From: Acidilobus saccharovorans 345-15
Lineage (GTDB): Archaea; Thermoproteota; Thermoprotei_A; Sulfolobales; Acidilobaceae
Assembly: GCF_000144915.1 (NCBI RefSeq)
Contig: NC_014374.1
Span: 496,001 to 560,000 of the forward strand
Length of the DNA: 64,000 nt
Direction: 5' to 3'
Numbering within the stretch: the stretch's first letter is position 1; every line of letters starts with the position of its first letter. A program made the position numbers and the translations under genes. The notes beneath the pieces are model-generated. The model made no database searches and was not told the origin of the DNA. It saw nothing but the letters and a program-made list of their open reading frames with translations. Below, piece by piece: positions 1 to 64,000 of the stretch.

Positions 1-52
1 AAAAACTAAATGATAACAAAAATATATACAGACCTATTTATTGTTCATAAGA

Positions 53-688
53 TCAAAGTATCAGTTTTGGCGTGTTCAAGGCCTTCTGGTACCTGGCCTC
101 GACGTCGTCCCAGTTTATCAGGTCCCACCAGCTGTCAACGTACTTGGCCCTGTCGTTCCTGTAGTCTATGTAGTAGGCGTGCTCGAACACGTCAACCGCC
201 AGCAGTGGTATCAGGTTTGTGGTGACGACGTTGTTGTGCTTCTCAACCTGCAGTATCCTCAGGTCGCCTGTGACCGGGTCATATGCAAGTATGGCCCATC
301 CCACGCCCTCAACGTTCTTGGCCGCGTCGCCGAAGAGCTTCTTAAACTTGTCAAAGGAGCCGAAGAACTTGTTTATTGCGTCCCCAATGGCGCCTCCAGG
401 GGTTCCTCCACCCTTGCCCTTGGGAGCCATGTTAAGCCAGTAGAGCGTGTGAAGTATGTGTCCTCCGTAGTTGAACTCGAAGTCCCTGCTCACGGCCCTC
501 ACGTCTATGTCAGTCAGCTGGCCGTTGAGGTACTTCTCAAGCTTGTCAAGAGCAGCGTTGGCGCCGTTGACGTAGCCCAGGTGGTGCTTGTCGTGGTGAT
601 ACCTTAGCGTTTCAGCGCTTATTATTGGCTCGAGAGCATCATAATTATACGGAAGAGGCGGGAGCTCGTACCTCTTGAGGGAGACCAC
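53..688 (-). CDS. sod: Superoxide dismutase, Fe/Mn family
   Basis: The 211-residue product converts superoxide to oxygen and hydrogen peroxide in the cytoplasm. The normal metal ligands of the Fe/Mn family can be placed: H31 in the YHHDKHH segment, H80 in LHTLYW, and D166 and H170 in the DVFEHAYY signature. Length is normal for the family. The start is a GTG; a TATA-like element near 720-728 would put transcription about 11 bases upstream of it. Sequence does not tell iron from manganese. Downstream, bases 1-52 are AT-rich with short T runs on the coding strand, a possible termination region. It is transcribed in the same direction as the ABC importer upstream but probably has its own promoter. 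Confidence 0.96.
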   Translation of the reverse strand: MVSLKRYELPPLPYNYDALEPIISAETLRYHHDKHHLGYVNGANAALDKLEKYLNGQLTDIDVRAVSRDFEFNYGGHILHTLYWLNMAPKGKGGGTPGGAIGDAINKFFGSFDKFKKLFGDAAKNVEGVGWAILAYDPVTGDLRILQVEKHNNVVTTNLIPLLAVDVFEHAYYIDYRNDRAKYVDSWWDLINWDDVEARYQKALNTPKLIL

Positions 689-743
689 TCTTCTCGCCCA
701 GGAGCTCAGGGCGCTGCTGGAATATAAACTGATGTATGATTAT

Positions 744-1487
744 TCACTTAGAAAATCTTTTTAAGAGTAGTTCAGGCATGTAAGATGGCGTGTTCCTGTC
801 CACGCGCCTTATACTGATCCCATAGACGTCGCTCAGGAGCTCTTCACTTAAGGCCTCCCTGGGCGGGCCAAACGACACCAGCCTGCCGGACTTCAGCACG
901 GCAACGTTGTCCGCCACGGCGGTATACTCTATGTCGTGCGTGGCCACCACTACTGAGACCCCATCCCCTGCGAGCTCCTGCAGCAGTTCAATGACCTTGG
1001 TCCTGTTGGTGACGTCTAGGAACGCGGTGGGCTCGTCAAGTATGAGCAGCCTTGGGTCACGGGACAGGGCCGCGGCCAGGAGCAGGAGCCTCTGCTCGCC
1101 GCTGCTCATCGATATGACAGGCCTGTTGGCGAGCCCTCCCAGGCCAAACCTGCCCAGGACCTCCAGGAACCTCTCCCTCCAGAGGCCGTCAGGGGGGCGG
1201 TAGTTCATGGCAAGGGCCACGTCGAGGCCCCTGGCCATGAGGTCCAGGGAGGGCTGCGCGGGCACATATGATATGTACCTGCGGTACTCCTCCGGCCTAA
1301 CCCCATCAAGCTCAACGGACCCCCTGAACTTTACGAGCCCGGCCAGGGCCCTCAGCAGCGTCGTCTTGCCAGCCCCGTTGGGACCTATTATCATGAGCAG
1401 GCCTGAGCTGTGCGTGAAGCTTATGTCATTCAGTATGTGGACGCCGTTTACCTCATAGCTGAGGTTTTTTACAGCCACGCTTACCAT
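744..1487 (-). CDS. ABC importer ATPase, metal-chelate/cobalamin type
   Basis: This 247-residue ATP-binding subunit energises uptake by the permease encoded just upstream. It shows Walker A (GPNGAGKTT), the signature MSSGEQR, Walker B with LLILDEP, and the switch histidine in ATHD. The ATG at 1487 is chosen because it overlaps the permease stop by seven bases (1481-1487). An open frame continues upstream to 1691, but those 68 residues are low-complexity shadow sequence inside the permease gene. The order binding protein, permease, ATPase matches FecBCD/BtuFCD-type importers. The cargo (cobalamin, haem or iron-siderophore) cannot be told from sequence. Confidence 0.9.
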   Translation of the reverse strand: MVSVAVKNLSYEVNGVHILNDISFTHSSGLLMIIGPNGAGKTTLLRALAGLVKFRGSVELDGVRPEEYRRYISYVPAQPSLDLMARGLDVALAMNYRPPDGLWRERFLEVLGRFGLGGLANRPVISMSSGEQRLLLLAAALSRDPRLLILDEPTAFLDVTNRTKVIELLQELAGDGVSVVVATHDIEYTAVADNVAVLKSGRLVSFGPPREALSEELLSDVYGISIRRVDRNTPSYMPELLLKRFSK

Positions 1488-2470
1488 GAGCCCTCGCTCC
1501 TCGACTTTAACAGTATGTAGACCAGGAGGGGGGCCCCAAAGACGCTGGTGACGGCGGTGAGCGGCGCCTCTGAGGGATATATTACAAGCCTCGCAGCTAT
1601 GTCGCTGAGCACCGTGAGGGTAGCGCCTATAGTGGCTGCCGCTGGAAGCACTGTGGTGAAGTTGCTCCCATACATGCGCCTTGCAAGCCACGGCGACACG
1701 AGGCCTATGAAGCCCACTGGGCCTGACATGGCTACGACTGCCGACGTCGCGGAGGAGGCCAGCAGGAATGACAGGGCCCTCACTAGGCTGACGTTGACGC
1801 CCAGGCTCCTGGCGACCTCGTCGCCAAGCATGAACGTGTTGACTTTCCTTGCCAGGAGGAGGAGCCCTGCCAGGGACGCCGCCGCCACGGCCGCGGACTT
1901 CTCAAGTATATTAGCCGTCACGAAGGCCACGCTGCCGAACATCCAGTAAAGGGCCCCAGGCAGCCTCGGGCCGAGGTCTATCATGAGGAACATCGTCAGG
2001 CCGCTCAACAGGTAGGAGGCGGCGACGCCAGTTATTAAGAAGGTGGACGCGCCGCCGCCAGCAAGTGAGGAGACCACGGTAACCAGGGCGAGCGTAAGGA
2101 GCCCCCCAGCCATCGCCGCGGCGTACAGCTCAAGGAAGCCCACGCGGCCCAGGTATATCATGAGCGTGACCCCCAGCAGGGCCCCCGAGGCCACGCCTGC
2201 CAGGTAAGGGTCGACGAGGGGGTTGCGGAGCGTGTACTGCAGGGATGCCCCGGCTGAGGCCAGGGACACGCCTAGGACTATGGCTGCGGCCGTCCTGGTC
2301 AGCCTGTATACTATAATATAAAAGTAGGTGCTAGGTATGTCATGGCCTACCATCAGGTCCACCAGCTGGGGCAGGCCGACCCTGGAGTAGGGGCCTATGG
2401 ACACCGACGCCAGCGAGGCCAGCGCCAGCAGTATCGGGGGCGCCAGCCACCTAAGCTGGCCCGCCCTCAA
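1481..2470 (-). CDS. ABC importer permease, FecCD/BtuC family
   Basis: A 329-residue integral membrane protein with about ten hydrophobic segments, the usual size for FecCD/BtuC permeases that work as homodimers. Family-like features include the GVSLASAGASLQ segment after the first helices and GPVGFIGLVSPWLAR near residue 250, a conserved coupling region. The start appears to be TTG at 2470, inside the last 20 bases of the binding-protein gene, so the genes are translationally coupled. It should form the channel for the substrate delivered by the upstream binding protein. Substrate is unknown. Confidence 0.9.
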   Translation of the reverse strand: MRAGQLRWLAPPILLALASLASVSIGPYSRVGLPQLVDLMVGHDIPSTYFYIIVYRLTRTAAAIVLGVSLASAGASLQYTLRNPLVDPYLAGVASGALLGVTLMIYLGRVGFLELYAAAMAGGLLTLALVTVVSSLAGGGASTFLITGVAASYLLSGLTMFLMIDLGPRLPGALYWMFGSVAFVTANILEKSAAVAAASLAGLLLLARKVNTFMLGDEVARSLGVNVSLVRALSFLLASSATSAVVAMSGPVGFIGLVSPWLARRMYGSNFTTVLPAAATIGATLTVLSDIAARLVIYPSEAPLTAVTSVFGAPLLVYILLKSRSEGSW

Positions 2471-3722
2471 GGTTCACACCTGGCACGCCCAAGGTTGACG
2501 GCGAGATCACGCTTGGCAGGCTGCTTATGTTGAAGGCCTGCGGGTGGAGTATCTCAGCTATGAGCAGGGCCCCGTACGGCGCGAGCACGGAGGGTTCGCT
2601 CAGGACGCTCTCGTACCAGCCCTCAACCAGGTAAACCCTACCTGAGGCTATGGCGCTGATGTTCTTGTAGGCTGGCCCTATGGAAGAGTTGAGCCACTGT
2701 ATAAGGTAGGACTCATTGAAGAGACCCCCGTTGCTCATCAATATTATCACCTGCGGGTTCACCTCAAGGAGCTCCTCGGCGGTCACCACTGGCCACCCGC
2801 TGCTGTTGGCAAAGGCGTTGACCCCGCCGCCAAGCGTTATAAGGTTGTCCTGGAAGGTGCCGCCGCCGGCCACGTAGGTTGGGTTCACCCAGAGTATTAT
2901 TGCCACCCTGACCTCCGGGAGGCCATGAAGCCTCGACTCCAGGGAGTCAACTATGGCGGAGTCGTTCTCTACAATGCTTACAGCATCCTTTACGTGGCCT
3001 GTGGCCTCGCCTACCATAATTATGGACTTATACACGTCGCTCAGGGAGCTCGACGAGGGCAGCAGGAGCACGGGTATGCCGTACTGGCTGAGCACCGAGG
3101 CTATGTAGTTGTTGTAGCCCCACCCCGCGGTCCCAATGACTAGGTCAGGCCTCAGCGCAAGTATGGCCTCAACGCTCGGGGAGCTCCAGGTGCTGCCGAT
3201 GCTGGCCACGGAGCCGTTCTGGTAGAGCTTATTTATTGTGTAGTTGAAGGGCGGCGGAAGGTACACGAGGCTGTCATTGTCAACTCCGACCAGCTGGCCG
3301 GCGGCACCTACGGCAAGCGCTATCTCGGTGGAGGCCGGGTCAAGGGTCACTACTCTGTGGGGCATGGAGGGCACGTAGACGGTCTGGTTGAGCGCGTCAA
3401 CTATGGCAACGGGGAACCCTATGCTCGCCTCAAGGCCTGAGACCTCGCCCCTTATCTTGGCTACCTGGGAGCTGACGCTCGTGTTAAGCTGCGACAGCAG
3501 CTCCCCAAGGTACTCACTCTCGTTGGCTAGCCTGCTCGACACCTCACTCATTACGGTGCTGTTTATATTTGACACCGAGGAGCTGATGTCGCTGAGCTTC
3601 CTGTTAATCACCTGGACCTGGTACATGGAGTAAGCAGTTAGCCCCACGAGAACCACCATAATTATCAGCGTTGCCGCCAGGAGGACCGTCGACGCGGACC
3701 CCTTAGCACCTCCTAGGCTCAT
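2451..3722 (-). CDS. Membrane-anchored substrate-binding protein of the ABC importer (BtuF/FecB type)
   Basis: The 423-residue protein has one hydrophobic helix near residues 10-34, a heptad-like, Ser/Asn-rich stretch to about residue 90 that could form a coiled-coil stalk, then a class III periplasmic-binding domain (about 100-400). The binding domain opens with HRVVTLDPASTEIALAVGA, typical of BtuF/FhuD folds. It should hold a metal complex outside the cell and pass it to the permease. ATG 3722 is chosen over the further upstream start at 3752 because the latter lies inside the palindrome at 3731-3749 and probably upstream of the transcript start. The stalk replaces the lipid or simple TM anchor usually seen. 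Confidence 0.88.
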   Translation of the reverse strand: MSLGGAKGSASTVLLAATLIIMVVLVGLTAYSMYQVQVINRKLSDISSSVSNINSTVMSEVSSRLANESEYLGELLSQLNTSVSSQVAKIRGEVSGLEASIGFPVAIVDALNQTVYVPSMPHRVVTLDPASTEIALAVGAAGQLVGVDNDSLVYLPPPFNYTINKLYQNGSVASIGSTWSSPSVEAILALRPDLVIGTAGWGYNNYIASVLSQYGIPVLLLPSSSSLSDVYKSIIMVGEATGHVKDAVSIVENDSAIVDSLESRLHGLPEVRVAIILWVNPTYVAGGGTFQDNLITLGGGVNAFANSSGWPVVTAEELLEVNPQVIILMSNGGLFNESYLIQWLNSSIGPAYKNISAIASGRVYLVEGWYESVLSEPSVLAPYGALLIAEILHPQAFNISSLPSVISPSTLGVPGVNLEGGPA

Positions 3723-3730
3723 ATGAGATC

Positions 3731-3763
3731 CCTGGATACCGTATCCAGGCATCTAATTAAAAG
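3731..3763 (-). promoter_or_regulatory. Promoter and palindromic operator candidate of the ABC importer operon
   Basis: A perfect 19-base palindrome, CCTGGATAC-C-GTATCCAGG, spans 3731-3749. On the minus strand a TATA-like CTTTTAATTAG lies at 3754-3763, which would place the transcript start near 3732, inside the palindrome. The geometry suits a repressor blocking RNA polymerase. A DtxR-like gene occurs at 15378, but no link is shown by sequence. Confidence 0.6.
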
Positions 3764-3848
3764 CTTTCGTCCCAGCGCGAACGTAAAAGGCCTAGTCCCT
3801 GCGAAAAGGAAAAATCCCTTTTTGTTCCCAGCGTGCCCTGGGGGTAAT

Positions 3849-4733
3849 GTGCTGGAAAGCATACGAAGGGCTGTGCTTGAGGTTTCATCAGAGCAGATAA
3901 GGGGGGCCTCATGGTCCGCTGAGACGCTTGCCAGGGCCGTCATTGATGACTTCTCGGGCGGCAGGGCGTCGTGCGATAACGTGGACAGCATCTCAGGCCT
4001 GCTCATATCGGCCAACCCAACTATGGGAAGTATAGACAGCCTCGTGTGGGCGCTAAAGGAGGCGTGCTACAGCGGCAGGACACTTAAGGACGGGGCCGAG
4101 GCCTTCCTTGACTATATGAAGTGGTCAAGGGAGGAGGTCGTCAGGCACGCCGTGGACTTAGTCAAGGGCCAGCCGATAAGCGTCATCACGATAAGTTACA
4201 GCAGCAACGTAGTTGACGTTCTGACTTCTCTACAGAACATGGTCAGGAAGGTCTACGTTCTTGAGAGCCTGCCAGGAGGCGAGGGGAGGAACGCGGCGGC
4301 GGAGCTCAGGTCAAGAAGGCTTGACGTGGAGTTAATAGTGGACGCGGCGGCTAGCTCCTACGTGGGACGCACAGACATGGTTCTCATAGGCGCGGACAAC
4401 GTAACTTCCGATGGCTGCATATACAACAAGGTGGGCTCCAAGAACCTCGCAATACTCGCCGGCTACTTTGGAAAGCCGGTGATTGCCGTGTTCGAGCCGT
4501 ACAAGATAACGGAGGACTCCCAGTGCGGGGGCGTCAAGTTGGTGGAAAGGAGTTACCAGGCCGACCCTTGGGGCGAGGTGAGCTACAAAGTTTTTGATGA
4601 GTTGACCAGGGACCTGGTTGACGCGGTGCTCAGCGTGAGGGGGCTAACAGATAACACCCCCGCCCAGATATCCTCCCTCAGGAGGTCCTTTGAGGAGTGG
4701 GTGATGTCAAGGATTGAAGGAAGGCAGCGATGA
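3849..4733 (+). CDS. eIF2B alpha / ribose-1,5-bisphosphate isomerase-like protein
   Basis: A 294-residue member of the eIF2B/MtnA/R15P-isomerase superfamily. The diagnostic region is GADNVTSDGCIYNKVGSKNL followed by an LAxxAGYFGKPV helix-strand unit, near residues 175-215. Known archaeal members are either eIF2B-like or isomerise ribose-1,5-bisphosphate in the AMP pathway that ends in RuBisCO; no RuBisCO or AMP phosphorylase is visible here. GTG 3849 follows a GGGGGT Shine-Dalgarno and starts at a helix typical of the family; the longer frame from 3723 runs through the divergent promoter. It overlaps the next gene by 20 bases. Exact activity is undecided. Confidence 0.8.
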   Translation: MLESIRRAVLEVSSEQIRGASWSAETLARAVIDDFSGGRASCDNVDSISGLLISANPTMGSIDSLVWALKEACYSGRTLKDGAEAFLDYMKWSREEVVRHAVDLVKGQPISVITISYSSNVVDVLTSLQNMVRKVYVLESLPGGEGRNAAAELRSRRLDVELIVDAAASSYVGRTDMVLIGADNVTSDGCIYNKVGSKNLAILAGYFGKPVIAVFEPYKITEDSQCGGVKLVERSYQADPWGEVSYKVFDELTRDLVDAVLSVRGLTDNTPAQISSLRRSFEEWVMSRIEGRQR

Positions 4734-5097
4734 GGACAATGAGGCCCCTCTGACGGAGCTGGAGAAGCTAATCCTGGCGCACATATACAAGTACGGGCCT
4801 GACAGCCCGTGGTACATGGCCAGGAGGCTCATGGGGGCCAGCGGGTGGGCCCCTAAGTACAGCGAGGACGAGATAGAGCAGGCTTGCAACGACCTGGAGG
4901 CTAAGGGGTACCTAACCAGGTTCAAGGGACAACTTAAGAGGGAAGTGACCTCCTCAGTCAAGCCGTGGCTTAAGTTCAAGTCCAGGGAGATGGGCCACAA
5001 GCCAAACGGCGTCTACTACGACTTAACCAAGGCGGGAAGGAAGCTGGCGTCAACGATCTACAAGGCCATGAGGCAGGAGGGAACTCACGATATCTAA
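4714..5097 (+). CDS. Small archaeal winged-helix protein, possibly DUF2250
   Basis: A 127-residue basic protein. Residues about 14-70 (TELEKLILAHIYKYGPDSPW, then EDEIEQACNDLEAKGYLTRF) read as a winged-helix fold, and the C-terminal part contains VYYDLTKAGRKLAS, a typical wing/last helix. It may be the archaeal DUF2250 family, recalled from general resemblance only. TTG 4714 lies inside the end of the eIF2B-like gene, so translation is probably coupled. No metal or ligand motif is seen. DNA or RNA binding is inferred from the fold alone. Confidence 0.65.
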   Translation: MKEGSDEDNEAPLTELEKLILAHIYKYGPDSPWYMARRLMGASGWAPKYSEDEIEQACNDLEAKGYLTRFKGQLKREVTSSVKPWLKFKSREMGHKPNGVYYDLTKAGRKLASTIYKAMRQEGTHDI

Positions 5098-5142
5098 ACT
5101 AAAATAGCCTCTAGCTTACCATGAGCCTGGCTAACAAGATTT

Positions 5143-5172
5143 AAGGGACCTCTGCCTGTGGTGAGGTCCCTT
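5143..5172 (+). promoter_or_regulatory. Inverted repeat over the mscS promoter
   Basis: AAGGGACCTC at 5143-5152 and GAGGTCCCTT at 5163-5172 form perfect 10-base arms around a 10-base spacer. A TATA-like GATTTAAG (about 5138-5146) predicts a transcript start near 5168, so the repeat covers TATA box and start site. It is either a DNA operator or, if transcription starts further upstream, an RNA hairpin. Confidence 0.5.
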
Positions 5173-5181
5173 GGGTGCAAG

Positions 5182-6138
5182 ATGGCTGTAAGCAGCACTT
5201 ATAATGCAATGCCGCGGCGTCCTGGCCACAGCATGCTGTACTTCCTTTTGCTGTCAGCCTTAGTGGTAGTTATAGTAATACTTGTGGGCTACGTGCTTAT
5301 AAAGCTGAAACTCATACCGACCGGGTTCGAAGACTACGTCTATGGCGTGCTTTGGCTCATAGCTTCAGTGACCGTGACGCAGCTAATTGCAATAGCCCTT
5401 AGGAACAGGCTCGCCTCGACGGTGGGCCCCGCCAACGCCTCCTCCGTGGCCTTCATAGTGAGGCTCAGCGGCTACGTGATAGCGTTCGTGGTGTTCCTGG
5501 CAATAATAAGGGTGGGGGTAACAGAGGCCCTGGCGGCTGGCGGCTTTGCGGGGCTGGTGGTAGGACTTGCCTCGCAGTTCGTCCTCTCTAACATATTTGG
5601 AGGCATCGTAATAATACTTACAAGGCCCTTCAAGGTAGGCGACAGGATAACGTTCAGCACATGGCAGTATGGCCTCATAGTGCCCTCCTACCCACCCAAG
5701 TTCTTCTCAACAGACTACCTGATACCTGGCTATACTGGAGTTGTGCAGGAGATAAACCTGATGTACACGGTTATACTCTCAGACGACAACGTCCCGGTAA
5801 AGGTGCCGAACAGCATCATGGCTCAGGCGGCAATATTTGTGCACTCGGACAACGAGGTCAGGAGGGTCAGGACCCGCTACGAGGTCCCCAAGGACCTTGA
5901 CCCTGAGACGGTCATAGAGAGGCTCAAGAAGGAGCTTTCATCGCTCCCTATAGTAGCCGATGTGCCAACAATAAGGGTCATAGAGACCAGCCAGAGCACC
6001 TACGTTATAGCAATAGATGCCAGGTGCAAGACCATGTTTGAGGACGAGGCGCGGCACAACATCCTGATAACAGTGATGAAGACCGTCAAGGCGATTCAGG
6101 AGGAGCAGAAGAGGGCTAAGCCGGCTGGCCAGCCTTAG
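5182..6138 (+). CDS. mscS: MscS-family mechanosensitive channel
   Basis: The 318-residue membrane protein should form a stretch-gated channel that releases solutes under hypo-osmotic shock. It has two N-terminal helices and a third, glycine/alanine-rich pore helix (EALAAGGFAGLVVGLASQF) followed by the classic FGGIVIILTRPFKVGDRI beta-domain entry. The C-terminal third has the alpha/beta fold of MscS (RTRYEVPKDLDPETV onward). ATG 5182 is preferred over GTG 5158, since the latter lies inside the inverted repeat and upstream of the predicted transcript start. Between the pore helix and the beta domain is an insertion rich in Tyr and Pro (about residues 165-185). Confidence 0.9.
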   Translation: MAVSSTYNAMPRRPGHSMLYFLLLSALVVVIVILVGYVLIKLKLIPTGFEDYVYGVLWLIASVTVTQLIAIALRNRLASTVGPANASSVAFIVRLSGYVIAFVVFLAIIRVGVTEALAAGGFAGLVVGLASQFVLSNIFGGIVIILTRPFKVGDRITFSTWQYGLIVPSYPPKFFSTDYLIPGYTGVVQEINLMYTVILSDDNVPVKVPNSIMAQAAIFVHSDNEVRRVRTRYEVPKDLDPETVIERLKKELSSLPIVADVPTIRVIETSQSTYVIAIDARCKTMFEDEARHNILITVMKTVKAIQEEQKRAKPAGQP

Positions 6139-7223
6139 CGTCCCCTCCTCCTGGCCTCCACGGCGGCTAACATTAACGCCGAGGCCAACAGGGGTGAGCC
6201 TACGACAAGGGCCCCAGCGCCGTAGCCGCCTTCTATAAGCGCGGCTATCACGACGCCGCCCAAGAGGCCGCTGAACGCCTTACCGGTGTACATAGCGGCG
6301 TTATTTGACGTTGAGAAGGCCTCGCCGTAGAGGTCGCCGACAATGCTGAAGAACAGCGGTATCTGGGCGCCGTTGAAGAAGCCTACGAGGGATACCGCGA
6401 CTACCTTGGCGAGCGCAGGGCCATAAAGTGCCAGGGCCGAGGAGAAGGCTATTATGAGGAGTGACGCCAATATGGTCCTGGGCCTTCCCAGCTTATCAGA
6501 TAAGGCCCCAAGCGCGGGCCTTCCAAGGCCGCTTGACAGGGGGAAGAGGGAGGCGGCCACGCCAAAGAGGTACCCCTTGAGGTCCGTCAGCCTCCCCAGC
6601 GAGCTTGAGAAGGACACCAGCGGAACCAGGGAGAGGACGAAGGTAACGTAAAGCAGCCACCAGCTGGGCGACCTGACAGTCGTTGTAAGGTCGACCCCCC
6701 TGAGCCCCCTTGGATACTCTATGAGCGATGAGATGACCGTAAGCGCCGCCAGCTCCACGACCCCTATGGTTAGGCTCGCCTCCCTGAAGCTCCTCGAGAG
6801 GCCTATGAATGGGTTAGCCACCGCGGCCCCAAGGCCGAAGCCAAGGCTCACGAGCCCAGTGGCAAGGCCCCTTCTATCAGGGAACCACTTCACCGCGGCG
6901 TTTGAGGCTATGCCGTAAAGTACCCCCTCGCCCACGCTCCCAGCGCTCCAGAAGGCGTAAAACTCTATCAGGGAAGTAGAGAAGGCCGTGCCCAGGAAGC
7001 CCATGGCTGAGAGCAGCGAGGCGAGGGGCGCTATGAGCCTTGGCCCCCTCCTGTCCACGAGTGGGCTCACTGCCAGCTGTGAAGCTGTCGAGAATATTGC
7101 AAAGAGAGTGAAGGCCACGCTGACCTTAAGGAAGTTTATGTGAAGCCCTGAGGCTATCAGCGGGCTGAGGACGCTCCAGGAGTACTGGTAAAGAGAGTTA
7201 AAGGCCATCACTATGAAGCTCAT
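6135..7223 (-). CDS. MFS transporter, oxalate/formate-antiporter-like
   Basis: A 362-residue major facilitator protein, at the short end of the family. The conserved loop after helix 2, SPLVDRRGPRL, and the matching motif of the second half, GALSDKLGRPRTIL, are both visible. The layout resembles the OFA (oxalate/formate/monocarboxylate) subgroup. No ATG, GTG or TTG lies further upstream in frame before a stop, so the weak first helix is not an annotation error. The stop overlaps mscS by four bases, convergently. It faces the TrmB-type regulator across a 177-base divergent promoter, so the regulator may control it. Substrate unknown; a carboxylate is likely. Confidence 0.82.
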   Translation of the reverse strand: MSFIVMAFNSLYQYSWSVLSPLIASGLHINFLKVSVAFTLFAIFSTASQLAVSPLVDRRGPRLIAPLASLLSAMGFLGTAFSTSLIEFYAFWSAGSVGEGVLYGIASNAAVKWFPDRRGLATGLVSLGFGLGAAVANPFIGLSRSFREASLTIGVVELAALTVISSLIEYPRGLRGVDLTTTVRSPSWWLLYVTFVLSLVPLVSFSSSLGRLTDLKGYLFGVAASLFPLSSGLGRPALGALSDKLGRPRTILASLLIIAFSSALALYGPALAKVVAVSLVGFFNGAQIPLFFSIVGDLYGEAFSTSNNAAMYTGKAFSGLLGGVVIAALIEGGYGAGALVVGSPLLASALMLAAVEARRRGR

Positions 7224-7351
7224 GGCCAGGAGCCCGCTCCTTCTCGTCTCTAGGCACCTCGCTAGCTGACCCTTTTCTCTAGCCCTTTGAGTGTTTTATC
7301 GTTAAGCACCCGCGGGGCGCGCAGGTGGGCCCTCTGTTCGGTATCAGACAT

Positions 7352-7373
7352 TTAAGCATTAAAAGATGCATAA
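7352..7373 (+). promoter_or_regulatory. Near-palindrome over the TATA box of the TrmB-like gene
   Basis: TTAAGCAT (7352-7359) and ATGCATAA (7366-7373) pair at seven of eight positions around TAAAAG, which is itself the TATA-box core. Transcription would start near 7388, 13 bases before the TTG start. Self-control by the TrmB-type protein is a reasonable guess. Confidence 0.45.
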
Positions 7374-7400
7374 GTTACTTACAACGCGCGGGAAGTAGGG

Positions 7401-8150
7401 TTGAGCAGTGACGTGAATGAACTTGAGACCACCATCAGGAGCCTGCTGGGAGTCAACAAGTATGAGGCGGCGGCCTACCTGGCCCTCCTGAAGCTTGGAA
7501 AGGCAAAGCCTCAGGACATAGCCAAGGAGTCCTCCGTCCCCTCCCAGAGGATTTACGACGTGCTCAGGAGCCTCGAGTCCATGGGCTTAGTGACGGAGTT
7601 TGACGGGGTCTATCAGCCCATTGAGCCGAGGCAGGCCATAAATGCCATAGCTGAGAGCGAGATAATGAAGAGCCTTGAGAAGGCCAACAGGCTGAGGGAG
7701 CTCGGGGACATGCTCTCGAGAACCTACGGGGCCAGCATTAAGGAGGGGGCCAGGGTGAGCCTGGTGAGGGGACTGAACAACGTCTTCGGCGCAGCCATGT
7801 CCTATGGCAGCTCCTGCAGCTCAAGGCCCATATTTATGGCGTTCAAGGTTTTTGACAGGCTTGCCGAGCTGCTCCCAGAGCTGAGGAAGCTCGTGGCCTC
7901 CTTGCCGTCAGGAGCGCTTGTAATAGTGCCCAAGGGATCGCTTGAAAGGTACGGACAGTTGGCCGACGAGTTCAAGAGGCTCGGCATAGAGTTCGTGGAG
8001 TCGGAGGCAGCTTTTATAGACCTCATGGTCTCGTGTAACGCCGTCATAATAGGGCTTCCCCACGGCAACGACGCCGTTGCAGTGGTGGTAGTTGATAAGG
8101 ACTTCTCAGAGGCCATGTACAGGAGGCTCAGCGAGTTCATCTCACATTAG
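7401..8150 (+). CDS. TrmB-family transcriptional regulator
   Basis: A 249-residue regulator with the TrmB winged helix at residues about 15-75: KYEAAAYLALLKLGKAKPQ, then VPSQRIYDVLRSLESMGLV, the recognition-helix region. The remaining 170 residues resemble the sugar-binding effector half of TrmB proteins but are diverged. TrmB relatives sense sugars and control uptake and glycolysis. The start is TTG 7401 after GGAAGTAGGG. It is divergent from the MFS gene and ends in a four-base overlap with the convergent MBL gene. Effector and targets are not readable from sequence. Confidence 0.85.
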   Translation: MSSDVNELETTIRSLLGVNKYEAAAYLALLKLGKAKPQDIAKESSVPSQRIYDVLRSLESMGLVTEFDGVYQPIEPRQAINAIAESEIMKSLEKANRLRELGDMLSRTYGASIKEGARVSLVRGLNNVFGAAMSYGSSCSSRPIFMAFKVFDRLAELLPELRKLVASLPSGALVIVPKGSLERYGQLADEFKRLGIEFVESEAAFIDLMVSCNAVIIGLPHGNDAVAVVVVDKDFSEAMYRRLSEFISH

Positions 8151-9037
8151 GCGGGCAGGGGCTCCCCTCTCTTCACCGCGTCCACGAGGCCGTCAATGGT
8201 GTTCTCAAGGAACCCCTTTATCATGAACTCCTCGCCGTCCGAGAGCAGCGACCTCACGTGATCATCGTTCTTGGCCAGCAGGTCCTCCAGGACGCCGTAG
8301 CTGTGATCGCTGGACCCCTTGATGAGCTTGAGCCAGAGGGTCACCTGGGACTTCGCCCTCTCAAGCCATGCCATGGCGTCCCCATGAATCCCGAAGTGGG
8401 TTGGCGCTATACTCCTTGGTTTCAGTGACGCCATCTTATCTATGCTTTCGACGTACATCATCGGCTTGAAGGGCGGCGGCGTGGTGGGCAACATTACCTC
8501 GTGCCCCTTCACTGTAAATATGACGCCTGCCGAGTCCCCGGTGAAGATTATGCCGTCAGGCTCCAGCAGTAAGCTCATGTGGTGACTGGCGTGTCCCGGG
8601 GTGTATATAACCCTTACCCTCGAGCTGCCAAGCTCCAGGACCTTCCCGTCCTCGGCTGGGAAGACCCTCTCAGGGCTCGCTGCGAGGGGCTTACCGTAGG
8701 TGCGCGGCAGTATTGGGGCCACCTTGAAGGAGGCGTCGTAAAGCTTTGAGGGGTCCACTATGTGGGGCACACCCCTGGGGTGCGAGAAGACTATAGCTGA
8801 GGGGAAGTCCTTCAGCAGGTGGGCGGCCGACCCCGCGTGGTCGAGGTGTACGTGCGTCACTACTATTAGGTCAGGCTTTACGCCGAGGGCCTCAAGGCCA
8901 GACCTGAGCTTGTCGTAGGCGCTCTCAGGGCCCGGGTCCACCACGGCCACCTTCTCATCTACTATCACGAAGGATGAGATGTAGCCCCTGAGCTCCCCCG
9001 GGCTAACGTCGATAACTTTCACTTCCGTCAGTTCCAA
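8147..9037 (-). CDS. MBL-fold metallo-hydrolase
   Basis: A 296-residue metallo-beta-lactamase-fold enzyme. The zinc motif THVHLDHAG gives H62, H64, D66 and H67; further ligands lie in TPGHASHH, FTGDSAG and PTHFGIHG. The family covers glyoxalase II, lactonases, arylsulfatases and thioesterases, and nothing here picks one. The C-terminal 90 residues form a helical extension after the last ligand histidine, as in glyoxalase II-like and RNase Z-unrelated hydrolases. The start is apparently TTG 9037, with GAGGTGA directly abutting it, so a slightly later start is possible. It is convergent with the TrmB-like gene and divergent from the EamA gene. Confidence 0.85.
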   Translation of the reverse strand: MELTEVKVIDVSPGELRGYISSFVIVDEKVAVVDPGPESAYDKLRSGLEALGVKPDLIVVTHVHLDHAGSAAHLLKDFPSAIVFSHPRGVPHIVDPSKLYDASFKVAPILPRTYGKPLAASPERVFPAEDGKVLELGSSRVRVIYTPGHASHHMSLLLEPDGIIFTGDSAGVIFTVKGHEVMLPTTPPPFKPMMYVESIDKMASLKPRSIAPTHFGIHGDAMAWLERAKSQVTLWLKLIKGSSDHSYGVLEDLLAKNDDHVRSLLSDGEEFMIKGFLENTIDGLVDAVKRGEPLPA

Positions 9038-9113
9038 TCACCTCAGTTTTGGACGAAGCGCTGGGTTAAAGCTGTGAGTAAGGTGCCAGAATCATAATAA
9101 CAGGCTATATGTA

Positions 9114-10025
9114 TTGGTCAGCTGGCGCGTTTTATCCCTTGCACCCCAGGGGTCCCCTGGAAGGACTTTGCGCGTAGCCGACTACGCCCTAATGGCAGTG
9201 ATGGCTGTCAGCTTCTCGTCAGCTGCCATTCTAGTCGTGCTTAGCGGCGCGCCGGGGCCCGTGGCAGCCACTTGGAGGCTAATAATATCATCGGCCATTG
9301 TAGCGATCTTGGCGTGGGCCAGGGGCTCCATAAGTTCCCTGCTGAAGCTCTCCAGGAGGGACTTGATGATAGCCTTAGCTGGGGGCCTCTTCCTTGCAAT
9401 GCACTTCGACCTGTGGATGACGAGCCTGCGCTACATAAGCGTGGCCGTCAGCGTGACCCTAGTGGACTCCTACCCAGCAGTCCTTATAGTGGTTGGGCTT
9501 GCCTTCTTCAAGGAGAAGTACAGGCCCCTCGAGGTTCTGGGCTCGGCAATAGCCATGGTGGGCGTCGCCCTCCTGTCGCTCTCGGACCCCGGGGACAGTT
9601 TTGCGATTGGCGTGCTGCTGAGCCTGGGAGGCATGGCTGCAATGGTCCTCTACCTCAGCGTCGGGAAGTCGATGAGAACGAGGCTTGACACCTTCAGCTA
9701 CGTCACAGCAATATATGCGCCGGCCGCAGCCTTCAGCGCCGCGGCGTCGCTGGCCCTGGGCTACAACCTGCTTTACTATAGCGTTAAAACGTGGCTGTGC
9801 TTTCTGGGCCTGGCCCTTGTCCCAATGATGGGCGGCCACACGGTGATGAACTACCTTATAGGTAGGAGGAACTTCATAGCGTCCACCATAGCAATGATGG
9901 CTGAGCCCGTGGGCTCCGCGGTCCTGGCTTACCTAATACTTGGTCAAAGCATACTTTTCATACAGTATGTATATATGGCAGTCACTCTTGCAGGCATAGG
10001 GCTTGCCGTGGTGCCTCAGGGTTAA
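9114..10025 (+). CDS. EamA/DMT-family transporter
   Basis: A 303-residue membrane protein with about ten hydrophobic helices in two EamA repeats. Typical landmarks are the proline/arginine segment GAPGPVAATWRLIISS in helix 2, SVTLVDSYPAVLIVVGLAFF in helix 4, and the second-repeat end NFIASTIAMMAEPVGSAVLAYLIL. Members export or import metabolites such as amino acids or nucleotides. The start is TTG 9114. It shares a 76-base divergent region with the MBL gene. The next gene downstream has its own promoter. Substrate unknown. Confidence 0.88.
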   Translation: MVSWRVLSLAPQGSPGRTLRVADYALMAVMAVSFSSAAILVVLSGAPGPVAATWRLIISSAIVAILAWARGSISSLLKLSRRDLMIALAGGLFLAMHFDLWMTSLRYISVAVSVTLVDSYPAVLIVVGLAFFKEKYRPLEVLGSAIAMVGVALLSLSDPGDSFAIGVLLSLGGMAAMVLYLSVGKSMRTRLDTFSYVTAIYAPAAAFSAAASLALGYNLLYYSVKTWLCFLGLALVPMMGGHTVMNYLIGRRNFIASTIAMMAEPVGSAVLAYLILGQSILFIQYVYMAVTLAGIGLAVVPQG

Positions 10026-10124
10026 TACGCCGCAGAGTTCCGTACTTAGTGGGCAGGGCGGAGATTCCATAAACTCCTTATAACTTTTAAGAACACAGCT
10101 AACAGAGAAGCGGGGTGAGCCAGC

Positions 10125-10397
10125 GTGTCAGCCGCACAGGTAAGTACTGAGGAGAAGATTAGGCTTGCCATGACCATTCTGACCACAATAGTAAACGACG
10201 CGGGTGTTCCAAGAAACATAAGGAGGGCCGCCGCCACGGCGCTGACCTACCTAAGGGATACCAAGCTGTCGCCTGCCGTGAGGGCAGCCAACGCGGTGGG
10301 GGCCCTTGACGAGATAAGTCAGGACCCCAACATGCCCCTCCACGCTAGGACTAAGATATGGCAGGTTCTCACCACACTGGAGACCATAAGGGATTAA
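10125..10397 (+). CDS. UPF0147 family protein
   Basis: A 90-residue, all-helical soluble protein. The segment [21 protein letters not shown] followed by [32 protein letters not shown]-like text is characteristic of UPF0147, a small family nearly universal in archaea and of unknown role. GTG 10125 follows a good GGGGTGA Shine-Dalgarno; a TATA-like CCTTATAAC lies around 10078. The stop overlaps the convergent neighbour by four bases. Function is unknown; wide conservation suggests housekeeping. Confidence 0.9.
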
Positions 10398-10984
10398 CAT
10401 CCGAGTCCTGAGAGGCCCAGCATGATGTCCATGAGGCGTGGCTCCTCAAGGCCTTCCTCCAACGCCCACTTTTTGTCTTCGCTTATTTGTTTGTTGAGAC
10501 CCACTATAACCCTGGGCCCCCTTCTCCAGAGCGATGAGATTTCCTTAGCACCCTTGAGCCCCGGCACTATCAGCGGGAGCCTCGCGTTAACAATGAGGGA
10601 CGAGGCCTCAACTGAGGCAGGCGACGTGAACCCCCTGACCAGGTAGATAAACGTTGGCTTCGCTGATGCCACCAGCCTGGCGATCCACGCTACAGCCTCC
10701 TCTAGGTCAAGCACATCAACGAGGGCCCAGCCCCTGACTGGGGCCCTAAGGGACTCGACGTCCCCGTCAGCCAGCGTGGCCTCCCCTATTACCCTTAGGT
10801 CACCTGGCCTCCTCACCTTGGCTGTGGCCTCCCCGGCATCCTTAAGGAGGCCCAGCGGGTCAGTTATGGACGGCCTTCCAGAGGCGACGCTGAGGGTCAC
10901 CATGGGCCAGTCCTCCACTAGGGCCACGCAGGCGGCCCTGCCGCCAGGGCGCCAGAGGAGGTCGTAGGGTCCCTCGCTGAGCAC
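10394..10984 (-). CDS. Unrecognised soluble protein
   Basis: A 196-residue protein I cannot assign. It is alpha/beta in pattern: alternating hydrophobic strands ([42 protein letters not shown]) with intervening helices. Charged residues and one acidic run sit in the C-terminal helix. No clear nucleotide, metal or membrane motif was found. The start is GTG 10984; the frame stays open about 20 codons further upstream but without a usable start. It is convergent with UPF0147 and divergent from the acyl-CoA synthetase, whose promoter region it shares. Coding is supported by length and codon pattern only. Confidence 0.6.
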
Positions 10985-11075
10985 CAGGGCGTAACCGCTG
11001 TCCCTGAGGACTTCCCTAGCTGACGCCGTCTTAGGTCCTATTTAAAGGGGCCCAAGGTGGCTTATTTAAGTAGTT

Positions 11076-11128
11076 TTTACGAATAATCCTCTTATATTTT
11101 CCTTATCGTAAACTTCCTTCAGAAGGAA
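11076..11128 (+). promoter_or_regulatory. Promoter of acyl-CoA synthetase with two symmetric elements
   Basis: A TATA-like CTTATATTTT lies at 11091-11100. It is flanked by TTTACGA (11076-11082) and its inverse TCGTAAA (11106-11112). Immediately downstream is a perfect 15-base palindrome, TTCCTTC-A-GAAGGAA (11114-11128), covering the expected transcript start and ending seven bases before the GTG. Two different operators, or one extended one, could act here. Confidence 0.55.
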
Positions 11129-11135
11129 AAGAGAG

Positions 11136-12827
11136 GTGTACACACCTGTGTCCCTACCTGAGGAGGTCCCAGACAGGCCAGGCTCGGAGCTGACTATAAC
11201 AAGGATATACGAGAGGGCCAAGTACCTGTTCCCTGACCAGGAGATAGTCTACAGGACGAGGAGGGGGGTCTTCAGGTACACTTACTCGGACTTTGCTGAC
11301 CGCGTTGAGAGGCTGGCGTCGGCCCTGTCGTCGCTGGGCGTCAAGGGGCTCGACAGGGTCGCCACGATGGACTGGAACACGCACTGGCACCTTGAGGAGT
11401 ACTACGCGGTTCCAATGATGGGCGCCGTGCTTCACCCGGTCAACGTAAGGCTTGCGCCCCAGGAGATAGTCTATACGATGAACCAGGCCGAGGACTCTGT
11501 CCTGATTGTTAACGCTGACTTCCTCCAGCTGGCGGAGGCGGTGGTGCCGAACGTCAAGAGCATAAAGCACGTGATAGTTGTTGACGCGGACTCCGTGCCC
11601 AGCAAGGTAGGAGGGGTTCAGGCCTACCACTACGAGGACCTACTTAAGGAGCGCGGCGGCAGGTTCGAGTTCCAAGCCCTCAACGAGAGGAGGCCGGCAT
11701 TCATGTTCTACACCAGCGGCACCACGGGCCTCCCCAAGGGGGTGTACCACAGCCACAGGCAGGTGGTTCTGCACGCCTTCTCAATACTGTCATCAGTCGC
11801 TGGGTTCGGGGCAGGTCCCAAGGGAATACAGATAACCAGCAGGGACGTGAGCATGATAGTTGTGCCCATGTACCACGTGTATGCCTGGGGCTTCCCGTTC
11901 TCATCAATAATGTCAGGGCAGAAGACCGTGCTCCCAGGGAGGTTTGACTCAAAGGCCTACCTTGAACTCATAAAGCAGGAGAAGGTCACCTACTTCGCTG
12001 GCGTGCCGACCATCCTCTACATGCTTCTGACCGATCCGGAGAGCGAGAAGTACGACCTGAGCGGGGTCATATTCATAAACGGCGGCTCGGCGCTGCCCGA
12101 GGGGCTGGCCCTTATGGCTGAGAGGAGGGGCATGAAGGTCTTCGTGGGCTATGGCCTCACGGAGACGGCCCCCGTGCTTACGCTGGCGCTCCCGCCCTCA
12201 AGGCTTCAGGATAAGCTGAGCGACAGGGAGCTCTTCTACATAAAGTTAAGGACTGGCTACCCAATATTCTTCGTGGACATAGCGGTCGTCGACCAGGACG
12301 GGAAGCCTGTGCCGAAGGACGGCAAGACTCTTGGAGAGGTGGTCGTCAGGGCTCCATGGGTCACCTACGAGTACTACAAGGACCCTGAGAAGACGGAGGC
12401 CGCGTGGAGGGGAGGCTGGTTCCACACAGGCGACCTGGCGGTGTGGTACCCCGACGGCAGCATACTGATCATGGACAGGGAGAAGGACGTGATAAAGAGC
12501 GGGGGCGAGTGGATAAGCAGCCTAAGGCTTGAGGACGCAATAAGCCAGCACCCGGGCATTCTGATGGTCACAGTTATAGGCGCCAAGCACCCCAAGTGGG
12601 GCGAGAGGCCTGTCGCCCTGGTGGTTCCAAGGAGGGGCTGGGAGGGCAAGCTTACCACAGAGGAAATAAACAGGTTCCTCACGGAGAACTTCGTTAACAG
12701 GGGAGCTATACCAAAGTGGTGGCTTCCCGACAAGGTAATAGAGGTCCAGAGCCTGCCCCTGACAAGCACTGGTAAAGCCGACAAGAAGGTGCTCCGCGCC
12801 CAGTACAGCGACGTTTTAGCAAAGTAA
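11136..12827 (+). CDS. AMP-forming acyl-CoA synthetase (medium/long-chain type)
   Basis: A 563-residue enzyme of the ANL superfamily that activates a fatty acid with ATP and CoA. Core motifs are in order: MFYTSGTTGLPKGVYHSH (AMP-binding loop, about 188-205), GYGLTETAP (A5), GWFHTGDLAVWYPDGS with IMDREKDVIKSGGEWIS (hinge and C-domain), and the catalytic lysine in LTSTGKADKK. The length and the GGEWIS motif fit medium- to long-chain fatty acyl-CoA synthetases rather than acetyl-CoA synthetase. GTG 11136 follows GAGAG. A second, larger synthetase is at 38663. Exact chain length is unknown. Confidence 0.92.
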   Translation: MYTPVSLPEEVPDRPGSELTITRIYERAKYLFPDQEIVYRTRRGVFRYTYSDFADRVERLASALSSLGVKGLDRVATMDWNTHWHLEEYYAVPMMGAVLHPVNVRLAPQEIVYTMNQAEDSVLIVNADFLQLAEAVVPNVKSIKHVIVVDADSVPSKVGGVQAYHYEDLLKERGGRFEFQALNERRPAFMFYTSGTTGLPKGVYHSHRQVVLHAFSILSSVAGFGAGPKGIQITSRDVSMIVVPMYHVYAWGFPFSSIMSGQKTVLPGRFDSKAYLELIKQEKVTYFAGVPTILYMLLTDPESEKYDLSGVIFINGGSALPEGLALMAERRGMKVFVGYGLTETAPVLTLALPPSRLQDKLSDRELFYIKLRTGYPIFFVDIAVVDQDGKPVPKDGKTLGEVVVRAPWVTYEYYKDPEKTEAAWRGGWFHTGDLAVWYPDGSILIMDREKDVIKSGGEWISSLRLEDAISQHPGILMVTVIGAKHPKWGERPVALVVPRRGWEGKLTTEEINRFLTENFVNRGAIPKWWLPDKVIEVQSLPLTSTGKADKKVLRAQYSDVLAK

Positions 12828-12956
12828 ATGGCGAGTCCTCGGAAGTTAGGCCAGAAGGGAGCGAAGTCGTGACTACATTTCAAGATCTTCCTTATGTATG
12901 AATAGGAGGCCCTTTAATATTTCTGAGCGCAGGTGGATACCTGCAGGTGTGCGCTC

Positions 12957-14312
12957 TTGGCAGAGGAGGAAGAGGGCACAGAGGAGTGGTATAAGCTGAG
13001 CACGGAGCTCCACAGGTTCTACGGCGGCAAGATAGAGGTTCTGCCGAAGGTGCCAGTAAGGAGGCTGAAGGACTTTGCCATATGGTACACCCCAGGCGTC
13101 GCCCAGCCCAGCAGGCTCATAAGCTCGGACCCAGACCTCTCCTTCGAGCTCACCTCCAGGTGGAACACTATAGCCGTCGTGAGCGACGGCACCAGGGTTC
13201 TGGGCCTCGGCAAGGTCGGCCCCGAGGCCGCCTACCCGGTGATGGAGGGCAAGGCGCTGCTCTTCAAGTACCTGGGGGGCGTCGACGCCGTGCCCATAGT
13301 GCACAGGGCCAGGGACGCGGCCAAGTTCGTGGAGCTCCTTCAGCTCATAGAGCCCTCCTTCGGCGGCATAAACCTTGAGGACATAGAGAAGCCCAAGTGC
13401 TTCACCATACTGGACGAGGCCAGGTCGAAGCTCCAGATACCGGTGTGGCACGACGACCAGCAGGGGACAGCGACTGCCGTGCTCGCAGGCCTCATCAACG
13501 CGCTTAAGGTTGTTGGCAAGAAGCTCCAGGACGTCAGGATAGTGCTCTTTGGGGCTGGGGCAAGCAACGTGGCCTTCTACAGGCTGCTGAAGGCCCTGGG
13601 GCATAATATGCACAACGTGGTCGCGGTTACTACAAAGGGTGTCCTCCACCCTGAGATGAAGGACATAGACAAGCTCATGCTCACAGATCCATACCAGTAC
13701 CAGATAGCCATAGAGACCGGCGGAGGAGGGCTCCCACCTAATTCGCCTATCGAGAAGGCCTTCGATGGGGCGGACGTCGTAATAGCCGCCTCAGTGCCGG
13801 GCCCTGGAGTCATAAGGCCCGAGTGGGTCTCGAGGATGAACAGGGACGCCGTGGTGTTCGCCCTGGCGAACCCGGTGCCCGAGATATGGCCATCGGAGGC
13901 CAGGAGGGCCGGGGCCAGGGTGGTGGCCACGGGAAGGAGCGACTTCCCTAACCAGGTCAACAACAGCCTCGTCTTCCCGGCGGTCTTCAGGGGGGTGCTG
14001 GACGTGAGGGCGAGGACAATAACCGACACCATGGCCATAGCGGCCGCGGTGGAGCTCGCTAAGTTCGCCGAGGAGAGGGGGGGCGTGGGGGAGGAAAGGA
14101 TACTGCCCACCATGGAGGAGTGGGAGGTCTACCCGAGGGTCGCCGCGGCAGTTGCGGTTAAGGCTGTGGAGGAGGGGGTCGCCAGGAGGACTACCACTTA
14201 CAGGGAGGAGCTGGAGAGGGCGACCGAGATAATAGGGACCGTGAGGCAGAAGATCCAGCTGCTCTGGGGCAACGGCATTATACCTAAGCCCCCTGTTGAC
14301 TATCAGGGGTGA
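12957..14312 (+). CDS. NAD(P)-dependent malic enzyme
   Basis: About 451 residues, the size of prokaryotic malic enzymes, which oxidatively decarboxylate malate to pyruvate. Visible are FAIWYTPGVAQPSR (tyrosine acid/base region), GLGKVGPEAAYPVMEGKALLFK with the catalytic lysine, IPVWHDDQQGTA, the Rossmann stretch VLFGAGASNVAFYRLL, and the end of the active site at ATGRSDFPNQVNNSLVFPAVFRG-like text. TTG 12957 with AGGTG upstream is preferred over GTG 12933, since a TATA element at 12913-12920 predicts transcription from about 12942. Two acetyltransferase genes follow with overlaps, so all three are one operon. It links C4 acids to pyruvate, fitting the fumarase at 36100. Confidence 0.93.
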   Translation: MAEEEEGTEEWYKLSTELHRFYGGKIEVLPKVPVRRLKDFAIWYTPGVAQPSRLISSDPDLSFELTSRWNTIAVVSDGTRVLGLGKVGPEAAYPVMEGKALLFKYLGGVDAVPIVHRARDAAKFVELLQLIEPSFGGINLEDIEKPKCFTILDEARSKLQIPVWHDDQQGTATAVLAGLINALKVVGKKLQDVRIVLFGAGASNVAFYRLLKALGHNMHNVVAVTTKGVLHPEMKDIDKLMLTDPYQYQIAIETGGGGLPPNSPIEKAFDGADVVIAASVPGPGVIRPEWVSRMNRDAVVFALANPVPEIWPSEARRAGARVVATGRSDFPNQVNNSLVFPAVFRGVLDVRARTITDTMAIAAAVELAKFAEERGGVGEERILPTMEEWEVYPRVAAAVAVKAVEEGVARRTTTYREELERATEIIGTVRQKIQLLWGNGIIPKPPVDYQG

Positions 14313-14317
14313 GCTGC

Positions 14318-14797
14318 TTGTACGCGGAGACAGGCATAAACATAAGGAGGGCGATCAAGGAGGACGTGAAGCAGCTCTCGGAGCTCATCTACAGGTTCTA
14401 CTCGTTCAACGCTGAGTTTGACCCCAGCTGGGCGGCAGTAAATAACCTCAGGGAGCTAGCTAATGATCGTGCCAACAAGCTTGTTGAGGACCAGGAGTCG
14501 CTTGTCCTGGTGGCCGTCCAAGGACTCGAGGTCATAGGGTACCTCGTGGCCTACGTTGAGGAGAACGACCTACTGATAAATGGTAGGCAGCTGGTGATCA
14601 AGGAGCTCTACGTTAAGCCGGAGCAGAGGAGGCAGGGCGTGGCGACCCTCCTGGTGAATAGGGCCAGGGACGAGGCCAGGAAGCAGGGGGCGTCGCTAGT
14701 GACGGTTGAGTTCCCAGCTGGAAATAAAATAGCTGAGGACCTCTACGCTAAGATGGGGTTCAGGCCGTACCTGGTCAGGTACGTGAAGGAGGTGTGA
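14318..14797 (+). CDS. GNAT-family N-acetyltransferase, first of a tandem pair
   Basis: About 159 residues with the GNAT fold: IRRAIKEDVKQLSELI at the start, the acetyl-CoA pyrophosphate loop VKPEQRRQGVATLL (Q/R-x-x-G-x-G/A type, about 105-118), and the closing FPAGNKIAEDLYAKMGF. TTG 14318 follows GGGGTGAG; a GTG at 14309 overlapping the malic-enzyme stop is the alternative. It is clearly homologous to the next gene along its whole length. Coupling to malic enzyme suggests acetylation of a metabolite or of protein lysines in the same pathway, which is inference. Confidence 0.85.
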   Translation: MYAETGINIRRAIKEDVKQLSELIYRFYSFNAEFDPSWAAVNNLRELANDRANKLVEDQESLVLVAVQGLEVIGYLVAYVEENDLLINGRQLVIKELYVKPEQRRQGVATLLVNRARDEARKQGASLVTVEFPAGNKIAEDLYAKMGFRPYLVRYVKEV

Positions 14798-14799
14798 GC

Positions 14800-15288
14800 A
14801 TGTCGATAGAGAACATAGTGATAAGGAACATGACAGAGGCCGACATAGATCAGGTAGCCGAGCTCGTGGTAAGGCTAAAGGGGCTCAACGAGGAGCTGGA
14901 CCCGCACTTCAAGGTGGTTCCCAACATATATGACGTGGTCAAGGAGTACCTTGCAAGGTCGCTTAAGGATGAGAACACGGTGGTGCTTGTCGCTGAGGAC
15001 ACGTCGAACAAGGTGATAGCGGGGATCATAAGGTTTGTCATAGAGGACAGGCTCTTCTACGAGCCAAGGCTTAAGGCCCAGATAACGGACTTTTACATCA
15101 GGCCTCAGTACAGGAGGAAGAGTCTTGGCAAGATGCTGATAGACAAGACGTTCGAGGAGGCACGGAAGAGGGGGGCAGGGATAGTGACGGCTATTTACCC
15201 AGCAGGCAACTCAATAGCCGACAGCTTCTACACGAGGCTCGGATTCACGGAACTCAACAAGGAGCTTTACAAGCCTTGCAGCATTTGA
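14800..15288 (+). CDS. GNAT-family N-acetyltransferase, second of a tandem pair
   Basis: A 162-residue paralogue of the preceding gene, with IRNMTEADIDQVAELV at the start, acetyl-CoA loop IRPQYRRKSLGKMLI, and YPAGNSIADSFYTRLGF near the end. The loop has S-L-G where the first copy has G-V-A, so both keep the phosphate-binding shape with different side chains. ATG 14800 lies after GAGGTGTGAGC, overlapping the previous stop region. The pair may form a heterodimer. It ends 90 bases before the DtxR-like gene, which has its own promoter. Confidence 0.85.
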   Translation: MSIENIVIRNMTEADIDQVAELVVRLKGLNEELDPHFKVVPNIYDVVKEYLARSLKDENTVVLVAEDTSNKVIAGIIRFVIEDRLFYEPRLKAQITDFYIRPQYRRKSLGKMLIDKTFEEARKRGAGIVTAIYPAGNSIADSFYTRLGFTELNKELYKPCSI

Positions 15289-15377
15289 GCTGTATTACTG
15301 ACGCCTACCTGATGGCCTGCGTCCCTCAAGGGCTACCTACTAACTCTTTTTACCCTTCTGGCAAGCTAAAGCTAAGG

Positions 15378-15788
15378 GTGCTTGTGACGTACACCGGCAG
15401 CAGGCCCATATCACCCAGCCTGCAGGAGTACCTGACGGCCATTTACAAGCGCGGGGGCCTCAACTCGTGGGTTCGCACTACGGACGTCGCTGCAGACCTG
15501 GGGATGACCCCTGCCAGCGTCACCGAGGCATTCAGGAAGCTCGCGGCCCTCGGCTACATTGACTACATACCGTACAGGGGGGTGAAGCTGACGGAAAGCG
15601 GGGCCTCGGTGGCAGAGCCCATAGTGAGGAGGGAGATGCAGATAAGGTCCGCCCTGATTACCATGGGCATAAGTGAGGCGGAGTCCGAGAGGCTGGCGTG
15701 CATGCTTGAGCACGCTATGAGCGACGAGGCCGTCGAGAAGCTTAGCGACTTTGTGAAGAGGTGCTCAGGTGGCGGCCATGGGCAATAA
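15378..15788 (+). CDS. DtxR-family metal-dependent regulator
   Basis: About 136 residues. The N-terminal winged helix begins at SPSLQEYLTAIYKRGG and has the recognition region MTPASVTEAFRKLAALGYID. The C-terminal half holds ACMLEHAMSDEAVEKL, matching the C-x-x-E-H primary metal site of DtxR/MntR proteins. The ancillary-site histidine of DtxR appears replaced in EPIVRREMQIRSAL. There is no SH3-like third domain, so it is of MntR size. A TATA-like CTTTTTAC at 15346-15353 makes GTG 15378 nearly leaderless; GTG 15384 is an alternative. It overlaps the NikR-like gene downstream. Confidence 0.82.
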   Translation: MLVTYTGSRPISPSLQEYLTAIYKRGGLNSWVRTTDVAADLGMTPASVTEAFRKLAALGYIDYIPYRGVKLTESGASVAEPIVRREMQIRSALITMGISEAESERLACMLEHAMSDEAVEKLSDFVKRCSGGGHGQ

Positions 15789-16227
15789 GGTGAGGTTTGG
15801 GGTAAGCCTTCCTGATGACCTGAGCAGGGAGCTGGACCTCTTGGCAGCCAAGGTTAACGTGAGCAGGAGCGAGCTCGTGGAGCAGGCGCTCAGGAACATG
15901 CTGAGCGACTACATACATTACTTGGTTCCACACGACTGCGATGGAGTTATGGTTGCGCTGTGCCCTGAGAGCAGGGGAAGCGAAGACATAATAGAGCAGT
16001 ACTCGGACATAGCTGAGACCTACATACACGCGCACAGGAACGGCAAGTGCTTTGAGGTCCTGATGCTCTCAGGGCCCTCCCAAAGGATATCAGAGCTCCA
16101 CGGCAAGCTGCTCGCGGCGGGGTGCGGGGTCAGGTTCCTCCCGAGCCTCTCCCTGGAGTCCTACTTCTCAATGCCGGAGAGCGCGGCCCAACCGACGAGG
16201 AAAGGGGAGGAAAGGGTGACCCTCTAA
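15778..16227 (+). CDS. nikR: NikR-like ribbon-helix-helix metal regulator
   Basis: About 149 residues with NikR architecture: an N-terminal ribbon-helix-helix (VRFGVSLPDDLSRELDLLAA, then VSRSELVEQALRNMLSDYI) and a C-terminal ACT-like domain. The nickel-site region reads YIHAHRNGKCFEVLMLSG; the H-x-H and Cys are present, but the spacing is one residue shorter than in enterobacterial NikR and the fourth ligand histidine is not obvious. Metal choice may therefore differ. ATG 15778 (or GTG 15769) lies within the end of the DtxR-like gene. No nickel transporter is adjacent. Confidence 0.78.
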   Translation: MGNKVRFGVSLPDDLSRELDLLAAKVNVSRSELVEQALRNMLSDYIHYLVPHDCDGVMVALCPESRGSEDIIEQYSDIAETYIHAHRNGKCFEVLMLSGPSQRISELHGKLLAAGCGVRFLPSLSLESYFSMPESAAQPTRKGEERVTL

Positions 16228-16228
16228 G

Positions 16229-17350
16229 TTAATACTTTGGCAGCTCCACGAGGGACTGCGCCTTGTCCCTGTAGGCCTCAAGGGAGCGCTGGTGGGCCTC
16301 AAGGAACTTGGCCAGCTTCTCGGCGCCCATTGCCTTGCACTGGCCGCAGAGCAGGGCCCCTCCCCTGCACCTGGACTCTATTGAGGAGAGCTCTGAGTCG
16401 TCAGGGACAAGGTAGTAGAGGTACTGGTCAAAGACGGGGCACTTGTCGGGCTCCCCGCCAAGCCTCCTCTGCTCCTCGGCCGTGTTGCGTCCCCCTGTGA
16501 GGGACACCTTGAACTTCCTCACGGCCTCCCCTATGGGCTCGGTCAGGAAAATCGTGGCCTCAGGCCTGCTCTTGCTCATCTTACCGCCGTCGAGGCCCCT
16601 TATCAGCTTGTGGTAGGTCGCCGCCGGCGGCGTGAGCTCTATCTCGCCCTTCATCCTGGTAGCTATGTCCCTGGAGAGCCTTATGTGGGGGTCCTGGTCG
16701 GCGCCCACTGGAACTACGACGTACTTGTAGCCGCCGTACTCCTTCAGCATTGGGTGAAGTATGTCCGCCGCCTGGGTGAGGGCGCTCATCACCTTGGCTG
16801 GGCTCAGGTCGCCGTATATGGCCTCCATCTCATTAAAGGTCACCTTAGCGCTGAAGAGCTGGATAAGCTCGTGGTAGGGCCCCTCCCTGCCTGTCTGGAA
16901 GTAGAACTCGGTCCTCTGCGGGTCAAGGCCCAGGGCGAGGAGGTTAGGTATGAACTCCTCCAGGGCGCTCTTAATGGCCTCCTCCCTGCTCACCCTCCTC
17001 ACGGCGTAGGCCTCGGCGTCAGCCATGCAGACGAACACCCTGAAGCCGAGCCTCTGGTAGAACACGAGCTGAAGGCCCGTGAGCATGTGGCCGAAGTGGA
17101 ACTGCCCGCTCGGCATGAAGCCCGTCACCACCGCCACTGGCTCGCCCGAGGCCCAGGCGTTGAGCACGACGTCCATGTCCCTGTGTCCGAATATTATCCC
17201 CCTCCTCATGAAGGCGCTGGGCTCCACCCCCATTGACTTAAGCTTCTCAAGTATCTCGGAGAAGGGCCTTATGCCGAAGACCTCGTACAGCCTCCTGTAG
17301 TCCTTTATGTCAGGCCTTCCCCAGGGGTCTATCCTCTCCTCGCTGCTCAT
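16229..17350 (-). CDS. trpS: Tryptophan--tRNA ligase
   Basis: A 373-residue class I synthetase that charges tRNA-Trp. The HIGH-like motif is SGQFHFGHMLTG (about residues 81-92) and the KMSKS motif is DGGKMSKSRPEA. FMPSG and the GADQDPHIRLSRDIA segment are typical of the archaeal/eukaryotic TrpRS branch. ATG 17350 follows a strong GGAGG-type site, with a TATA-like GGCTTAATAC at about 17382-17392. A cysteine set near the C-terminus (CRGGALLCGQCKAMG) fits the usual archaeal tail. It is convergent with the NikR-like gene, one base between stops. Confidence 0.96.
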   Translation of the reverse strand: MSSEERIDPWGRPDIKDYRRLYEVFGIRPFSEILEKLKSMGVEPSAFMRRGIIFGHRDMDVVLNAWASGEPVAVVTGFMPSGQFHFGHMLTGLQLVFYQRLGFRVFVCMADAEAYAVRRVSREEAIKSALEEFIPNLLALGLDPQRTEFYFQTGREGPYHELIQLFSAKVTFNEMEAIYGDLSPAKVMSALTQAADILHPMLKEYGGYKYVVVPVGADQDPHIRLSRDIATRMKGEIELTPPAATYHKLIRGLDGGKMSKSRPEATIFLTEPIGEAVRKFKVSLTGGRNTAEEQRRLGGEPDKCPVFDQYLYYLVPDDSELSSIESRCRGGALLCGQCKAMGAEKLAKFLEAHQRSLEAYRDKAQSLVELPKY

Positions 17351-17432
17351 GAGTTCTCCTTCCTCCCACGCCTCAGCTGAAGTATTAAGCCTAAGCCGCG
17401 TTATATTAAGAGGTTATTAAGTTATTTAAGAG

Positions 17433-18407
17433 TTGAAGAACAGCTGTGCTTTAGGGAGTGCCTTGCTGGACCAGGTGGACACTGACGTCATGAGGGCGAT
17501 AGCCGACTACGGACCGCTGACGCTCTCGGAGCTCTCAAGGACGTTGGGCTGGAGCAAGAGCATGGTGCTCAAGAGGGTCAGGAAGCTCGAGTCCCTCGGG
17601 CTGATAAGGGTCAGGGACGAGGGAGGGGTGATAATAATAAGCCCCGGGGGCTCGAGGGCCAAGGCGCCCGCTGTAATAGGCATAGTGAGGGCGAGCGAGT
17701 ACCCGTACATAATGAGGCTCGTCAAGAAGCTCTCGGAGAGGTACGGCTCGGTCACAGTAAAAGTCTATGATGACGCGCTTCAGGAGGCCATGGATTTGGC
17801 GGCGGGCAGGATACAGCTAGCCATGGCTCCTGCCATAACTCTGGTAACCCTCAACAGGCTCACGGCCGGCTCCGTTCACATAGTTGGCGGGGGGAGCCAG
17901 GGAGGGGCAGGGATAGTCACGGGCAGGGGGGAGCTCGGCCACGCCACGTCAAGGATGTCCTCTATGGAGCTCTGCGCCGAGGTCAGCAGGCTTGAGCCCC
18001 CAAGGGTTTACGCTAATAGCGGCGACAGCATACTTGACATGGCGCTCAGGGGACAGGTGAGGGAGGCCGTCATCTGGGAGCCCTACCTATCCATTGCCGA
18101 GAGGAGGGGACTTAAGGTGGAGCAGTGCGACCTCGAGACCTGCTGCCTCCTGGGGGCCAACAGCTCGCTTGAGGGCGAGTACGACAGGATAGCCAAGGCT
18201 ATGGAGGAGGCAGTCTCTGAGGTGAGGGAGGCCGACCTACAGGCCTACGCTAACCTGGTCAGGATGCCATACGAGCTCGTCAGCGAGTCCGTCAGGAGCT
18301 ACAGCTTCCTTGAGAGGCCCGACAGGGAGGTGCTCAGGAGGCTGCTGCCCTACATGAGGTCCGTGGCCCTCCCGAGCTCGGCCGTCAGCGAGGCCGTCAG
18401 GGCTTAA
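17433..18407 (+). CDS. Winged-helix regulator fused to a solute-binding-like domain
   Basis: A 324-residue protein with two parts. Residues about 12-72 form a winged helix (VDTDVMRAIADYGPLTLSEL, then WSKSMVLKRVRKLESLGLIRV). From about residue 78 a periplasmic-binding-like domain follows, resembling NMT1/SsuA-type substrate-binding folds: DDALQEAMDLAAGRIQLAMAP, VHIVGGGSQGGAGIVTG, ANSGDSILDMALRGQVREAVIWEPYLS. There is no signal peptide, so it is cytoplasmic and likely a one-component sensor of a small ligand. TTG 17433 is near leaderless from a TATA at 17400-17410; TTG 17463 is an alternative. Ligand unknown. It overlaps the convergent kinase-like gene by 11 bases. Confidence 0.8.
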   Translation: MKNSCALGSALLDQVDTDVMRAIADYGPLTLSELSRTLGWSKSMVLKRVRKLESLGLIRVRDEGGVIIISPGGSRAKAPAVIGIVRASEYPYIMRLVKKLSERYGSVTVKVYDDALQEAMDLAAGRIQLAMAPAITLVTLNRLTAGSVHIVGGGSQGGAGIVTGRGELGHATSRMSSMELCAEVSRLEPPRVYANSGDSILDMALRGQVREAVIWEPYLSIAERRGLKVEQCDLETCCLLGANSSLEGEYDRIAKAMEEAVSEVREADLQAYANLVRMPYELVSESVRSYSFLERPDREVLRRLLPYMRSVALPSSAVSEAVRA

Positions 18408-19743
18408 TGGACTCGACGGCTGACCTCAGCTCAAAGAAGAGCAACGGCAGGCTGGCCAGGAACGGCGCCAGCCTTGCGCTGAAGAGCTGTCCCCTCACCT
18501 TCTTCCACAGGGACGGCTCAAGGCTGCTGGCGTAGCTCCTGAGGGACTCCTTGACCAGGTCCAGGGGGGCGCCGAAGAACCTTGAGTAGTAGAAGAACAC
18601 CGCCAGGTCCCAGGCCCCCCTCTGGGGCGTGAACTTGCCGGCCTGCTCGACGTCTATGAGCCATGCCCCATCCCTGCCAATTACCACGTTGCTCGGATTC
18701 GGGTCGCCGAGCGCGTAGCCAGACCTATGGACTGTGGCGAGCACCCTGCCGGCCTCCTGCCAGTGGGCCGGGTCCCTGCTTCTCAGCACGTCGCTGCCGT
18801 CCACATAGTCCCTTACCATGGAGGCCTCCATGGGGTTTATGCAGAGGGCCAGCACCCTGGGCGTCCTGACGTACTGCCTGAGCTCCAGTAGCCTGCGGTA
18901 CTCGTTTGAGGCCCTGCCAGAGGGCGTCTGGATGAAGGGGTACGCCGTTATTGACACGACCCCGGCGAAGAGCCACTTAAAGGTGCCATAGCCGTAGTCC
19001 TTAATGACAGCCCTTGAGTTGCCGTCCTCGCAGAGGAGCGAGGAGTAGAGCAGCGATGACCTCCTGCACGTGGCCCTCTCCATCTCCAGCTCAACCGGGT
19101 GAGAGGTCCACCTGCACGAGCTGAAGAGAATGCCCTCGGGGATCACCACGGTCCTGTAGGGGTCCTCGAGGAGGACGTTGGGAGGGCACTCAGAGGACCT
19201 CATGAAGAAGGACATGTAGGCGCCGGCCACGCTTATGCCCGCGGCCACGCTCTTTACAATGCCAGATATCAGCGAGGCCACTGAGCCCTTGACCTTGGAC
19301 TCGCTGAGCTTAACGTAGCCCTCGGGCGTCAGGTCACCCACGAGCTTAGCGTAGTCGCTGTAGATCTCTCCCAGCAGGTCAACGTTGCGGGTGGACTCGT
19401 TGAATATGCACGAGTACAGCCACGAGAGCTTCGACATCCTGGCTATCGGGAAGAAGTAGGGAGGCACCTTGGCCAGGCCAGCCAGGGGCCCGAGCCTGGT
19501 TATGGCCTCCGAGGCCTCCTCCACCACTACCCTTGTCCTGTAGGACTTAACTATGCTGGCAAGGTCGCTGCTGTAGTCCACCGCTGGAAGGAGCAGGGAG
19601 GCCAGGGACTCGCCCATCACTCCCAGGCTAGCGTCAAGCCTGAGCAGCTCTGCCCCGACGGTCACCTCCCTGCCGTTTACCTTGGGTGTCGCGAGGCCCT
19701 CGACAACCCTTATAGCGTATGATGGACCCTTTACGTAGCTCAA
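18397..19743 (-). CDS. Kinase-like protein (Bud32/RIO/WaaP-type) with unassigned N-terminal region
   Basis: A 448-residue protein whose C-terminal half has a small-kinase core. RAVIKDYG looks like the ATP-binding lysine strand, EYRRLLELRQYVRTPRV like the N-lobe helix, GDPNPSN (346-352) like the catalytic loop with Asp and Asn, and LIDVEQ (364-368) like the metal-binding DFG equivalent. The first 200 residues match nothing I know. Two hydrophobic stretches (GIVKSVAAGISVAGAYMSFF, and one around 255-275) could touch the membrane. Substrate is unknown: protein, lipid or glycan are all possible. It begins within the last four bases of the UPF0248 gene, so the two are coupled. Confidence 0.7.
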   Translation of the reverse strand: MSYVKGPSYAIRVVEGLATPKVNGREVTVGAELLRLDASLGVMGESLASLLLPAVDYSSDLASIVKSYRTRVVVEEASEAITRLGPLAGLAKVPPYFFPIARMSKLSWLYSCIFNESTRNVDLLGEIYSDYAKLVGDLTPEGYVKLSESKVKGSVASLISGIVKSVAAGISVAGAYMSFFMRSSECPPNVLLEDPYRTVVIPEGILFSSCRWTSHPVELEMERATCRRSSLLYSSLLCEDGNSRAVIKDYGYGTFKWLFAGVVSITAYPFIQTPSGRASNEYRRLLELRQYVRTPRVLALCINPMEASMVRDYVDGSDVLRSRDPAHWQEAGRVLATVHRSGYALGDPNPSNVVIGRDGAWLIDVEQAGKFTPQRGAWDLAVFFYYSRFFGAPLDLVKESLRSYASSLEPSLWKKVRGQLFSARLAPFLASLPLLFFELRSAVESIKP

Positions 19744-20015
19744 GACTTTAGTCCTCTCCTCCAGGCCTCCCCGTTAGGCCCCCTCACCTCGACTACCCTG
19801 TGCAGCGGTATAACTGTGTCGCCGTCGTCAAGCGTGAGGGCCCACTCGCTCACTGCGGCTATCCTCGAGGCGTTGAGCTCCGCCAGCCTCTGGCCAGCCT
19901 GGGGGTCCCTGTCAACGTAGACTATTACGTAATCCTGAGGCCTGCCGCTCATCAGGGCCCTGTTTATAACCTGCCTTATCACGCTTCTCCTCTTGGTCAA
20001 AGCTACCCGTGCCAA
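19740..20015 (-). CDS. UPF0248 (DUF504) protein, MJ1316 RNA-end-recognition type
   Basis: A 91-residue protein matching UPF0248/DUF504: IRQVINRALMSGRPQDYVIV, a VDRDP turn, then LDDGDTVIPLHRVVEV with the conserved I-P-x-H-R. The MJ1316 domain of this family has been proposed to recognise cyclic phosphate RNA ends and occurs with RNA-repair enzymes. The start is TTG 20015; a shorter start at residue 6 is possible. The stop overlaps the start of the kinase-like gene by four bases. It is divergent from the HIT gene. Confidence 0.82.
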   Translation of the reverse strand: MARVALTKRRSVIRQVINRALMSGRPQDYVIVYVDRDPQAGQRLAELNASRIAAVSEWALTLDDGDTVIPLHRVVEVRGPNGEAWRRGLKS

Positions 20016-20059
20016 AGGAGTTTATTCCGCGTTAATAAGGCTCAGGTGGGTGTAAGCCT

Positions 20060-20548
20060 GTGCCTGAGGACGACGCGTTCTGTAAGATAGCCAGGGGCGA
20101 GTCCAAGGCATACGTTGTCTACAGCGACGACAAAGTTATGGTCATACTGGACAGGTCCCCCATATGTAGGGGCCACATGCTGGTGATCTCAAAGGACCAC
20201 TTCACCGCGGTCGAGGACGTGAGGCCTGACGTGGTGTCAAGGGCCTTCCTCGTGGCGGCGGCCATAGTGAAGTACCTCAAGAGGGAGCTCAAGGCGCCTG
20301 GTGTTAACATTGTCACTAACAGCGGCAGCCAGGCCGGGCAGGTGGTGTTCCACTTCCACGTGCACATAATACCCAGGTGGGCCGACTGCCCCCCGCCCAT
20401 ATTCAGCGACGAGGGGGCCAACATAACAAGGGTGGCCCAGAGGCACAGGCTGACGGAGGCGGAGGCCGCCGAGGTCCTTAACATGATGAGCGGCGTCATT
20501 AACTACATAGAGGAGTACGTCAGGGAGGAGCAGAATCCCGGCAGGTGA
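20060..20548 (+). CDS. HIT-family nucleotide hydrolase
   Basis: A 162-residue histidine-triad protein. The catalytic motif is HFHVHIIPRW (about residues 98-107), with the upstream helix-strand DRSPICRGHMLVISKDHF typical of the Hint/AP4A-hydrolase branch. Such enzymes cleave AMP from nucleoside phosphoramidates, adenylates or dinucleotides. No zinc-binding N-terminal cysteine pair is seen, though a single Cys lies at residue 8. A C-terminal helical tail of about 40 residues follows the triad. GTG 20060 is chosen. Physiological substrate unknown. Confidence 0.92.
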   Translation: MPEDDAFCKIARGESKAYVVYSDDKVMVILDRSPICRGHMLVISKDHFTAVEDVRPDVVSRAFLVAAAIVKYLKRELKAPGVNIVTNSGSQAGQVVFHFHVHIIPRWADCPPPIFSDEGANITRVAQRHRLTEAEAAEVLNMMSGVINYIEEYVREEQNPGR

Positions 20549-20660
20549 AGGTCAGCACTCAAGACCCTCCTCATCGCGGGCGCTCAGCAATGCCGAGCTC
20601 ATCACACTTACACGTCTGAACCTAACGATTATTAATTCAGATGGAGTCCCCTCAGCGCTG

Positions 20661-21350
20661 GTGGGCTTTTTGGCCTGCAGGGCTGAGCTTCACTCCCACA
20701 GCAGGGCCAGCGACGGCAAGCCGACGCCTGAGGAGGTCGTAATAAGGGCCGCCCAGCTGGGGCTGAGCGCCGTAGCGCTCTCGGACCACAACACGTTCAG
20801 GGGCTCGGCCCTCGCCCAGGCCTCGGCCAAGGAGCTGGACCTCGACATAACGATTATACCTGCCAACGAGGTGAGGACTTCAAGGGGCGACGTCCTGGTC
20901 CTCTGCCCCTCGCTGCCTGACGAGGACCCGCCCAAGGGGATAGAGCCGCCTGAGCTGAGGAAGTGGAGCCTCGAGAGGGGGTGCATAATGATAGCCGCCC
21001 ACCCGTTCCAGCCCGGCAGGAAGGGGGTCGGCAGGTACCTGTTCTCTCATTACACGGAGTTCGACGCCGTGGAGGTGTGGAACGCCAGGGGGCTGCCCCC
21101 TCTTAACTGGCTCGCGGAGAGGTTTGCCAGGTCAAAGGGCCTCCCCATGACAAGCGGCAGCGACGCCCACGTGATATCTGAGCTTGGGGAAGCGCCCACT
21201 GTAGTCTTCGCGGAGGGCTGCACGGCCGAGCAGATAATAGAGGCCATAAAGAAGGGCATGTGCAGGCCCACGAAGGGCAGGATGGGCTTCAAGGCCCTGA
21301 GGGAGGCCGTTGAGTGGAGCGTGGGCAGGAGGCTTGGAAGGGCCTACTGA
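20661..21350 (+). CDS. PHP-domain metal-dependent phosphoesterase
   Basis: A 229-residue PHP-family protein. Metal motifs in order are ELHSHSRASDG (first HxH), ALSDHNTFRG, IPANEVRTSRGDVLVL, IAAHPFQPG, and GSDAHVISELG near the C-terminus. The stand-alone form resembles nucleotide or oligonucleotide phosphoesterases of the trpH type. GTG 20661 fits a TATA-like GATTATTAAT at about 20627-20636 as leaderless; TTG 20670 with GGTGG upstream is equally possible. It overlaps the convergent DUF2139 gene by seven bases. Substrate unknown. Confidence 0.9.
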   Translation: MGFLACRAELHSHSRASDGKPTPEEVVIRAAQLGLSAVALSDHNTFRGSALAQASAKELDLDITIIPANEVRTSRGDVLVLCPSLPDEDPPKGIEPPELRKWSLERGCIMIAAHPFQPGRKGVGRYLFSHYTEFDAVEVWNARGLPPLNWLAERFARSKGLPMTSGSDAHVISELGEAPTVVFAEGCTAEQIIEAIKKGMCRPTKGRMGFKALREAVEWSVGRRLGRAY

Positions 21351-22867
21351 AGGTCAATGACTATCCTCGCCCTGGGGTCTGGGTCCTCGAGCCTGAACGA
21401 AAGTATTGAGCTGCCGAAGCCGCTGAGGTCCATGACGTTCTTGCCTCCAGTTATGTCATAGGTCTCCTCGTAGGCGTCCTGGGCGGGCAGCGAGAAGTCG
21501 TACTCATACACGTGAAGCCTGTTGCTCCTTCCAGCCCTTATGACAAGCCTTGGCCTGCTGTAGCCTGTTAAGGGTATGCCGCCGAAGACCTTGTCCTTCA
21601 CTAGCGCCCCTGGCACTGAGAACCTGACGGGCGGCCCCCTCTCCAGGACCTCCGATATGGGCTCTATTATGAACCCCCTGTAGCCTATGTCCAGGGGCAG
21701 GGCGTTGTACCTGGAGGTGTTGGACATGGTGTTGGCCCCTATGACGAGTCTGTCCCCCACCGACTCAAAGCTTGTTATCCTGGCGCCATAGGCGCCCACT
21801 ATCCTTGCCACGGGCGGGGTTATGTAGAGGAGCACGCTGGGGCCCACTATTGTGTTTGTAGCCCTTGCAACCATCTCCTCAAACTGGTTGGTGGGCCTCA
21901 CGAGGGACTCAGAGTAGGCGTTGAACGCGACCATGACACCTCCCCCTATTGGCTTGGCGACCGTCCTCCTTGAGAAGTAGCCCGACTCGCCGAAGTCAAA
22001 CAGCCTCACGAACCTGACGGGCTCCGTCCCCTCGTCAATGGGGTTGCCCACGAAGGCCCCTCCCTTGACGAAGAGGAAGAACCTGCCGTAGGCTGAGGCC
22101 GCCGGGCCCGTCTGGGGCCAGCTTACAGGTGCGCCGTCAACTGAGCGCCTGCTTATGTCGCCAAGGCTCGTGTACGTTACCTTACCGTTGGTGAGGTTAA
22201 CGCACTGTATCCCGGTGACAGCCTTAGTGAACAGCACGCCATGTATGTCCTTTATCTGACGCTCAAGTATGTCAAAGCAGGCATACTCATAGACAAGCGC
22301 CCCCTTGAGGGCGGGCCTCTCTGAGAGCTTCCTTGGCTCGCCCGTCCTGCGGTCAATGCCGTAAACTCCCAGGTTTATAGTCCCGTCCCCCCTGGCTACG
22401 AGCAGCTCGTCCTGGACTGGGTTGTAGATGATCTCGGAGACCTCGCCGGCCCACTCGTCCTTCCTGGCAGCCCCCTCCTTCCACAGCAGCGAGACCCTCC
22501 TGTCCTCGACGTCATAGAAGTGGACGTGGCTGTACTTGTTGACGAAGGATATGGTGCCCCTCAGTGACGCCTCAGAGCCCTCGTAAACCGCGGGGGCGTG
22601 GACCCAGCCGCCGAAGTATATGTTGTCGTCAACGGCATCAACGGCGTTATAGGTGTCTCCCCCCGAGGTCGGCAGGGGGCCTACCTGCTCAAACCTGTAC
22701 CTCTCCACGCCGCTGTCGGTGACGAAGTTGGCTATGGCGTCAAACGCCAGGGTGTAGTAGAGCACCCCCCTGTAGTACTTCAGCCCAAATATGCCTCCGC
22801 TGCCCCACTCGGGGGCGTAGCTTGGCGGGTGGTCGTGCAGCATTCCGAGTATTTCATTTGTACCCAC
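21344..22867 (-). CDS. DUF2139 protein, probable beta-propeller
   Basis: About 507 residues, probably the crenarchaeal DUF2139 family (recognised from general look). The sequence is strand-rich and repetitive in pattern, with recurrent DxxxDNIYFGGWVHAP, DGTINLGVYGIDRRTGEP and GGGVMVAFNAYSES-like units, which suggests a beta-propeller. No signal peptide or membrane segment is seen. GTG 22867 is chosen because a TATA-like element around 22899-22908 puts transcription near 22878; a TTG at 22921 gives 18 more residues. Function unknown. It is divergent from the cyclase gene. Confidence 0.72.
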   Translation of the reverse strand: MGTNEILGMLHDHPPSYAPEWGSGGIFGLKYYRGVLYYTLAFDAIANFVTDSGVERYRFEQVGPLPTSGGDTYNAVDAVDDNIYFGGWVHAPAVYEGSEASLRGTISFVNKYSHVHFYDVEDRRVSLLWKEGAARKDEWAGEVSEIIYNPVQDELLVARGDGTINLGVYGIDRRTGEPRKLSERPALKGALVYEYACFDILERQIKDIHGVLFTKAVTGIQCVNLTNGKVTYTSLGDISRRSVDGAPVSWPQTGPAASAYGRFFLFVKGGAFVGNPIDEGTEPVRFVRLFDFGESGYFSRRTVAKPIGGGVMVAFNAYSESLVRPTNQFEEMVARATNTIVGPSVLLYITPPVARIVGAYGARITSFESVGDRLVIGANTMSNTSRYNALPLDIGYRGFIIEPISEVLERGPPVRFSVPGALVKDKVFGGIPLTGYSRPRLVIRAGRSNRLHVYEYDFSLPAQDAYEETYDITGGKNVMDLSGFGSSILSFRLEDPDPRARIVIDLQ

Positions 22868-22968
22868 GGCGCTGCCCCAGGGAGCCTGTGCGCCCAGGGT
22901 AAAAACGGGTCTCAGGCACAACGCGGGTCTACTCAGCGTCTTTATAGTCCTGCCGTGACATAGCCCTG

Positions 22969-23670
22969 GTGAGCGCGTTGAGTCGCGGCTTCTCCGGGAG
23001 GGTGATAGACCTCACGTGTGAGGTCTACAACGGAATGCCGACATATCCGGGGGACCCGCCCTTCAGGCACGAGTTCGTTCTCATGGGCTCCAGGGAGGGC
23101 GAGGTCACCCTGTCGCGCCTTGAGGCGGGCTCCCACTCCGGAACCCACGTGGACGCCCCGCTGCACTTCATACCTGGCGGCCTCAGCGTGGACAGGATAC
23201 CGCCTGAGAGGCTCGTGCTGCCCGTTGACTTTGTTGACCTCAGCTACAAGAGGCCTAAGGAGGCCATAACGTCAAGGGACCTCGAGGGCAAGGTGCACGC
23301 GGGGAGGGCTGCCGCGCTCTACACTGGCTTCTCAGGACTGAGGGGGTCTGAGGACTACCTCCACGCCTGGCCCTACCTTAGCAGGGACGCGGCTGACTAC
23401 CTCGCAGGCGTGGGGGTTGGGGCGGTCGTGACAGAGGCTATGAGCGTCTCCGGCTGGGCTGGGGCTAAGGGATACCCATGGCCCCCGCTAGTGAGCGAGG
23501 AGGACGCAGCCTACGTTCACGTCAGGCTGCTGTCCTCGGGAGTGATTATAGTGGAGGGCGCATGCAACCTGGGCGAGCTTGCGGGCTGCAGGGACCCGCT
23601 GCTGGTGATAGCGCCGCTTAAGGTTCGCGGGGCCGAGGGGGCCATGGCGAGGGTCCTTGCCATATGCTAG
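22969..23670 (+). CDS. Cyclase-family (kynurenine formamidase-like) metallo-hydrolase
   Basis: A 233-residue member of the cyclase/KynB superfamily. The metal-binding signature is HSGTHVDAPLHFIPGG (about residues 52-67), preceded by the family start VIDLTCEVYNGMPTYPGD. A further metal-site region is the EGACNLGEL segment near residue 200. Relatives hydrolyse N-formylkynurenine, isatin or cyclic amides. No tryptophan-catabolic neighbour is visible, so the substrate is open. GTG 22969 is the likely start. The gene stands alone; 106 intergenic bases follow. Confidence 0.9.
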   Translation: MSALSRGFSGRVIDLTCEVYNGMPTYPGDPPFRHEFVLMGSREGEVTLSRLEAGSHSGTHVDAPLHFIPGGLSVDRIPPERLVLPVDFVDLSYKRPKEAITSRDLEGKVHAGRAAALYTGFSGLRGSEDYLHAWPYLSRDAADYLAGVGVGAVVTEAMSVSGWAGAKGYPWPPLVSEEDAAYVHVRLLSSGVIIVEGACNLGELAGCRDPLLVIAPLKVRGAEGAMARVLAIC

Positions 23671-23685
23671 CGTCAAGCGACCCTG

Positions 23686-23757
23686 ATCTACAGCCTATCA
23701 TAGGGGCAAGCCCTAGGTCATCTACAGCTTAGCGTATAGCTATTAGATCTATATATC
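23686..23757 (+). promoter_or_regulatory. Promoter of the radical SAM pair with direct repeats
   Basis: ATCTACAGC occurs twice, at 23686-23694 and 23720-23728, 34 bases apart (about three helical turns). A TATA element ATCTATATATC at 23747-23757 lies 26 bases from GTG 23777, predicting a leaderless transcript. The repeats sit where an activator could bind. Confidence 0.5.
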
Positions 23758-23776
23758 AATAATAGGGAGATAAACA

Positions 23777-25216
23777 GTGAAGGTGCTCTTGGCCCTCCCC
23801 CCGGACATCCATAACCTGGAGATCTACAAGGTCACGGGGATGAGGGCCCCTCCCCTCGGCCTTGCATACATAGCCTCAGTCCTTGAGCAGGCCGGCCACA
23901 AGGTGAAGATAGTTGACAGCCCCACGAGGAAGCTCAACTTGAAGTCGTGGATGGCCGAGGTCAAGGCCTTTAGCCCAGACATAGTTGGGATCTCGATGCA
24001 GACCCCCCTTGCCCCCAAGGGTTACATGGCTGCCAAGGCGCTTAGGCAGGAGATGCCAGATGTAATCTTAGTTGCAGGGGGGACGCACCCAACCTACATG
24101 TATGACGAGGCGCTCGACGCCGGGTTTGACTTTGTCGTGAGGGGGGAGGGTGAGTTCACGATGCTTGAGCTCACGAGCACCCTTGAGTCCAAGGGGAAGG
24201 ACTACGAGGCCCTGAGGTCGGTGAAGGGCATAGCCTTCAGGGAGGGAAGCAAGACCGTAGTGACTCCCGACAGGCCGTTCATAGAGGACCTTGACAAGCT
24301 TCCCTGGCCCGACAGGGACCTGCTGGACATGGATAAATACACGCTCTTCAACAAGCCCATCAGGATAGCCCACGTCATGGCCAGCAGGGGGTGTCCGTAC
24401 GGGTGCATGTACTGTATAACAAGCTACTACTGGGGGAGGAGGTACAGGTACAGGTCCGCCAAGAACGTGGTTGACGAGATAGAGTACCTGGTGAACAGGT
24501 ACAGGGCCAGGGAGATAGTCTTCACTGATGACGAGTTCACCGCCAACTGGAGGTTCGTGAGGGAGTTCATCGCTGAGCTGAAGTCAAGGGGGCTCGACGT
24601 AAAGTTCTCGTGCGGCAGCAGGGTGGACCACGTGAACAAGGACATAATGAAGCTGCTCTATGATAACGGTTGCAACGCGCTGTACTTCGGCGTTGAGTCG
24701 GCCAGCCAGGAGACCCTGAACAGGATAGGCAAGAAGATAACCATAGAGCAGGCCAGGAGGGTCTTTGAGTGGAAGAGGGAGCTCAAGGGGTTCGCAACGG
24801 GCTCCTTCATACTTGGCTTCCCCTGGGAGACCGTTGACGACATGAAGAGGACCGCCCAGCTCGCCGTGGAGCTGAGCCCGGACTACGCCCAGTTCACGGC
24901 GTTGACCCCGTATCCGGGCACCCCGCTCTGGGACTTCGCGGTGAAGCACAACCTGATAGTGGACACCAACTGGGAGCACTACACTACCGTGAGGCCTGTC
25001 ATGAGGGGCTTCCACTTCACTGCCGAGCAGTTGGGCAGGGCGCTTATCTACGCTTACAGGAAGTTCTACCTGAGGCTGGGCTTCATATCGCAGGAGCTCA
25101 GGGCCGGCCGCCTGGGCGATCTCATGTCAGTGCTCGCGAGGGAGACCCTCTCGGCCTTCGGTGACGCGGTCGGCCGCATATTTGAGCCCCTGAGGTGGGG
25201 TGGTGAAGGTGAGTGA
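23777..25216 (+). CDS. B12-binding-type radical SAM protein
   Basis: A 479-residue enzyme. Residues 1-140 form a cobalamin-binding-like Rossmann domain (PPLGLAYIASVLEQAGHKV, GISMQTP, VAGGTHPTYMYDE), without the DxHxxG motif of base-off B12 enzymes. The radical SAM cluster cysteines are C206, C210 and C213 in SRGCPYGCMYC. After it come FTDDEFTAN and GVESASQETLNRIGK, usual in this class. Known archaeal relatives include the GDGT ring synthases GrsA/GrsB and many uncharacterised methylases or cyclases; I cannot separate them by eye. It overlaps the next radical SAM gene by 17 bases. Transcription is probably leaderless. Confidence 0.88.
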   Translation: MKVLLALPPDIHNLEIYKVTGMRAPPLGLAYIASVLEQAGHKVKIVDSPTRKLNLKSWMAEVKAFSPDIVGISMQTPLAPKGYMAAKALRQEMPDVILVAGGTHPTYMYDEALDAGFDFVVRGEGEFTMLELTSTLESKGKDYEALRSVKGIAFREGSKTVVTPDRPFIEDLDKLPWPDRDLLDMDKYTLFNKPIRIAHVMASRGCPYGCMYCITSYYWGRRYRYRSAKNVVDEIEYLVNRYRAREIVFTDDEFTANWRFVREFIAELKSRGLDVKFSCGSRVDHVNKDIMKLLYDNGCNALYFGVESASQETLNRIGKKITIEQARRVFEWKRELKGFATGSFILGFPWETVDDMKRTAQLAVELSPDYAQFTALTPYPGTPLWDFAVKHNLIVDTNWEHYTTVRPVMRGFHFTAEQLGRALIYAYRKFYLRLGFISQELRAGRLGDLMSVLARETLSAFGDAVGRIFEPLRWGGEGE

Positions 25217-26747
25217 GGGCTTCTCCCCAGCAGGGCCGGACCCTGATGACGGCAGGAGGGGCAACATAGGTCACCTGCTGGCCGGCGTCAGGCTGGTGTT
25301 CAACAACCCTGTGACCAGGGCGTCGCTTAGGCTGGCGTCAAGGACCGTGAGGGTCAAGTACGGCGACGGCACGGTGAAGGAGGCGCCCCTTATCTACCAC
25401 GCCCTCAGCAGGTTCGTTGGGGAGCAGATAGTAGAGTGCCCCCTCTACGCCAGGTTCCTCATACCAATAATAGACAAGACCATAGAGTTTGGCATCAGGA
25501 TGCTTCACGGCGACGTCGAGGACGCGAGGAAGTCTATAAGCGACCCCGCCATAAGGAGGGGCGTCGCCCTCGTAATGAAGGGGCTGGGCCTCTACGGAGT
25601 CACCGTGCCCCAGAAGATGCCCGCGCCATTCCTAATAGTGTGGAACTTCACAAACATGTGCAACCTCAGGTGCATACACTGCTACCAGAGGGCGGGGGCC
25701 CCGACACCTGACGAGCTGACGCTTGAGGAGAAGCTCAGGGTGGTTGACGAGCTCGACAGGGCCGGCGTGGCCTCGATAGCCCTCAGCGGAGGGGAGCCCA
25801 CGATACACCCGCACTTCCACGCGGTGCTTAAGGCCATAGCGTCGAGGGGCATACACGCGGCGGTGGCCACCAACGGCTGGGTCTTCGCTAACATAAACGA
25901 GCTTGAGAAGGCCAAGGAGGAGGGACTGAAGTATGTCGAGGTCTCGATAGACAGCGCCAGCCCGGAGAAGCACGACAAGTTCAGGGGCGTGCCCGGCTCC
26001 TGGGAGAGGGCGGTGAAGGCCCTTGAGAACGCGGTGAAGCTTGGCATGGACCACGGCATGGCTGTGACCATAACTAAGATGAACATAGATGAAGTGAAGG
26101 AGCTCCTGGACCTGGCCGAGGACATAGGGGTGAAGAGGGTGATATTCTTCAACTTTGTGCCCACCGGAAGGGGCCTCGAGAACGTCTGGCTGGACCTCGA
26201 CCCCGTGGAGAGGGAGAAGTTCCTCAGGAGCATATACCAGGAGATGAAGAGGAGGCCAGGGCTTCAGATAGTGAGCACGGCGCCCCAGTACGGCCGCGTC
26301 GCACTGCAGGTCAGCGGAGGCCAGGAGGTGGCCCCAACGCACTTCGCCGTCAGCGGTGACCCGATAGTTAGGGCCGTCGCTGAGTTCGTCGGCGGCTGCG
26401 GCGCCGGAAGGATATATGCGGCCATACAGCCCAACGGGGACGTCTCCCCCTGCGTCTTCCTCCCGGTGGTGGTAGGGAACCTCAGGAAGCAGAGCTTCTG
26501 GGACATCTGGACCAAGACCCCGCTCTTCAACGACCTCAGGGACAGGGACAAGCTGAAGGGGTACTGCAGGGTCTGCCCCTACAGGAACATATGCGGCGGC
26601 TGCAGGGCCAGGGCCTACGGCTACTACGGCGACCCCCTGGCCCCTGACCCAGGGTGCATCTATAACTTCAAGGAGTGGCAGCAGCTGGCGTCGAAGGCGC
26701 CAAGGGTGAGGGTAGTCAACGCTAAAGAGACCTCAGGGCGGGAGTGA
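25200..26747 (+). CDS. Radical SAM/SPASM-domain protein
   Basis: A 515-residue radical SAM protein with the cluster cysteines C154, C158 and C161 in NMCNLRCIHCYQ, then ALSGGEPTIHP and TNGWV. A SPASM-type C-terminus carries further cysteines (GGCGAG, VSPCVF, CRVCPYRNICGGCRA, PGC) for auxiliary Fe-S clusters. About 140 residues precede the barrel, with KDARKS-like helices of unknown role. SPASM enzymes mature peptides, haem (AhbC/AhbD type) or cofactors. GTG 25200 lies inside the preceding gene, so both are co-translated. No short precursor-peptide gene was noticed beside it. Confidence 0.88.
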   Translation: MVKVSEGFSPAGPDPDDGRRGNIGHLLAGVRLVFNNPVTRASLRLASRTVRVKYGDGTVKEAPLIYHALSRFVGEQIVECPLYARFLIPIIDKTIEFGIRMLHGDVEDARKSISDPAIRRGVALVMKGLGLYGVTVPQKMPAPFLIVWNFTNMCNLRCIHCYQRAGAPTPDELTLEEKLRVVDELDRAGVASIALSGGEPTIHPHFHAVLKAIASRGIHAAVATNGWVFANINELEKAKEEGLKYVEVSIDSASPEKHDKFRGVPGSWERAVKALENAVKLGMDHGMAVTITKMNIDEVKELLDLAEDIGVKRVIFFNFVPTGRGLENVWLDLDPVEREKFLRSIYQEMKRRPGLQIVSTAPQYGRVALQVSGGQEVAPTHFAVSGDPIVRAVAEFVGGCGAGRIYAAIQPNGDVSPCVFLPVVVGNLRKQSFWDIWTKTPLFNDLRDRDKLKGYCRVCPYRNICGGCRARAYGYYGDPLAPDPGCIYNFKEWQQLASKAPRVRVVNAKETSGRE

Positions 26748-26838
26748 GGGCGTGCCGGCCCTTCCCTAGGCCTCCCGCGCCCTCTCCCGGCCCAGCCCTT
26801 TTCAGCTTTGGCCTTACACAGGGGCTGGGGTGACTCGA

Positions 26839-27384
26839 GTGAGGGCCTCGGCAATAGCGGCCATAGTGATAGTGATTATAGCCGTGGCTGCGGGAGGCGC
26901 GTACCTGGCCGTTTCAAGGTCTCAGGGCTCTGTCTACGTCTACATAAGCGACCCCGGCAGGGGAGGTAACGTTACTACTACAGGAATATACCTCACGGTG
27001 ACGTCAATCATGGTGCACTCGGCCAGCACGGGCAAGTGGCTTACAATAACTAACAGGACCATAACCGTGCTGCTCTCCAGCGTGCCCCAGGCGGTGGCCC
27101 AGGCCAACCTGCCGCCAGGCGTCTACAACGAGGTTAGGCTCTACGTGAGCTCCGTCACTGTGCAGCTCGGCTCCGTAAACGTCTCAGCGAAGCTCCCGAG
27201 CAACGCGCTCAAGATACCGATAGTTAACGGGGGCCTCAACGTGACCGCCGGCAGGAGGGCGTACCTGGTCATATCAATGGGCCCGCACGTGACGCAGGCG
27301 GCCGGAGGCTACATAGTGAGCCCTGTGGCCGTCGCCTACGCCTACTACGCGCCGCCGAACACCACGACTAACACCACCGCCTAG
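26839..27384 (+). CDS. DUF4382 exported or membrane-anchored protein
   Basis: About 181 residues. A hydrophobic N-terminal helix (ASAIAAIVIVIIAVAAGGAYLAV) acts as signal or anchor. The rest is a single extracellular beta domain of DUF4382 type: VYVYISDPGRG, then a strand with VTSIMVHSASTGKWLTI, LPPGVYNEVRLYV, and KIPIVNGGLNVTAGR. The domain is Thr/Asn-rich with several N-x-S/T sites. GTG 26839 follows GGTGAC; GTG 26830 is the alternative. Function unknown, perhaps cell-surface. It lies 91 bases after the SPASM gene, possibly with a separate promoter. Confidence 0.82.
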   Translation: MRASAIAAIVIVIIAVAAGGAYLAVSRSQGSVYVYISDPGRGGNVTTTGIYLTVTSIMVHSASTGKWLTITNRTITVLLSSVPQAVAQANLPPGVYNEVRLYVSSVTVQLGSVNVSAKLPSNALKIPIVNGGLNVTAGRRAYLVISMGPHVTQAAGGYIVSPVAVAYAYYAPPNTTTNTTA

Positions 27385-27641
27385 CCGCGCCCCTAATTAT
27401 CCTGCCCGTTTGTCCCTGCGCTTTCACTTCAGTCGTTTTTTATGTTAACTCGCGATCAAGCGAGGGACTTGACCCTCGTCCGACCGCCGAGCTTAACGGC
27501 AGGCGGGTCATGGAACTGCAGTTTACCGCCTTTCGCCTTATCGCTTCACTGCCAGCGGGCGCGTCTAGCGACTACCCTGCCCCCTCGCAGCGGGCTCGCA
27601 ACTCACTTTTACCTTGATGGCCAGCACTGCAGGGGATCCCC
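27385..27641. other. 257-base gap with interleaved hairpins
   Basis: No convincing gene is seen. A T6 run at 27436-27441 could end the DUF4382 transcript. Next come three mutually exclusive short helices: CTCGC (27449-27453) with GCGAG (27460-27464); CGAGGG (27461-27466) with CCCTCG (27473-27478); and TCAAG (27456-27460) with CTTGA (27468-27472). A further stem GCCG/CGGC follows at about 27489-27503. No tRNA, SRP, RNase P or 5S signature was found on either strand. A TATA-like CTTTTACC near 27605 may serve the next gene. Confidence 0.45.
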
Positions 27642-28598
27642 TTGAGGTACGTGAGGGTGTTCGCACCGAGCCACCTGCACGCCGGCAACCTTGACCTGTG
27701 CGGCGACATGGGCAGGCTCTACGGCACCGTGGGCTTTACCCTGGAGGGACCAGGAATCGTCGTTAGGGTCGAGGAGTCCGACATCCTCGAGTCAAACGAC
27801 CAGCACGCGCTCCAGGCCCTCAGGACGCTTAGGGAGAGGTTTAACCTGAGGGGGGCCAGGGTGACGGTAGAGAGGAGCTACCCCCCTTACTCAGGCCTGG
27901 GCTACGTCACGGGCCTTTACTTCGCTGTGGCGGAGGGGGTGTCAAGGCTCTACGGCCTCGGCCTGAGGCTAGAGGACGTGGCGCTTGCGGTCAGGAGGGG
28001 GCTCGTGACCGCCCTAGGCCTCTACGCGGCCAAGGTGGGGGGCTTCATAGTTGAGGGGGGCTTCAGGAAGGACATGGCTGAGAGGGAGGTGCCTCCCCTG
28101 ATCTTCAGGGGCGACATACCCGCCCACTGGCTCTTCATAGTGGCCCTCCCCTACGGTCCCCTCCCGCGGATACAGAGGTTCAGGGCCAGCTCAGAGGACA
28201 AGGCGCTCTCGGAGGTCAGGGAGGACTGCGGCCTGGCCTCCAGGCTCTCGAGGCTGGTCCTAATGAAGATGCTCCCGGGCTTCGTCGAGGGCGACATCAA
28301 GGAGTTCGGGGAGTCGCTGACGGAGTTCAACAGGTTGCTGGGGCTCGCCTGGTCAAGTTACCAGGGGGGCACGTACTGCTGCCCCCTCGTTGAGAAGGGC
28401 ATTGAGATCATGCTGAAGCACGCCTATGGCGTCGCTCAGTCATCCTGGGGACCCACGTTCTACGGCCTAACTGACGACGAGCGGGAGGCCGAGAGGGCCG
28501 CCTCAGAGATCGAGGAACTCCTTAAAGCTAACGGAGGGGGTGAGGTGCTCATAACCAGGGGCAGGAACAGGGGTATCGAGGTGGTGGACTACGGTTAG
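27642..28598 (+). CDS. Beta-ribofuranosylaminobenzene 5'-phosphate synthase-like protein
   Basis: A 318-residue GHMP-fold protein resembling beta-RFAP synthase, which joins PRPP with p-aminobenzoate (or a hydroxybenzoate) and releases CO2 in the first committed step of methanopterin-type C1 carriers. Seen are APSHLHAGNLDLCGDMGRLYG at the start, PPYSGLGYVTGL as the glycine-rich phosphate loop, and SSWGPTFYGLTDDE near the C-terminus. TTG 27642 is chosen. The finding implies a modified pterin in this organism. It overlaps or abuts the DUF1464 gene. Confidence 0.87.
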   Translation: MRYVRVFAPSHLHAGNLDLCGDMGRLYGTVGFTLEGPGIVVRVEESDILESNDQHALQALRTLRERFNLRGARVTVERSYPPYSGLGYVTGLYFAVAEGVSRLYGLGLRLEDVALAVRRGLVTALGLYAAKVGGFIVEGGFRKDMAEREVPPLIFRGDIPAHWLFIVALPYGPLPRIQRFRASSEDKALSEVREDCGLASRLSRLVLMKMLPGFVEGDIKEFGESLTEFNRLLGLAWSSYQGGTYCCPLVEKGIEIMLKHAYGVAQSSWGPTFYGLTDDEREAERAASEIEELLKANGGGEVLITRGRNRGIEVVDYG

Positions 28599-29802
28599 GG
28601 CGCTGGGGACGGACTCGGGCACGAAGAGCTACGACATCTTTGGCTTCGACGATGAAACTAACGAGGTCATAGCTGACGAGTCAATACCCAGGGACTACAT
28701 GGTCAGGGACCCGGGGGCCGTGCTCAGGAGGCTTAAGGAGATAGTGAGGGAGAAGGGCGTTGACGCCGTGGTCGCCTCAAGCGGCTACGGGATACCGCTA
28801 AAGCTGGCCAGGGAGGCCAGTGACGAGGAGATAGCGCTTGCCACCTTCATATCGGCCGAGGACGCCGCCAAGGGTCACAGGATACTTGGCCTGAGGAGGC
28901 TCCTGAAGATGATAAAGGAGGAACCGGAGCTCAGGGATATCACCTACTTCACCCCGGGCGTGGTCCAGCTGCCCACGGTGCCTGCCTACAGGAAGCTGAA
29001 CAGGGTTGACATGGGGACTTCTGACAAGGTCTACAGCGCAGCGCTGGCCATAGCCAGGCACGCCGAGGCCTTCAACTTAAGCTATAACGACGTTAACCTA
29101 ATAGTAGTTGAGGTGGGCTTTGCGTACACCTCGGCCATGGCGGTCAGCTCAGGCCAGCTGGTAGACGGCGTCGCCGGCACGGCGGGCTTCCCGGGCTACC
29201 TGGGCTCCGGCTGCGTTGACGGCGAGGTGGCCTATGCCATCTCTAACGTGTCCAGGATCACGAAGGAGATGCTCTTCGCGGGGGGAGCGGCCTACCTGGG
29301 CCAGGGGAACCCCTTCACGAGGCCAGTGGAGGACTTCGTTTCCTCTGGGGGCGACGGCTACAGGGCGCTTATAGAGTCAGCCGCCAAGGACGTCATGTCG
29401 CTCCTGGTGTCGACGAGGCCACAGGCCGTCTACGTCAGCGGCAGGTTCTCGAGGATCGAGGGATTCGTTGATGACCTGGGCAGGGCAATAAACGGGGGCC
29501 TCCAGGGCCTTTGGACGGGGCTCAGGGTTGTCAAGCTCAAGGCGAGCGGCAGGGTGGCTAAGGAGGCTGCGGAGGGCGCGGCGGTCATAGCCAACGGCCT
29601 TGCGGGCGGCAGGTACAGGAAGCTGGTGGATGTCATGAGGCTGAGGGAGAGCTCGGGCTCAATATTTGACTATGTGACTATGTTTGACAGGGAGGAGCTG
29701 AGGAGAGCTTACTCAAGGCTCCTGGGCGTCGACCCCGAGCCAAGGGCGATGCCAGAAGGATATCAACAAAGCTATGGATCAGGCAAGGGGACACAGCAAT
29801 GA
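28594..29802 (+). CDS. DUF1464 protein (actin/acetate-kinase-like fold) with no canonical start
   Basis: The family normally begins with a short acidic nucleotide-binding strand of the type VRALGTDSGTKSYDIFGFDD, and exactly this is encoded in frame from 28594, well before the first ATG at 28699. Yet no ATG, GTG or TTG lies in frame between the stop at 28552-28554 and 28699; candidates are GTT 28594, ACG 28591 or CTG 28603. A GGTGG element precedes them inside the RFAP synthase gene. Starting at the ATG would delete the phosphate-binding strand. Later landmarks are VEVGFAYTSAMAV and GVAGTAGFPGYLGSG. About 402 residues in all; function unknown, perhaps a kinase-like ATPase. Confidence 0.75.
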   Translation, partial: VRALGTDSGTKSYDIFGFDDETNEVIADESIPRDYMVRDPGAVLRRLKEIVREKGVDAVVASSGYGIPLKLAREASDEEIALATFISAEDAAKGHRILGLRRLLKMIKEEPELRDITYFTPGVVQLPTVPAYRKLNRVDMGTSDKVYSAALAIARHAEAFNLSYNDVNLIVVEVGFAYTSAMAVSSGQLVDGVAGTAGFPGYLGSGCVDGEVAYAISNVSRITKEMLFAGGAAYLGQGNPFTRPVEDFVSSGGDGYRALIESAAKDVMSLLVSTRPQAVYVSGRFSRIEGFVDDLGRAINGGLQGLWTGLRVVKLKASGRVAKEAAEGAAVIANGLAGGRYRKLVDVMRLRESSGSIFDYVTMFDREELRRAYSRLLGVDPEPRAMPEGYQQSYGSGKGTQQ

Positions 29803-29821
29803 TGGCCGTCACAGAAGTGAG

Positions 29822-29908
29822 TGGCGCCGCGGGCGGGATTTGAACCCGCGCGGGGTTTCCCCCACCGGCTTAGCAGGCCGGCGCCCTGGCCAGCTAGGCG
29901 ACCGCGGC
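29822..29908 (-). tRNA. tRNA-Ser(GCU)
   Basis: The gene folds into a class II tRNA with a 7-base-pair acceptor stem (GCCGCGG with CCGCGGC), an anticodon arm CCGGC-CTGCTAA-GCCGG giving anticodon GCU, a long variable arm around GGGGAAACCCC, and a T arm with GGGTTCAAATCCC. The discriminator is G (29825), and CCA is encoded at 29822-29824. No intron is present. It reads the AGC/AGU serine codons. A TATA box precedes it. Confidence 0.95.
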
Positions 29909-29935
29909 ACCTGTTAAGGAGGAAAGGCAAGGTGC

Positions 29936-29941
29936 TTATAA
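29936..29941 (-). promoter_or_regulatory. TATA box of tRNA-Ser
   Basis: TTATAA on the minus strand, within GGTTATAAGC, is centred about 30 bases from the mature tRNA 5' end. It predicts a leader of only a few bases. Confidence 0.7.
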
Positions 29942-30036
29942 CCTTTAACTCCGCCAGGCCCAGCTCCTGCATGCAGGGGGAGGGCCTCAGTGATGTATTA
30001 CCTCCGGCACTAAGGGTACCGATGAGGTGAAGGCAT

Positions 30037-30567
30037 TTGGCTGAGGGGCCCTGCCTGGACGTTGCCCTGGGGAGCCAGAACCCCGTCAAGGTCGACGGCG
30101 TCAGGGAGGCCTTTGAGGCCTTCTACGGGTGCGCCACTGTAATTCCTGTCAGCGTCAGCGGCCTGCCTCCCCAGCCTGTGGGCCTTGAGCAGACGAGGAG
30201 GCTGGCCATACTTAGGGCGTCAAGGGCCCTTGAGGCCGCCAGGGCCCACGTTGGGGTAGGCGTCGAGTCTGGCATGTTCAAGGTTGACAGCGCGTGGTAT
30301 GTCACAACTATTGCCTGCGTAATGAAGGGCGGCAAGGTGGCCTGCGGCGCCTCCCCCGCCTTTGAGGTGCCTGAGGACCTGGCCAGGGAATCCATGAGCT
30401 CCGAGCTTGACAGGGCGGTTGAGGCCAGGTACGGCATAAGGGACATAGGCTCAAGGGAGGGCATAATAGGGCTCATGACAAAGGGAATTGTGGTGAGGAA
30501 GGACCTGGTCAGGTGGGCCTCCCTGATGGCGTTAGCCGGGCTTAATGGCCTCCCTCGAGCGCCTTGA
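30037..30567 (+). CDS. DUF84 inosine/xanthosine triphosphatase
   Basis: A 176-residue house-cleaning NTPase of the YjjX/DUF84 family, which removes ITP, XTP and similar damaged nucleotides. Typical parts are LGSQNPVKVDGVREAF at the start, the VSGLPPQPVGLEQTRRLA segment, GVGVESGMF with the acidic metal site, and the C-terminal SREGIIGLMTKGIVVRKDL. TTG 30037 follows GAGGTGAAGG. The gene starts beyond the tRNA promoter and overlaps the convergent FprA gene by 26 bases. Confidence 0.92.
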   Translation: MAEGPCLDVALGSQNPVKVDGVREAFEAFYGCATVIPVSVSGLPPQPVGLEQTRRLAILRASRALEAARAHVGVGVESGMFKVDSAWYVTTIACVMKGGKVACGASPAFEVPEDLARESMSSELDRAVEARYGIRDIGSREGIIGLMTKGIVVRKDLVRWASLMALAGLNGLPRAP

Positions 30568-31786
30568 GGGCCTCCTCGGCGATTCTCTCGCCAAGCTTGT
30601 CCAGGGCCTCGAGCTCCTCCTTCCTCGGCCTTGTCCTCAACGTGACCAGGGGCTCCACGACCCTGAAGCCAGCCTTAGTCAGCGTGTCAGCCGCGAGCTT
30701 CGCCACGGGCCCCCAGCCGTAGCTTGTGACCACCCCGGCGGCCCTGCCCCTGCCGAACATCTTGACCTGGTATGTGTAGAGTATGTTGTTTAGGGGCATC
30801 GGTATCGAGGCGTCATACGTTGGAAACACCGTGAGCACGGCGGCCGAGTTGTTGCTGTAGCTCAGCGCGTATGACATGTGCTCCTCGGCGGCGTCTATGA
30901 GCCTCACCCTGAGCCCGTGGGACTTAACTATGTCGCTGAGCCTCTTGACGGCGTCCACCGTGTGGCCGTACATGCTTATGTAAAGTATTGACACCTCTGG
31001 CTCAAGCCTTGGAAGGGCCCAGTCGTAGTAGAGCTTCACGGGGAGCCTTGGGTCGCCCCTGTACAGCGGCCCGTGGGCAGGCGCTATAACCTTCACCTTG
31101 TCAAGGACCGCGGAGAGCTTGTTGAGGGCGTCAATGGTGTTCTTGGTGTACCTCCCCACTATGTTGACGTAGTACCTCTTGGCCTCCTCTATGTAGTGCT
31201 CCATCTCAAGCTGGTCGTCGAAGAGCCCTCCCCTCAGGGCCACGTAGGAGCCAAAGACGTCGCACGTGAAGAGCACGGAGTCAGTCTCATCAAGGGTCAC
31301 CATGGTCTCAGGCCAGTGGAGCCAGGGCGTGTAGATGAACCTCAGGATCTTTCCGTCTACCTCAAGCCTGTCGCCGTCCTTAACTGGAACCACCCTGTCC
31401 TCAGGCACGTCGTAGAAGTCCCTTATCATCCTGGCGCCCACTGCAGATATCAGCACCTTGGCGTTCCTCGCCCTCCTCAGCGTCTCCTCCAGGGACCCCT
31501 GGTGGTCCGGCTCAAGGTGGTTCACCACTATGTACTTGACCTTGTCCATGTCGTCAACTACCTTGCTCAGCTTGGCCAGGTAGAGGTCGGTGTACTCCTC
31601 CTCAACGCCGTCAACGAGCACGTAGCCGCCGCCCGTCCCTATGACGTAGGCGTTGTAGGAGATCCCCTCAGGTATGGGCCACATGTTCTCGAACCTTACC
31701 TTCCTGGTGTCGTTGACGCCAACCCAGTAAACCCCGTCAACTACCTTAACTGCGGAGCTGAGGTCCGCGTAGCTCACTGCTGTCAC
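30542..31786 (-). CDS. FprA-type A-flavoprotein (diiron/FMN)
   Basis: A 414-residue two-domain flavodiiron protein. The N-terminal MBL domain has the diiron ligands in NHLEPDHQGS (H90, E92, D94, H95), FTCDVFGSY and APAHGPLYRG. The C-terminal flavodoxin domain opens with ILYISMYGHTVDAVKRL. No rubredoxin tail follows, so electrons come from a separate partner. Such enzymes reduce O2 or NO, a sensible partner to SOD. GTG 31786 is listed; GTG 31777 with AAAGGTGA upstream fits equally well. Its promoter carries a palindrome. Confidence 0.93.
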   Translation of the reverse strand: MTAVSYADLSSAVKVVDGVYWVGVNDTRKVRFENMWPIPEGISYNAYVIGTGGGYVLVDGVEEEYTDLYLAKLSKVVDDMDKVKYIVVNHLEPDHQGSLEETLRRARNAKVLISAVGARMIRDFYDVPEDRVVPVKDGDRLEVDGKILRFIYTPWLHWPETMVTLDETDSVLFTCDVFGSYVALRGGLFDDQLEMEHYIEEAKRYYVNIVGRYTKNTIDALNKLSAVLDKVKVIAPAHGPLYRGDPRLPVKLYYDWALPRLEPEVSILYISMYGHTVDAVKRLSDIVKSHGLRVRLIDAAEEHMSYALSYSNNSAAVLTVFPTYDASIPMPLNNILYTYQVKMFGRGRAAGVVTSYGWGPVAKLAADTLTKAGFRVVEPLVTLRTRPRKEELEALDKLGERIAEEALKALEGGH

Positions 31787-31794
31787 CTTTATTC

Positions 31795-31814
31795 TAACTT
31801 AAGTTAATTAAAAG
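31795..31814 (-). promoter_or_regulatory. Promoter of the FprA gene with overlapping palindrome
   Basis: TAACTTAAGTTA, a perfect 12-base palindrome, spans 31795-31806 and abuts the minus-strand TATA element CTTTTAATTAAC (about 31803-31814). The predicted transcript start is near 31783. A repressor site is likely by position, but AT-rich symmetry is common by chance. Confidence 0.45.
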
Positions 31815-31976
31815 CAGCATTTATACGTTTTTATCTCTTAATTAGAAGAAAATTTTGTCTAGAAGCATGTATACTTTTGTGCAGTAACCAATCTCTTTTA
31901 TTAGAACTGCTCCCAGAGGGCAGCGCCTTCCAGTGCTTAAAAACTTAGAGTTGGCTACCACTGAGCGGTGGCGCAC

Positions 31977-32768
31977 ATGAGGGTCGCCTACGCTACTATG
32001 CTTTACAGGACGCTGCCTCCAGCGGAGGCGGTAGTGAAACTGCACAACATGGGCGTCGACTACTACGAGCTTAGCTACGATAACTTCATCAACAGGAAGG
32101 GCCAGGAGGACGCGCTGCTTGAGGAGACGCAGGCCGCCCTTAAACGTCAGGGCCTCCTGGTCTCAAGCGTGCACCTGCCCTATGACAAGCCAACCCTTGA
32201 CATGCTTGCCCAGGGCAAGGAGGGGGCAGTTACCCGCATGATACGCTGGATGAGGGCCGCCAGGGACATGGGGGCCACCATAGCGGTCATTCACACGCTC
32301 CCCCTCAAGCGCTCCGAGTCGGCCATAGCGGCTAACGTAAGCGTGTTGGGCAGGCTCGTCAAGGAGGCCAGGGAGCTGGGCCTCACGCTGGCCGTTGAGA
32401 ACAGGCTGGAGGGCGACTTGGTCGGCTCCAGCGTTGACGAGCTGATTAAGATGGCGAGCTCCGTCGACGGCCTCAAGCTGTGCATAGACGTCGGTCACCT
32501 TAACGTCAACACGAAGAGCCCGCCCGACGAGATAAGCAAGGCGTCCCAGGCCGGCCTGATAGCGGAGGTGCACGCGCATGATAACGACGGCTACGCGGAC
32601 GAGCACGCCCTGCCCATGACTGGGACAGTGGACTGGTACAGGGTGGCCGGGGCCCTGCTGCACTTCGACGGCCAGATAACCTACGAGGTCTCGTGCGGCG
32701 GCCCCGAGGCGAAGTGTGACAACTACGTCAGGTTCCTGAAGATGTTCAACAGGAACGTCTTCAGCTGA
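31977..32768 (+). CDS. Sugar phosphate isomerase/epimerase-like TIM barrel
   Basis: About 263 residues of the AP-endonuclease-2/xylose-isomerase TIM-barrel superfamily. Metal-site strands are GVDYYELSYDN (Glu), LVSSVHLPYD (His), LTLAVENRLEG (Glu), LCIDVGHLNV (Asp, His), AEVHAHDNDGYADEHALPMTG and ITYEVSCGG. The pattern fits hydroxypyruvate- or sugar-isomerase-like members better than endonuclease IV. ATG 31977 with GGTGG upstream is chosen over GTG 31968; a TATA-like GCTTAAAAAC lies at 31938-31947. Substrate unknown. Confidence 0.85.
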   Translation: MRVAYATMLYRTLPPAEAVVKLHNMGVDYYELSYDNFINRKGQEDALLEETQAALKRQGLLVSSVHLPYDKPTLDMLAQGKEGAVTRMIRWMRAARDMGATIAVIHTLPLKRSESAIAANVSVLGRLVKEARELGLTLAVENRLEGDLVGSSVDELIKMASSVDGLKLCIDVGHLNVNTKSPPDEISKASQAGLIAEVHAHDNDGYADEHALPMTGTVDWYRVAGALLHFDGQITYEVSCGGPEAKCDNYVRFLKMFNRNVFS

Positions 32769-32808
32769 CGCTTTTAAGGCCTAAGCCTCCTGGGAGCTGG
32801 GGCTGGCC

Positions 32809-34227
32809 TTGAGGCTACTTATGATACACGTCTCGGAGGTCAAGTTCTGGGCCGTTGAGGAGGCCATAGACAACCCGCCCGACCCGCCCTCAAAGTTTGA
32901 GGGCAAGGACTGCGTGGTGGGCTTCATAAGCGTTGAGGAGGGCGACACGCCGGACCTGGCAGGGCAGGCCGCCATGGAGATAGCGGAGCACGCCAGGAGG
33001 TCCGGCGTCAAGTGCGCCGTGGTCTACCCCTTCGCCCACCTGTCGCCAAGCCTGGCCCCTCCGGACGTGGCGGCTGAAATACTTAGGAAGGTTGAGGACG
33101 AGCTCAAGTCAATGGGCTTCCAGACGGCCAGAGCCCCCTTCGGGTGGTACAAGGGGTTCACAATAACGTGCCCGGGCCACCCGGCCTGCGAGCTCTCAAG
33201 GACCATAACCGCGCCCAAGGGGCCCTGGTACCTGCCGGGCGACGGCTCCCAGCTTGGGATAAGGGAGGCCATAGAGAGGGGCCTCCTGCCTAAGGAGGTC
33301 GAGGTGGGCAGCCCATGGGACAACGAGTCCCTGGGCTCACAGTCAAAGCTGGGCCTGACCAGCGGCGGGCTGACGTCGCTTGGCGAGGTGGCCACGGGGG
33401 CCCTCTCATCATGGCTTGCAGAGAGGCTGAGGCTCGCAAACGTTGAGACGAGGGGCGGCGGGCCAGAGCAGGTCTACGGAATAGGCGGCGTCGCGGCGGT
33501 GGTCAAGTCGTGCCTTGACGCTGGCAGGTACGCCGAGTCGGGCGTGAGGGTCAGGTCGCCGCTGCCGGGGGCTGACATGATAGTTGCGCCCACCGACGTG
33601 GGCGACGAGGCCATGGTTAAGATGCTTGAAGAGCTTGAGGAGGGAATATCAAAGGACACGACGTGGATTGACGTGGGGACCTCCAAGGGCTTCTCGATAC
33701 CTTACGACATCCAGTACTCCCTCAGGCTCCTCGCTTACAGGACGAGGGGAGGGGGGCTGGCCGCCCTGGGCCTTCACGGCGCTGTTAGGGACAGGCAGGT
33801 GACGTGCTTCGGCCCGCTGAGGCTGATAATGTCGTCACTTATAGACTTCGGCCTCAAGCTGGCCGACTCCGGCAAGACGCCGTACCTGCCATTCTGGCTG
33901 TCACCCCTCCAGGTGGCTGTGATACCCGTTAAGGACCAGCACGTGGAGTACGCCAGGAGGCTCCTTCAGGACCTCATCGACGTGGGCGCCAGGGCCTACC
34001 TTGACCCGCCCACCAAGGGCCTTGGGGCCAGGGTCAGGGCCGCAGGCAAGGCATGGGTTCCAATAATAGCGGTCGTGGGCGACAAGGAGGTGGAGAGCAA
34101 CACGGTAAACATAAGGAGGAGGTGGCTCCAGGGCCAGCAGGAGGTAGTGCAGGCCGAGGCCTTAGTTGAGGAGGTCTCCCAGCTCCTGGCCTCAGGCCCC
34201 GGCAGGAGCTTCCAGCCGCCCGAGTGA
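32809..34227 (+). CDS. Threonyl-tRNA synthetase editing protein (ThrRS-ed)
   Basis: A 472-residue protein. Residues 1-135 are the archaeal ThrRS editing domain, a D-aminoacyl-tRNA-deacylase fold that clears Ser from tRNA-Thr: LLMIHVSEVKFWAVEEA and VYPFAHLSPSLAPPDVA, PFGWYKGFTI. The C-terminal 120 residues are a class II anticodon-binding domain (PFWLSPLQVAVIPVKDQHVEYA onward, ending VNIRRRW). The middle region keeps traces of the catalytic core but lacks its class II motifs. Crenarchaea often split ThrRS so; a separate catalytic ThrRS should lie elsewhere. TTG 32809 is chosen. Convergent with the zinc-ribbon gene. Confidence 0.9.
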   Translation: MRLLMIHVSEVKFWAVEEAIDNPPDPPSKFEGKDCVVGFISVEEGDTPDLAGQAAMEIAEHARRSGVKCAVVYPFAHLSPSLAPPDVAAEILRKVEDELKSMGFQTARAPFGWYKGFTITCPGHPACELSRTITAPKGPWYLPGDGSQLGIREAIERGLLPKEVEVGSPWDNESLGSQSKLGLTSGGLTSLGEVATGALSSWLAERLRLANVETRGGGPEQVYGIGGVAAVVKSCLDAGRYAESGVRVRSPLPGADMIVAPTDVGDEAMVKMLEELEEGISKDTTWIDVGTSKGFSIPYDIQYSLRLLAYRTRGGGLAALGLHGAVRDRQVTCFGPLRLIMSSLIDFGLKLADSGKTPYLPFWLSPLQVAVIPVKDQHVEYARRLLQDLIDVGARAYLDPPTKGLGARVRAAGKAWVPIIAVVGDKEVESNTVNIRRRWLQGQQEVVQAEALVEEVSQLLASGPGRSFQPPE

Positions 34228-34386
34228 CTAGTCCTCGCTCCTCCCGAGTATCTCGTGAAACGTGTTCCTCCTGCACCTGGGGCAGTACATGTATATCCTG
34301 TTGCCCTTCAGCGTGCTCAGGTCCATGCCTGTCTCAAGGTCCCTCTCGAGGCCGCACTCGGTGCACCTGACCCTCCACTTGGTCAA
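34228..34386 (-). CDS. 52-residue zinc-ribbon protein
   Basis: A short gene starting at TTG 34386, directly after GGAGGA and overlapping the end of the ABC-2 permease gene. The product has two CxxC knuckles, RCTECG and YCPRC, joined by ERDLETGMDL and closed by RRNTFHEIL, a zinc ribbon of ribosomal/transcription type. A longer open frame reaches 34722, but that part is shadow of the permease. Its place after an ABC exporter looks fortuitous; it could be a ribosome or RNA-polymerase associated factor. Role unknown. Confidence 0.75.
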   Translation of the reverse strand: MTKWRVRCTECGLERDLETGMDLSTLKGNRIYMYCPRCRRNTFHEILGRSED

Positions 34387-35129
34387 TCCTCCCACCTTCC
34401 CAGCCACAGCCCTAACATGGCGTATGCGATGTTCTCCACTATAAATATGCCTAGCAGGGCGAAGGAGGGCGGGTCGCCAGCCATGAGCTGCTGTAGAAAG
34501 ACGGCCGCGGGCGTCGCGGGGGACAGCATGAGGGCGTAGAGGGCTGGCCTGGGCAGCGCCGTGTACGGGTAGTATATCGGCGGTATCATGGTGAGGAATA
34601 TGGAGAGGAAGGAGGCCAGGCCCCACGAGTTCCTCACGTGCCTCAGCCTGCTCCCGCCCAGGAAGGCGAGCCCGGCGCCCCCGACGGCCAGGAACAGGAG
34701 GGCTACGACCAGCACGGCCCACTCAAGGGGGGTCGTCAGGACCCTGAACACTATTAGCAGGGCCAGGAACACCGCAAGGCCTGGGAAGGAGTAGAGGAGG
34801 TTGCCGAGGCCTATGCCGACCAGGTACTCTATTGGGCTCACGTCCGCGGCAACCAGGAGGTCCTGAAGCTTTATCTCGAGCTTCATGAACGCTGTGTCGC
34901 CCAGGGCGCTCAGGGCGTTGCTGGTGACTGTTGAGATGACGCCGCCGAGTATGGCGTAGTCAATGAGCCTCCCCCTGCTGAGCATGTATATCATGAAGAG
35001 CAGGGCCAGGGGCCAGGCCATGTATGAGAGCACCCAGCCCGGCCCCCGCTTAACTGACGACCAGCCGTAGAACCAGGCGAACGTCAGCACAAACCTTGGA
35101 CTTAACTTAAGCCTCGCCATTCCCCTCAT
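34383..35129 (-). CDS. ABC-2 type transporter permease
   Basis: A 248-residue membrane protein with six hydrophobic segments in ABC-2 layout. Typical parts are the cytoplasmic N-terminal helix before WVLSYMAWPLALLFMIYML, and the SFLSIFLTMIPPIYYPYTALP loop before the last two helices. With the ATPase encoded just upstream (23-base overlap) it forms an exporter, perhaps for a lipid, drug or peptide. The family pairs a homodimeric permease with a homodimeric ATPase. Substrate unknown. Confidence 0.87.
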   Translation of the reverse strand: MRGMARLKLSPRFVLTFAWFYGWSSVKRGPGWVLSYMAWPLALLFMIYMLSRGRLIDYAILGGVISTVTSNALSALGDTAFMKLEIKLQDLLVAADVSPIEYLVGIGLGNLLYSFPGLAVFLALLIVFRVLTTPLEWAVLVVALLFLAVGGAGLAFLGGSRLRHVRNSWGLASFLSIFLTMIPPIYYPYTALPRPALYALMLSPATPAAVFLQQLMAGDPPSFALLGIFIVENIAYAMLGLWLGRWED

Positions 35130-35979
35130 CCTCGCTCAGGGGCCTGATGCCGTTTATTATGAAGACGTCGTCAAGGTTAACCGGCCTTATCGTGACCTTG
35201 AGGCCGTCACTTATGAGCCCCCTGGCCTCCTCCGGCGTCATGTATGATATCCTCATGCCACCTATGCTTATGTCGCCGTAGCCCTCTACCCTGACCTTGC
35301 CCTGGAGAGGCCTCATGAGCTCCTCAAGGGTTCCCTGGGCTATCACCCTGCCCGAGTCCAGGAGGACCAGGTACTCGCACAGCGTCTGGGCCTCCTCCAT
35401 GTCGTGGGTGGTGAGGAGTATGTAGGACTTGAGCTGCCTCATGGCCCCCCAGGTCTCAAGCCTAGAGAGGGGGTCAAGGCCGGCAGTGGGCTCGTCCAGG
35501 AACGTGAGCTCCGCCTGGGCGGCCAGGGCCATGGCCAGGAACACCTTCCTCTTCATGCCGCCGCTCAGCTCGTCCGTGGCTATGTCCATGAAGTTACCAA
35601 GGCCTACGTCCTTGAGCACCCTTCGGGCCGCCTGCTTGGCCTCCGACATTGACCAGCCCCTGGCCACGAGGTACATCACCACGTGCTCGTAGGGCGAGGC
35701 CACGCCCATGGGTCTTGCCTCCTGCGGTATGCTGCATATTCTCCTCCTCAGCGCCTCCCTGTCAGCGACCACGTCCAGGCCCAGGACTCGGGCCCTTCCG
35801 CTTGTGGGCCTGAGCTGGGTTGAGAGTATCCTGACGAGCGTTGTCTTGCCGGCCCCGTTTCGACCTATTATACACGGCACCCTGGCGCTAAGCCTAACGC
35901 TGACGCCCTTGAGCGCCTCAACCCCGTTGGGGTAGACCTTTCGCAGGTCCTCGGTCTCAATTACGTCCAAAGGCCCCAC
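35107..35979 (-). CDS. ABC transporter ATPase, CcmA/NatA type
   Basis: A 290-residue ATP-binding subunit for the ABC-2 permease. Seen are [14 protein letters not shown] (Walker A), [15 protein letters not shown] (signature), [15 protein letters not shown] (Walker B and D-loop), and [12 protein letters not shown] (H-loop). The last 60 residues form a C-terminal accessory domain with [17 protein letters not shown], usual in drug or polysaccharide exporters of this class. GTG 35979 or TTG 35970 may be the start. It leads the operon ATPase, permease, zinc ribbon. Confidence 0.9.
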
Positions 35980-36099
35980 CTTGCCTGGAGTCCTAGTGAT
36001 ACCGGGTCGCCTTAAGCCCTATTAACTGCTACCCAGGACTTGGCGCGGTAAGGCCTCAGCCGTAATAGCCTTCAGTAGCAGGAAAAGCCTGGGGTAGGC

Positions 36100-37422
36100 G
36101 TGAGCTCGTACGCGGAGAGGGCGAGGCCCTACTACCTTGAGACCGGCACCAGGCCCCCCAGGAGGCTCATATGGGCAGTCGCCATGATTAAGGCGGCCGC
36201 CGCCAGGGCCAACAGGGAGCTGGGCCTGCTGGACGCCGTGAAGGCCTCAGCCATAGAGTCCTCAGCCCTCGAGGTGGCCAAGGGGGCCCACGACGACAAG
36301 GTAACTGTTGACGTGTTTCAGACTGGCTCGGGGACTGGCATAAACATGAACATAAATGACGTGGTGGCTGACCTGGCCTCGGGGCTCTGCGGCTGCAGGG
36401 TTCACCCAAACGACGACGTCAACATGTCCCAGTCCAGCAATGACGTCATGCCAACGGCCCTCCGCCTGGCCGCAGTAGCTGCCATCAATGAGGACTTACT
36501 GCCGGCCGTCAGGGAGCTCGTCTCAGCGCTGAGGGAGGCCGGCTCCAGGTTCAGCGACGCAGTGAGGCCAGGGAGGACGCACCTGAGGGACGCCCTCCCC
36601 ATAACTCTCGGGCAACAGATGGAAGCCTATGCGCACATGGTTGAGAGGGACCTCTCAGCCGTGACATCAGTGCTTGGCCTGCTGTATGAGGTGCCCCTCG
36701 GCGGGACCGCGGTGGGCACTGGGGCTAACACGGACCCCAGGTTCGCAGAGGTTGCATTGAAGGAGCTGAGCTCCCTGAGCGGGGTGAGCCTCAGGCCCTC
36801 GCCGTCTAAGTCGGCGCTCATGAGGTCGCTCTCTGACGTAGTAGCGCTCAGCGGGGCCCTCAGGTCCCTGGCCCTTGACATGCTGAGGATCTCCAACGAC
36901 CTGAGGCTCCTGAACTCCGGCCCCAACACTGGCCTGAACGAGGTTGAGGTTCCAGTTGACGTGCCTGGGAGCAGCATGATGCCGGGCAAGAAGAACCCCG
37001 TGACCCTTGAGGCCGTTAACCAGGGGGCCGCCCAGGTGCTTGGCTACGACCAGGCTATAGCCTGGGGCGCCTCGCTGGGGGAGCTCGAGCTTAACATGGG
37101 CATCCCAGTGGTGGCGTACAACGTGCTTAAGGAGGTTGAGCTGCTTGCTGAGATGGCCAGGAAGCTTGCAAGGACGGTGTCACAGGTCATACCGCACAGG
37201 GAGAGGATGCTCCAGCTCGCAGCCTCAAGCCAGGCCCTTGTGACGTTCCTCTCGCCGCTCGTGGGCTACGACGTCGCGGCGGCCATCTCGGAGGCCATAA
37301 GCAGGGGGGCCTCGCTCGAGGACGCCGTGAGGTCAGCGGTCAAGGATGAAGAGAAAGCTAGGAAAGTCGTAGAGCTGCTCTCGGACGTAAGGAAGCTTAC
37401 AGGTCCCGTGAGGCTGCGCTAG
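36100..37422 (+). CDS. fumC: Fumarate hydratase class II
   Basis: A 440-residue member of the fumarase/aspartase superfamily. The three conserved blocks are QTGSGTGINMNINDV with NDDVNMSQSSNDVMPTA, GRTHLRDALPITLGQQ, and the signature loop GSSMMPGKKNPVTLE. In the signature, GKKNP replaces the common AKVNP, as in several archaeal fumarases. It interconverts fumarate and malate, feeding the malic enzyme at 12957. Aspartase cannot be fully excluded. GTG 36100 is chosen. A long noncoding gap follows. Confidence 0.9.
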   Translation: MSSYAERARPYYLETGTRPPRRLIWAVAMIKAAAARANRELGLLDAVKASAIESSALEVAKGAHDDKVTVDVFQTGSGTGINMNINDVVADLASGLCGCRVHPNDDVNMSQSSNDVMPTALRLAAVAAINEDLLPAVRELVSALREAGSRFSDAVRPGRTHLRDALPITLGQQMEAYAHMVERDLSAVTSVLGLLYEVPLGGTAVGTGANTDPRFAEVALKELSSLSGVSLRPSPSKSALMRSLSDVVALSGALRSLALDMLRISNDLRLLNSGPNTGLNEVEVPVDVPGSSMMPGKKNPVTLEAVNQGAAQVLGYDQAIAWGASLGELELNMGIPVVAYNVLKEVELLAEMARKLARTVSQVIPHRERMLQLAASSQALVTFLSPLVGYDVAAAISEAISRGASLEDAVRSAVKDEEKARKVVELLSDVRKLTGPVRLR

Positions 37423-37755
37423 CCCGATTAGCGATGTTTAATGGGCAGGGTAACTCGCAGCGGCATGATAACAAGGGGCTGCGAAGGCTCTGGATGAGCT
37501 TCTAGCAGTTGCTTAGGCCTGAACATCAAGGCTACGCTTTCAACGCTGTTGAACGGGCCGTGGCTCAGACCTGTCCACAGCCGTTACCTAGTTGAGGGCT
37601 CCGAAGCCCGCGTTAGGTTAACTTGCCGAGGGCTTTCAGGGCTCAGCAAAGGCCATTATCATCACGTTTCAGGGATAGCTGGGTCCTCACAGCCCTGAAT
37701 GCTATACTGGTTCAGGCTTATTTCCTTATGCTGCGGCCGCTAAATAGGGTCAAGC
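37423..37755. other. 333-base gap with clustered stem-loops, candidate noncoding RNA
   Basis: No gene or tRNA was found. On the plus strand four hairpins follow each other within 140 bases: 37479-37508 (CTGC-GAA-GCTC with GAGC-TTC-GCAG, small bulges), 37539-37553 (TTCAAC-GCT-GTTGAA), 37556-37582 (GGCCGTGG with CCACAGCC, one mismatch) and 37586-37618 (ACCTA and GGGCT-CCGA-AGCCC with TAGGT). On the minus strand GTGATGA (37659-37665) and CTGA (37643-37646) are separated by 12 bases, like C and D' boxes, but no C'/D pair completes a guide RNA. No SRP or RNase P signature is seen. Confidence 0.4.
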
Positions 37756-38550
37756 TTGAGGCTATGCGACAAGGAGGCCTCGCCCCTCGGCCTGGGCACC
37801 TGGGGCATGGGCGGCGGGTTCTGGAGCCCTGACCACAGCAGGGATGACGTTTACGTTAACGCCATAAGGTACGCCTACGAGCGCGGCATAAGGGTCTTCG
37901 ACACGGCCGAGATGTACGGGGGCGGCCACACAGAGGAGCTGGTGGGGAGGGCCCTCGCGGACGTCGCGGATGACGTGATAATTATAAGCAAGGTCTGGCC
38001 CAATCACTTCCACTACGACGACCTGGTGAGGTCGGCAGAGGCCAGCAGGAGGAGGCTGGGGGTGAAGTCAATAGACGTCTACCTGCTGCACTGGCCCAGC
38101 AGGGACGTGCCGCTGCAGGAGTCCATCAGGGCCCTTGAGGACCTGGTGGACAGGGGAGTCATAAGGTGCATGGGGGTGAGCAACTTCGACAGGCAGCTGC
38201 TGGAGGAGGCCATGAGCTTAGCCAGGAGGCACGAGGTGGTAGTTGACGAGGTTGAGTACAGCGTTTACAACAGGTGGGCCGAGAGGGACCTCATACCGTT
38301 CGCGAGGCAGGCGGGGGTCACCATAGTTGCCTACTCGCCGCTCGGCAGGGGCTCCGTGAGCTCTGACTCAAGGCTTGCGAGGGTCGGGGCCAAGTATGGG
38401 AAGACGCCCGTGCAGGTGGCCCTCAACTACCTCATGAGGAGCTCCCTGCCCATACCCAAGGCCTCGAGGAAGGAGCACATAGACGAGCTCCTGGGCGCCG
38501 TGGGCTGGAGCCTGAGCGACGAGGACTATAACTACATAAGGTCCCTCTAG
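37756..38550 (+). CDS. Aldo/keto reductase
   Basis: A 264-residue NADPH-type oxidoreductase of the AKR superfamily. Catalytic residues fall in FDTAEMYGGGHTEE (Asp, Tyr), IIISKVWP (Lys) and VYLLHWPS (His). Cofactor-binding text includes VAYSPLGRGS and IPKASRKEHIDEL. It is shorter than typical AKRs of 280-330 residues because the C-terminal substrate loop is small, as in YafB-like members. TTG 37756 follows AGGGTCAAGC. Natural substrate unknown. Confidence 0.92.
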   Translation: MRLCDKEASPLGLGTWGMGGGFWSPDHSRDDVYVNAIRYAYERGIRVFDTAEMYGGGHTEELVGRALADVADDVIIISKVWPNHFHYDDLVRSAEASRRRLGVKSIDVYLLHWPSRDVPLQESIRALEDLVDRGVIRCMGVSNFDRQLLEEAMSLARRHEVVVDEVEYSVYNRWAERDLIPFARQAGVTIVAYSPLGRGSVSSDSRLARVGAKYGKTPVQVALNYLMRSSLPIPKASRKEHIDELLGAVGWSLSDEDYNYIRSL

Positions 38551-38662
38551 GCCAGCAGCGGGGCCTTGCCGCATATATAGGCGATTGCAGTTAGGTTATA
38601 AGTTCCTGTATACATTTTTGTAAAGAAGTAGGAAAAGTGTGGAATAAGAGGTGATTATTGCC

Positions 38663-40582
38663 TTGTCCAAGGTTACGGAGGAGATATACTCTGTAAGGAA
38701 GCTCCAGGCCCTCTCCTCCCTGGCCTCAAAGGACCCGGCCGCCTTCTGGGCGCAGCAGGTGGACCTGATAGACTGGTTCCAGAGGCCGGCGAAGGTCCTC
38801 GAGGGGAGCCCGCCGACCGAGAGGTGGTTCGCAGGAGGCCTCATGAACGTCTCATATAACGCCGTGGACAGGCACCTCAGGGACAAGGCCGACAAGGTGG
38901 CCTTCTACTGGACCAACGAGTCCCTGGACTACAGGGCAATAACGTTCAGGGAGCTGTACTACCAGGTCAACAGGGCCGCCTACGTCCTGAGGCAGCTTGG
39001 CGTCAAGCGCGGTGACGTGGTCTCGATGATAATGCCGAGCATACCTGAGGCCGTCTACTTTGGCCTGGCCGTCCACAGGCTTGGGGCGATACTGGCGATA
39101 CACTACGTTGGGCTCAGTGACGACGTAATGGCCTTCAGGCTCCAGGACGCCGGGTCAAAGGTCCTGGTGGTCGCGTCCAAGGGCTTCAGGGCCGGCCAGG
39201 AGATAAGGATAAAGGACATAGCCGACAGGGTGCTCAACAACTTCAAGACTCCCGTCGAGAAGGTCCTGGTGGTCAGCAGGGGCTTCAGCGACTTCAACGT
39301 CAACGGCAGCCGTGACGTGGTCTATGAGGACATAGCTCCCAGGGGGAAGGTCTACGTGCCGCCGGAGCCCGTGGACGCGAGCGACGTGGGGACCATATAC
39401 TACACGAGCGGCACCACCGGCAGGCCCAAGGGGATAACCCAGACGCAGGGAGGCTACGCGGTGGCGCTTAACTGGACGTTCAAGGCGCTGTTCAACCTGG
39501 GGCCCAGCGACGTCTGGTGGACCATATCTGAGCTGGGGTGGCCGGTGTGGCCCATGGCAAACCTCTACACGGCCCCTGTCATGGGCGTGACTGCCGTGCT
39601 CTTCGAGGGCTTCGTGGGCCAGAGGCCAGACCTCTTCGCCAAGGTGGTTGAGAGGTTTGGGGTCACCCACGTGTGGTCCTCAACGACCACGCTCTACACT
39701 CTGAAGGGCCTGGGCTCGGAGTCGGTGACGGGAGGCGACACGTCCACACTGAGGATAATACTCAACACCGGGGAGCCGCTCAACGTGGGCGCCTGGCAGT
39801 GGTTCAGGGAGAACCTGCCCAACACGTACATAGGCGACGCGTACTGGATGACGGAGCACCTGAGCCCCATAGCCGCGACGCCCTACGGCATAGCCGAGAT
39901 CCCATTCAGGCCAGGCTCCGCCGGGATAGCCTTCTCGCCCACCAGGGTCCTCATAGTTGACGACGAGGGCAAGCAGCTCCCGCCCGGCAACAAGGGCTAC
40001 ATAGTGCTGAGCCCCTACACGCCGGCCCTGGGCAAGATGTGGAACGACCCCAACTATGAGAGGTACATTAAGACCTACTGGTCAAGGTTCCCGGGCTACT
40101 TCTACACGGGCGACTACGGCTACATGGATGAGGACGGCTACCTCTACGTGCTTGGCAGGGCGGACGACGTCATAGCCACCACGGGCCAGAGGATAGGCAC
40201 CATGGAGGTCGAGAGCACCATAGGCACTCACCCCGCGGTTGCCGAGGTGGCCGCGGCCAGCATGCCGCTGCCCGGAGGCAAGGGCTCGGCGCTGCTGGCC
40301 TTCGTTGTGCTCAGGCCCGGCTACCAGCCCAGCGACCAGCTGGCCGAGGACATAAAGGCCTACGCCAGGAACGCCGGCTACATAGTTGACAGGGTTGTAT
40401 TCGTGAGGAAGCTGCCAAAGACCAAGAGCGGGAAGATAATGAGGAGGCTGCTGAGGGCAGCGCTTAACCAGGAGCCGCTGGGCGACACCTCAACCCTTGA
40501 CGACCCAGCAGCCTTTGAGGACACCAGGAGGATGATAGAGCAGGTGAGGGAGGAGTTCAGGAAGCTGCTGCAGCAGTCGTAA
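38663..40582 (+). CDS. acs: AMP-forming acetyl-CoA synthetase-like enzyme
   Basis: About 639 residues of acetyl-/propionyl-CoA synthetase type, activating a short carboxylate. Motifs in order: IYYTSGTTGRPKGI, ELGWPVWP in the substrate pocket, GDAYWMTEH (with the pocket Trp kept), GYFYTGDYGYMDEDGYLYVLGRADDVIATTGQRIGTMEVE-like hinge text, and the acylatable lysine in KTKSGKIMRR. The start TTG 38663 is fixed by a perfect GAGGTGAT seven bases upstream; GTG 38651 is part of that site. A TATA-like GGTTATAAG lies near 38592-38600. Substrate may be acetate, propionate or 3-hydroxypropionate. Confidence 0.9.
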   Translation: MSKVTEEIYSVRKLQALSSLASKDPAAFWAQQVDLIDWFQRPAKVLEGSPPTERWFAGGLMNVSYNAVDRHLRDKADKVAFYWTNESLDYRAITFRELYYQVNRAAYVLRQLGVKRGDVVSMIMPSIPEAVYFGLAVHRLGAILAIHYVGLSDDVMAFRLQDAGSKVLVVASKGFRAGQEIRIKDIADRVLNNFKTPVEKVLVVSRGFSDFNVNGSRDVVYEDIAPRGKVYVPPEPVDASDVGTIYYTSGTTGRPKGITQTQGGYAVALNWTFKALFNLGPSDVWWTISELGWPVWPMANLYTAPVMGVTAVLFEGFVGQRPDLFAKVVERFGVTHVWSSTTTLYTLKGLGSESVTGGDTSTLRIILNTGEPLNVGAWQWFRENLPNTYIGDAYWMTEHLSPIAATPYGIAEIPFRPGSAGIAFSPTRVLIVDDEGKQLPPGNKGYIVLSPYTPALGKMWNDPNYERYIKTYWSRFPGYFYTGDYGYMDEDGYLYVLGRADDVIATTGQRIGTMEVESTIGTHPAVAEVAAASMPLPGGKGSALLAFVVLRPGYQPSDQLAEDIKAYARNAGYIVDRVVFVRKLPKTKSGKIMRRLLRAALNQEPLGDTSTLDDPAAFEDTRRMIEQVREEFRKLLQQS

Positions 40583-40587
40583 AAGGG

Positions 40588-40986
40588 CTACTTTACTACC
40601 AGGGCAGGTATGACAAATATTGCTAGCATCAGGTTTATGAACACCACAGCGGTGATGAACGTGTAGAGCCAGTTCCTCTCGTGTGCGAACTGCGCTATGC
40701 CTATGGCAACCCTTACCACGGGCGTCGCCATGAGGATTATGAGGCCTATGAGCACGTAGGCCAGGCCGTTGAGGCCCATGACTGTCCTGGAGTTTATGTA
40801 GCTGACCGGCAGTATCGACGTGTTAACCGGGGAGTTGGCGGCGACCAAGTCCTTGAACGTGTAGATGCCTGCCCCCCTGTGGACGTATATCAGGCCTATG
40901 CCGAATATTATGAAGACTGCCGATATTAGGACCCCCACCCTGAGGGTCCACCCTATTATGTCCTCGAAGCTTATGTTCCTGGGCAT
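40588..40986 (-). CDS. DUF1634 membrane protein
   Basis: About 132 residues with three hydrophobic helices, matching DUF1634: IIGWTLRVGVLISAVFIIFG, GLNGLAYVLIGLIILMATPVVRVAIG and TFITAVVFINLMLAIFV. It nearly always stands next to a TSUP permease, as here, and is thought to be its partner. ATG 40986 follows GGTGAGG located at the TSUP stop. The pair forms one operon. Cargo unknown, perhaps a sulfur oxyanion or organic acid. Confidence 0.85.
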   Translation of the reverse strand: MPRNISFEDIIGWTLRVGVLISAVFIIFGIGLIYVHRGAGIYTFKDLVAANSPVNTSILPVSYINSRTVMGLNGLAYVLIGLIILMATPVVRVAIGIAQFAHERNWLYTFITAVVFINLMLAIFVIPALVVK

Positions 40987-40998
40987 CGTCCTCACCCC

Positions 40999-41865
40999 TC
41001 AGTGTATTATGCCGACACCCCTCAGTACCATCTCAACTCCTAGGAACGCCAGTATTGCAGTGAATATGTACCTTATGGACCTGTTGGTTATCTTGGGCAA
41101 TATCTTGGAGGCAGTCATTGAGCCCAGCAGGACGCCGAGGGCCGTGAAGCCAGCGAGTATGGGCTGTATAAGGCCGAAGGCCCAGTATATGGCGCTCCCC
41201 GTGGCCGCCGTGACGCCAATCATGAAGTTGCTGGTCGTGGTGCTGACCTTCATGGGCAGGTTCATGGCCCAGTCCATGCCGAGCACCTTGAGGGCCCCGC
41301 TGCCTATCCCGAGGAGGCCTGATATGAAGCCTGCGAAGAACATTATCGTCTCCCCCAGCCACCAGCGGACTCCGTAGTACTTAACCTCCTGCTTCAGGGC
41401 CTCGTCGTAGTACTCGCCGTGCAGCTGGAAGACCCTCGTCGTCCAGTCAGGCTTTATGGGCTTTGGGAGCTCAAACCTGGACCTCTCCATCTGGAAGTAT
41501 ATCTGGCTCAGGAGGACTACGCCGAACACTATATAAATTATGTACTCTAGGTGGTGGGCGTAGACGAAGGCCGCGGTCAGGGAGCCCACTATGGAGCCAG
41601 TGGTGGTAGCTATCTCCAGCCCCATGCCTATTCTCACGTTAGTTATCCTGTCCTTAACGTAAGCGCTGGCCGAGCCGCTGGAGGTGGCTATCGTTGATAT
41701 AAGGCTTGCGCCTGTGGCGTAGGCTATTGGAATTCCAAGGAACAGCGTGTAAAGGGGGACCAGGAAGGTCCCGCCGCCAAGGCCTACCAGGGCGCCAAGG
41801 AAGCCCGATATTATACTTACTATTACCACAAGGGCGAAGAAGACGTCTATCGGTACGTGAAGCAT
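40999..41865 (-). CDS. TSUP (TauE/SafE) family permease
   Basis: About 288 residues and eight to nine hydrophobic helices. The two TSUP repeats show GFLGALVGLGGGTFLVPLYTL and GFISGLLGIGSGALKVLGMDW, both with the glycine-rich motif. Members move sulfite, sulfoacetate or other anions. ATG 41865 is chosen over the start at 41916 because a minus-strand TATA-like TTTTTAATTA at about 41897-41907 predicts transcription from about 41876. A soluble linker rich in charged residues lies near the middle. It heads the operon with DUF1634. Confidence 0.88.
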   Translation of the reverse strand: MLHVPIDVFFALVVIVSIISGFLGALVGLGGGTFLVPLYTLFLGIPIAYATGASLISTIATSSGSASAYVKDRITNVRIGMGLEIATTTGSIVGSLTAAFVYAHHLEYIIYIVFGVVLLSQIYFQMERSRFELPKPIKPDWTTRVFQLHGEYYDEALKQEVKYYGVRWWLGETIMFFAGFISGLLGIGSGALKVLGMDWAMNLPMKVSTTTSNFMIGVTAATGSAIYWAFGLIQPILAGFTALGVLLGSMTASKILPKITNRSIRYIFTAILAFLGVEMVLRGVGIIH

Positions 41866-41933
41866 CCCCTGTGCCCTAAGGCAAGGGTTAGGTAGGGTAA
41901 TTAAAAAGACTTTCACCTCAGCTGTAATGTTTC

Positions 41934-41981
41934 AATATAATTATGAACTGATAGCTATGTTTTAAAACCAGTAATTATATT
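41934..41981. promoter_or_regulatory. Nested AT-rich palindromes between TSUP and XRE genes
   Basis: AATATAATTA (41934-41943) and its exact inverse TAATTATATT (41972-41981) flank a 28-base spacer that itself contains the palindrome GTTTTAAAAC (41959-41968). The block sits in the 193-base divergent region. The XRE-type regulator next to it is an obvious candidate binder. AT-rich composition lowers the weight of the symmetry. Confidence 0.4.
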
Positions 41982-42058
41982 TTCAAACGAGTACTAGTTA
42001 ATTTGTTGATCTAAATCCGCTTAATAGATAGCCCATAGTACCCCCTGCGGGGACCCCC

Positions 42059-42796
42059 TTGGAGGAGCTTGAGGAGTTCGCCTACAAGGCAGTAGCCGTC
42101 AGGATAGCTGGCGACATAGTGCTCAGCGACTCCCCCGGCGCCGCCCTGAGGAAGTGGAGGGAGTACTTCAAGCTGAGCCAGCAGGAGGTCGCTAAGTATA
42201 TGGGGGTCTCCTCCAGCGTGCTCAGTGACTACGAGAAGGGCAGGAGGAGCCCGGGGGCGGGGTTCATAAGGAGGTTCGTCACTGCCCTCCTCAAGGTTGA
42301 CGCCGAGAAGGGCACGAAGAGGTCCGAGAACCTGGTCAAGGCGCTCGGCATACCCACCACTGGCATAATAGACATGCAGGAGTTCAGCGAGCCCATGACA
42401 CTTGAGGACATAATAATAACCGTTGACGGCATACTGCTCTACCCCGACTACCCCAAGGGCATAGTGGCATACGGCTACACAGTGATAGACAGCATTAAGG
42501 CCATAACTGAGCTCACCAGCATGCAGTTCTACACCATGCTGGGCTCCGTGCCCGAGAGGGTCATAGTGTTCACTAAGGTCACGGCGGGCAGGAGCCCCAT
42601 GGTAGCGGTCAGGGTGTCCCTGGTGAAGCCCAGCATAATAGTGATCCATGGCCCCAGGGAGCACGTGGACTACCTGTCAATAGAGCTGGCGAGGCTGGAC
42701 AGGATACCCCTCGTCCTCAGCACTCTCAACAGCGTCGACGAGCTCGTCCAGAGGCTTAGGAGCCGCACGGGCGGCAGGGGCTTCACGATCCCTTGA
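42059..42796 (+). CDS. XRE-type helix-turn-helix regulator, archaeal
   Basis: A 245-residue protein with a Cro/CI helix-turn-helix at residues about 30-85: LRKWREYFKLSQQEVAKYMGVSSS, then VLSDYEKGRRSPGAGFIRRFV. The remaining 150 residues are an archaea-specific alpha/beta domain (YGYTVIDSIKAI, RVIVFTKVTAGRSPMVAVRVS). Such proteins are common in crenarchaea and poorly studied. TTG 42059 is chosen; a TATA-like GCTTAATAG near 42020-42028 fits. Convergent, 14-base overlap with NAC. It may control the divergent TSUP operon. Confidence 0.85.
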   Translation: MEELEEFAYKAVAVRIAGDIVLSDSPGAALRKWREYFKLSQQEVAKYMGVSSSVLSDYEKGRRSPGAGFIRRFVTALLKVDAEKGTKRSENLVKALGIPTTGIIDMQEFSEPMTLEDIIITVDGILLYPDYPKGIVAYGYTVIDSIKAITELTSMQFYTMLGSVPERVIVFTKVTAGRSPMVAVRVSLVKPSIIVIHGPREHVDYLSIELARLDRIPLVLSTLNSVDELVQRLRSRTGGRGFTIP

Positions 42797-43127
42797 GCTT
42801 GAGTATGGCCTCAGCTATGTCGCCGTTGGCAGCTATGAGCGCGTTCCTGGCGGTCTCAAGGTCGACCCCGGCCTGCTCCGCCACGAGCTTCACGTCCTCC
42901 TCGCTCACCTGGGGCTGCGCCGGCTGCTGGGGCTTGACCTCCTTCGGCTCCCCCACGACATATATCATAGTGGGCTGGTTCCTCCCTCTAACTATTATTA
43001 CCTGAGGCTCCTCGACGACCAACTGCTTGTCCTTGGCCTCTATGGTGACCCTGGTGGCCTCCAGCTCCTCGGCCTCGATGCCCATCCTCTTGAGCATCCT
43101 CTTGAGCTCCCTTGGGTTGACCCCCAT
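42783..43127 (-). CDS. nac: Nascent polypeptide-associated complex protein
   Basis: A 114-residue archaeal NAC, a homodimeric ribosome-bound chaperone at the peptide exit. The N-terminus NPRELKRMLKRMGIEAEEL is basic for ribosome contact; the NAC barrel reads VTIEAKDKQLVVEEPQVIIV; a Pro/Gln-rich linker leads to a UBA domain (DVKLVAEQAGVDLETARNAL, then GDIAEAILKLK). ATG 43127 is chosen. The sequence is complete. Confidence 0.95.
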   Translation of the reverse strand: MGVNPRELKRMLKRMGIEAEELEATRVTIEAKDKQLVVEEPQVIIVRGRNQPTMIYVVGEPKEVKPQQPAQPQVSEEDVKLVAEQAGVDLETARNALIAANGDIAEAILKLKGS

Positions 43128-43225
43128 CAACGGCCTCTCCTACAACTTCATGGTAAGTATCGCTTAATATAGCCTTCTGTTACACAAGGGCAGCGGAAGC
43201 TGTATTGGAACAGGTCAGATGAAAG

Positions 43226-44515
43226 ATGGGTAGCAGTGACGAAACGCCCAAGGTAAGGATCCTGGGCAGCGGAAGGGAGGTCGGGAGGGCAGCCATAGGT
43301 GTAGAGCACAGGGGCCGCATGGTCCTCCTGGACTACGGCGTCAACTTTGATGAGAACGAGCAGCCCATATACCCGCTTCACGTGAGGCCCAAGGACGTTG
43401 AGGCCCTGGTGCTGACCCACAGCCACTTGGACCACGTGGGGGCAGCCCCGGCGCTGTTCATATCTGTCAAGCCGAGGCTCCTGGCAACCCCGCTCACCCT
43501 TGATGTGACGAGGCTGCTGCTCTACGACATGATAAAGCTCAACGGGCCCAACCTGATATTCGACAACAGCACAGTTGATGACATGCTTGGCGTGGCCGAG
43601 AGCGTGGACTACGAGAGGTCCTTTGAACTCGACGACTTCACCCTGACCCTCATGTCGAGCGGCCACATACCGGGCTCCGCCTCAGTGCTGGTTGACGTGA
43701 ACGGCAGGAAGGTGCTGTACACCAGCGACATGAACACCATAGAGACGAAGCTCATGAACCCCCACAAGCTGACCGGGGTGAAGGCCGACGCCGTGATAAT
43801 AGAGTCCACCTACTCCACCGTGACGCACCCCGAGAGGGAAAACACCGAGAAGGAGTTCTACGAGTCAGTGGAGGACGTGGTCAAGAGGGGCGGCACCGTG
43901 CTTGTCCCCGCGTTCAGCGTAGCCAGGGGGCAGGAGATAATGTGCCTCCTCGAGGAGAAGGGCTTCGGCTGGCCCGTCTGGATAGACGGCATGATAAGGT
44001 CCGTCACCGACCTTTACCTGGCGCACAGCAGCTTCATCAAGGACCCCAGGCTCCTCGCCAAGGCCCTTGAGGACCAGAAGGTGGTGAAGGGCTGGGGGGA
44101 CAGGAAGAAGGCACTAAAGAAACCCGGAGTCATAATATCAAGCGCGGGCATGCTGAAGGGCGGCCCGAGCCTGTACTACTACACAAGGATGGTTCAGAAC
44201 GAGAAGGACGCAGTGTTCCTAGTGAGCTACCAGGCGCCGGGCACCCCTGGCAGGCAGGCCCTTGAGGAGGGAGTATTCTTTGACGGCGAGAGGAAGCTGC
44301 CCGTGAAGGCGAGGCTGCAGATATTCGACTTCTCGAGCCACACAGACTGGAAGGGAGTCTTACAGACGTTGAAGTCCCTGGCCGGGGTCAGGAAGGTCAT
44401 CCTGGTCCACGGGGAGCCCCAGGGCCAGATGAGGCTGGCGTCAAAGATAAAGGACGAGCTGGGCGACGTTGAGGTCCTGGTGCCCCAGAACGGCGACGAG
44501 ATACCCGTCGACTAG
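43226..44515 (+). CDS. aCPSF2-type beta-CASP ribonuclease
   Basis: A 429-residue MBL/beta-CASP nuclease without KH domains, matching archaeal aCPSF2 rather than aCPSF1. Motif 2 is LTHSHLDHVG (H65, H67, D69, H70). Further motifs are SSGHIPGSASVLV, YTSDMNT, IIESTYST, and in the beta-CASP region FSVARGQEIM, ISSAGMLKGGPS, FSSHTDW and VHGEPQGQM. It processes or decays RNA. ATG 43226. A long convergent gap to the HAD gene holds nothing evident. Confidence 0.93.
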   Translation: MGSSDETPKVRILGSGREVGRAAIGVEHRGRMVLLDYGVNFDENEQPIYPLHVRPKDVEALVLTHSHLDHVGAAPALFISVKPRLLATPLTLDVTRLLLYDMIKLNGPNLIFDNSTVDDMLGVAESVDYERSFELDDFTLTLMSSGHIPGSASVLVDVNGRKVLYTSDMNTIETKLMNPHKLTGVKADAVIIESTYSTVTHPERENTEKEFYESVEDVVKRGGTVLVPAFSVARGQEIMCLLEEKGFGWPVWIDGMIRSVTDLYLAHSSFIKDPRLLAKALEDQKVVKGWGDRKKALKKPGVIISSAGMLKGGPSLYYYTRMVQNEKDAVFLVSYQAPGTPGRQALEEGVFFDGERKLPVKARLQIFDFSSHTDWKGVLQTLKSLAGVRKVILVHGEPQGQMRLASKIKDELGDVEVLVPQNGDEIPVD

Positions 44516-44616
44516 CGGCAGCCTTATTTGTCTGGACCTCCACAGCTCAAGTGAATGAGGAATTTGCCGAGTGCTGAGCCGTTGAGGCTGTGAAGAGAGG
44601 GAACCTCGCCTGACGC

Positions 44617-45327
44617 TTAGTTGCGTTCTCCCTTAGCGAGAAGCCACCTGGCAAACTCCAGGAAGCCGGCGCCTCCCCTGCCCCTGGCCACGAACTTAAC
44701 CTTAACCTTAACCGCGGGGGCCGCGTCGCCCGGGCAGCCGCTTATGGGCACCACTGAGAGCATGTCGAGGTCGTTCTCGCCGTCCCCTATGGCTGCCGCC
44801 TCGGAGGCGCTGACCCCTATTAGCTCAAGGGCCCTCAGGAGCCCCTCGCCCTTGCCGTTGCCAGGGTTTATGTGGACGGCGTAGCCGCTCCAGAGGACTC
44901 TGAGGCCGTGGGCCTCGGCTATCTCTGACACAGCCCTCAGCAGCTCGGCCTTCGAGTTCTCGTCTACCCCCCTGGGCATGAAGAAGGCCATGTCGTGGTA
45001 CCTGAACTCGTTCTGCCAGCTGGGCCTGAGGCCGAGGTCCTGGAGCTTCCTGAGCAGCCCCTCGGGGGGCCTGCCGGAGCACACGTGGTATATCTGTCCC
45101 CTGTACATTATGACGCAGCCGTTCTCAGCCACGACGGGGCCGCTGGAGCCAAGGTAGACGCTGAGGCCTGCGGTCACGGGGAGGCTGTTGCCTGAGACCA
45201 GGATAACCTTGACCCCGCGGGACTCCAGCAGCCTTATCCCCCTGATCGCGTGCACGCTTACCCTTAGGTCGCCCCTCCTCACGGTGAGCGTGCCGTCAAC
45301 GTCTGACCCGACAGCCTTCAGCGGCAA
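44617..45327 (-). CDS. Archaeal phosphoglycolate phosphatase-like HAD protein
   Basis: A 236-residue HAD phosphatase with a Cof-type C2 cap, like the Thermoplasma TA0175 phosphoglycolate phosphatase. Motif I is GSDVDGTLT, motif II ILVSGNS, motif III lysine lies in the NPGNGKGEGLLRAL segment, and motif IV is IGDGENDLDML. It clears 2-phosphoglycolate, or acts on another small phosphate ester. TTG 45327 is the apparent start. It shares a 90-base divergent region with the CoA transferase. Confidence 0.88.
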   Translation of the reverse strand: MPLKAVGSDVDGTLTVRRGDLRVSVHAIRGIRLLESRGVKVILVSGNSLPVTAGLSVYLGSSGPVVAENGCVIMYRGQIYHVCSGRPPEGLLRKLQDLGLRPSWQNEFRYHDMAFFMPRGVDENSKAELLRAVSEIAEAHGLRVLWSGYAVHINPGNGKGEGLLRALELIGVSASEAAAIGDGENDLDMLSVVPISGCPGDAAPAVKVKVKFVARGRGGAGFLEFARWLLAKGERN

Positions 45328-45417
45328 CCGCGCTCCCAGCTTTAGCTCTCGCAGTAAATATTAAAGCCCCTACATACTTCTAAAGTAATTGAAGCACAGA
45401 TTCGGAGGTAACTTAAT

Positions 45418-47088
45418 ATGAGCGACAGCGTTGTGAGCCTGATAGCAAGAAAGAAAATAGTTAATGACCCAGACTTCGTCCTGTCGCAGATAAAGGACGG
45501 CGACGTCGTTGCCATCTCAGGCTTCAACGAGATAACGTCGCCCGACTACCTCATAGAAAGGCTCTACAGGCTGTACTTGAAGACCGGCCACCCCAGGAAC
45601 CTCTTCATAATAAGTGACACGTTCCCTGGGACGCCAGGCAGGGGGCTTGACAGCATAGCCCAGATGATGTACAAGAGGGGGGACAGGGACTTCATAAGGG
45701 GCATGCTGGTGGCCTTCTACGGCTGGAGCGAGACCCTCCAGAAGATGATAAAGGAGGAGTGGTTCGAGGCCTACGCCTGGAGCATCGGGATCCTGGCCTA
45801 CTGGTTCAGGGAGGTCGGGAGCGGCAGGCCTGGCGTCCTGACCAGGGTCGGACTCAACACCACCGCTGACCCAAGGTATGACGGAACAGCCCTTAACGAG
45901 ACCGCCAAGGAGAGGAGGACTGTCAAGGTGCAGCTGCTCAACATAGACGGTAAGGAGTACCTGCTCTACACCGCCCCGAAGCCCAAGTTCGCCCTCATAA
46001 GGGGGAGCACGGCCGACGAGATAGGAAACCTGTCCCTCGAGGACGAGGTGGCTTACGGCACCGTGCTTAACATAGCTCAGGCGACTAAGGCCATGCCAGA
46101 GAAGGGCACAGTCATAGCCCAGGTGCTCAGGGTGGCCAGGTTCGGCACCATTAACCCCAAGAGCGTGGTCGTTCCCGGCCCGCTGGTGGACTACGTTGTA
46201 GTTGCGCCCAGGGAGTACCACAGGCAGTCCCACAGCTTTGACTACGACCCCATAGTAGCTGGAAGGGTGATACCCCCGGCTGACGTTATGACGGCGCAGA
46301 TGGAGAGCGGCCTGGACGAGAGGAAGGTAGTGGCCAGGAGGGTGGCCCTTGAGCTTGCCAGGCTCGTGGAGAAGTACGGGAGGCCTGTGGTGGTCAACCT
46401 CGGCGTGGGCATACCGGCTATGGTGGGCGAGGTGGCGATGGAGGAGGACATACAGGACCTGGTGGTGCTCACCGTTGAGTCAGGCACGTGGGGAGGAAGG
46501 CCGCTCTACGGCCCTGACTTTGGGGTCTCCATAGGGGCCTTCGCAGTGCTCTCGGTGCCGGACCAGTTCACCATGTACGAGGGAGGGGTCATCGACGCGG
46601 CCTCCCTGGGCTTCATGCAGATAGACAAGTACGGCAATGTCAACTCGTTCTTCACGGAGTCAAAGATACCTGGGCCAGGAGGGTTCCCAGCTATAGCGTC
46701 AGGGGCGCCTGACATCTACTATGCAGGCCTCTTCACGGCTGGCAGGGGGACAAAGTATGAGGTGGCCGACGGGAAGCTAAGGATAATCTCCGACGGAAAC
46801 ATAGTTAAGTTTGTCAACAAGGTGGACAAGGTCGGGTGCTCCTCGAAGGTTATGATAGAGAATAGGAAGAACGTGCTTTACATAACCGAGAGGGCTGTGT
46901 TCAGGCTGACGCCCGAGGGACTGGAGCTCATAGAGGTGGCCCCTGGCGTCGACCTGGAGAAGGACGTGCTCGCCAAGATGGAGTTCAAGCCTATAATGAA
47001 GAGGGAGCCGGAGCTCATGGACCCGAGGATCTTCATGCCCAAGAAGATGGGCATGAAGGAGGAGCTAGTGAAGGCCATAAGGGTCTGA
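45418..47088 (+). CDS. Class I acyl-CoA:carboxylate CoA-transferase, fused subunits
   Basis: A 556-residue protein that carries both halves of a class I CoA transferase, as in propionate or acetoacetate CoA-transferases. The alpha half has GDVVAISGFNEITSPDYLI; the beta half has VNLGVGIPAMV and the catalytic glutamate E354 in LTVESGTWGG, which forms the CoA thioester. ATG 45418 follows GGAGGTAACTTA. It may recycle CoA between acetate, propionate or branched acids, alongside the synthetases at 11136 and 38663. The exact acyl pair is not decided by sequence. Confidence 0.9.
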   Translation: MSDSVVSLIARKKIVNDPDFVLSQIKDGDVVAISGFNEITSPDYLIERLYRLYLKTGHPRNLFIISDTFPGTPGRGLDSIAQMMYKRGDRDFIRGMLVAFYGWSETLQKMIKEEWFEAYAWSIGILAYWFREVGSGRPGVLTRVGLNTTADPRYDGTALNETAKERRTVKVQLLNIDGKEYLLYTAPKPKFALIRGSTADEIGNLSLEDEVAYGTVLNIAQATKAMPEKGTVIAQVLRVARFGTINPKSVVVPGPLVDYVVVAPREYHRQSHSFDYDPIVAGRVIPPADVMTAQMESGLDERKVVARRVALELARLVEKYGRPVVVNLGVGIPAMVGEVAMEEDIQDLVVLTVESGTWGGRPLYGPDFGVSIGAFAVLSVPDQFTMYEGGVIDAASLGFMQIDKYGNVNSFFTESKIPGPGGFPAIASGAPDIYYAGLFTAGRGTKYEVADGKLRIISDGNIVKFVNKVDKVGCSSKVMIENRKNVLYITERAVFRLTPEGLELIEVAPGVDLEKDVLAKMEFKPIMKREPELMDPRIFMPKKMGMKEELVKAIRV

Positions 47089-47135
47089 GGCTAACGCTTT
47101 TCTTTTCCTCCACGCCCGAGGGCGCGGGGTCCTTA

Positions 47136-47414
47136 GTGGGCACGTGCGAGGTTAAGGCAAGAAAGGGCCTCATAAGGGTCTCCTCCGAGGTCGTCGGAGG
47201 GGTCATAGCCAGGGTCAGCATAACGGGAGACTTCATGGTTATCCCGGAGGACAAGGTCTTCGAGCTTGAGGAGAGCCTCGTTAACACCAGGTTTGACAGG
47301 GGCGAGGTCTCCGGCGTCGTCAGGAGGGTGCTCCAGGGCTCAAGCCTGGTAGGCTGCTCCGAGGAGGACTTTGTGGACGCCATAATGTGCTCGGGTGAGG
47401 GCGATGCAGCTTAG
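47136..47414 (+). CDS. lplB: Lipoate-protein ligase accessory domain protein
   Basis: A 92-residue protein corresponding to the C-terminal domain of bacterial LplA: GLIRVSSEVVGGVIARVSI, then GDFMVIPEDKVFELEESLV and VRRVLQGSSLVGCSEEDFVDAI. In Thermoplasma the ligase is likewise split into LplA and LplB, and both are needed to make lipoyl-AMP. GTG 47136. It overlaps the lplA gene by about 11 bases, giving a matched pair. Confidence 0.88.
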   Translation: MGTCEVKARKGLIRVSSEVVGGVIARVSITGDFMVIPEDKVFELEESLVNTRFDRGEVSGVVRRVLQGSSLVGCSEEDFVDAIMCSGEGDAA

Positions 47415-48222
47415 GGTCCTGCTCTACGAGACCCCTGACGACCCATACATGAACTTGGCGTTCGAGGAGGCCCTGCCCAGGGCGAGGGGCTGCGGCATCT
47501 CCCCTGACACGCTTAGGCTTTGGAGGAACCGCAGGGCAGTTGTAATAGGCTACTTCCAGAGGGCCGAGGAGGAGGTGAACCTCGCAGAGGCAGAGAGGCA
47601 GGGCGTGAAGGTGGTGAGGAGGTTCACCGGCGGAGGGGCAGCATATCATGACCTTGGCAACATAAACTACGCAATATCGCTCTCCCTGGGCGAGAGGAAG
47701 GTAAGCAACCCCGTCGACTTCATATTCACGGAGCTCATAAGGGCCCCCGTTGAGGCGCTAAGGTCCCTGGGCTTTGAGGCCTCGGTGCAGAACGTCAACG
47801 ACATAATTGTTGACAACAGGAAGGTGAGCGGCACGGCGGCAACGGTGTCCTGGGGCTCCATATTCTTCCATGGCGCCATGCTGGTGAGCGCAGACCTCAG
47901 CGCCCTGGCCTCCGTCCTTAAGGTGCCCCTCAAGAAGCTCATAGACAAGGGGGTCTCGAGCGTCAAGTACAGGGTAACGAACCTGGCCGCCCTGAGGCCT
48001 GGGACCACTGTCAACGATGTTGCCTCCGCCCTAGCCAGCTCGTTCGCAAAGGTTCTGGGCTACGACGGCGTTAAGTACGACCTGCCCACGTCTGAGGAGC
48101 TGGAGATGGCGGAGATACTCTACACTTACAAGTACTCAGACAGGTCATGGAACATGGACAGGGCGCCCCACAGGCAGTTCAGGAGGGCCGAGGAGGAGCT
48201 CATGAGGGTATGTAGGAGGTAG
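47404..48222 (+). CDS. lplA: Lipoate--protein ligase, catalytic subunit
   Basis: About 272 residues of the biotin/lipoate ligase fold. Seen are DPYMNLAFEEALP, LRLWRNRRAVVIGYFQ, the lipoyl-AMP loop RRFTGGGAAYHDLGNINYAI, and the catalytic lysine region NDIIVDNRKVSGTAA. It attaches lipoate to E2 or GcvH proteins. No 2-oxoacid dehydrogenase gene is in view. ATG 47404 follows GGTGAGGGC. The C-terminal LplA domain is missing here because it is the separate gene just upstream. Confidence 0.93.
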   Translation: MQLRVLLYETPDDPYMNLAFEEALPRARGCGISPDTLRLWRNRRAVVIGYFQRAEEEVNLAEAERQGVKVVRRFTGGGAAYHDLGNINYAISLSLGERKVSNPVDFIFTELIRAPVEALRSLGFEASVQNVNDIIVDNRKVSGTAATVSWGSIFFHGAMLVSADLSALASVLKVPLKKLIDKGVSSVKYRVTNLAALRPGTTVNDVASALASSFAKVLGYDGVKYDLPTSEELEMAEILYTYKYSDRSWNMDRAPHRQFRRAEEELMRVCRR

Positions 48223-48279
48223 CGTATCATATGCACTAAGCTGAGCGCTTAAAATCCCCACTGTGCGGACACTATTAAG

Positions 48280-48705
48280 GTGAGCTCCTTGAGCGTCTGG
48301 ACCTCAAAGGTAGGTGACGTTGCAAGGAAGAACGTGGTGTCCGCGACCGCCGATGCCACGCTTGCGGAGGCCGCGAGGCTCATGTACACCAAGGGCACCG
48401 GCAGCGTCGTAGTTGTGTCTCCAGAGGGGAAAGTGATAGGCATCTTCACTGAGAGGGACCTGAGCAGGGTGGTGGCGGACAGGGTCAGCTATGACTCAAA
48501 GCTCGGCGACTTAATGACCAAGGACCCGGTGACCATAAGGGATGACGAGCCCATAACTAAGGCTGTGGAGCTGCTTTCAACCCGCAAGATAAGGCACCTG
48601 CCCGTGGTTGACAGGGAGGGAAAGCTCGTGGGCATAATAACGGCCAGGGACATAGTTGACATAACCGAGAGGTACCTGGCGTCGACAGGCTTCGTCTCGG
48701 AGTGA
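48280..48705 (+). CDS. Tandem CBS-domain protein
   Basis: A 141-residue protein made of two CBS domains. The first runs VARKNVVSATADATLAEAARL to GIFTERDLSRVV; the second LMTKDPVTIRDDEPITKAVEL to IITARDIVDITERY. The T/S-x-x-D motifs for adenosine ligands are kept in both. Such stand-alone pairs sense AMP, ATP or SAM. GTG 48280, or TTG 48289 after AAGGTGAG. Partner unknown. A two-base gap separates it from the convergent DUF998 gene. Confidence 0.93.
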   Translation: MSSLSVWTSKVGDVARKNVVSATADATLAEAARLMYTKGTGSVVVVSPEGKVIGIFTERDLSRVVADRVSYDSKLGDLMTKDPVTIRDDEPITKAVELLSTRKIRHLPVVDREGKLVGIITARDIVDITERYLASTGFVSE

Positions 48706-48707
48706 CC

Positions 48708-49262
48708 TCAGCCTTCAAGGTCTCGCAGGTCAAACGTCATAAGTATCACGAAGAGGTCTATGAGCACTATTCCGTAGGCCTCGAGGGTGGCCGCCGAGGG
48801 CCACCTGAAGGCTATGGCCCCGGCGGGCCCGATAACCCCAATGGCCACCTCCGCGGCCCCTCTTTTTGCCCTACCCGAGACTATGGAGCCCGCGCCCCAC
48901 ACTATGGACGTCATGTCCATCTGAGCGAAGAACCACTGCGAGACGAAGACGTGGGGGTATGTGCCCTCGTGGAACACGCCTATCAGGGCAAGGAACAGGC
49001 CGGCGACCATCATAAATGAGGCGCCCACGGCCTCTAGCTTCTCGCTGCTGACGCTGACCGCGTACGAGGCGAAGGCTATTATGAGGGCGCCGACCGCTAT
49101 AAGGCCATAGTTGTAGAGCCATGGGTCTGTGGCCCTGGGACCTCCCAGGTCGCTGAAGGCGTTTTTGGTGAACACGAACCAGGGGTTAATGGACACGCAA
49201 GCAATAATAATTACCCATGCCACCGCCGCCGCAGTGATGCCAAGGTACCTGAGGGCCCGCAA
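48708..49262 (-). CDS. DUF998 membrane protein
   Basis: A 184-residue protein with six hydrophobic helices, matching DUF998: the first loop FVFTKNAFSDLGGPRATDPWLYNYG carries the family's N-x-(F/I)SDLG motif, and GVFHEGTYPHVFVSQWFF lies in the middle. Function is unknown for the family. TTG 49262 is the apparent start. It follows the helicase gene in the same direction across 38 bases, so it lies downstream of the helicase and may be co-transcribed. Confidence 0.82.
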   Translation of the reverse strand: MRALRYLGITAAAVAWVIIIACVSINPWFVFTKNAFSDLGGPRATDPWLYNYGLIAVGALIIAFASYAVSVSSEKLEAVGASFMMVAGLFLALIGVFHEGTYPHVFVSQWFFAQMDMTSIVWGAGSIVSGRAKRGAAEVAIGVIGPAGAIAFRWPSAATLEAYGIVLIDLFVILMTFDLRDLEG

Positions 49263-49300
49263 GTAAAACCCCTGTGGGTTAAGGGGCCGGAGGCTAAAAT

Positions 49301-52300
49301 CTAAGCCTTTGACCTGGCGTAGAGGTAGAAGCTGGCGTAGGGGTAGCCGTGGACAAGCTTAACGACCTCGTTAACTTTTTCGCTGTCCTTGGCCACCACA
49401 ACGACGTAGCCCATGTTCATAGCCTTCTCAAGCTCCCCCCTCCTGGCCAGGGAGGCCAGCCTCCTGTAGTAACTTGGCGAAACGGAGGGCGACCTGCCAG
49501 TGAGCTTGAGGTACCTGGCGGAGACCAGGGGGGCGGCCGTGGGGGAGGCGCCTATAACCACTGAGCCCTCCCCCACGAGCTCCTCAACCTCTATAACGTC
49601 CTTTATGGCGCGGTCGACGCACTCGTCCAGGCTGTCACACCTCACCACCTTGCCCAGCCTGACGCCTCCCAGAGGGGGCCTGACCCCCCTGGCGAGGAGC
49701 TCCTCTATGGCCCTCTTGACCTGGGAGTCAGCCAGCTGCTGCCCTCCCCTTGCCCTGGCCGCCACTGCCGCCTCCAGCAGGTCCGAGAGCTCCTTGACCT
49801 TCCTGCCCTCCCTCAGGGAGAGCCAGAGCGATATGGCGTAGAGCTCAGGGTCAAGGTACCTCCTCGGCCTCCTCCAGCCCGAGGTCACGGAGACCAGGGC
49901 CACGAGGCCGTCGTAGCTTATCGACTTACAGGCCTCCTGCGCCTTCAGCCCTATTGAGGCGTCGTTGTCGCAGATGTTAAAGTAGACCCTGCGGCCCTCC
50001 AGCCCCCTCACGGCCCTTGATATGCACGTGCCGTCGCTCATCGGTATGCACCACCCCGCCTCCTCCTCGACCTTCTCCCTCGGCAGGTCGTAGGCCAGCA
50101 GCGGCCCCCTGACGACCTCGTAGTCTATCAGGCCCGCCACCCTCAGCACGTCAAGGTACTTGACGAGCCCCCACTCGCCCTCCCTGCCCTTGATGGGGAT
50201 CGGGATGACGCCGTCCCTGTACTTGACGTACTGCATGGCCTCGGCTATCAGCTGCAGGGTCCTGTGCACGCTGAGGGGCCTTATGGCCTCCCCCTTGGCC
50301 ATGGCCGACTGCACGGTCATGTCAGAGGGGTTGTAAAGTATGACAGCCCTCGCGGGCTTCCCATCCCTCCCGGCCCTGCCTATCTCCTGGTACAGGTCCT
50401 CCACGCTGCCGCTCGGCGCGGCGTGAAGGGTCCACCTTATGTTAGGTATGTCAACACCCATGCCGAAGGCCTTGGTGGCCACCACTATCCTTGGCCCCCT
50501 GCCCGTGCGGGAGGAGCTTACTATCTCCTCCTCGACCCGCCTCCTCTCGGAGTCGCTCAGCTGGCCGTGGTACACGGCTATGTCCTCGCCCAGCCTCCTG
50601 CCCAGGAACTTGGCCACCTCCTCGGCGTTAAGCCAGGGCCTTGAGTCACTCTGGACGAACGGCACGAACACTATACCAACCCACGGCCCCCCGAGCGAGT
50701 CGGCCCACCTGGTGAGCTCCTCCGCGTGGGCCGCTATGTCCTCAAGCCTGTCAGGGCCGTCCCTGGCTGGCACAACATCAATGGAGATCTCAGGCCTCAG
50801 GGACGGGGCCCTCAGGACCACTGGCTTGCCCGAGTAGCTCACCTCCGCGGTCTCAGGGCCCAGGGATATACGGCGCTCCTCGTAGTCCTGGTAGCCGAGC
50901 TCGCTCAGGACGTCCCTGACCACGTCAGAGGGAGCTGAGGCGGTGAGGGCAACTATCGGGGGCCACCCGGCCGAGGCCCTGTCCTTGAGCTGCCTGGCGA
51001 CGTACAGGTAGCTTGGCCTGAAGCTGAGCCCCCACCTTGAGAGGGCGTGGGCCTCGTCGAGCACCACGAGGCTCGCCTCGCCCGAGGTTGACACCAGCTC
51101 GGAGGCAGGCCCCGAGCTGAAGCCCTCGGGCGTCACGTAGACCAGGTCCAGGAGACCCTCCCTGGCAGCGGCTATTATCTCCCTCTTCCTTGAAGGCGGC
51201 ACACTCGAGTCTATGTAGGCGGCCCTGAGCCCCCTCGACCTGGCGTTCTTCACCTGGTCGTGCATGAGCGCCCTCAGGGGGCTTATCACTATGGCCGTTG
51301 ACCCCAGTCCCAGGTCCTCGAAGGCCTTCGCAGTCACCTGGAAGATCGCGCTCTTCCCGGCCCCAGTGGGAAGTATGACCATCAGCGCTGAGGCCCTGCC
51401 CGAGGAGGCCATCTGGGCCAACACCCTCACGGCGAGGCCCTGGTAGGGCCTCAGGCTCAGGTTGGCGCCCCAGAGCCTCTTGAACGCGTTCTCGGCCTCC
51501 TCCATTATATCAGTGTCGCTGAGCTCCACATCAATCTCGTGCCTCGCCGGTGCCACCAGCTCTATGTCGTCCCTCCTCTCGGCCTCGGCGTGGAGGGCCC
51601 TGCTGACCGCCAGGCCCCCGTTCTTGGCCACAAGCTCTATGACGGAGTCCACAAGCCTGTCGTGGACGCCATATGCCGTGTCCTCGGGCTCTGCTCTGAT
51701 CAGCCTCTCGGGGAACACTATAATGGAGCGGTCGGCCACGCCCCCGGCCTCAGGCATGGCCAGGTAGTCATCCCATGATATGAAGCCCAGGCCTCCCCTG
51801 GAGAACCAGGAGTCTATGGTTTCAGCAGTTATGAACGTGCCTCCGTGGGCGCTGGCGGCCGCCCTGGCGAGGGCCCTCGTTGGGACTATTATCAGCGGCC
51901 TGGAGGCCCCCGAGGCCATGGCGACAGCTGACGACACCGCCTCAGAGGCCCCCCTGAGGCCGCCCAATATGGGCTCGCCGTAGGCCTTCACCTTGCCCTT
52001 GTTGGGGGCCGCCATGCCGAGGGACTCCGCCAGCCTCTGGGGGACGTAAGAGTTGGCGGTGAGCCTTATGTTCTTGGCTCCGGGGCACCTCACCTTGAGC
52101 TTCCTAAGGAGCTCCTCCTCGTCAGGCGGAGGCCTTGAGGGGATGCAGTCGTCGTAGGTGCGAGCGCAGTCAAGTAGGACTTCTATATCATCGAGGCACG
52201 CCAGGTCCCACGGCTCAACCTGGCTGCCAGGCCTTGGGCCTGCGGCCGTCTGCACCAGGGAGGCCATTATGGCTTTAGCTATTGACCTGCCCTCGTCGCC

Positions 52301-53332
52301 GTCAAGGCTTGAGAGTCTGATGGCCCTCAGGGGGTCGCCTCCCCTTGAGGCCAGCGCCTTGATGACTGTAGCTGCCACGTAGTCGTCCTGGGGGGCCCGC
52401 GAGGGGCTCACCGAGAACGGCCTCCACAGCGGCATGTAGGCCCTGGGCCTGTCCGTGACAACTATGGAGCGCTGTTCCTTGACGCCGCGCTGCCCCACGA
52501 CGGAGTTCACCACGTCCCTATACTTGACTATTTCGGAGGCGCCCCTCACGTCCTCGGGCATCTTTTCCCACTCGACCCCAACCCTGTTCAGTATGTCAAC
52601 CGAGCTCTCGACCGCTGCAAGGACCACGGCTGACGGGGGAAGCATGGGGTTAACCCCTAGGTTGTAGGCTATTGACGCCAGCGAGGGCCTCACGTCAGGG
52701 TAGGCCAGCCTCACGAGCCTCCTGGCGTTTACAGCCCCCCTGAGGCCGCAGCTGCCCCAGCTTATGACAAGCTTCGCCCCTGAGAGCTCAGCTATGGAGC
52801 TCATTGCCTCCTCCGGCGGCGGGGACCTCCATGAGCTCCCAGGCGGCGGCACCTCGGTTACGACGCCATCTACCATGACCTCCCTGTAGTCGCCCTCGCA
52901 CACAGCAACCATGACCTTTGAGCTGCCGGAGAGCTTTGGTTGCTCCTGCAGTAGCCTTGACGCCTCGGCTTCCCACTTGGAGAGCGCCAGCCCAAGTGAG
53001 TAGGCCCTCGCCCTGCGGAGGGTGACGGAGGGCACCGAGCAGCCCCTTGAGGCCAGGTATATGACGTCCTCGTAAAGTCCAAGGGAGATGAGCGACTCCG
53101 CCAGCCTCTCCGAGCCCTTGGGGCACGACCTCAGGGACCTCACTATAGCGGAGACCTGCTGCCTGCTTATGCCTAGGGACTCGGCAGAGGAGGCCACTTC
53201 GACTATGCTGTCGGGGTTCACCTTCAGCCTCAGGGAGGTGAGGAGCCTTGACAGCAGCCTCTTCCTGTAGGCTACATAGGTCGCCGCGCCCGCAGCGGCC
53301 GCTGCACCTGCAGCTAGGACGGCCTCTTGCAC
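49301..53332 (-). CDS. 1343-residue RecQ-like superfamily 2 helicase with large unassigned N-terminal region
   Basis: Residues about 620-1010 are a complete RecQ-like helicase: LRPYQGLAVRVL, LPTGAGKSAI (Walker A 657-661), DEAH (759-762), LTASAPS, YHGQLSDSERR, TKAFGMGVDIPN and YQEIGRAGRDG (981-991). About 330 residues follow, lacking a clear zinc or HRDC motif. The first 600 residues match nothing certain: an Ala-rich helix that could be membrane-bound (residues 4-20), a segment 185-255 whose pattern recalls a degenerate DEDD exonuclease, and 478-545 with LIIVPTRALAR that recalls a decayed helicase strand. It lies downstream of tfb/gar1. DNA unwinding is likely; role in repair or defence is open. 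Confidence 0.82.
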   Translation of the reverse strand: MQEAVLAAGAAAAAGAATYVAYRKRLLSRLLTSLRLKVNPDSIVEVASSAESLGISRQQVSAIVRSLRSCPKGSERLAESLISLGLYEDVIYLASRGCSVPSVTLRRARAYSLGLALSKWEAEASRLLQEQPKLSGSSKVMVAVCEGDYREVMVDGVVTEVPPPGSSWRSPPPEEAMSSIAELSGAKLVISWGSCGLRGAVNARRLVRLAYPDVRPSLASIAYNLGVNPMLPPSAVVLAAVESSVDILNRVGVEWEKMPEDVRGASEIVKYRDVVNSVVGQRGVKEQRSIVVTDRPRAYMPLWRPFSVSPSRAPQDDYVAATVIKALASRGGDPLRAIRLSSLDGDEGRSIAKAIMASLVQTAAGPRPGSQVEPWDLACLDDIEVLLDCARTYDDCIPSRPPPDEEELLRKLKVRCPGAKNIRLTANSYVPQRLAESLGMAAPNKGKVKAYGEPILGGLRGASEAVSSAVAMASGASRPLIIVPTRALARAAASAHGGTFITAETIDSWFSRGGLGFISWDDYLAMPEAGGVADRSIIVFPERLIRAEPEDTAYGVHDRLVDSVIELVAKNGGLAVSRALHAEAERRDDIELVAPARHEIDVELSDTDIMEEAENAFKRLWGANLSLRPYQGLAVRVLAQMASSGRASALMVILPTGAGKSAIFQVTAKAFEDLGLGSTAIVISPLRALMHDQVKNARSRGLRAAYIDSSVPPSRKREIIAAAREGLLDLVYVTPEGFSSGPASELVSTSGEASLVVLDEAHALSRWGLSFRPSYLYVARQLKDRASAGWPPIVALTASAPSDVVRDVLSELGYQDYEERRISLGPETAEVSYSGKPVVLRAPSLRPEISIDVVPARDGPDRLEDIAAHAEELTRWADSLGGPWVGIVFVPFVQSDSRPWLNAEEVAKFLGRRLGEDIAVYHGQLSDSERRRVEEEIVSSSRTGRGPRIVVATKAFGMGVDIPNIRWTLHAAPSGSVEDLYQEIGRAGRDGKPARAVILYNPSDMTVQSAMAKGEAIRPLSVHRTLQLIAEAMQYVKYRDGVIPIPIKGREGEWGLVKYLDVLRVAGLIDYEVVRGPLLAYDLPREKVEEEAGWCIPMSDGTCISRAVRGLEGRRVYFNICDNDASIGLKAQEACKSISYDGLVALVSVTSGWRRPRRYLDPELYAISLWLSLREGRKVKELSDLLEAAVAARARGGQQLADSQVKRAIEELLARGVRPPLGGVRLGKVVRCDSLDECVDRAIKDVIEVEELVGEGSVVIGASPTAAPLVSARYLKLTGRSPSVSPSYYRRLASLARRGELEKAMNMGYVVVVAKDSEKVNEVVKLVHGYPYASFYLYARSKA

Positions 53333-53400
53333 GCTGGCTCTCCTGGCTCCTCTAGGACCGGGCCCGCTTAAGGGAAGGAGAGCTCAAAAGCTAAAAAGGC

Positions 53401-54327
53401 TCAGACGTCAACGACCACTACCATGTTGTCCATCAGGAACCTGTAGAGCTTCCTCACGGTGGACTCCTTTATGCCGACTACCTTGGCCACGTCGCTCTGG
53501 CTTATCTCATAGCCGTTAAGCCTTGCAACCAGGTAGACGGCGGCCGCCGCCAGGGCCTCGGGCTTCTTGCCGTATGGTGTCTTGCCTGCCACGCCCAGGG
53601 ACTTCCTTATGAAGTTCAGCGAGTCCTGCACGACTTGCTGAGGCAGCGACAGGCTTGACGCTATCCTGTTAATGTAGGTGAAGGACCTCTCCAGCACCCT
53701 GCCCTGGCCCTCGGAGGCCACGACGACCTTAAGCATGTCAAGGGCGCCGACGTCGTTGAGCTTCTTAAGGCCGTCCCATAGGTCGTTGTCGTCTATCTCA
53801 AAGAAGCTCTCTATCTCGCCCTTAGATATGCTTAAGTTGTAGACCTCTACCACCTTCTCCAGGGCGGCGGCCACGACCTTGTTCACGTCCCTGCCTATGG
53901 GCTTCTTGGCCCTCTCAGCGTAGGCGTGGAGCACCTGCCCTAGGGCGTCCTTGGCGCTGTCGCTCAGCTCAAAGGCGCTCGCCGCCTTCTTGGCTATGGA
54001 GAACATGTTGACCAGCGGCGCCTCGCCCTTGAGCAGCGGGTGGGAGCTGCCTATCCTCATCCTCAGGTTCCTGACCCTCATCAGCGGCGACCTTGACCTG
54101 GCCGGGCTCATCCTCAGGTTGCCTATGCCTAGGTCATGCATCAGGGGGTCGTTGGAGTACGAGGCCCTCTCAACGCCCTTCACGTTGCCGTTGCTGAGCG
54201 ACCTCCACTCAGGGCCGTCACTGAGCTCGTTGCCGTCGTATATGTAGCCACAGTTGGGACAGACGAGAACCCCATTATCATCAACAAGCTTGGAGCCGCA
54301 CCTGGGACACACGAGTGGGGCAACCAC
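53401..54327 (-). CDS. tfb: Transcription initiation factor TFB, divergent
   Basis: A 308-residue TFIIB homologue that recruits RNA polymerase to TBP-bound promoters. The zinc ribbon has C7, C10, C23 and C26; GPEWR marks the start of the B-reader. Two cyclin repeats follow: about 105-200 and 205-300, the second with KKPEALAAAAVYLVARLNGY and the helix-turn-helix ISQSDVAKVVGIKESTVRKLY. The B-reader/linker (45-100) is unusually Arg- and Met-rich and the first repeat is weakly conserved, so this may not be the main housekeeping TFB. It follows gar1 across six bases. Confidence 0.9.
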   Translation of the reverse strand: MVAPLVCPRCGSKLVDDNGVLVCPNCGYIYDGNELSDGPEWRSLSNGNVKGVERASYSNDPLMHDLGIGNLRMSPARSRSPLMRVRNLRMRIGSSHPLLKGEAPLVNMFSIAKKAASAFELSDSAKDALGQVLHAYAERAKKPIGRDVNKVVAAALEKVVEVYNLSISKGEIESFFEIDDNDLWDGLKKLNDVGALDMLKVVVASEGQGRVLERSFTYINRIASSLSLPQQVVQDSLNFIRKSLGVAGKTPYGKKPEALAAAAVYLVARLNGYEISQSDVAKVVGIKESTVRKLYRFLMDNMVVVVDV

Positions 54328-54333
54328 GTCTAA

Positions 54334-54618
54334 TCACCTTCTCCTGTGATGGCTCCTCCTCCTGGGGGGCGAGAATATGAGGAAGAGCTCGTCCCCCTCC
54401 TTAACTGAGGCGCCCGGGCTCAGCTTGACCAGCAGGTATGGGGAGTTGACGTTTCCTATTATGTCGGCGGCCGACCCCACGAGCCTGCGGTCAGGGTTGA
54501 TCACGGGCGACCCTTGCCTGAACTTCCTTACATCTATGTCGGCCCTGACCACGGCTAGGCCGTTGACTATGCCTGAGACCTTGCCGATCCTTAGGACTTC
54601 CCGGGCGCCTCCCTCCAT
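54334..54618 (-). CDS. gar1: H/ACA RNP protein Gar1
   Basis: A 94-residue Gar1, part of the H/ACA pseudouridylation complex with Cbf5, Nop10 and L7Ae. It shows the beta-barrel IGKVSGIVNGLAVVRADI, RRLVGSAADIIGNVNSPYLLVKL and a basic tail PPRRRSHHRRR. ATG 54618 follows GGGGGAA; the open frame to 54744 adds non-homologous residues. The pairing with tfb is widespread in archaea. Confidence 0.93.
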   Translation of the reverse strand: MEGGAREVLRIGKVSGIVNGLAVVRADIDVRKFRQGSPVINPDRRLVGSAADIIGNVNSPYLLVKLSPGASVKEGDELFLIFSPPRRRSHHRRR

Positions 54619-54789
54619 AAGTTCCCCCCAGCGGGTGCCAAGGTTAGATGTCGCGGCCCTATAAGAAAACCTGGCAGGCAACCGCGGTCCTTGCCCCCAA
54701 GCTGTGGGAAAGGGGCCGCCTGAAGCGGGAGGCCAAGTCCTCACCTAAAGCTGAAAGGATAGTAAACCGAGATAAAGCTTAAAAAGACC

Positions 54790-55470
54790 TCACAGAAGCT
54801 CCCTCAGGTCCTGCCTGGCCCTTGCTGAGGCGTCCCCTACCACGGGCTCGCCGTGCCCTGGGAGCAGGACCCTGAAGTCCAGCGACAGCAGCCTCCTCAC
54901 CGACTCCCTGGCCCTCTGCATGTCAGCGGTGAACAGGGGCGGCGGGCCCTGGACCCTGCCGTCGCGGAAGTTCAGGTTGTCGCCGGCGAATAGGTGCTCC
55001 CCGTCGTAGAGGGCTATGGAGCCGGGCGTGTGCCCTGGGACGTGGATCACCCTGAGCCCGTGGACCTCGTCGCCGTCGTTTAGGACAACGTCTGGCTTGA
55101 CCGGCTTGAACCAGCGGTAGGCCTCGACGGCCTCCCTTGGGGCTTCCTTGGGGAGCTGAGGGGGTACCAGGCCCTCAAGTATTGGGGCGTCGTCCCTGTG
55201 CACGTATATCTTGGCCCCTGTGGCCGAGCGAATGGCGTTCGCGCTGCCAGAGTGATCCAGGTGGTAGTGGGTCAAAACTATGGCCTTGACCTGGGAGGGG
55301 CTGAAGCCCAGGGACCTTATGGAGTCCAACACCAGGCCGTCCTTGCCCGGAATGCCCGTGTCTATTATGATGAGGCCGTCCTCCTGGACGTAAAAGTATA
55401 TGTTGCCGTTAGTCTCCTCCACGGGCACCCTGTAGACCCTGCTCGTCACCTGAAGGACCACTGCTCCCAC
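54790..55470 (-). CDS. MBL-fold hydrolase, glyoxalase II-like
   Basis: About 226 residues of compact metallo-beta-lactamase fold. THYHLDHSG gives H68, H70, D72 and H73; other ligands lie in VPGHTPGSIAL, FAGDNLNF and LLPGHGEPV. The TPGSIALYDG and AGDNLN text fits glyoxalase II-like or lactonase-like hydrolases. GTG 55470 is chosen, 26 bases from the TATA box centre, so the mRNA is probably leaderless; a longer frame to 55527 crosses that promoter. Substrate unknown. Confidence 0.87.
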   Translation of the reverse strand: MGAVVLQVTSRVYRVPVEETNGNIYFYVQEDGLIIIDTGIPGKDGLVLDSIRSLGFSPSQVKAIVLTHYHLDHSGSANAIRSATGAKIYVHRDDAPILEGLVPPQLPKEAPREAVEAYRWFKPVKPDVVLNDGDEVHGLRVIHVPGHTPGSIALYDGEHLFAGDNLNFRDGRVQGPPPLFTADMQRARESVRRLLSLDFRVLLPGHGEPVVGDASARARQDLRELL

Positions 55471-55490
55471 GCGATGCGAGTAAGTCGGGA

Positions 55491-55500
55491 AAAGATATAA
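55491..55500 (-). promoter_or_regulatory. TATA box of the leaderless MBL gene
   Basis: The minus-strand element TTATATCTTT is centred close to 55497, which puts the transcript start at about 55471, on the GTG start codon. This supports the shorter protein. Confidence 0.65.
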
Positions 55501-55585
55501 AGTTTTAATTAGTATACCCGAGGCCATCAGCCCCGCAGGAGTCCACGGTCAAAGGGGGTCCGACCCTCTTAACTCCAATGCCCGT

Positions 55586-56776
55586 ATGCTCCCGTCGGGA
55601 GTACATGTGTGGTACTGGCTGGGGGTCACCTACATAGCGGCGCTCTCAATAGTTGACTTCATGATGTTCAACTACATAGGGTTCAGGACGGACGTGTCGG
55701 ACATAGACTACGGCATAATCGGGGCCGCATGGAGCGCCGTGTTCATAGCTTCCAGCGAGTTCCTCGGCAGGCTGGCCGACAGGGGGGACTACCGTAAGCT
55801 GACGGCGGTGTCGCTCGTGGCCATAGCAGTGGCTTCCCTGCTGTTTGGCCTGGCGAGGGGCGTTGAGCTTATGGCGATAGCCTACATGTTCCACGCTGTT
55901 GCCACTGCGGCCGCTAACCTCGGCTTCTCGGCTGGCATGTTTGAGCTGTCGCCCGACACCGAGTGGGAGGCGAAGGCATCAGGCCAGAGGCTGGGCCTCT
56001 TCGGCATAAAGGGCGCTGGGCTGCTTGCCCTGTCCTTCGTGGTCCCCTTCATACCCCTCATGGGGCTGGCCGTGGGGGTAGGCGTCGCCTCCCTCGCCGT
56101 TGGGCTCGCCTTTATGTTGTTCCTCCCCTCAGGCTGGCCCCCCTTCGAGAGGAAGCTCCACGGGCTCATGCTAAGGCTTGAGGGCTTCGGCCTCTACGCC
56201 ACCGCGGTGGGGTCCTTCGCCTACGGCAAGTACGGGCTTCTCTACAACATCTCCAGGTCAGTTGAGAGGGGCGCGGGATCGTCGACAGGGGTGGCGGTGT
56301 CGGCTATGCTGACGACCTTTGTCGGTGATTACTACCTGACTGCCCTGCCGCTCATGCTCAGGTACGTCAACCTGGGCCTCAGGGACTACATGGTTGCCTT
56401 TGCAGCTGCGGGCCTCTCGGCGGCCGCGGCGTTGGCCCTAGTCCAGGGCACGGGCTCCAGGTCGCTGGCGGCGGCGGGCATAGCGATAAGGGGGGCGTGG
56501 GCCATAGTGGCCATAAGGTTCATAGACTCCCTGGCCGGCATAGTGGCCTACATAGTGGTCCTGGTAGCCCTCTTCAGCGTGCTTGACCTGTCGCTATATA
56601 GGATATACATAGGGATAACGGGGGGCTACAGGGTGCACGGCTACATGATGTTAAGGGAGCTGGGCTCCCTGGTGGGCTCCCTGGCAGGGGGGCTGGCGCT
56701 CTACCTTGGCCCGCTGGCCTTCATGGCCACCCCGGCCGTGATTACGGCGGCGGCCGTAGCCGCGGCCCTAATTTAG
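55586..56776 (+). CDS. MFS-like transporter
   Basis: A 396-residue membrane protein with about twelve hydrophobic helices. The loop 2-3 motif reads EFLGRLADRGDYRKLT, a degenerate MFS motif A. The second half lacks a clear copy of it. Relatives are poorly characterised archaeal permeases. The ATG at 55586 lies in the short divergent region shared with the MBL gene. Substrate cannot be inferred. A dolichol-kinase-like gene follows after 45 bases, possibly in the same operon. Confidence 0.75.
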   Translation: MLPSGVHVWYWLGVTYIAALSIVDFMMFNYIGFRTDVSDIDYGIIGAAWSAVFIASSEFLGRLADRGDYRKLTAVSLVAIAVASLLFGLARGVELMAIAYMFHAVATAAANLGFSAGMFELSPDTEWEAKASGQRLGLFGIKGAGLLALSFVVPFIPLMGLAVGVGVASLAVGLAFMLFLPSGWPPFERKLHGLMLRLEGFGLYATAVGSFAYGKYGLLYNISRSVERGAGSSTGVAVSAMLTTFVGDYYLTALPLMLRYVNLGLRDYMVAFAAAGLSAAAALALVQGTGSRSLAAAGIAIRGAWAIVAIRFIDSLAGIVAYIVVLVALFSVLDLSLYRIYIGITGGYRVHGYMMLRELGSLVGSLAGGLALYLGPLAFMATPAVITAAAVAAALI

Positions 56777-56821
56777 CTGCAAGCACTTTAATTCTGCGCA
56801 TCACACAGGGTCAGCGAGAGT

Positions 56822-57502
56822 ATGTTGTCCATAACGCTTCAGCTGGCCATAACCTTAGCCCTGGCGGCGTGGGTTGGCGCTGTAGTCCTCTACATCTCAA
56901 AGGCCGTCTACAGGCTGTCCACCTCTCATGGACTTGGGGACCGCATATCAAGGTACATGGCTAGGAAGACGATACATATCCTGGGCGGCGGCCTGGTGGC
57001 CGCGCTGGTGCCCTTTGTCTACACCCAGCCGTGGATGGCGTTTGCCTCAGCCATGGCTCTGACTGGTTACATCTTCTACAGGAGGAGGAAGGGCTTAATG
57101 GCGTGGTTCCAGGAGCCCGATAACGCCTACGAGGCCCACTTCACCATAATGTGGGGCCTTGTCATACTCGCCTCCTGGTTCTTCGACCCAAGCATGGTGA
57201 TCGGGGCCGTCTCGGCGCTGTTCATGTCAGTCGGCGACGGCGTCACGGGGGTCGTGAGGGGCCTCAGGAGGGTCAGGGGCAAGGCGTGGTCGGGGACCAT
57301 AGCTATGATTGTCGTGTCGTCCCTCATAGGGGGCTACTTCCTCGGCCTTGAGGGGGTGGCGGCCGGCGTGGCGGCCTCCTTTGTGGAGAGGATAAACGGG
57401 GTCGACGATAACATCACCGTGCCCCTCGTCTCGTTCCTCCTGCTCCTGGCCATGAGGTACCTGCTACCGGCGGGCCTGGCTCACTTCCCTCCCAGGCTCT
57501 GA
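56822..57502 (+). CDS. Dolichol/phytol kinase-family membrane protein
   Basis: A 226-residue integral membrane protein with six to seven helices of the SEC59/VTE5 CTP-dependent polyprenol kinase family. Signatures are YMARKTIHILGGGLVAAL near the N-terminus, SVGDGVTGVVRG in the middle, and GKAWSGTIAMIVVSSLIGG after it. It may phosphorylate dolichol, geranylgeraniol or a related prenol for lipid or glycan synthesis, fitting the lipid cluster that follows on the other strand. It overlaps the convergent DHA2 gene by 22 bases. Confidence 0.87.
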   Translation: MLSITLQLAITLALAAWVGAVVLYISKAVYRLSTSHGLGDRISRYMARKTIHILGGGLVAALVPFVYTQPWMAFASAMALTGYIFYRRRKGLMAWFQEPDNAYEAHFTIMWGLVILASWFFDPSMVIGAVSALFMSVGDGVTGVVRGLRRVRGKAWSGTIAMIVVSSLIGGYFLGLEGVAAGVAASFVERINGVDDNITVPLVSFLLLLAMRYLLPAGLAHFPPRL

Positions 57503-59160
57503 GGGGCAGTCCTGCCCCTGAGGGCGGAGGCCACAGCCGCCACCACCACTATGACGCCTGATATCATCAGGGTGAACCTGAGCGCGTACATGAACGGGGG
57601 AGCTATGACGTGAGGGAACCAGGTGTTGCTCATCACCTCCTTAAAGCCCGAGGGGTCGCCGGCCTCTATGCTGCTCGCCACGCCCTGCGGCAGGTCCTGG
57701 AGGACCACCTGCATGGGGTTATAGCCGAGGAAGGCCGCGAACAGGGCCGCGGTCGGGGGCATCCTGGAGACCTCGAGGGCCAGGGCCTGCGGGAACCCAG
57801 CGCTCACAAGCGACGAGTATATGGCCGAAGGAAGCTTGGCCTCAAAGGCGCTCAGCAGCAGGGAGAAGTAGAGGGCTATGCTCACGGTGTTTGCCATGCT
57901 CGTCATGACCGACCTCATGCCTGAGGCCACCCCTCTGTGCTCCGGGGGCACGGCGTTCATTATTGAGGCGGTGTTCGGGGCCACGAACATGCCGTTGCCG
58001 ACGCCCACAGCAAATATCATCAGGGCGAAGGGCAGGTAGGAGAAGTTATAGTTGAGCGTCATCATGGCCATCATAGCTGCAAACGCTATCAGCATGCCCC
58101 CGGTGGCCAGCTCCCTGGCCCCGTACTTGTCTGAGAGGGCCCCGCTCAGGGGCCCGAGGGCCACGAAGCCGAAGAGCATGGGCATCATGTATATGCCAGC
58201 CCAGAACGGCGTCGAGCTGTAGCTGTAGCCGTGGAGCGGGAGCCAGATGCCCTGAAGCATTATCGTGAGCGTGATCATGAGGCCCCCAAGGGCAAGGCCC
58301 GCCAGGAGCGCCGCAAATATCCCGGCCGAGAACTGCCTTGACCTGAACAGCTCGAGCCTGAACATGGGGTACTGGACCCTCATCTCCACGAGCGGGAACA
58401 CTGCAAGCACCGCGGCCCCGGCGCTCATCAGCGCTATGACCCTGGGGCTGTCCCAGCCCATGGCCTCCCCATGGTAGGGCTCCAGGGCATAGGTTATGCC
58501 AGCCAGCAGGAGCACCAGGCCGCTAATGAAAGTCAGGTTACCGATTACGTCGACCTTCTCCTCCCTCCTGGGCCTCGAGAGTTCCCTGAGCTTCAGGTAT
58601 GACCACACGGTCCCAGCCACGCCGAAGGGGACGCTTATTATGAACACAAGCCTCCAGTTAACTGTAGCCAGGACGCCCCCGAGGATCAGGCCCACCAGGT
58701 TGCCTACCATGCCCGCGACCTGGTTTATGCCGAGTGCCCTGCCCCTCTCAGTTATGGGGAACGCGTCAGTTATGAGGGCGGCGCTGTTAGCCATCAGCAG
58801 GGCGGCGCCGACGGCCTGCACCATCCTGAAGGCCACGAGCTCGGCCGCGGCCACCGTCCCCCTGCCCGGAGTTATTGAGAGGAGCACCGAGCCCACGGTG
58901 AATATCACGAAGCCGAGCCTGTACAGCTTGACCCTGCCGTACATGTCGGAGAGCCTGCCGAAGGAGACTACCAGCGAGGAGGAGACGACGCCGTAGCCCA
59001 TGAGCAGCCAGAGAAGGTAGTCAAAGGAGCTCGGGGCCAGCGGGTTAAGCTGGATGCCCCTGAATATGGCAGGGAGCGATATTATGAGCACGGAGGAGTT
59101 TATCATAGCCATGAGTATCCCAAGCGTGGTGTTGGTGAGCACGGTCCACTTGTACTCCAT
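57481..59160 (-). CDS. DHA2-family (EmrB/QacA) drug exporter
   Basis: A 559-residue MFS protein with about fourteen helices, the DHA2 size. Seen are the motif A SFGRLSDMYGRVKLYRLG, the LGINQVAGMVGNLVGLILGGVL motif C of antiporters, and a second motif A GALSDKYGARELATGG. It probably exports drugs or amphiphiles using the proton gradient. ATG 59160 follows GGGGTGAGG. Its promoter carries a repeated site, as expected for a repressed exporter. No regulator gene is adjacent. Confidence 0.92.
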   Translation of the reverse strand: MEYKWTVLTNTTLGILMAMINSSVLIISLPAIFRGIQLNPLAPSSFDYLLWLLMGYGVVSSSLVVSFGRLSDMYGRVKLYRLGFVIFTVGSVLLSITPGRGTVAAAELVAFRMVQAVGAALLMANSAALITDAFPITERGRALGINQVAGMVGNLVGLILGGVLATVNWRLVFIISVPFGVAGTVWSYLKLRELSRPRREEKVDVIGNLTFISGLVLLLAGITYALEPYHGEAMGWDSPRVIALMSAGAAVLAVFPLVEMRVQYPMFRLELFRSRQFSAGIFAALLAGLALGGLMITLTIMLQGIWLPLHGYSYSSTPFWAGIYMMPMLFGFVALGPLSGALSDKYGARELATGGMLIAFAAMMAMMTLNYNFSYLPFALMIFAVGVGNGMFVAPNTASIMNAVPPEHRGVASGMRSVMTSMANTVSIALYFSLLLSAFEAKLPSAIYSSLVSAGFPQALALEVSRMPPTAALFAAFLGYNPMQVVLQDLPQGVASSIEAGDPSGFKEVMSNTWFPHVIAPPFMYALRFTLMISGVIVVVAAVASALRGRTAPQSLGGK

Positions 59161-59173
59161 GACCTCACCCCTA

Positions 59174-59216
59174 TATCAGTTACCTGAGTATCGGTTACTG
59201 AGCTATTTAAAATTGC
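59174..59216 (-). promoter_or_regulatory. Promoter of the DHA2 exporter with repeated operator-like sites
   Basis: TATCAGTTACCTGAG (59174-59188) is followed directly by TATCGGTTACTGAG (59189-59202), a tandem near-repeat. The same bases also give an inverted repeat CAGTTACC-N8-GGTTACTG, symmetric at seven of eight positions. A minus-strand TATA-like GCAATTTTAAATAG (59203-59216) puts the transcript start near 59183, inside the repeat. Confidence 0.55.
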
Positions 59217-59324
59217 TTAACTCTAAACTTAAAAGCCTTACCTATCAGCGAGGAAGCTAACAGCTAAGCCGAGGGGCCTGGACGGCTTAAACTTCAGGCG
59301 CGGGTAAGTCCCCCAGGGGCGCCC

Positions 59325-60068
59325 ATGCTGCTGGTGGGCTGCTGCGGCTGGTGCCTGGGAAGGCAGAGGTATTACGCCAGCTTCAACGTCGTCGAGCTTC
59401 AGGACACGTTTTATGAAATGCCTGACGAGGGCAGGCTGAGGTCCCTGAGGGGAGAGGCGCCCGAGGGCTTCAGGTTCACAATGAAGGCGTGGCAGGCGGT
59501 CACCCACCCCCCTGGGGGCCCCACGTGGAGGAGGGCCAGGCACAGGGTACCTGAGGAGCTGGCGGACCGCTACGGCAACCTCAGGACAACAAAGGAGAAC
59601 CTTGAGGCGTGGGACGTGATCGCCAGGGCCGCGAGGGCCCTCGGGGCCTCAGTGGTGGTGGTCCAGACCCCTCCGGGCTTCGGGGCCTCGGAGGACAACG
59701 TGAGGCAGGCAGCGGAGTTCTTCAGGGCCGTGGCAACGAGGGACTTCACGATAGGGTGGGAGCCCAGGGGCACGTGGCGCTCAAGGCCGGACCTCATAGC
59801 TAAGGTCATAGGGGACCTTGACGGGGTCATACACGTGGTCGACCCATTTAGGGCCAGCCCTGCCGTCGAGAGGCCTGTTGTCTACTTCAGGCTCCACGGC
59901 ATAGGGGGCGGGGAGGTCAACTATAGGTACAGGTACACGGACAACGATCTTGAGGCGCTCTGCAACAAGGTCAGGGGGCTCAGGGAGGCCAGGGAAGTCT
60001 ACGTTATGTTTAACAACGTCTTCATGAAGGACGACGCCTCGCGCTTCAAGTCATTGTGCGCGGTCTAG
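59325..60068 (+). CDS. DUF72 family protein
   Basis: A 247-residue TIM-barrel protein of DUF72. It opens with LLVGCCGWCLGRQRYYASFNVVELQDTFYE, then EGFRFTMKAWQAVTHP, TIGWEPRGTW and VVYFRLHGIG, ending with EVYVMFNNVFMKDDA. These strands are all typical. The family's activity is unknown. ATG 59325 is chosen. The divergent DHA2 promoter precedes it, and it overlaps the convergent CDP-alcohol phosphotransferase gene by four bases. Confidence 0.92.
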   Translation: MLLVGCCGWCLGRQRYYASFNVVELQDTFYEMPDEGRLRSLRGEAPEGFRFTMKAWQAVTHPPGGPTWRRARHRVPEELADRYGNLRTTKENLEAWDVIARAARALGASVVVVQTPPGFGASEDNVRQAAEFFRAVATRDFTIGWEPRGTWRSRPDLIAKVIGDLDGVIHVVDPFRASPAVERPVVYFRLHGIGGGEVNYRYRYTDNDLEALCNKVRGLREAREVYVMFNNVFMKDDASRFKSLCAV

Positions 60069-60643
60069 CCTATCGACCTCTTGACGTGAACGGACCTCTG
60101 GATCACTGTGGCGGCGGCCAGCACGGCCACTACCGCCATTATTATGTTGTCCACGAGCAGCTGCCTGAGGAGGAGCAGCAGCGACATGACGAAGAGTATT
60201 ATAAGCCTCTCGCTCCTCTCGACAAGGCCTATGCCCTCCATCCTGACGTTGAGCAGCTCGCCCTTGGCCCTGGCGTAGCTTACCATGAGCGAGAAGGCGA
60301 GCGCTATCATGGTTATGTACTGGTTCACCCCGGCCAGGGCCATGGCCAGGAACAGGAAGGCGTCGCTGACCCTGTCGGTCACAGAGTCAAGGTAGGAGCC
60401 GAAAGCCGTGGTCCTCCCGGAGGCCCTGGCGACGGCCCCGTCAAGGACGTCCATGAGGCCTGCCAACAGTATTAGGAACGGCAGCATTATGAGCTTGCCC
60501 AGGTAAACCGCGAGGGGCGCCAGGGCGGAGAGGGCGAGGCCCGTGTAGGTGAGCTCGTCAGGGGTCACGCCGGCCTTATAAAGGGCCTTGCCCACGGTCG
60601 TCGGCGCCACGGAGTTAACGAACTTCCTCAGCTTGCCGAGCAA
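60065..60643 (-). CDS. CDP-alcohol phosphatidyltransferase, probable archaetidylinositol-phosphate synthase
   Basis: A 192-residue membrane enzyme with about six helices. The full CDP-alcohol phosphotransferase signature is present: D65-x2-D68-G-x2-A-R-x8-G82-x3-D86-x3-D90. Archaeal members link CDP-archaeol to inositol-1-phosphate (AIP synthase), glycerol-phosphate or serine. Size and the neighbours (glycosyltransferase, deacetylase) favour the inositol branch, which is inference. It is the last gene of the cluster and starts seven bases after the deacetylase stop. Confidence 0.87.
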   Translation of the reverse strand: MLGKLRKFVNSVAPTTVGKALYKAGVTPDELTYTGLALSALAPLAVYLGKLIMLPFLILLAGLMDVLDGAVARASGRTTAFGSYLDSVTDRVSDAFLFLAMALAGVNQYITMIALAFSLMVSYARAKGELLNVRMEGIGLVERSERLIILFVMSLLLLLRQLLVDNIIMAVVAVLAAATVIQRSVHVKRSIG

Positions 60644-60649
60644 GTGCTC

Positions 60650-61393
60650 TCACCTGCCGCCCGGCTGAGCCAGCGCCCTGAAGTTAATATTGCCAAGGAG
60701 CGAGGGCGCCTCACTCATAGTCATGGGCCTGTAGCCCCTCCTAACCATGTAGCTCACCGCGTTCCTCAGGAGCCCGAGGAGCCTTGGGCCCGTGCCGACC
60801 CATATGTCGGGCCTCCAGTGCACCACGCCTGAGACCTCCCAGGGGTGCACGAAGAGCGTGGTAACCCTGGGCATCAGGGCCAGCAGGGGCCTCTGGAGGG
60901 CCCACGGCACGCGCAGCACGCTGCTCGTCACCGTGGCCGGGACCCTGACCACGCCGCCCTCAACAGTGAGGCCCCGCGGGAAGGGCGGCTTGTAGGAGGC
61001 CAGGCTGGCGTCAACGCTGACCCCCTCCTCCCTGAGGACAGGCAGGAGCTGCCGGGGCAGCTTAAGGTTGGGGGCCCTGAATGACTTGACCTCACTGAAG
61101 TCCCTGAGGACCCTCAGCGACCTCCTCACGTCGTCCTCGGCCTCCCTGAGGGGGACCCTGTCAAGCCTTACGTGCGCGTAGCCGTGGCTTCCAAGCTCGT
61201 GGCCCCTTTCAATTATGTTGTAGACAGCCCTTGGGTGCCTCTCGGCCACCCTGCCAACCACGAAGAACGTGGCCCTCACCTTAAGCTCGTCCAGCAGCTC
61301 CAGCAGCCTGGGCAGGCCCTCGACGATGCCCCTCTCAGTGTTCATGTACGGCGGGGCGTCCTGCTCCACGTCTGACGACAGGAACAATGCCAT
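60650..61393 (-). CDS. Polysaccharide deacetylase (NodB-type) family protein
   Basis: About 247 residues with the NodB fold. Motif 1 is SSDVEQD (D8), and motif 2 is SHGYAH (H70 and H74, metal ligands). RAPNLKLP gives motif 3, and VSVDASLASY follows. It removes acetyl groups from N-acetylated sugars. ATG 61393 with GAGGTCA upstream is preferred over ATG 61408; the open frame to 61543 is shadow of the glycosyltransferase gene. It overlaps the end of that gene by 59 bases, so the two are strictly coupled. Confidence 0.87.
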   Translation of the reverse strand: MALFLSSDVEQDAPPYMNTERGIVEGLPRLLELLDELKVRATFFVVGRVAERHPRAVYNIIERGHELGSHGYAHVRLDRVPLREAEDDVRRSLRVLRDFSEVKSFRAPNLKLPRQLLPVLREEGVSVDASLASYKPPFPRGLTVEGGVVRVPATVTSSVLRVPWALQRPLLALMPRVTTLFVHPWEVSGVVHWRPDIWVGTGPRLLGLLRNAVSYMVRRGYRPMTMSEAPSLLGNINFRALAQPGGR

Positions 61394-62630
61394 CGGCTGA
61401 CCTCTCATGGTACTCCCACTTCCTCCCCCTGCACCACTCGCCCTCCTTAACGGGATCCCCCGTGAGGGCCCTGTAGAGCCTGTAGGCCAGGAACCTCCTG
61501 TCGTCGCTGCACTTAACCTCCTCGGCCCTCCGGTACTCCTCAACGTACCTCCTGGCTATTATACTGCAGTCGAAGAGCCTTGCCCTGTCCTCGGCGCCCC
61601 TTGCAAGGTCCCTCCTGAGGCCCTCGTCGCTGGCAACCCTTACTATGGCATCCGCCATGGCCTCAGGTCCATCAGCTATGATGCCGCTCCTGCCGTCCTC
61701 AACCAGGTCTAGGACGCCCGGGCTACTGTAGACCAGCGGCGGCACCCCGAGCGCCATGGCCTCAAGGACGGCTATGCCGAAGGACTCCCTGTAGCTTGTC
61801 AGGACGAAGGCGTCAGCCCCAGAGAGAAGCTGCGCTACTCTCTCCCTGGGCATGAGCCCCAGGACCTTCACCCTGTCCTCAACCCCGAAGCCCCTGAGCG
61901 ACTCCACGAGGTCCCTCATGAGCATGCCGTCGCCGACCACGTAAAACCTAGCCCTGGGGAGCTTCCTGGCCACCAGGGATGCCACCTTGGCTATCTCAAG
62001 GGGGTTTTTCCTCGGCGACAGCCTGGATGTTATAACTATGGCCGGGTCCCCGTCAAGGTGGGACCAGGTGGCCATCTCCCTCCACGAGTCGACGTCTATG
62101 CAGTTATGTATTACGTCCGCCGGCCTCCCGCTGATCCTTGAGACGTCCTCGGCCGCGGCCCTTGACACGCCCACCAGGAGGGTGGGCCACTTGAGCGCGT
62201 ACTTGAGGGACAGCCTGCCCAGGCCCTTCAGGGAGCCGCTGAGGAGCGAGTGGTTAGTGAGCACTGACGGCACGCCGGTTCCCCCGCTGGCTATCATTGA
62301 GGTCATGAGGCCCAGCACTGAGGTCACGCCGTGGGCGTGAACTACGTCGACCGCGTTCCTCTTGACGAAGAGCGACGCCTTCGCTATTACAAGCGGGTCA
62401 TAGGTGACGTCGTCCTTGGCCAGGAGGCGGGTCCCGATCCAGTAGACCAGGTAGCCGTCGCCCTTGACGAGGCCCGGCGGGCCCCTGTAGGAGCTGTTCT
62501 CATGAGTTACAACCATCACCTCGTGGCCCAGCCTGCCCAGGGCCTTGGACAGCTCGCTTATGCTGGTCTCGACCCCTCCAACTCTTGGAGGGAACCAGTC
62601 GCTGACCATTGCAATTCTCAGCGTCTCCAA
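61335..62630 (-). CDS. GT4 glycosyltransferase resembling PIG-A/PimA
   Basis: A 431-residue GT-B, family 4 enzyme. It opens RIAMVSDWFPPRVGGVETSI, continues with VVHAHGVTSVLG and LTNHSLLSGSLK, and has the donor-site E-x7-E (E282, E290) in YRESFGIAVLEAMALG. The GGVE, HAH and TNHSL spacing is close to PIG-A, the enzyme that adds GlcNAc to phosphatidylinositol, and to PimA. The last 70 residues are an extra tail running into the deacetylase gene. Donor and acceptor are inferred: UDP-GlcNAc or GDP-hexose onto archaetidylinositol. Confidence 0.88.
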   Translation of the reverse strand: METLRIAMVSDWFPPRVGGVETSISELSKALGRLGHEVMVVTHENSSYRGPPGLVKGDGYLVYWIGTRLLAKDDVTYDPLVIAKASLFVKRNAVDVVHAHGVTSVLGLMTSMIASGGTGVPSVLTNHSLLSGSLKGLGRLSLKYALKWPTLLVGVSRAAAEDVSRISGRPADVIHNCIDVDSWREMATWSHLDGDPAIVITSRLSPRKNPLEIAKVASLVARKLPRARFYVVGDGMLMRDLVESLRGFGVEDRVKVLGLMPRERVAQLLSGADAFVLTSYRESFGIAVLEAMALGVPPLVYSSPGVLDLVEDGRSGIIADGPEAMADAIVRVASDEGLRRDLARGAEDRARLFDCSIIARRYVEEYRRAEEVKCSDDRRFLAYRLYRALTGDPVKEGEWCRGRKWEYHERSADGIVPVVRRGAGRPAVHEH

Positions 62631-63460
62631 CTCCCTGCGCCCCTGGCCTGCCTGAGCACGCGGTAGCTCCCGGTCACGACAAGCACAATAATGCCCGCTA
62701 TGCTTGGCATCACCGTGTCCACAAGCCTGATGGACACCAGGAACAGGACAGCTAGCCCCACGGGATACCCCATGAACTTCAGCGCACCTATGACCCCTAA
62801 GTCAAGGAAGCCCAGGGCCGCCGGGGTCGGCGCCGCGGACGTGACCCTGAGGATGACGTAAAGCAATATAAGGTCAAAGAGCGCAAGGTAGAGGCCGCTC
62901 ATGAGGGCCACGAGCCACACCTTAATGACGTCTATGGCTATTATGGCAGAGCTCACGGCCAGGTAAGTTGCCATAAGCCTTCGGTCCCTGGACAGGAGCC
63001 TGAAGGCCTTGACCAGGTCCCTGACGGCTGACTTAACCGTCATGCCCTGGGGCTGGCCCGCCGCCACTGCTACAAGGGTGAGGGCCGCGGCGCCGAGCGC
63101 GTAGTGCCTTATTATCACAGCCAACAGCAGAAACGAAATTATTAGGCCCTCGGCGACCCACTCGACGGCAGCCGCCGCCATAACTGACGTCCTCTTGCCC
63201 TCCTTGACGTCAAGGTATGCTATTCTGAACGCCTCCTGGGCCGCCTTGCCCGCCGGGAGCAGGTTGCCCAGGGGAAAGCTGGCCACTATTGCGCCGAGCG
63301 ACTGAAGGTAGCTGACCCTGACGCCCAGGTACTTTAGCCCGGCCCTCCACCTCAGGGCCCAGAGCAGCGTAAGAACAACGTTTATCAGCGATCCCACTAG
63401 GACGGCGTAGCCCACCTCCTTAAGGTCGCTGAGTAGCGCCGTCAGCGAGAGGTCTAGCAA
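62618..63460 (-). CDS. UPF0104 (AglD/YbhN-like) flippase-type membrane protein
   Basis: A 280-residue membrane protein with six to eight helices of the lysylphosphatidylglycerol-synthase TM family. Signatures are LRWRAGLKYLG, FPLGNLLPAGKAAQEAFRIAYL, AAAAVEWVAEGLIIS, and PTPAALGFLDLGVIGAL. Archaeal relatives include the membrane part of AglD. It could move or present the glycolipid made by the next genes. The start is TTG 63460, since no ATG or GTG lies upstream in frame. It overlaps the glycosyltransferase by 13 bases. Confidence 0.85.
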   Translation of the reverse strand: MLDLSLTALLSDLKEVGYAVLVGSLINVVLTLLWALRWRAGLKYLGVRVSYLQSLGAIVASFPLGNLLPAGKAAQEAFRIAYLDVKEGKRTSVMAAAAVEWVAEGLIISFLLLAVIIRHYALGAAALTLVAVAAGQPQGMTVKSAVRDLVKAFRLLSRDRRLMATYLAVSSAIIAIDVIKVWLVALMSGLYLALFDLILLYVILRVTSAAPTPAALGFLDLGVIGALKFMGYPVGLAVLFLVSIRLVDTVMPSIAGIIVLVVTGSYRVLRQARGAGSWRR

Positions 63461-63543
63461 GGCGCTGTCCTCAAGTACATTGAGCAGGGGGTCCTAGGAT
63501 TAAAGCCTAAGCTGGCCTCAGGGGACCTGACGCCTTTTAGTCC

Positions 63544-64000
63544 TCAAGTGTACCTGCCGCCGTTGATTCCAATTACCTGGCCGGTTATGTTGAGCGAGAG
63601 GGCTGGGTCGGCCAGGAAGTAGATGACCTCGGCCACCTCCTCGGGCTTTATTATCCTTCCCAGCGGGTGCATCTGCTCCACCTCCCGCCTTCTCCTTGGG
63701 TCGTTGAGTATGTCAGCCACCATGTCGGTCTCCACGAAGCTGGGCGCAACCGCGTTGACCCTTATGCCGTACTTCGCCAGCTCCACCGCGAGCCTCTTGG
63801 TGAGCTCAATTACGCCGCCCTTGGCAGTGCAGTAGGCCACGCTGGCCAGCACGTTCCCGGTCTGGCCAGCTATGCTTGCCAGGTTAACCACGGAGGCCCA
63901 GCTGGCCCTTCTCAGCAGGTCAAGGAGAGCCTTTGTGACCAGGAAGGGCCCCGTGAGGTCCACGTCCAGCACCTCCTTCCACCTCTCCGGGGTCAGACCC
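63544..64000 (-). CDS. SDR-family oxidoreductase, 5' end beyond the window
   Basis: About 152 C-terminal residues of a short-chain dehydrogenase. Present are the NNAG-distal strand LDVDLTGPFLVTKALLDLL, the catalytic serine area VVNLASIAGQTGNVLAS, the Y-x-x-x-K motif VAYCTAKGG (Y-C-T-A-K), and INGGRYT at the end. The frame runs off at 64000, so the N-terminal nucleotide-binding glycines are missing from the window. Similar to 3-oxoacyl-ACP or glucose-1-dehydrogenase-like members. It could belong to the lipid cluster (83-base gap). Confidence 0.9.
   Translation of the reverse strand, partial: GLTPERWKEVLDVDLTGPFLVTKALLDLLRRASWASVVNLASIAGQTGNVLASVAYCTAKGGVIELTKRLAVELAKYGIRVNAVAPSFVETDMVADILNDPRRRREVEQMHPLGRIIKPEEVAEVIYFLADPALSLNITGQVIGINGGRYT

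Follow-up and report, generated by a model that had tools for sequence, protein, structure and literature searches.

The question raised by this locus is whether a run of adjacent archaeal genes builds an amino-sugar inositol lipid, and which of these genes belong to a conserved unit. Within the window (the whole stretch of 64,000 nucleotides analyzed here, from Acidilobus saccharovorans 345-15), four minus-strand ORFs were confirmed where the first-pass annotation had placed them, overlapping or abutting one another: a UPF0104 (LPG_synthase_TM) membrane protein at 62618..63460, a GT4 glycosyltransferase at 61335..62630, a NodB-family (CE4) deacetylase at 60650..61408 and a CDP-alcohol phosphotransferase at 60065..60643. 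The first two overlap by 13 nt, and the last two are separated by 6 nt. The 59-nt overlap previously given for the GT4 and NodB genes holds for an alternative ATG at 61393; the ATG at 61408, which lengthens the overlap to 74 nt, yields an N-terminus that aligns better with two Acidilobus orthologues, both of which overlap GT4 by 71 nt. A gene for myo-inositol-1-phosphate synthase was localized 1.8 kb upstream of UPF0104, just beyond the window. The SDR and TauE genes in between are of ordinary families and occupy this position in Acidilobus only, and they were rejected as parts of the system. Also rejected was the ORF at 56822-57502, formerly described as dolichol-kinase-like, which returned no Pfam match even at an E-value of 0.5; it lies outside the run, being on the opposite strand and beyond two other genes, and a counterpart was found beside UPF0104, GT4 and NodB in only 2 of 28 loci.

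The CDP-alcohol phosphotransferase is an archaetidylinositol phosphate synthase (AIPS). It scored 183.4 bits on NF040950, a narrow margin over the cut-off of 180, while the next model, that of PIP synthase, was not reached (126 bits against 170). Its signature is intact, as had been claimed: in translation, DVLDGAVARASGRTTAFGSYLDSVTD fits the pattern D-x2-DG-x2-AR-x8-G-x3-D-x3-D. The closest solved relatives are the PIP synthases 6h53 and 5d92. Because the protein is the single PF01066 match in the genome, and hence its only CDP-alcohol transferase, no phospholipid head group other than inositol could be supplied by this enzyme family in A. saccharovorans. The earlier assignment of this gene to inositol-lipid synthesis was thus borne out by the NF040950 match, with the inositol-1-phosphate synthase gene nearby.

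The deacetylase matched a single Pfam family, PF01522 (66.3 bits, cut-off 23.1), and its structure model (pLDDT 94) has the fold of CE4 deacetylases, including ArnD (8t0j). The Asp, HxxxH, R-x-P and late His elements of CE4/NodB enzymes are all present, the conserved motifs being D8-V-E10-x-D12, H70xxxH74, FRAPN, D128 and HPWE; motif 1 is thus a DVE variant and not TFDDG. Catalytic and metal-binding residues are kept across 21–25 orthologues. Hydropathy revealed no transmembrane or signal segment, and the protein is predicted to be cytosolic. Profile searches of the whole genome found one clear NodB and no PIG-L (PF02585), in agreement with the proposal that NodB stands in place of PIG-L. A deacetylase of the GpgD kind belongs to COG3233, whose Pfam counterpart we take to be DUF2334; the window NodB, matching PF01522 only, is not a member, and a Thermococcus relative scored 19.1 bits on DUF2334 against a cut-off of 26.

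The GT4 protein (PF13439 and PF00534) has a GT-B fold and is predicted to be a retaining N-acetylhexosaminyltransferase with an archaeal phospholipid as acceptor. The EX7E motif (E282/E290), the donor-phosphate residues R203/K208, H98 and the GG loop are invariant across 24 relatives, and, like NodB, the protein displayed no transmembrane, membrane or signal segment by hydropathy. Among solved folds, BshA and MshA ranked first against the structure model (pLDDT 91), with PimA close. The two nearest folds are UDP-GlcNAc enzymes, and the donor is probably UDP-GlcNAc and the transferred sugar GlcNAc. The "PIG-A-like motifs" reported previously proved to be generic GT4 motifs: the PIGA Pfam model gave 21.1 bits, below its cut-off of 27, and scored at all in only 2 of 17 relatives.

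The membrane protein matched PF03706 (64.2 bits, cut-off 33.4) and TIGR00374 (46.6 bits, cut-off 43.2), contains about six strongly hydrophobic segments and is flippase-like, of the MprF N-domain family.

To delimit the conserved unit, neighborhoods on named contigs were counted wherever NodB scored above 250 bits. GT4 lies directly 5' of NodB in all 49 named loci and overlaps it in 47, and UPF0104 immediately precedes GT4 in 35 of 44 named loci. Many genera share the UPF0104-GT4-NodB order, and the trio occurs in Acidilobaceae, Pyrodictiaceae and Thermococcus as well as in other archaea; the arrangement is thus not due to chance. The conserved unit across heat-loving archaea is therefore this trio, and UPF0104, whose membership had been missed in the first-pass annotation, belongs to it. 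Within T. kodakarensis, UPF0104 is not adjacent to the GT4-NodB pair. The linkage of all four genes as one system, however, did not withstand the survey: AIPS adjoins the trio in three Acidilobus genomes only, and elsewhere, when both are on one contig, they lie 167–245 kb apart. AIPS was thus rejected as a member of the unit, and its confinement to Acidilobus implies that the acceptor could differ by lineage. Hermodarchaeota NodB relatives (153–173 bits) have no adjoining GT4 and were likewise set aside. Other neighbors of the trio in Thermococcus (a radical SAM protein among them) and in Acidilobaceae MAGs are variable and look unrelated.

These observations make it probable that UPF0104-GT4-NodB is an archaeal aminosugar-phospholipid module, and that in Acidilobus its acceptor is most likely archaetidylinositol. 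An archaeal phospholipid facing the cytosol would receive from GT4 an N-acetylhexosamine in alpha linkage, probably GlcNAc with UDP-GlcNAc as donor. Still on the cytosolic side, the soluble NodB would strip off the acetyl group, so that the hexosamine becomes cationic, and UPF0104 would then carry the completed lipid across to the outer face. For archaetidylinositol, the phosphate precursor would come from the adjacent AIPS, using CDP-archaeol and the inositol phosphate that the inositol-1-phosphate synthase nearby produces. The donor sugar, the acceptor, the order and sidedness of these steps and the flipping are inferred.

Inositol glycolipids are known in archaea, as the first-pass annotation had stated, and NodB presence can be compared with the lipids reported, the genomes being assigned to species by exact replicon length. 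GT4-NodB is present in T. kodakarensis, near 776–778 kb of its chromosome, and in T. barophilus. Published lipidomics of the former assigned Hex(NH2)-PI-archaeol and -GDGT, the lipid Hex(NH2)-PI-archaeol / PHexHexNH2 amounting to up to 42% of its lipids, and the latter contains a hexosaminyl phospholipid, PHexHexNH2, together with its N-acetyl form. Neither Pyrococcus yayanosii, which has PHexHex and no PHexHexNH2, nor Aeropyrum pernix and A. camini possess NodB in their genomes; both Aeropyrum species retain a related GT4, located at 1,300,670-1,301,779 of the A. pernix genome, and A. pernix makes alpha-glucosyl-archaetidylinositol, a glucosyl and not a glucosaminyl lipid. Genotype and lipid hence agree in these few species, which fits the proposed role of NodB. 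Among other Pyrococcus species, P. abyssi possesses NodB, and P. furiosus is without PHexHexNH2. A literature search found neither lipid data for Acidilobus nor a gene assignment for the glycosylation or amination of archaetidylinositol. Whether all of this can be joined in one reading we consider evenly balanced: the trio, joined in Acidilobus to AIPS and lying near inositol-1-phosphate synthase, would be the gene set that makes hexosaminyl-archaetidylinositol phospholipids in archaea; this GlcN-PI route would have evolved independently of GPI and would use NodB, whose presence would lead to glucosaminyl inositol lipids (Thermococcus) and whose absence to glucosyl ones (Aeropyrum); and a single NodB lineage would have been re-paired with two different GT4 lineages.

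The most serious competitor retains the module and its chemistry and changes the acceptor to archaetidylglucose or a glycosyl-archaeol/GDGT, the adjacency of AIPS in Acidilobus being coincidental or reflecting co-regulated head-group synthesis. The restriction of the AIPS linkage to one genus speaks for it, as does the T. barophilus amino lipid, assigned as PGlc-hexosamine since its authors considered the inner sugar to be glucose and not inositol. The acceptor of HexSDF, discussed below, is a hexosyl-diradylglycerol, and in an Acidilobus-genus MAG, AIPS adjoins an unrelated gene and NodB gave no match. Against this, the T. kodakarensis lipid was assigned to PI, the sugar of A. pernix sits on inositol, and AIPS is the only CDP-alcohol transferase of Acidilobus; we regard another acceptor as unlikely, though a real contender.

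Less probable still is that the trio builds a polyprenyl-phosphate-linked sugar for glycosylation of S-layer protein or polysaccharide, with GT4 extending, NodB trimming the acetyl group and UPF0104 flipping. NodB resembles ArnD, which acts on an undecaprenyl-phosphate sugar, and GT4 weakly resembles Agl16 and Pgl enzymes in profile searches; the match to the N-glycan model Agl16, however, is far below its cut-off (72.5 bits against 575). UPF0104 corresponds to the C-terminal domain of AglD, and glycosylation roles were proposed in a 2015 arCOG study (PMC5898192). No oligosaccharyltransferase, polymerase or further glycosyltransferase was seen accompanying the trio, whose neighbors change freely, and among species with lipid data the occurrence of NodB follows that of aminosugar phospholipids. 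True homology to GPI synthesis, with a PIG-A-like GT4 in a pathway ancestral to the eukaryotic one, is conceivable from the shared succession of PI, GlcNAc-PI and GlcN-PI and from the weak PIGA score, but is highly improbable given that this score is below cut-off and rare among relatives, that the genome is without PIG-L and that NodB (CE4 barrel) and PIG-L (LmbE fold) have unrelated folds. The route from inositol lipid through GlcNAc to GlcN put forward earlier thus stays plausible, whereas "GPI-like" describes an analogy only, as GT4 and the deacetylase are not PIG-A and PIG-L homologues by the tests made.

Few genes for archaeal head-group synthesis are known, and here a conserved gene set is linked to a lipid accounting for about 42% of a T. 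kodakarensis extract; as this organism is genetically manipulable, the question of gene and lipid is directly testable. The trio is a candidate marker by which cationic aminosugar lipids could be predicted from genomes. Together with AIPS, it would account for an amino-sugar inositol lipid that has been observed in archaea for a long time and whose enzymes seem not to have been assigned. Should inositol be the acceptor, the trio would represent an independent route to a glucosaminyl-inositol phospholipid, with the same head group from which eukaryotic GPI anchors are begun.

Among known systems, the early GPI steps (PI synthase, the PIG-A complex and PIG-L) share the inositol lipid, the addition of GlcNAc and its deacetylation; the archaeal set differs in having a single soluble glycosyltransferase that is not PIG-A by profile, a deacetylase of another fold, an adjacent flippase-type gene and no indication of steps that attach mannose or protein. 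MshA/MshB and BshA/BshB likewise combine a GT4 fold using UDP-GlcNAc with a deacetylase, MshA acting on inositol phosphate, but their products are soluble thiols and their deacetylases are of the LmbE family; PimA acts on PI and yields mannosyl-PI. At the level of arCOGs, the gene context, arCOG00899 (UPF0104), arCOG01403 (glycosyltransferase) and arCOG02876 (polysaccharide deacetylase), was already noted for archaea in 2015, for example at Methanosarcina acetivorans MA0797-MA0798, with a glycosylation role and no product or lipid (PMC5898192). Precedents with the full gene set, overlooked by the first-pass annotation, are bacterial, and like them the archaeal locus has adjacent genes for a glycosyltransferase, a deacetylase and an MprF/UPF0104-type membrane protein. 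The gpgSDF genes of Pseudomonas aeruginosa encode a GT4 synthase, a cytosolic deacetylase and a UPF0104 flippase that produce GlcN-PG, as reconstituted in Escherichia coli (PMC12713373), and the proposed order of GlcNAc transfer, deacetylation and flipping, as well as the cationic GlcN-phospholipid product, would be shared by the archaeal trio. The latter differs in its probable acceptor (archaetidylinositol against PG), its deacetylase (PF01522/NodB against COG3233 for GpgD), its gene order (flippase, glycosyltransferase, deacetylase) and its GT4, which with 38.1 bits against a cut-off of 480 is not a member of the GpgS model NF053787, a model that matches 21 of 24 GT4 relatives at E < 1e-10. 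The hexSDF operon of Clostridioides difficile, proven to make aminohexosyl-hexosyldiradylglycerol (PMC10128005), also combines a glycosyltransferase, a polysaccharide deacetylase and an MprF-like flippase for an aminosugar lipid, but is bacterial, with an MGDG-synthase-like synthase instead of a GT4 and a glycolipid rather than a phospholipid acceptor. The archaeal enzymes are not orthologous to those of GpgSDF or HexSDF, yet the parts list is common to all three, so that one recipe of transferase, deacetylase and flippase would serve, through different enzymes, both the ether lipids of archaea and the ester lipids of bacteria.

The minus-strand run from 63460 to 60065 of the window comprises four genes, and Pfam matches and reading frames placed them in the families expected by the first-pass annotation: in order, a UPF0104 membrane protein (PF03706), a GT4 glycosyltransferase, a NodB deacetylase (PF01522) and a CDP-alcohol phosphotransferase (PF01066). 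UPF0104 shares 13 nt with GT4, and a 6-nt gap separates NodB from the phosphotransferase. The 59-nt overlap previously described between GT4 and NodB holds for a NodB start at ATG 61393; however, orthologue comparison favoured ATG 61408, which gives 74 nt. The open reading frame at 56822–57502, earlier called dolichol-kinase-like, is a membrane ORF but had no Pfam match even at E 0.5.

The phosphotransferase scored 183.4 bits against NF040950 (archaetidylinositol phosphate synthase, AIPS; cut-off 180 bits) and no other gene of the A. saccharovorans genome, a single contig of 1,496,453 bases, matches PF01066. Since this one gene scores as AIPS, we infer that inositol is the sole phospholipid head group which the family can supply in this cell. 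A myo-inositol-1-phosphate synthase (PF01658, 98 bits) is encoded upstream on the same strand, 1.3–2.5 kb past the window end (genome contig C1, 561,286–562,464; 13287–14465 of locus region L002), and is separated from UPF0104 by a TauE-type transporter and an SDR gene.

GT4 retains the EX7E motif and the donor-phosphate residues. The nearest folds to its predicted model (pLDDT 91) are BshA and MshA, which both use UDP-GlcNAc, and the PI mannosyltransferase PimA follows closely; profile tests on GT4 and its relatives did not place GT4 in the PIG-A family. NodB, the one clear member of its family in the genome, keeps the D-V-E-x-D, HxxxH, FRAPN and HPWE motifs and a conserved Asp, and its predicted model (pLDDT 94) matches CE4 deacetylases, with the lipid-sugar-acting ArnD at rank 21 among the structural matches. 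Hydrophobic segments number several in UPF0104 and zero in both GT4 and NodB.

A search for NodB orthologues covered 197 genomes of the class, and the wider regions of 28 loci, the window's own included, were read; UPF0104-GT4-NodB occurred in the same order in 25 of them. The conserved unit is this trio and not the foursome with AIPS, which had been counted as part of the cluster: AIPS and inositol-1-phosphate synthase adjoin the trio only in three genomes of the genus Acidilobus, where the upstream position of the latter is kept. No NodB match turned up in a fourth Acidilobus genome, which is incomplete and has its AIPS next to an unrelated gene, and outside Acidilobus NodB and AIPS were 167–245 kb apart where found on one contig (G009, G046, G084, G093, G099, G167). 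Among named contigs, the trio was also present in Thermococcus and Pyrodictiaceae, in MAGs labelled DPANN or DHVE2, some of which lack UPF0104, and in two Thermodesulfobacteria MAGs; GT4 was immediately 5' of NodB at all 49 of the 49 loci and overlapped it at 47, and UPF0104 was 5' of GT4 in 35 of 44. The trio or GT4-NodB on Thermodesulfobacteriaceae/Thermosulfurimonas MAG contigs (L076, L091) may reflect either horizontal transfer or mis-binning. On a Hermodarchaeota contig (L111, 7148–11110), a span of less than 4 kb encodes a NodB relative together with a GT2-like protein and a product resembling CDP-alcohol transferases.

Several genomes are taken to be those of T. kodakarensis, T. barophilus, T. 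onnurineus, P. yayanosii, P. horikoshii, P. abyssi, Aeropyrum pernix and A. camini. GT4-NodB is present in the first two; NodB is absent from the presumed P. yayanosii genome and from both presumed Aeropyrum genomes, which retain a related GT4. T. kodakarensis contains Hex(NH2)-PI-archaeol and Hex(NH2)-PI-GDGT (PMC3906577), its amino lipid reaching 41–42% of lipids in one study (PMC7356043), and T. barophilus contains PHexHexNH2 and N-acetyl forms (PMC9294538). P. yayanosii has PHexHex and no PHexHexNH2 (PMC7356043), and A. pernix has alpha-glucosyl-archaetidylinositol at ~91 mol% (PMC9878630). NodB genotype and lipid profiles are consistent across these few species, the inner sugar of T. barophilus having been read by its authors as glucose, not inositol (PMC9294538).

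The NodB and GT4 trees have matching main clades with one exception, a partner swap in Thermococcales (L190 of G224, L192–L196, L216–L218): in T. kodakarensis- and P. abyssi-type loci, a Thermococcus-type NodB, nesting among other Thermococcus NodBs, is joined to a GT4 of the clade of NodB-less GT4s. In the presumed P. yayanosii and P. horikoshii genomes, UPF0104 and GT4 form a pair that no NodB accompanies (L217, 7302–9357; L218, 6871–8920), and this pair is a candidate for making a plain hexosyl phospholipid; PHexHex occurs in P. yayanosii. Likewise without NodB, the trio-related GT4 of the presumed A. pernix (G031; L223, 7662–8840) is a candidate glucosyltransferase for archaetidyl(glucosyl)inositol. 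The presumed T. onnurineus (G226) has a second trio-like copy in which the NodB frame is interrupted by stops (C1:756501–756845) and that of GT4 is open (755300–756487).

As the most probable mechanism, we propose that, at the cytosolic face, GT4 would attach N-acetylhexosamine to archaetidylinositol, NodB would remove the acetyl group and UPF0104 would move the finished lipid to the outer side; with acceptor, donor and flipping all presumed, this scheme is reasonably probable. We judge it likely, and more so than the full scheme, that the trio produces some form of aminosugar membrane lipid.

The chemistry of GPI-like early steps, as first suggested, is plausible, but the likeness of the archaeal genes to eukaryotic GPI synthesis is one of analogy and not homology, as GT4 does not score as a PIG-A and the A. 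saccharovorans genome has no PIG-L. A 2015 study reported UPF0104 with a deacetylase and a glycosyltransferase in archaea such as Methanosarcina acetivorans and proposed glycosylation alone (PMC5898192). In bacteria, gpgSDF of P. aeruginosa (GT4, deacetylase and UPF0104) yields glucosaminyl-phosphatidylglycerol and is functional in E. coli (PMC12713373), and hexSDF of C. difficile (transferase, polysaccharide deacetylase and MprF-like flippase) yields an aminohexosyl glycolipid (PMC10128005). The archaeal enzymes are, however, non-orthologous to both sets: GT4 scored 38 bits on the GpgS model, whose cut-off is 480, and the archaeal NodB belongs to a subfamily other than that of the bacterial deacetylases.
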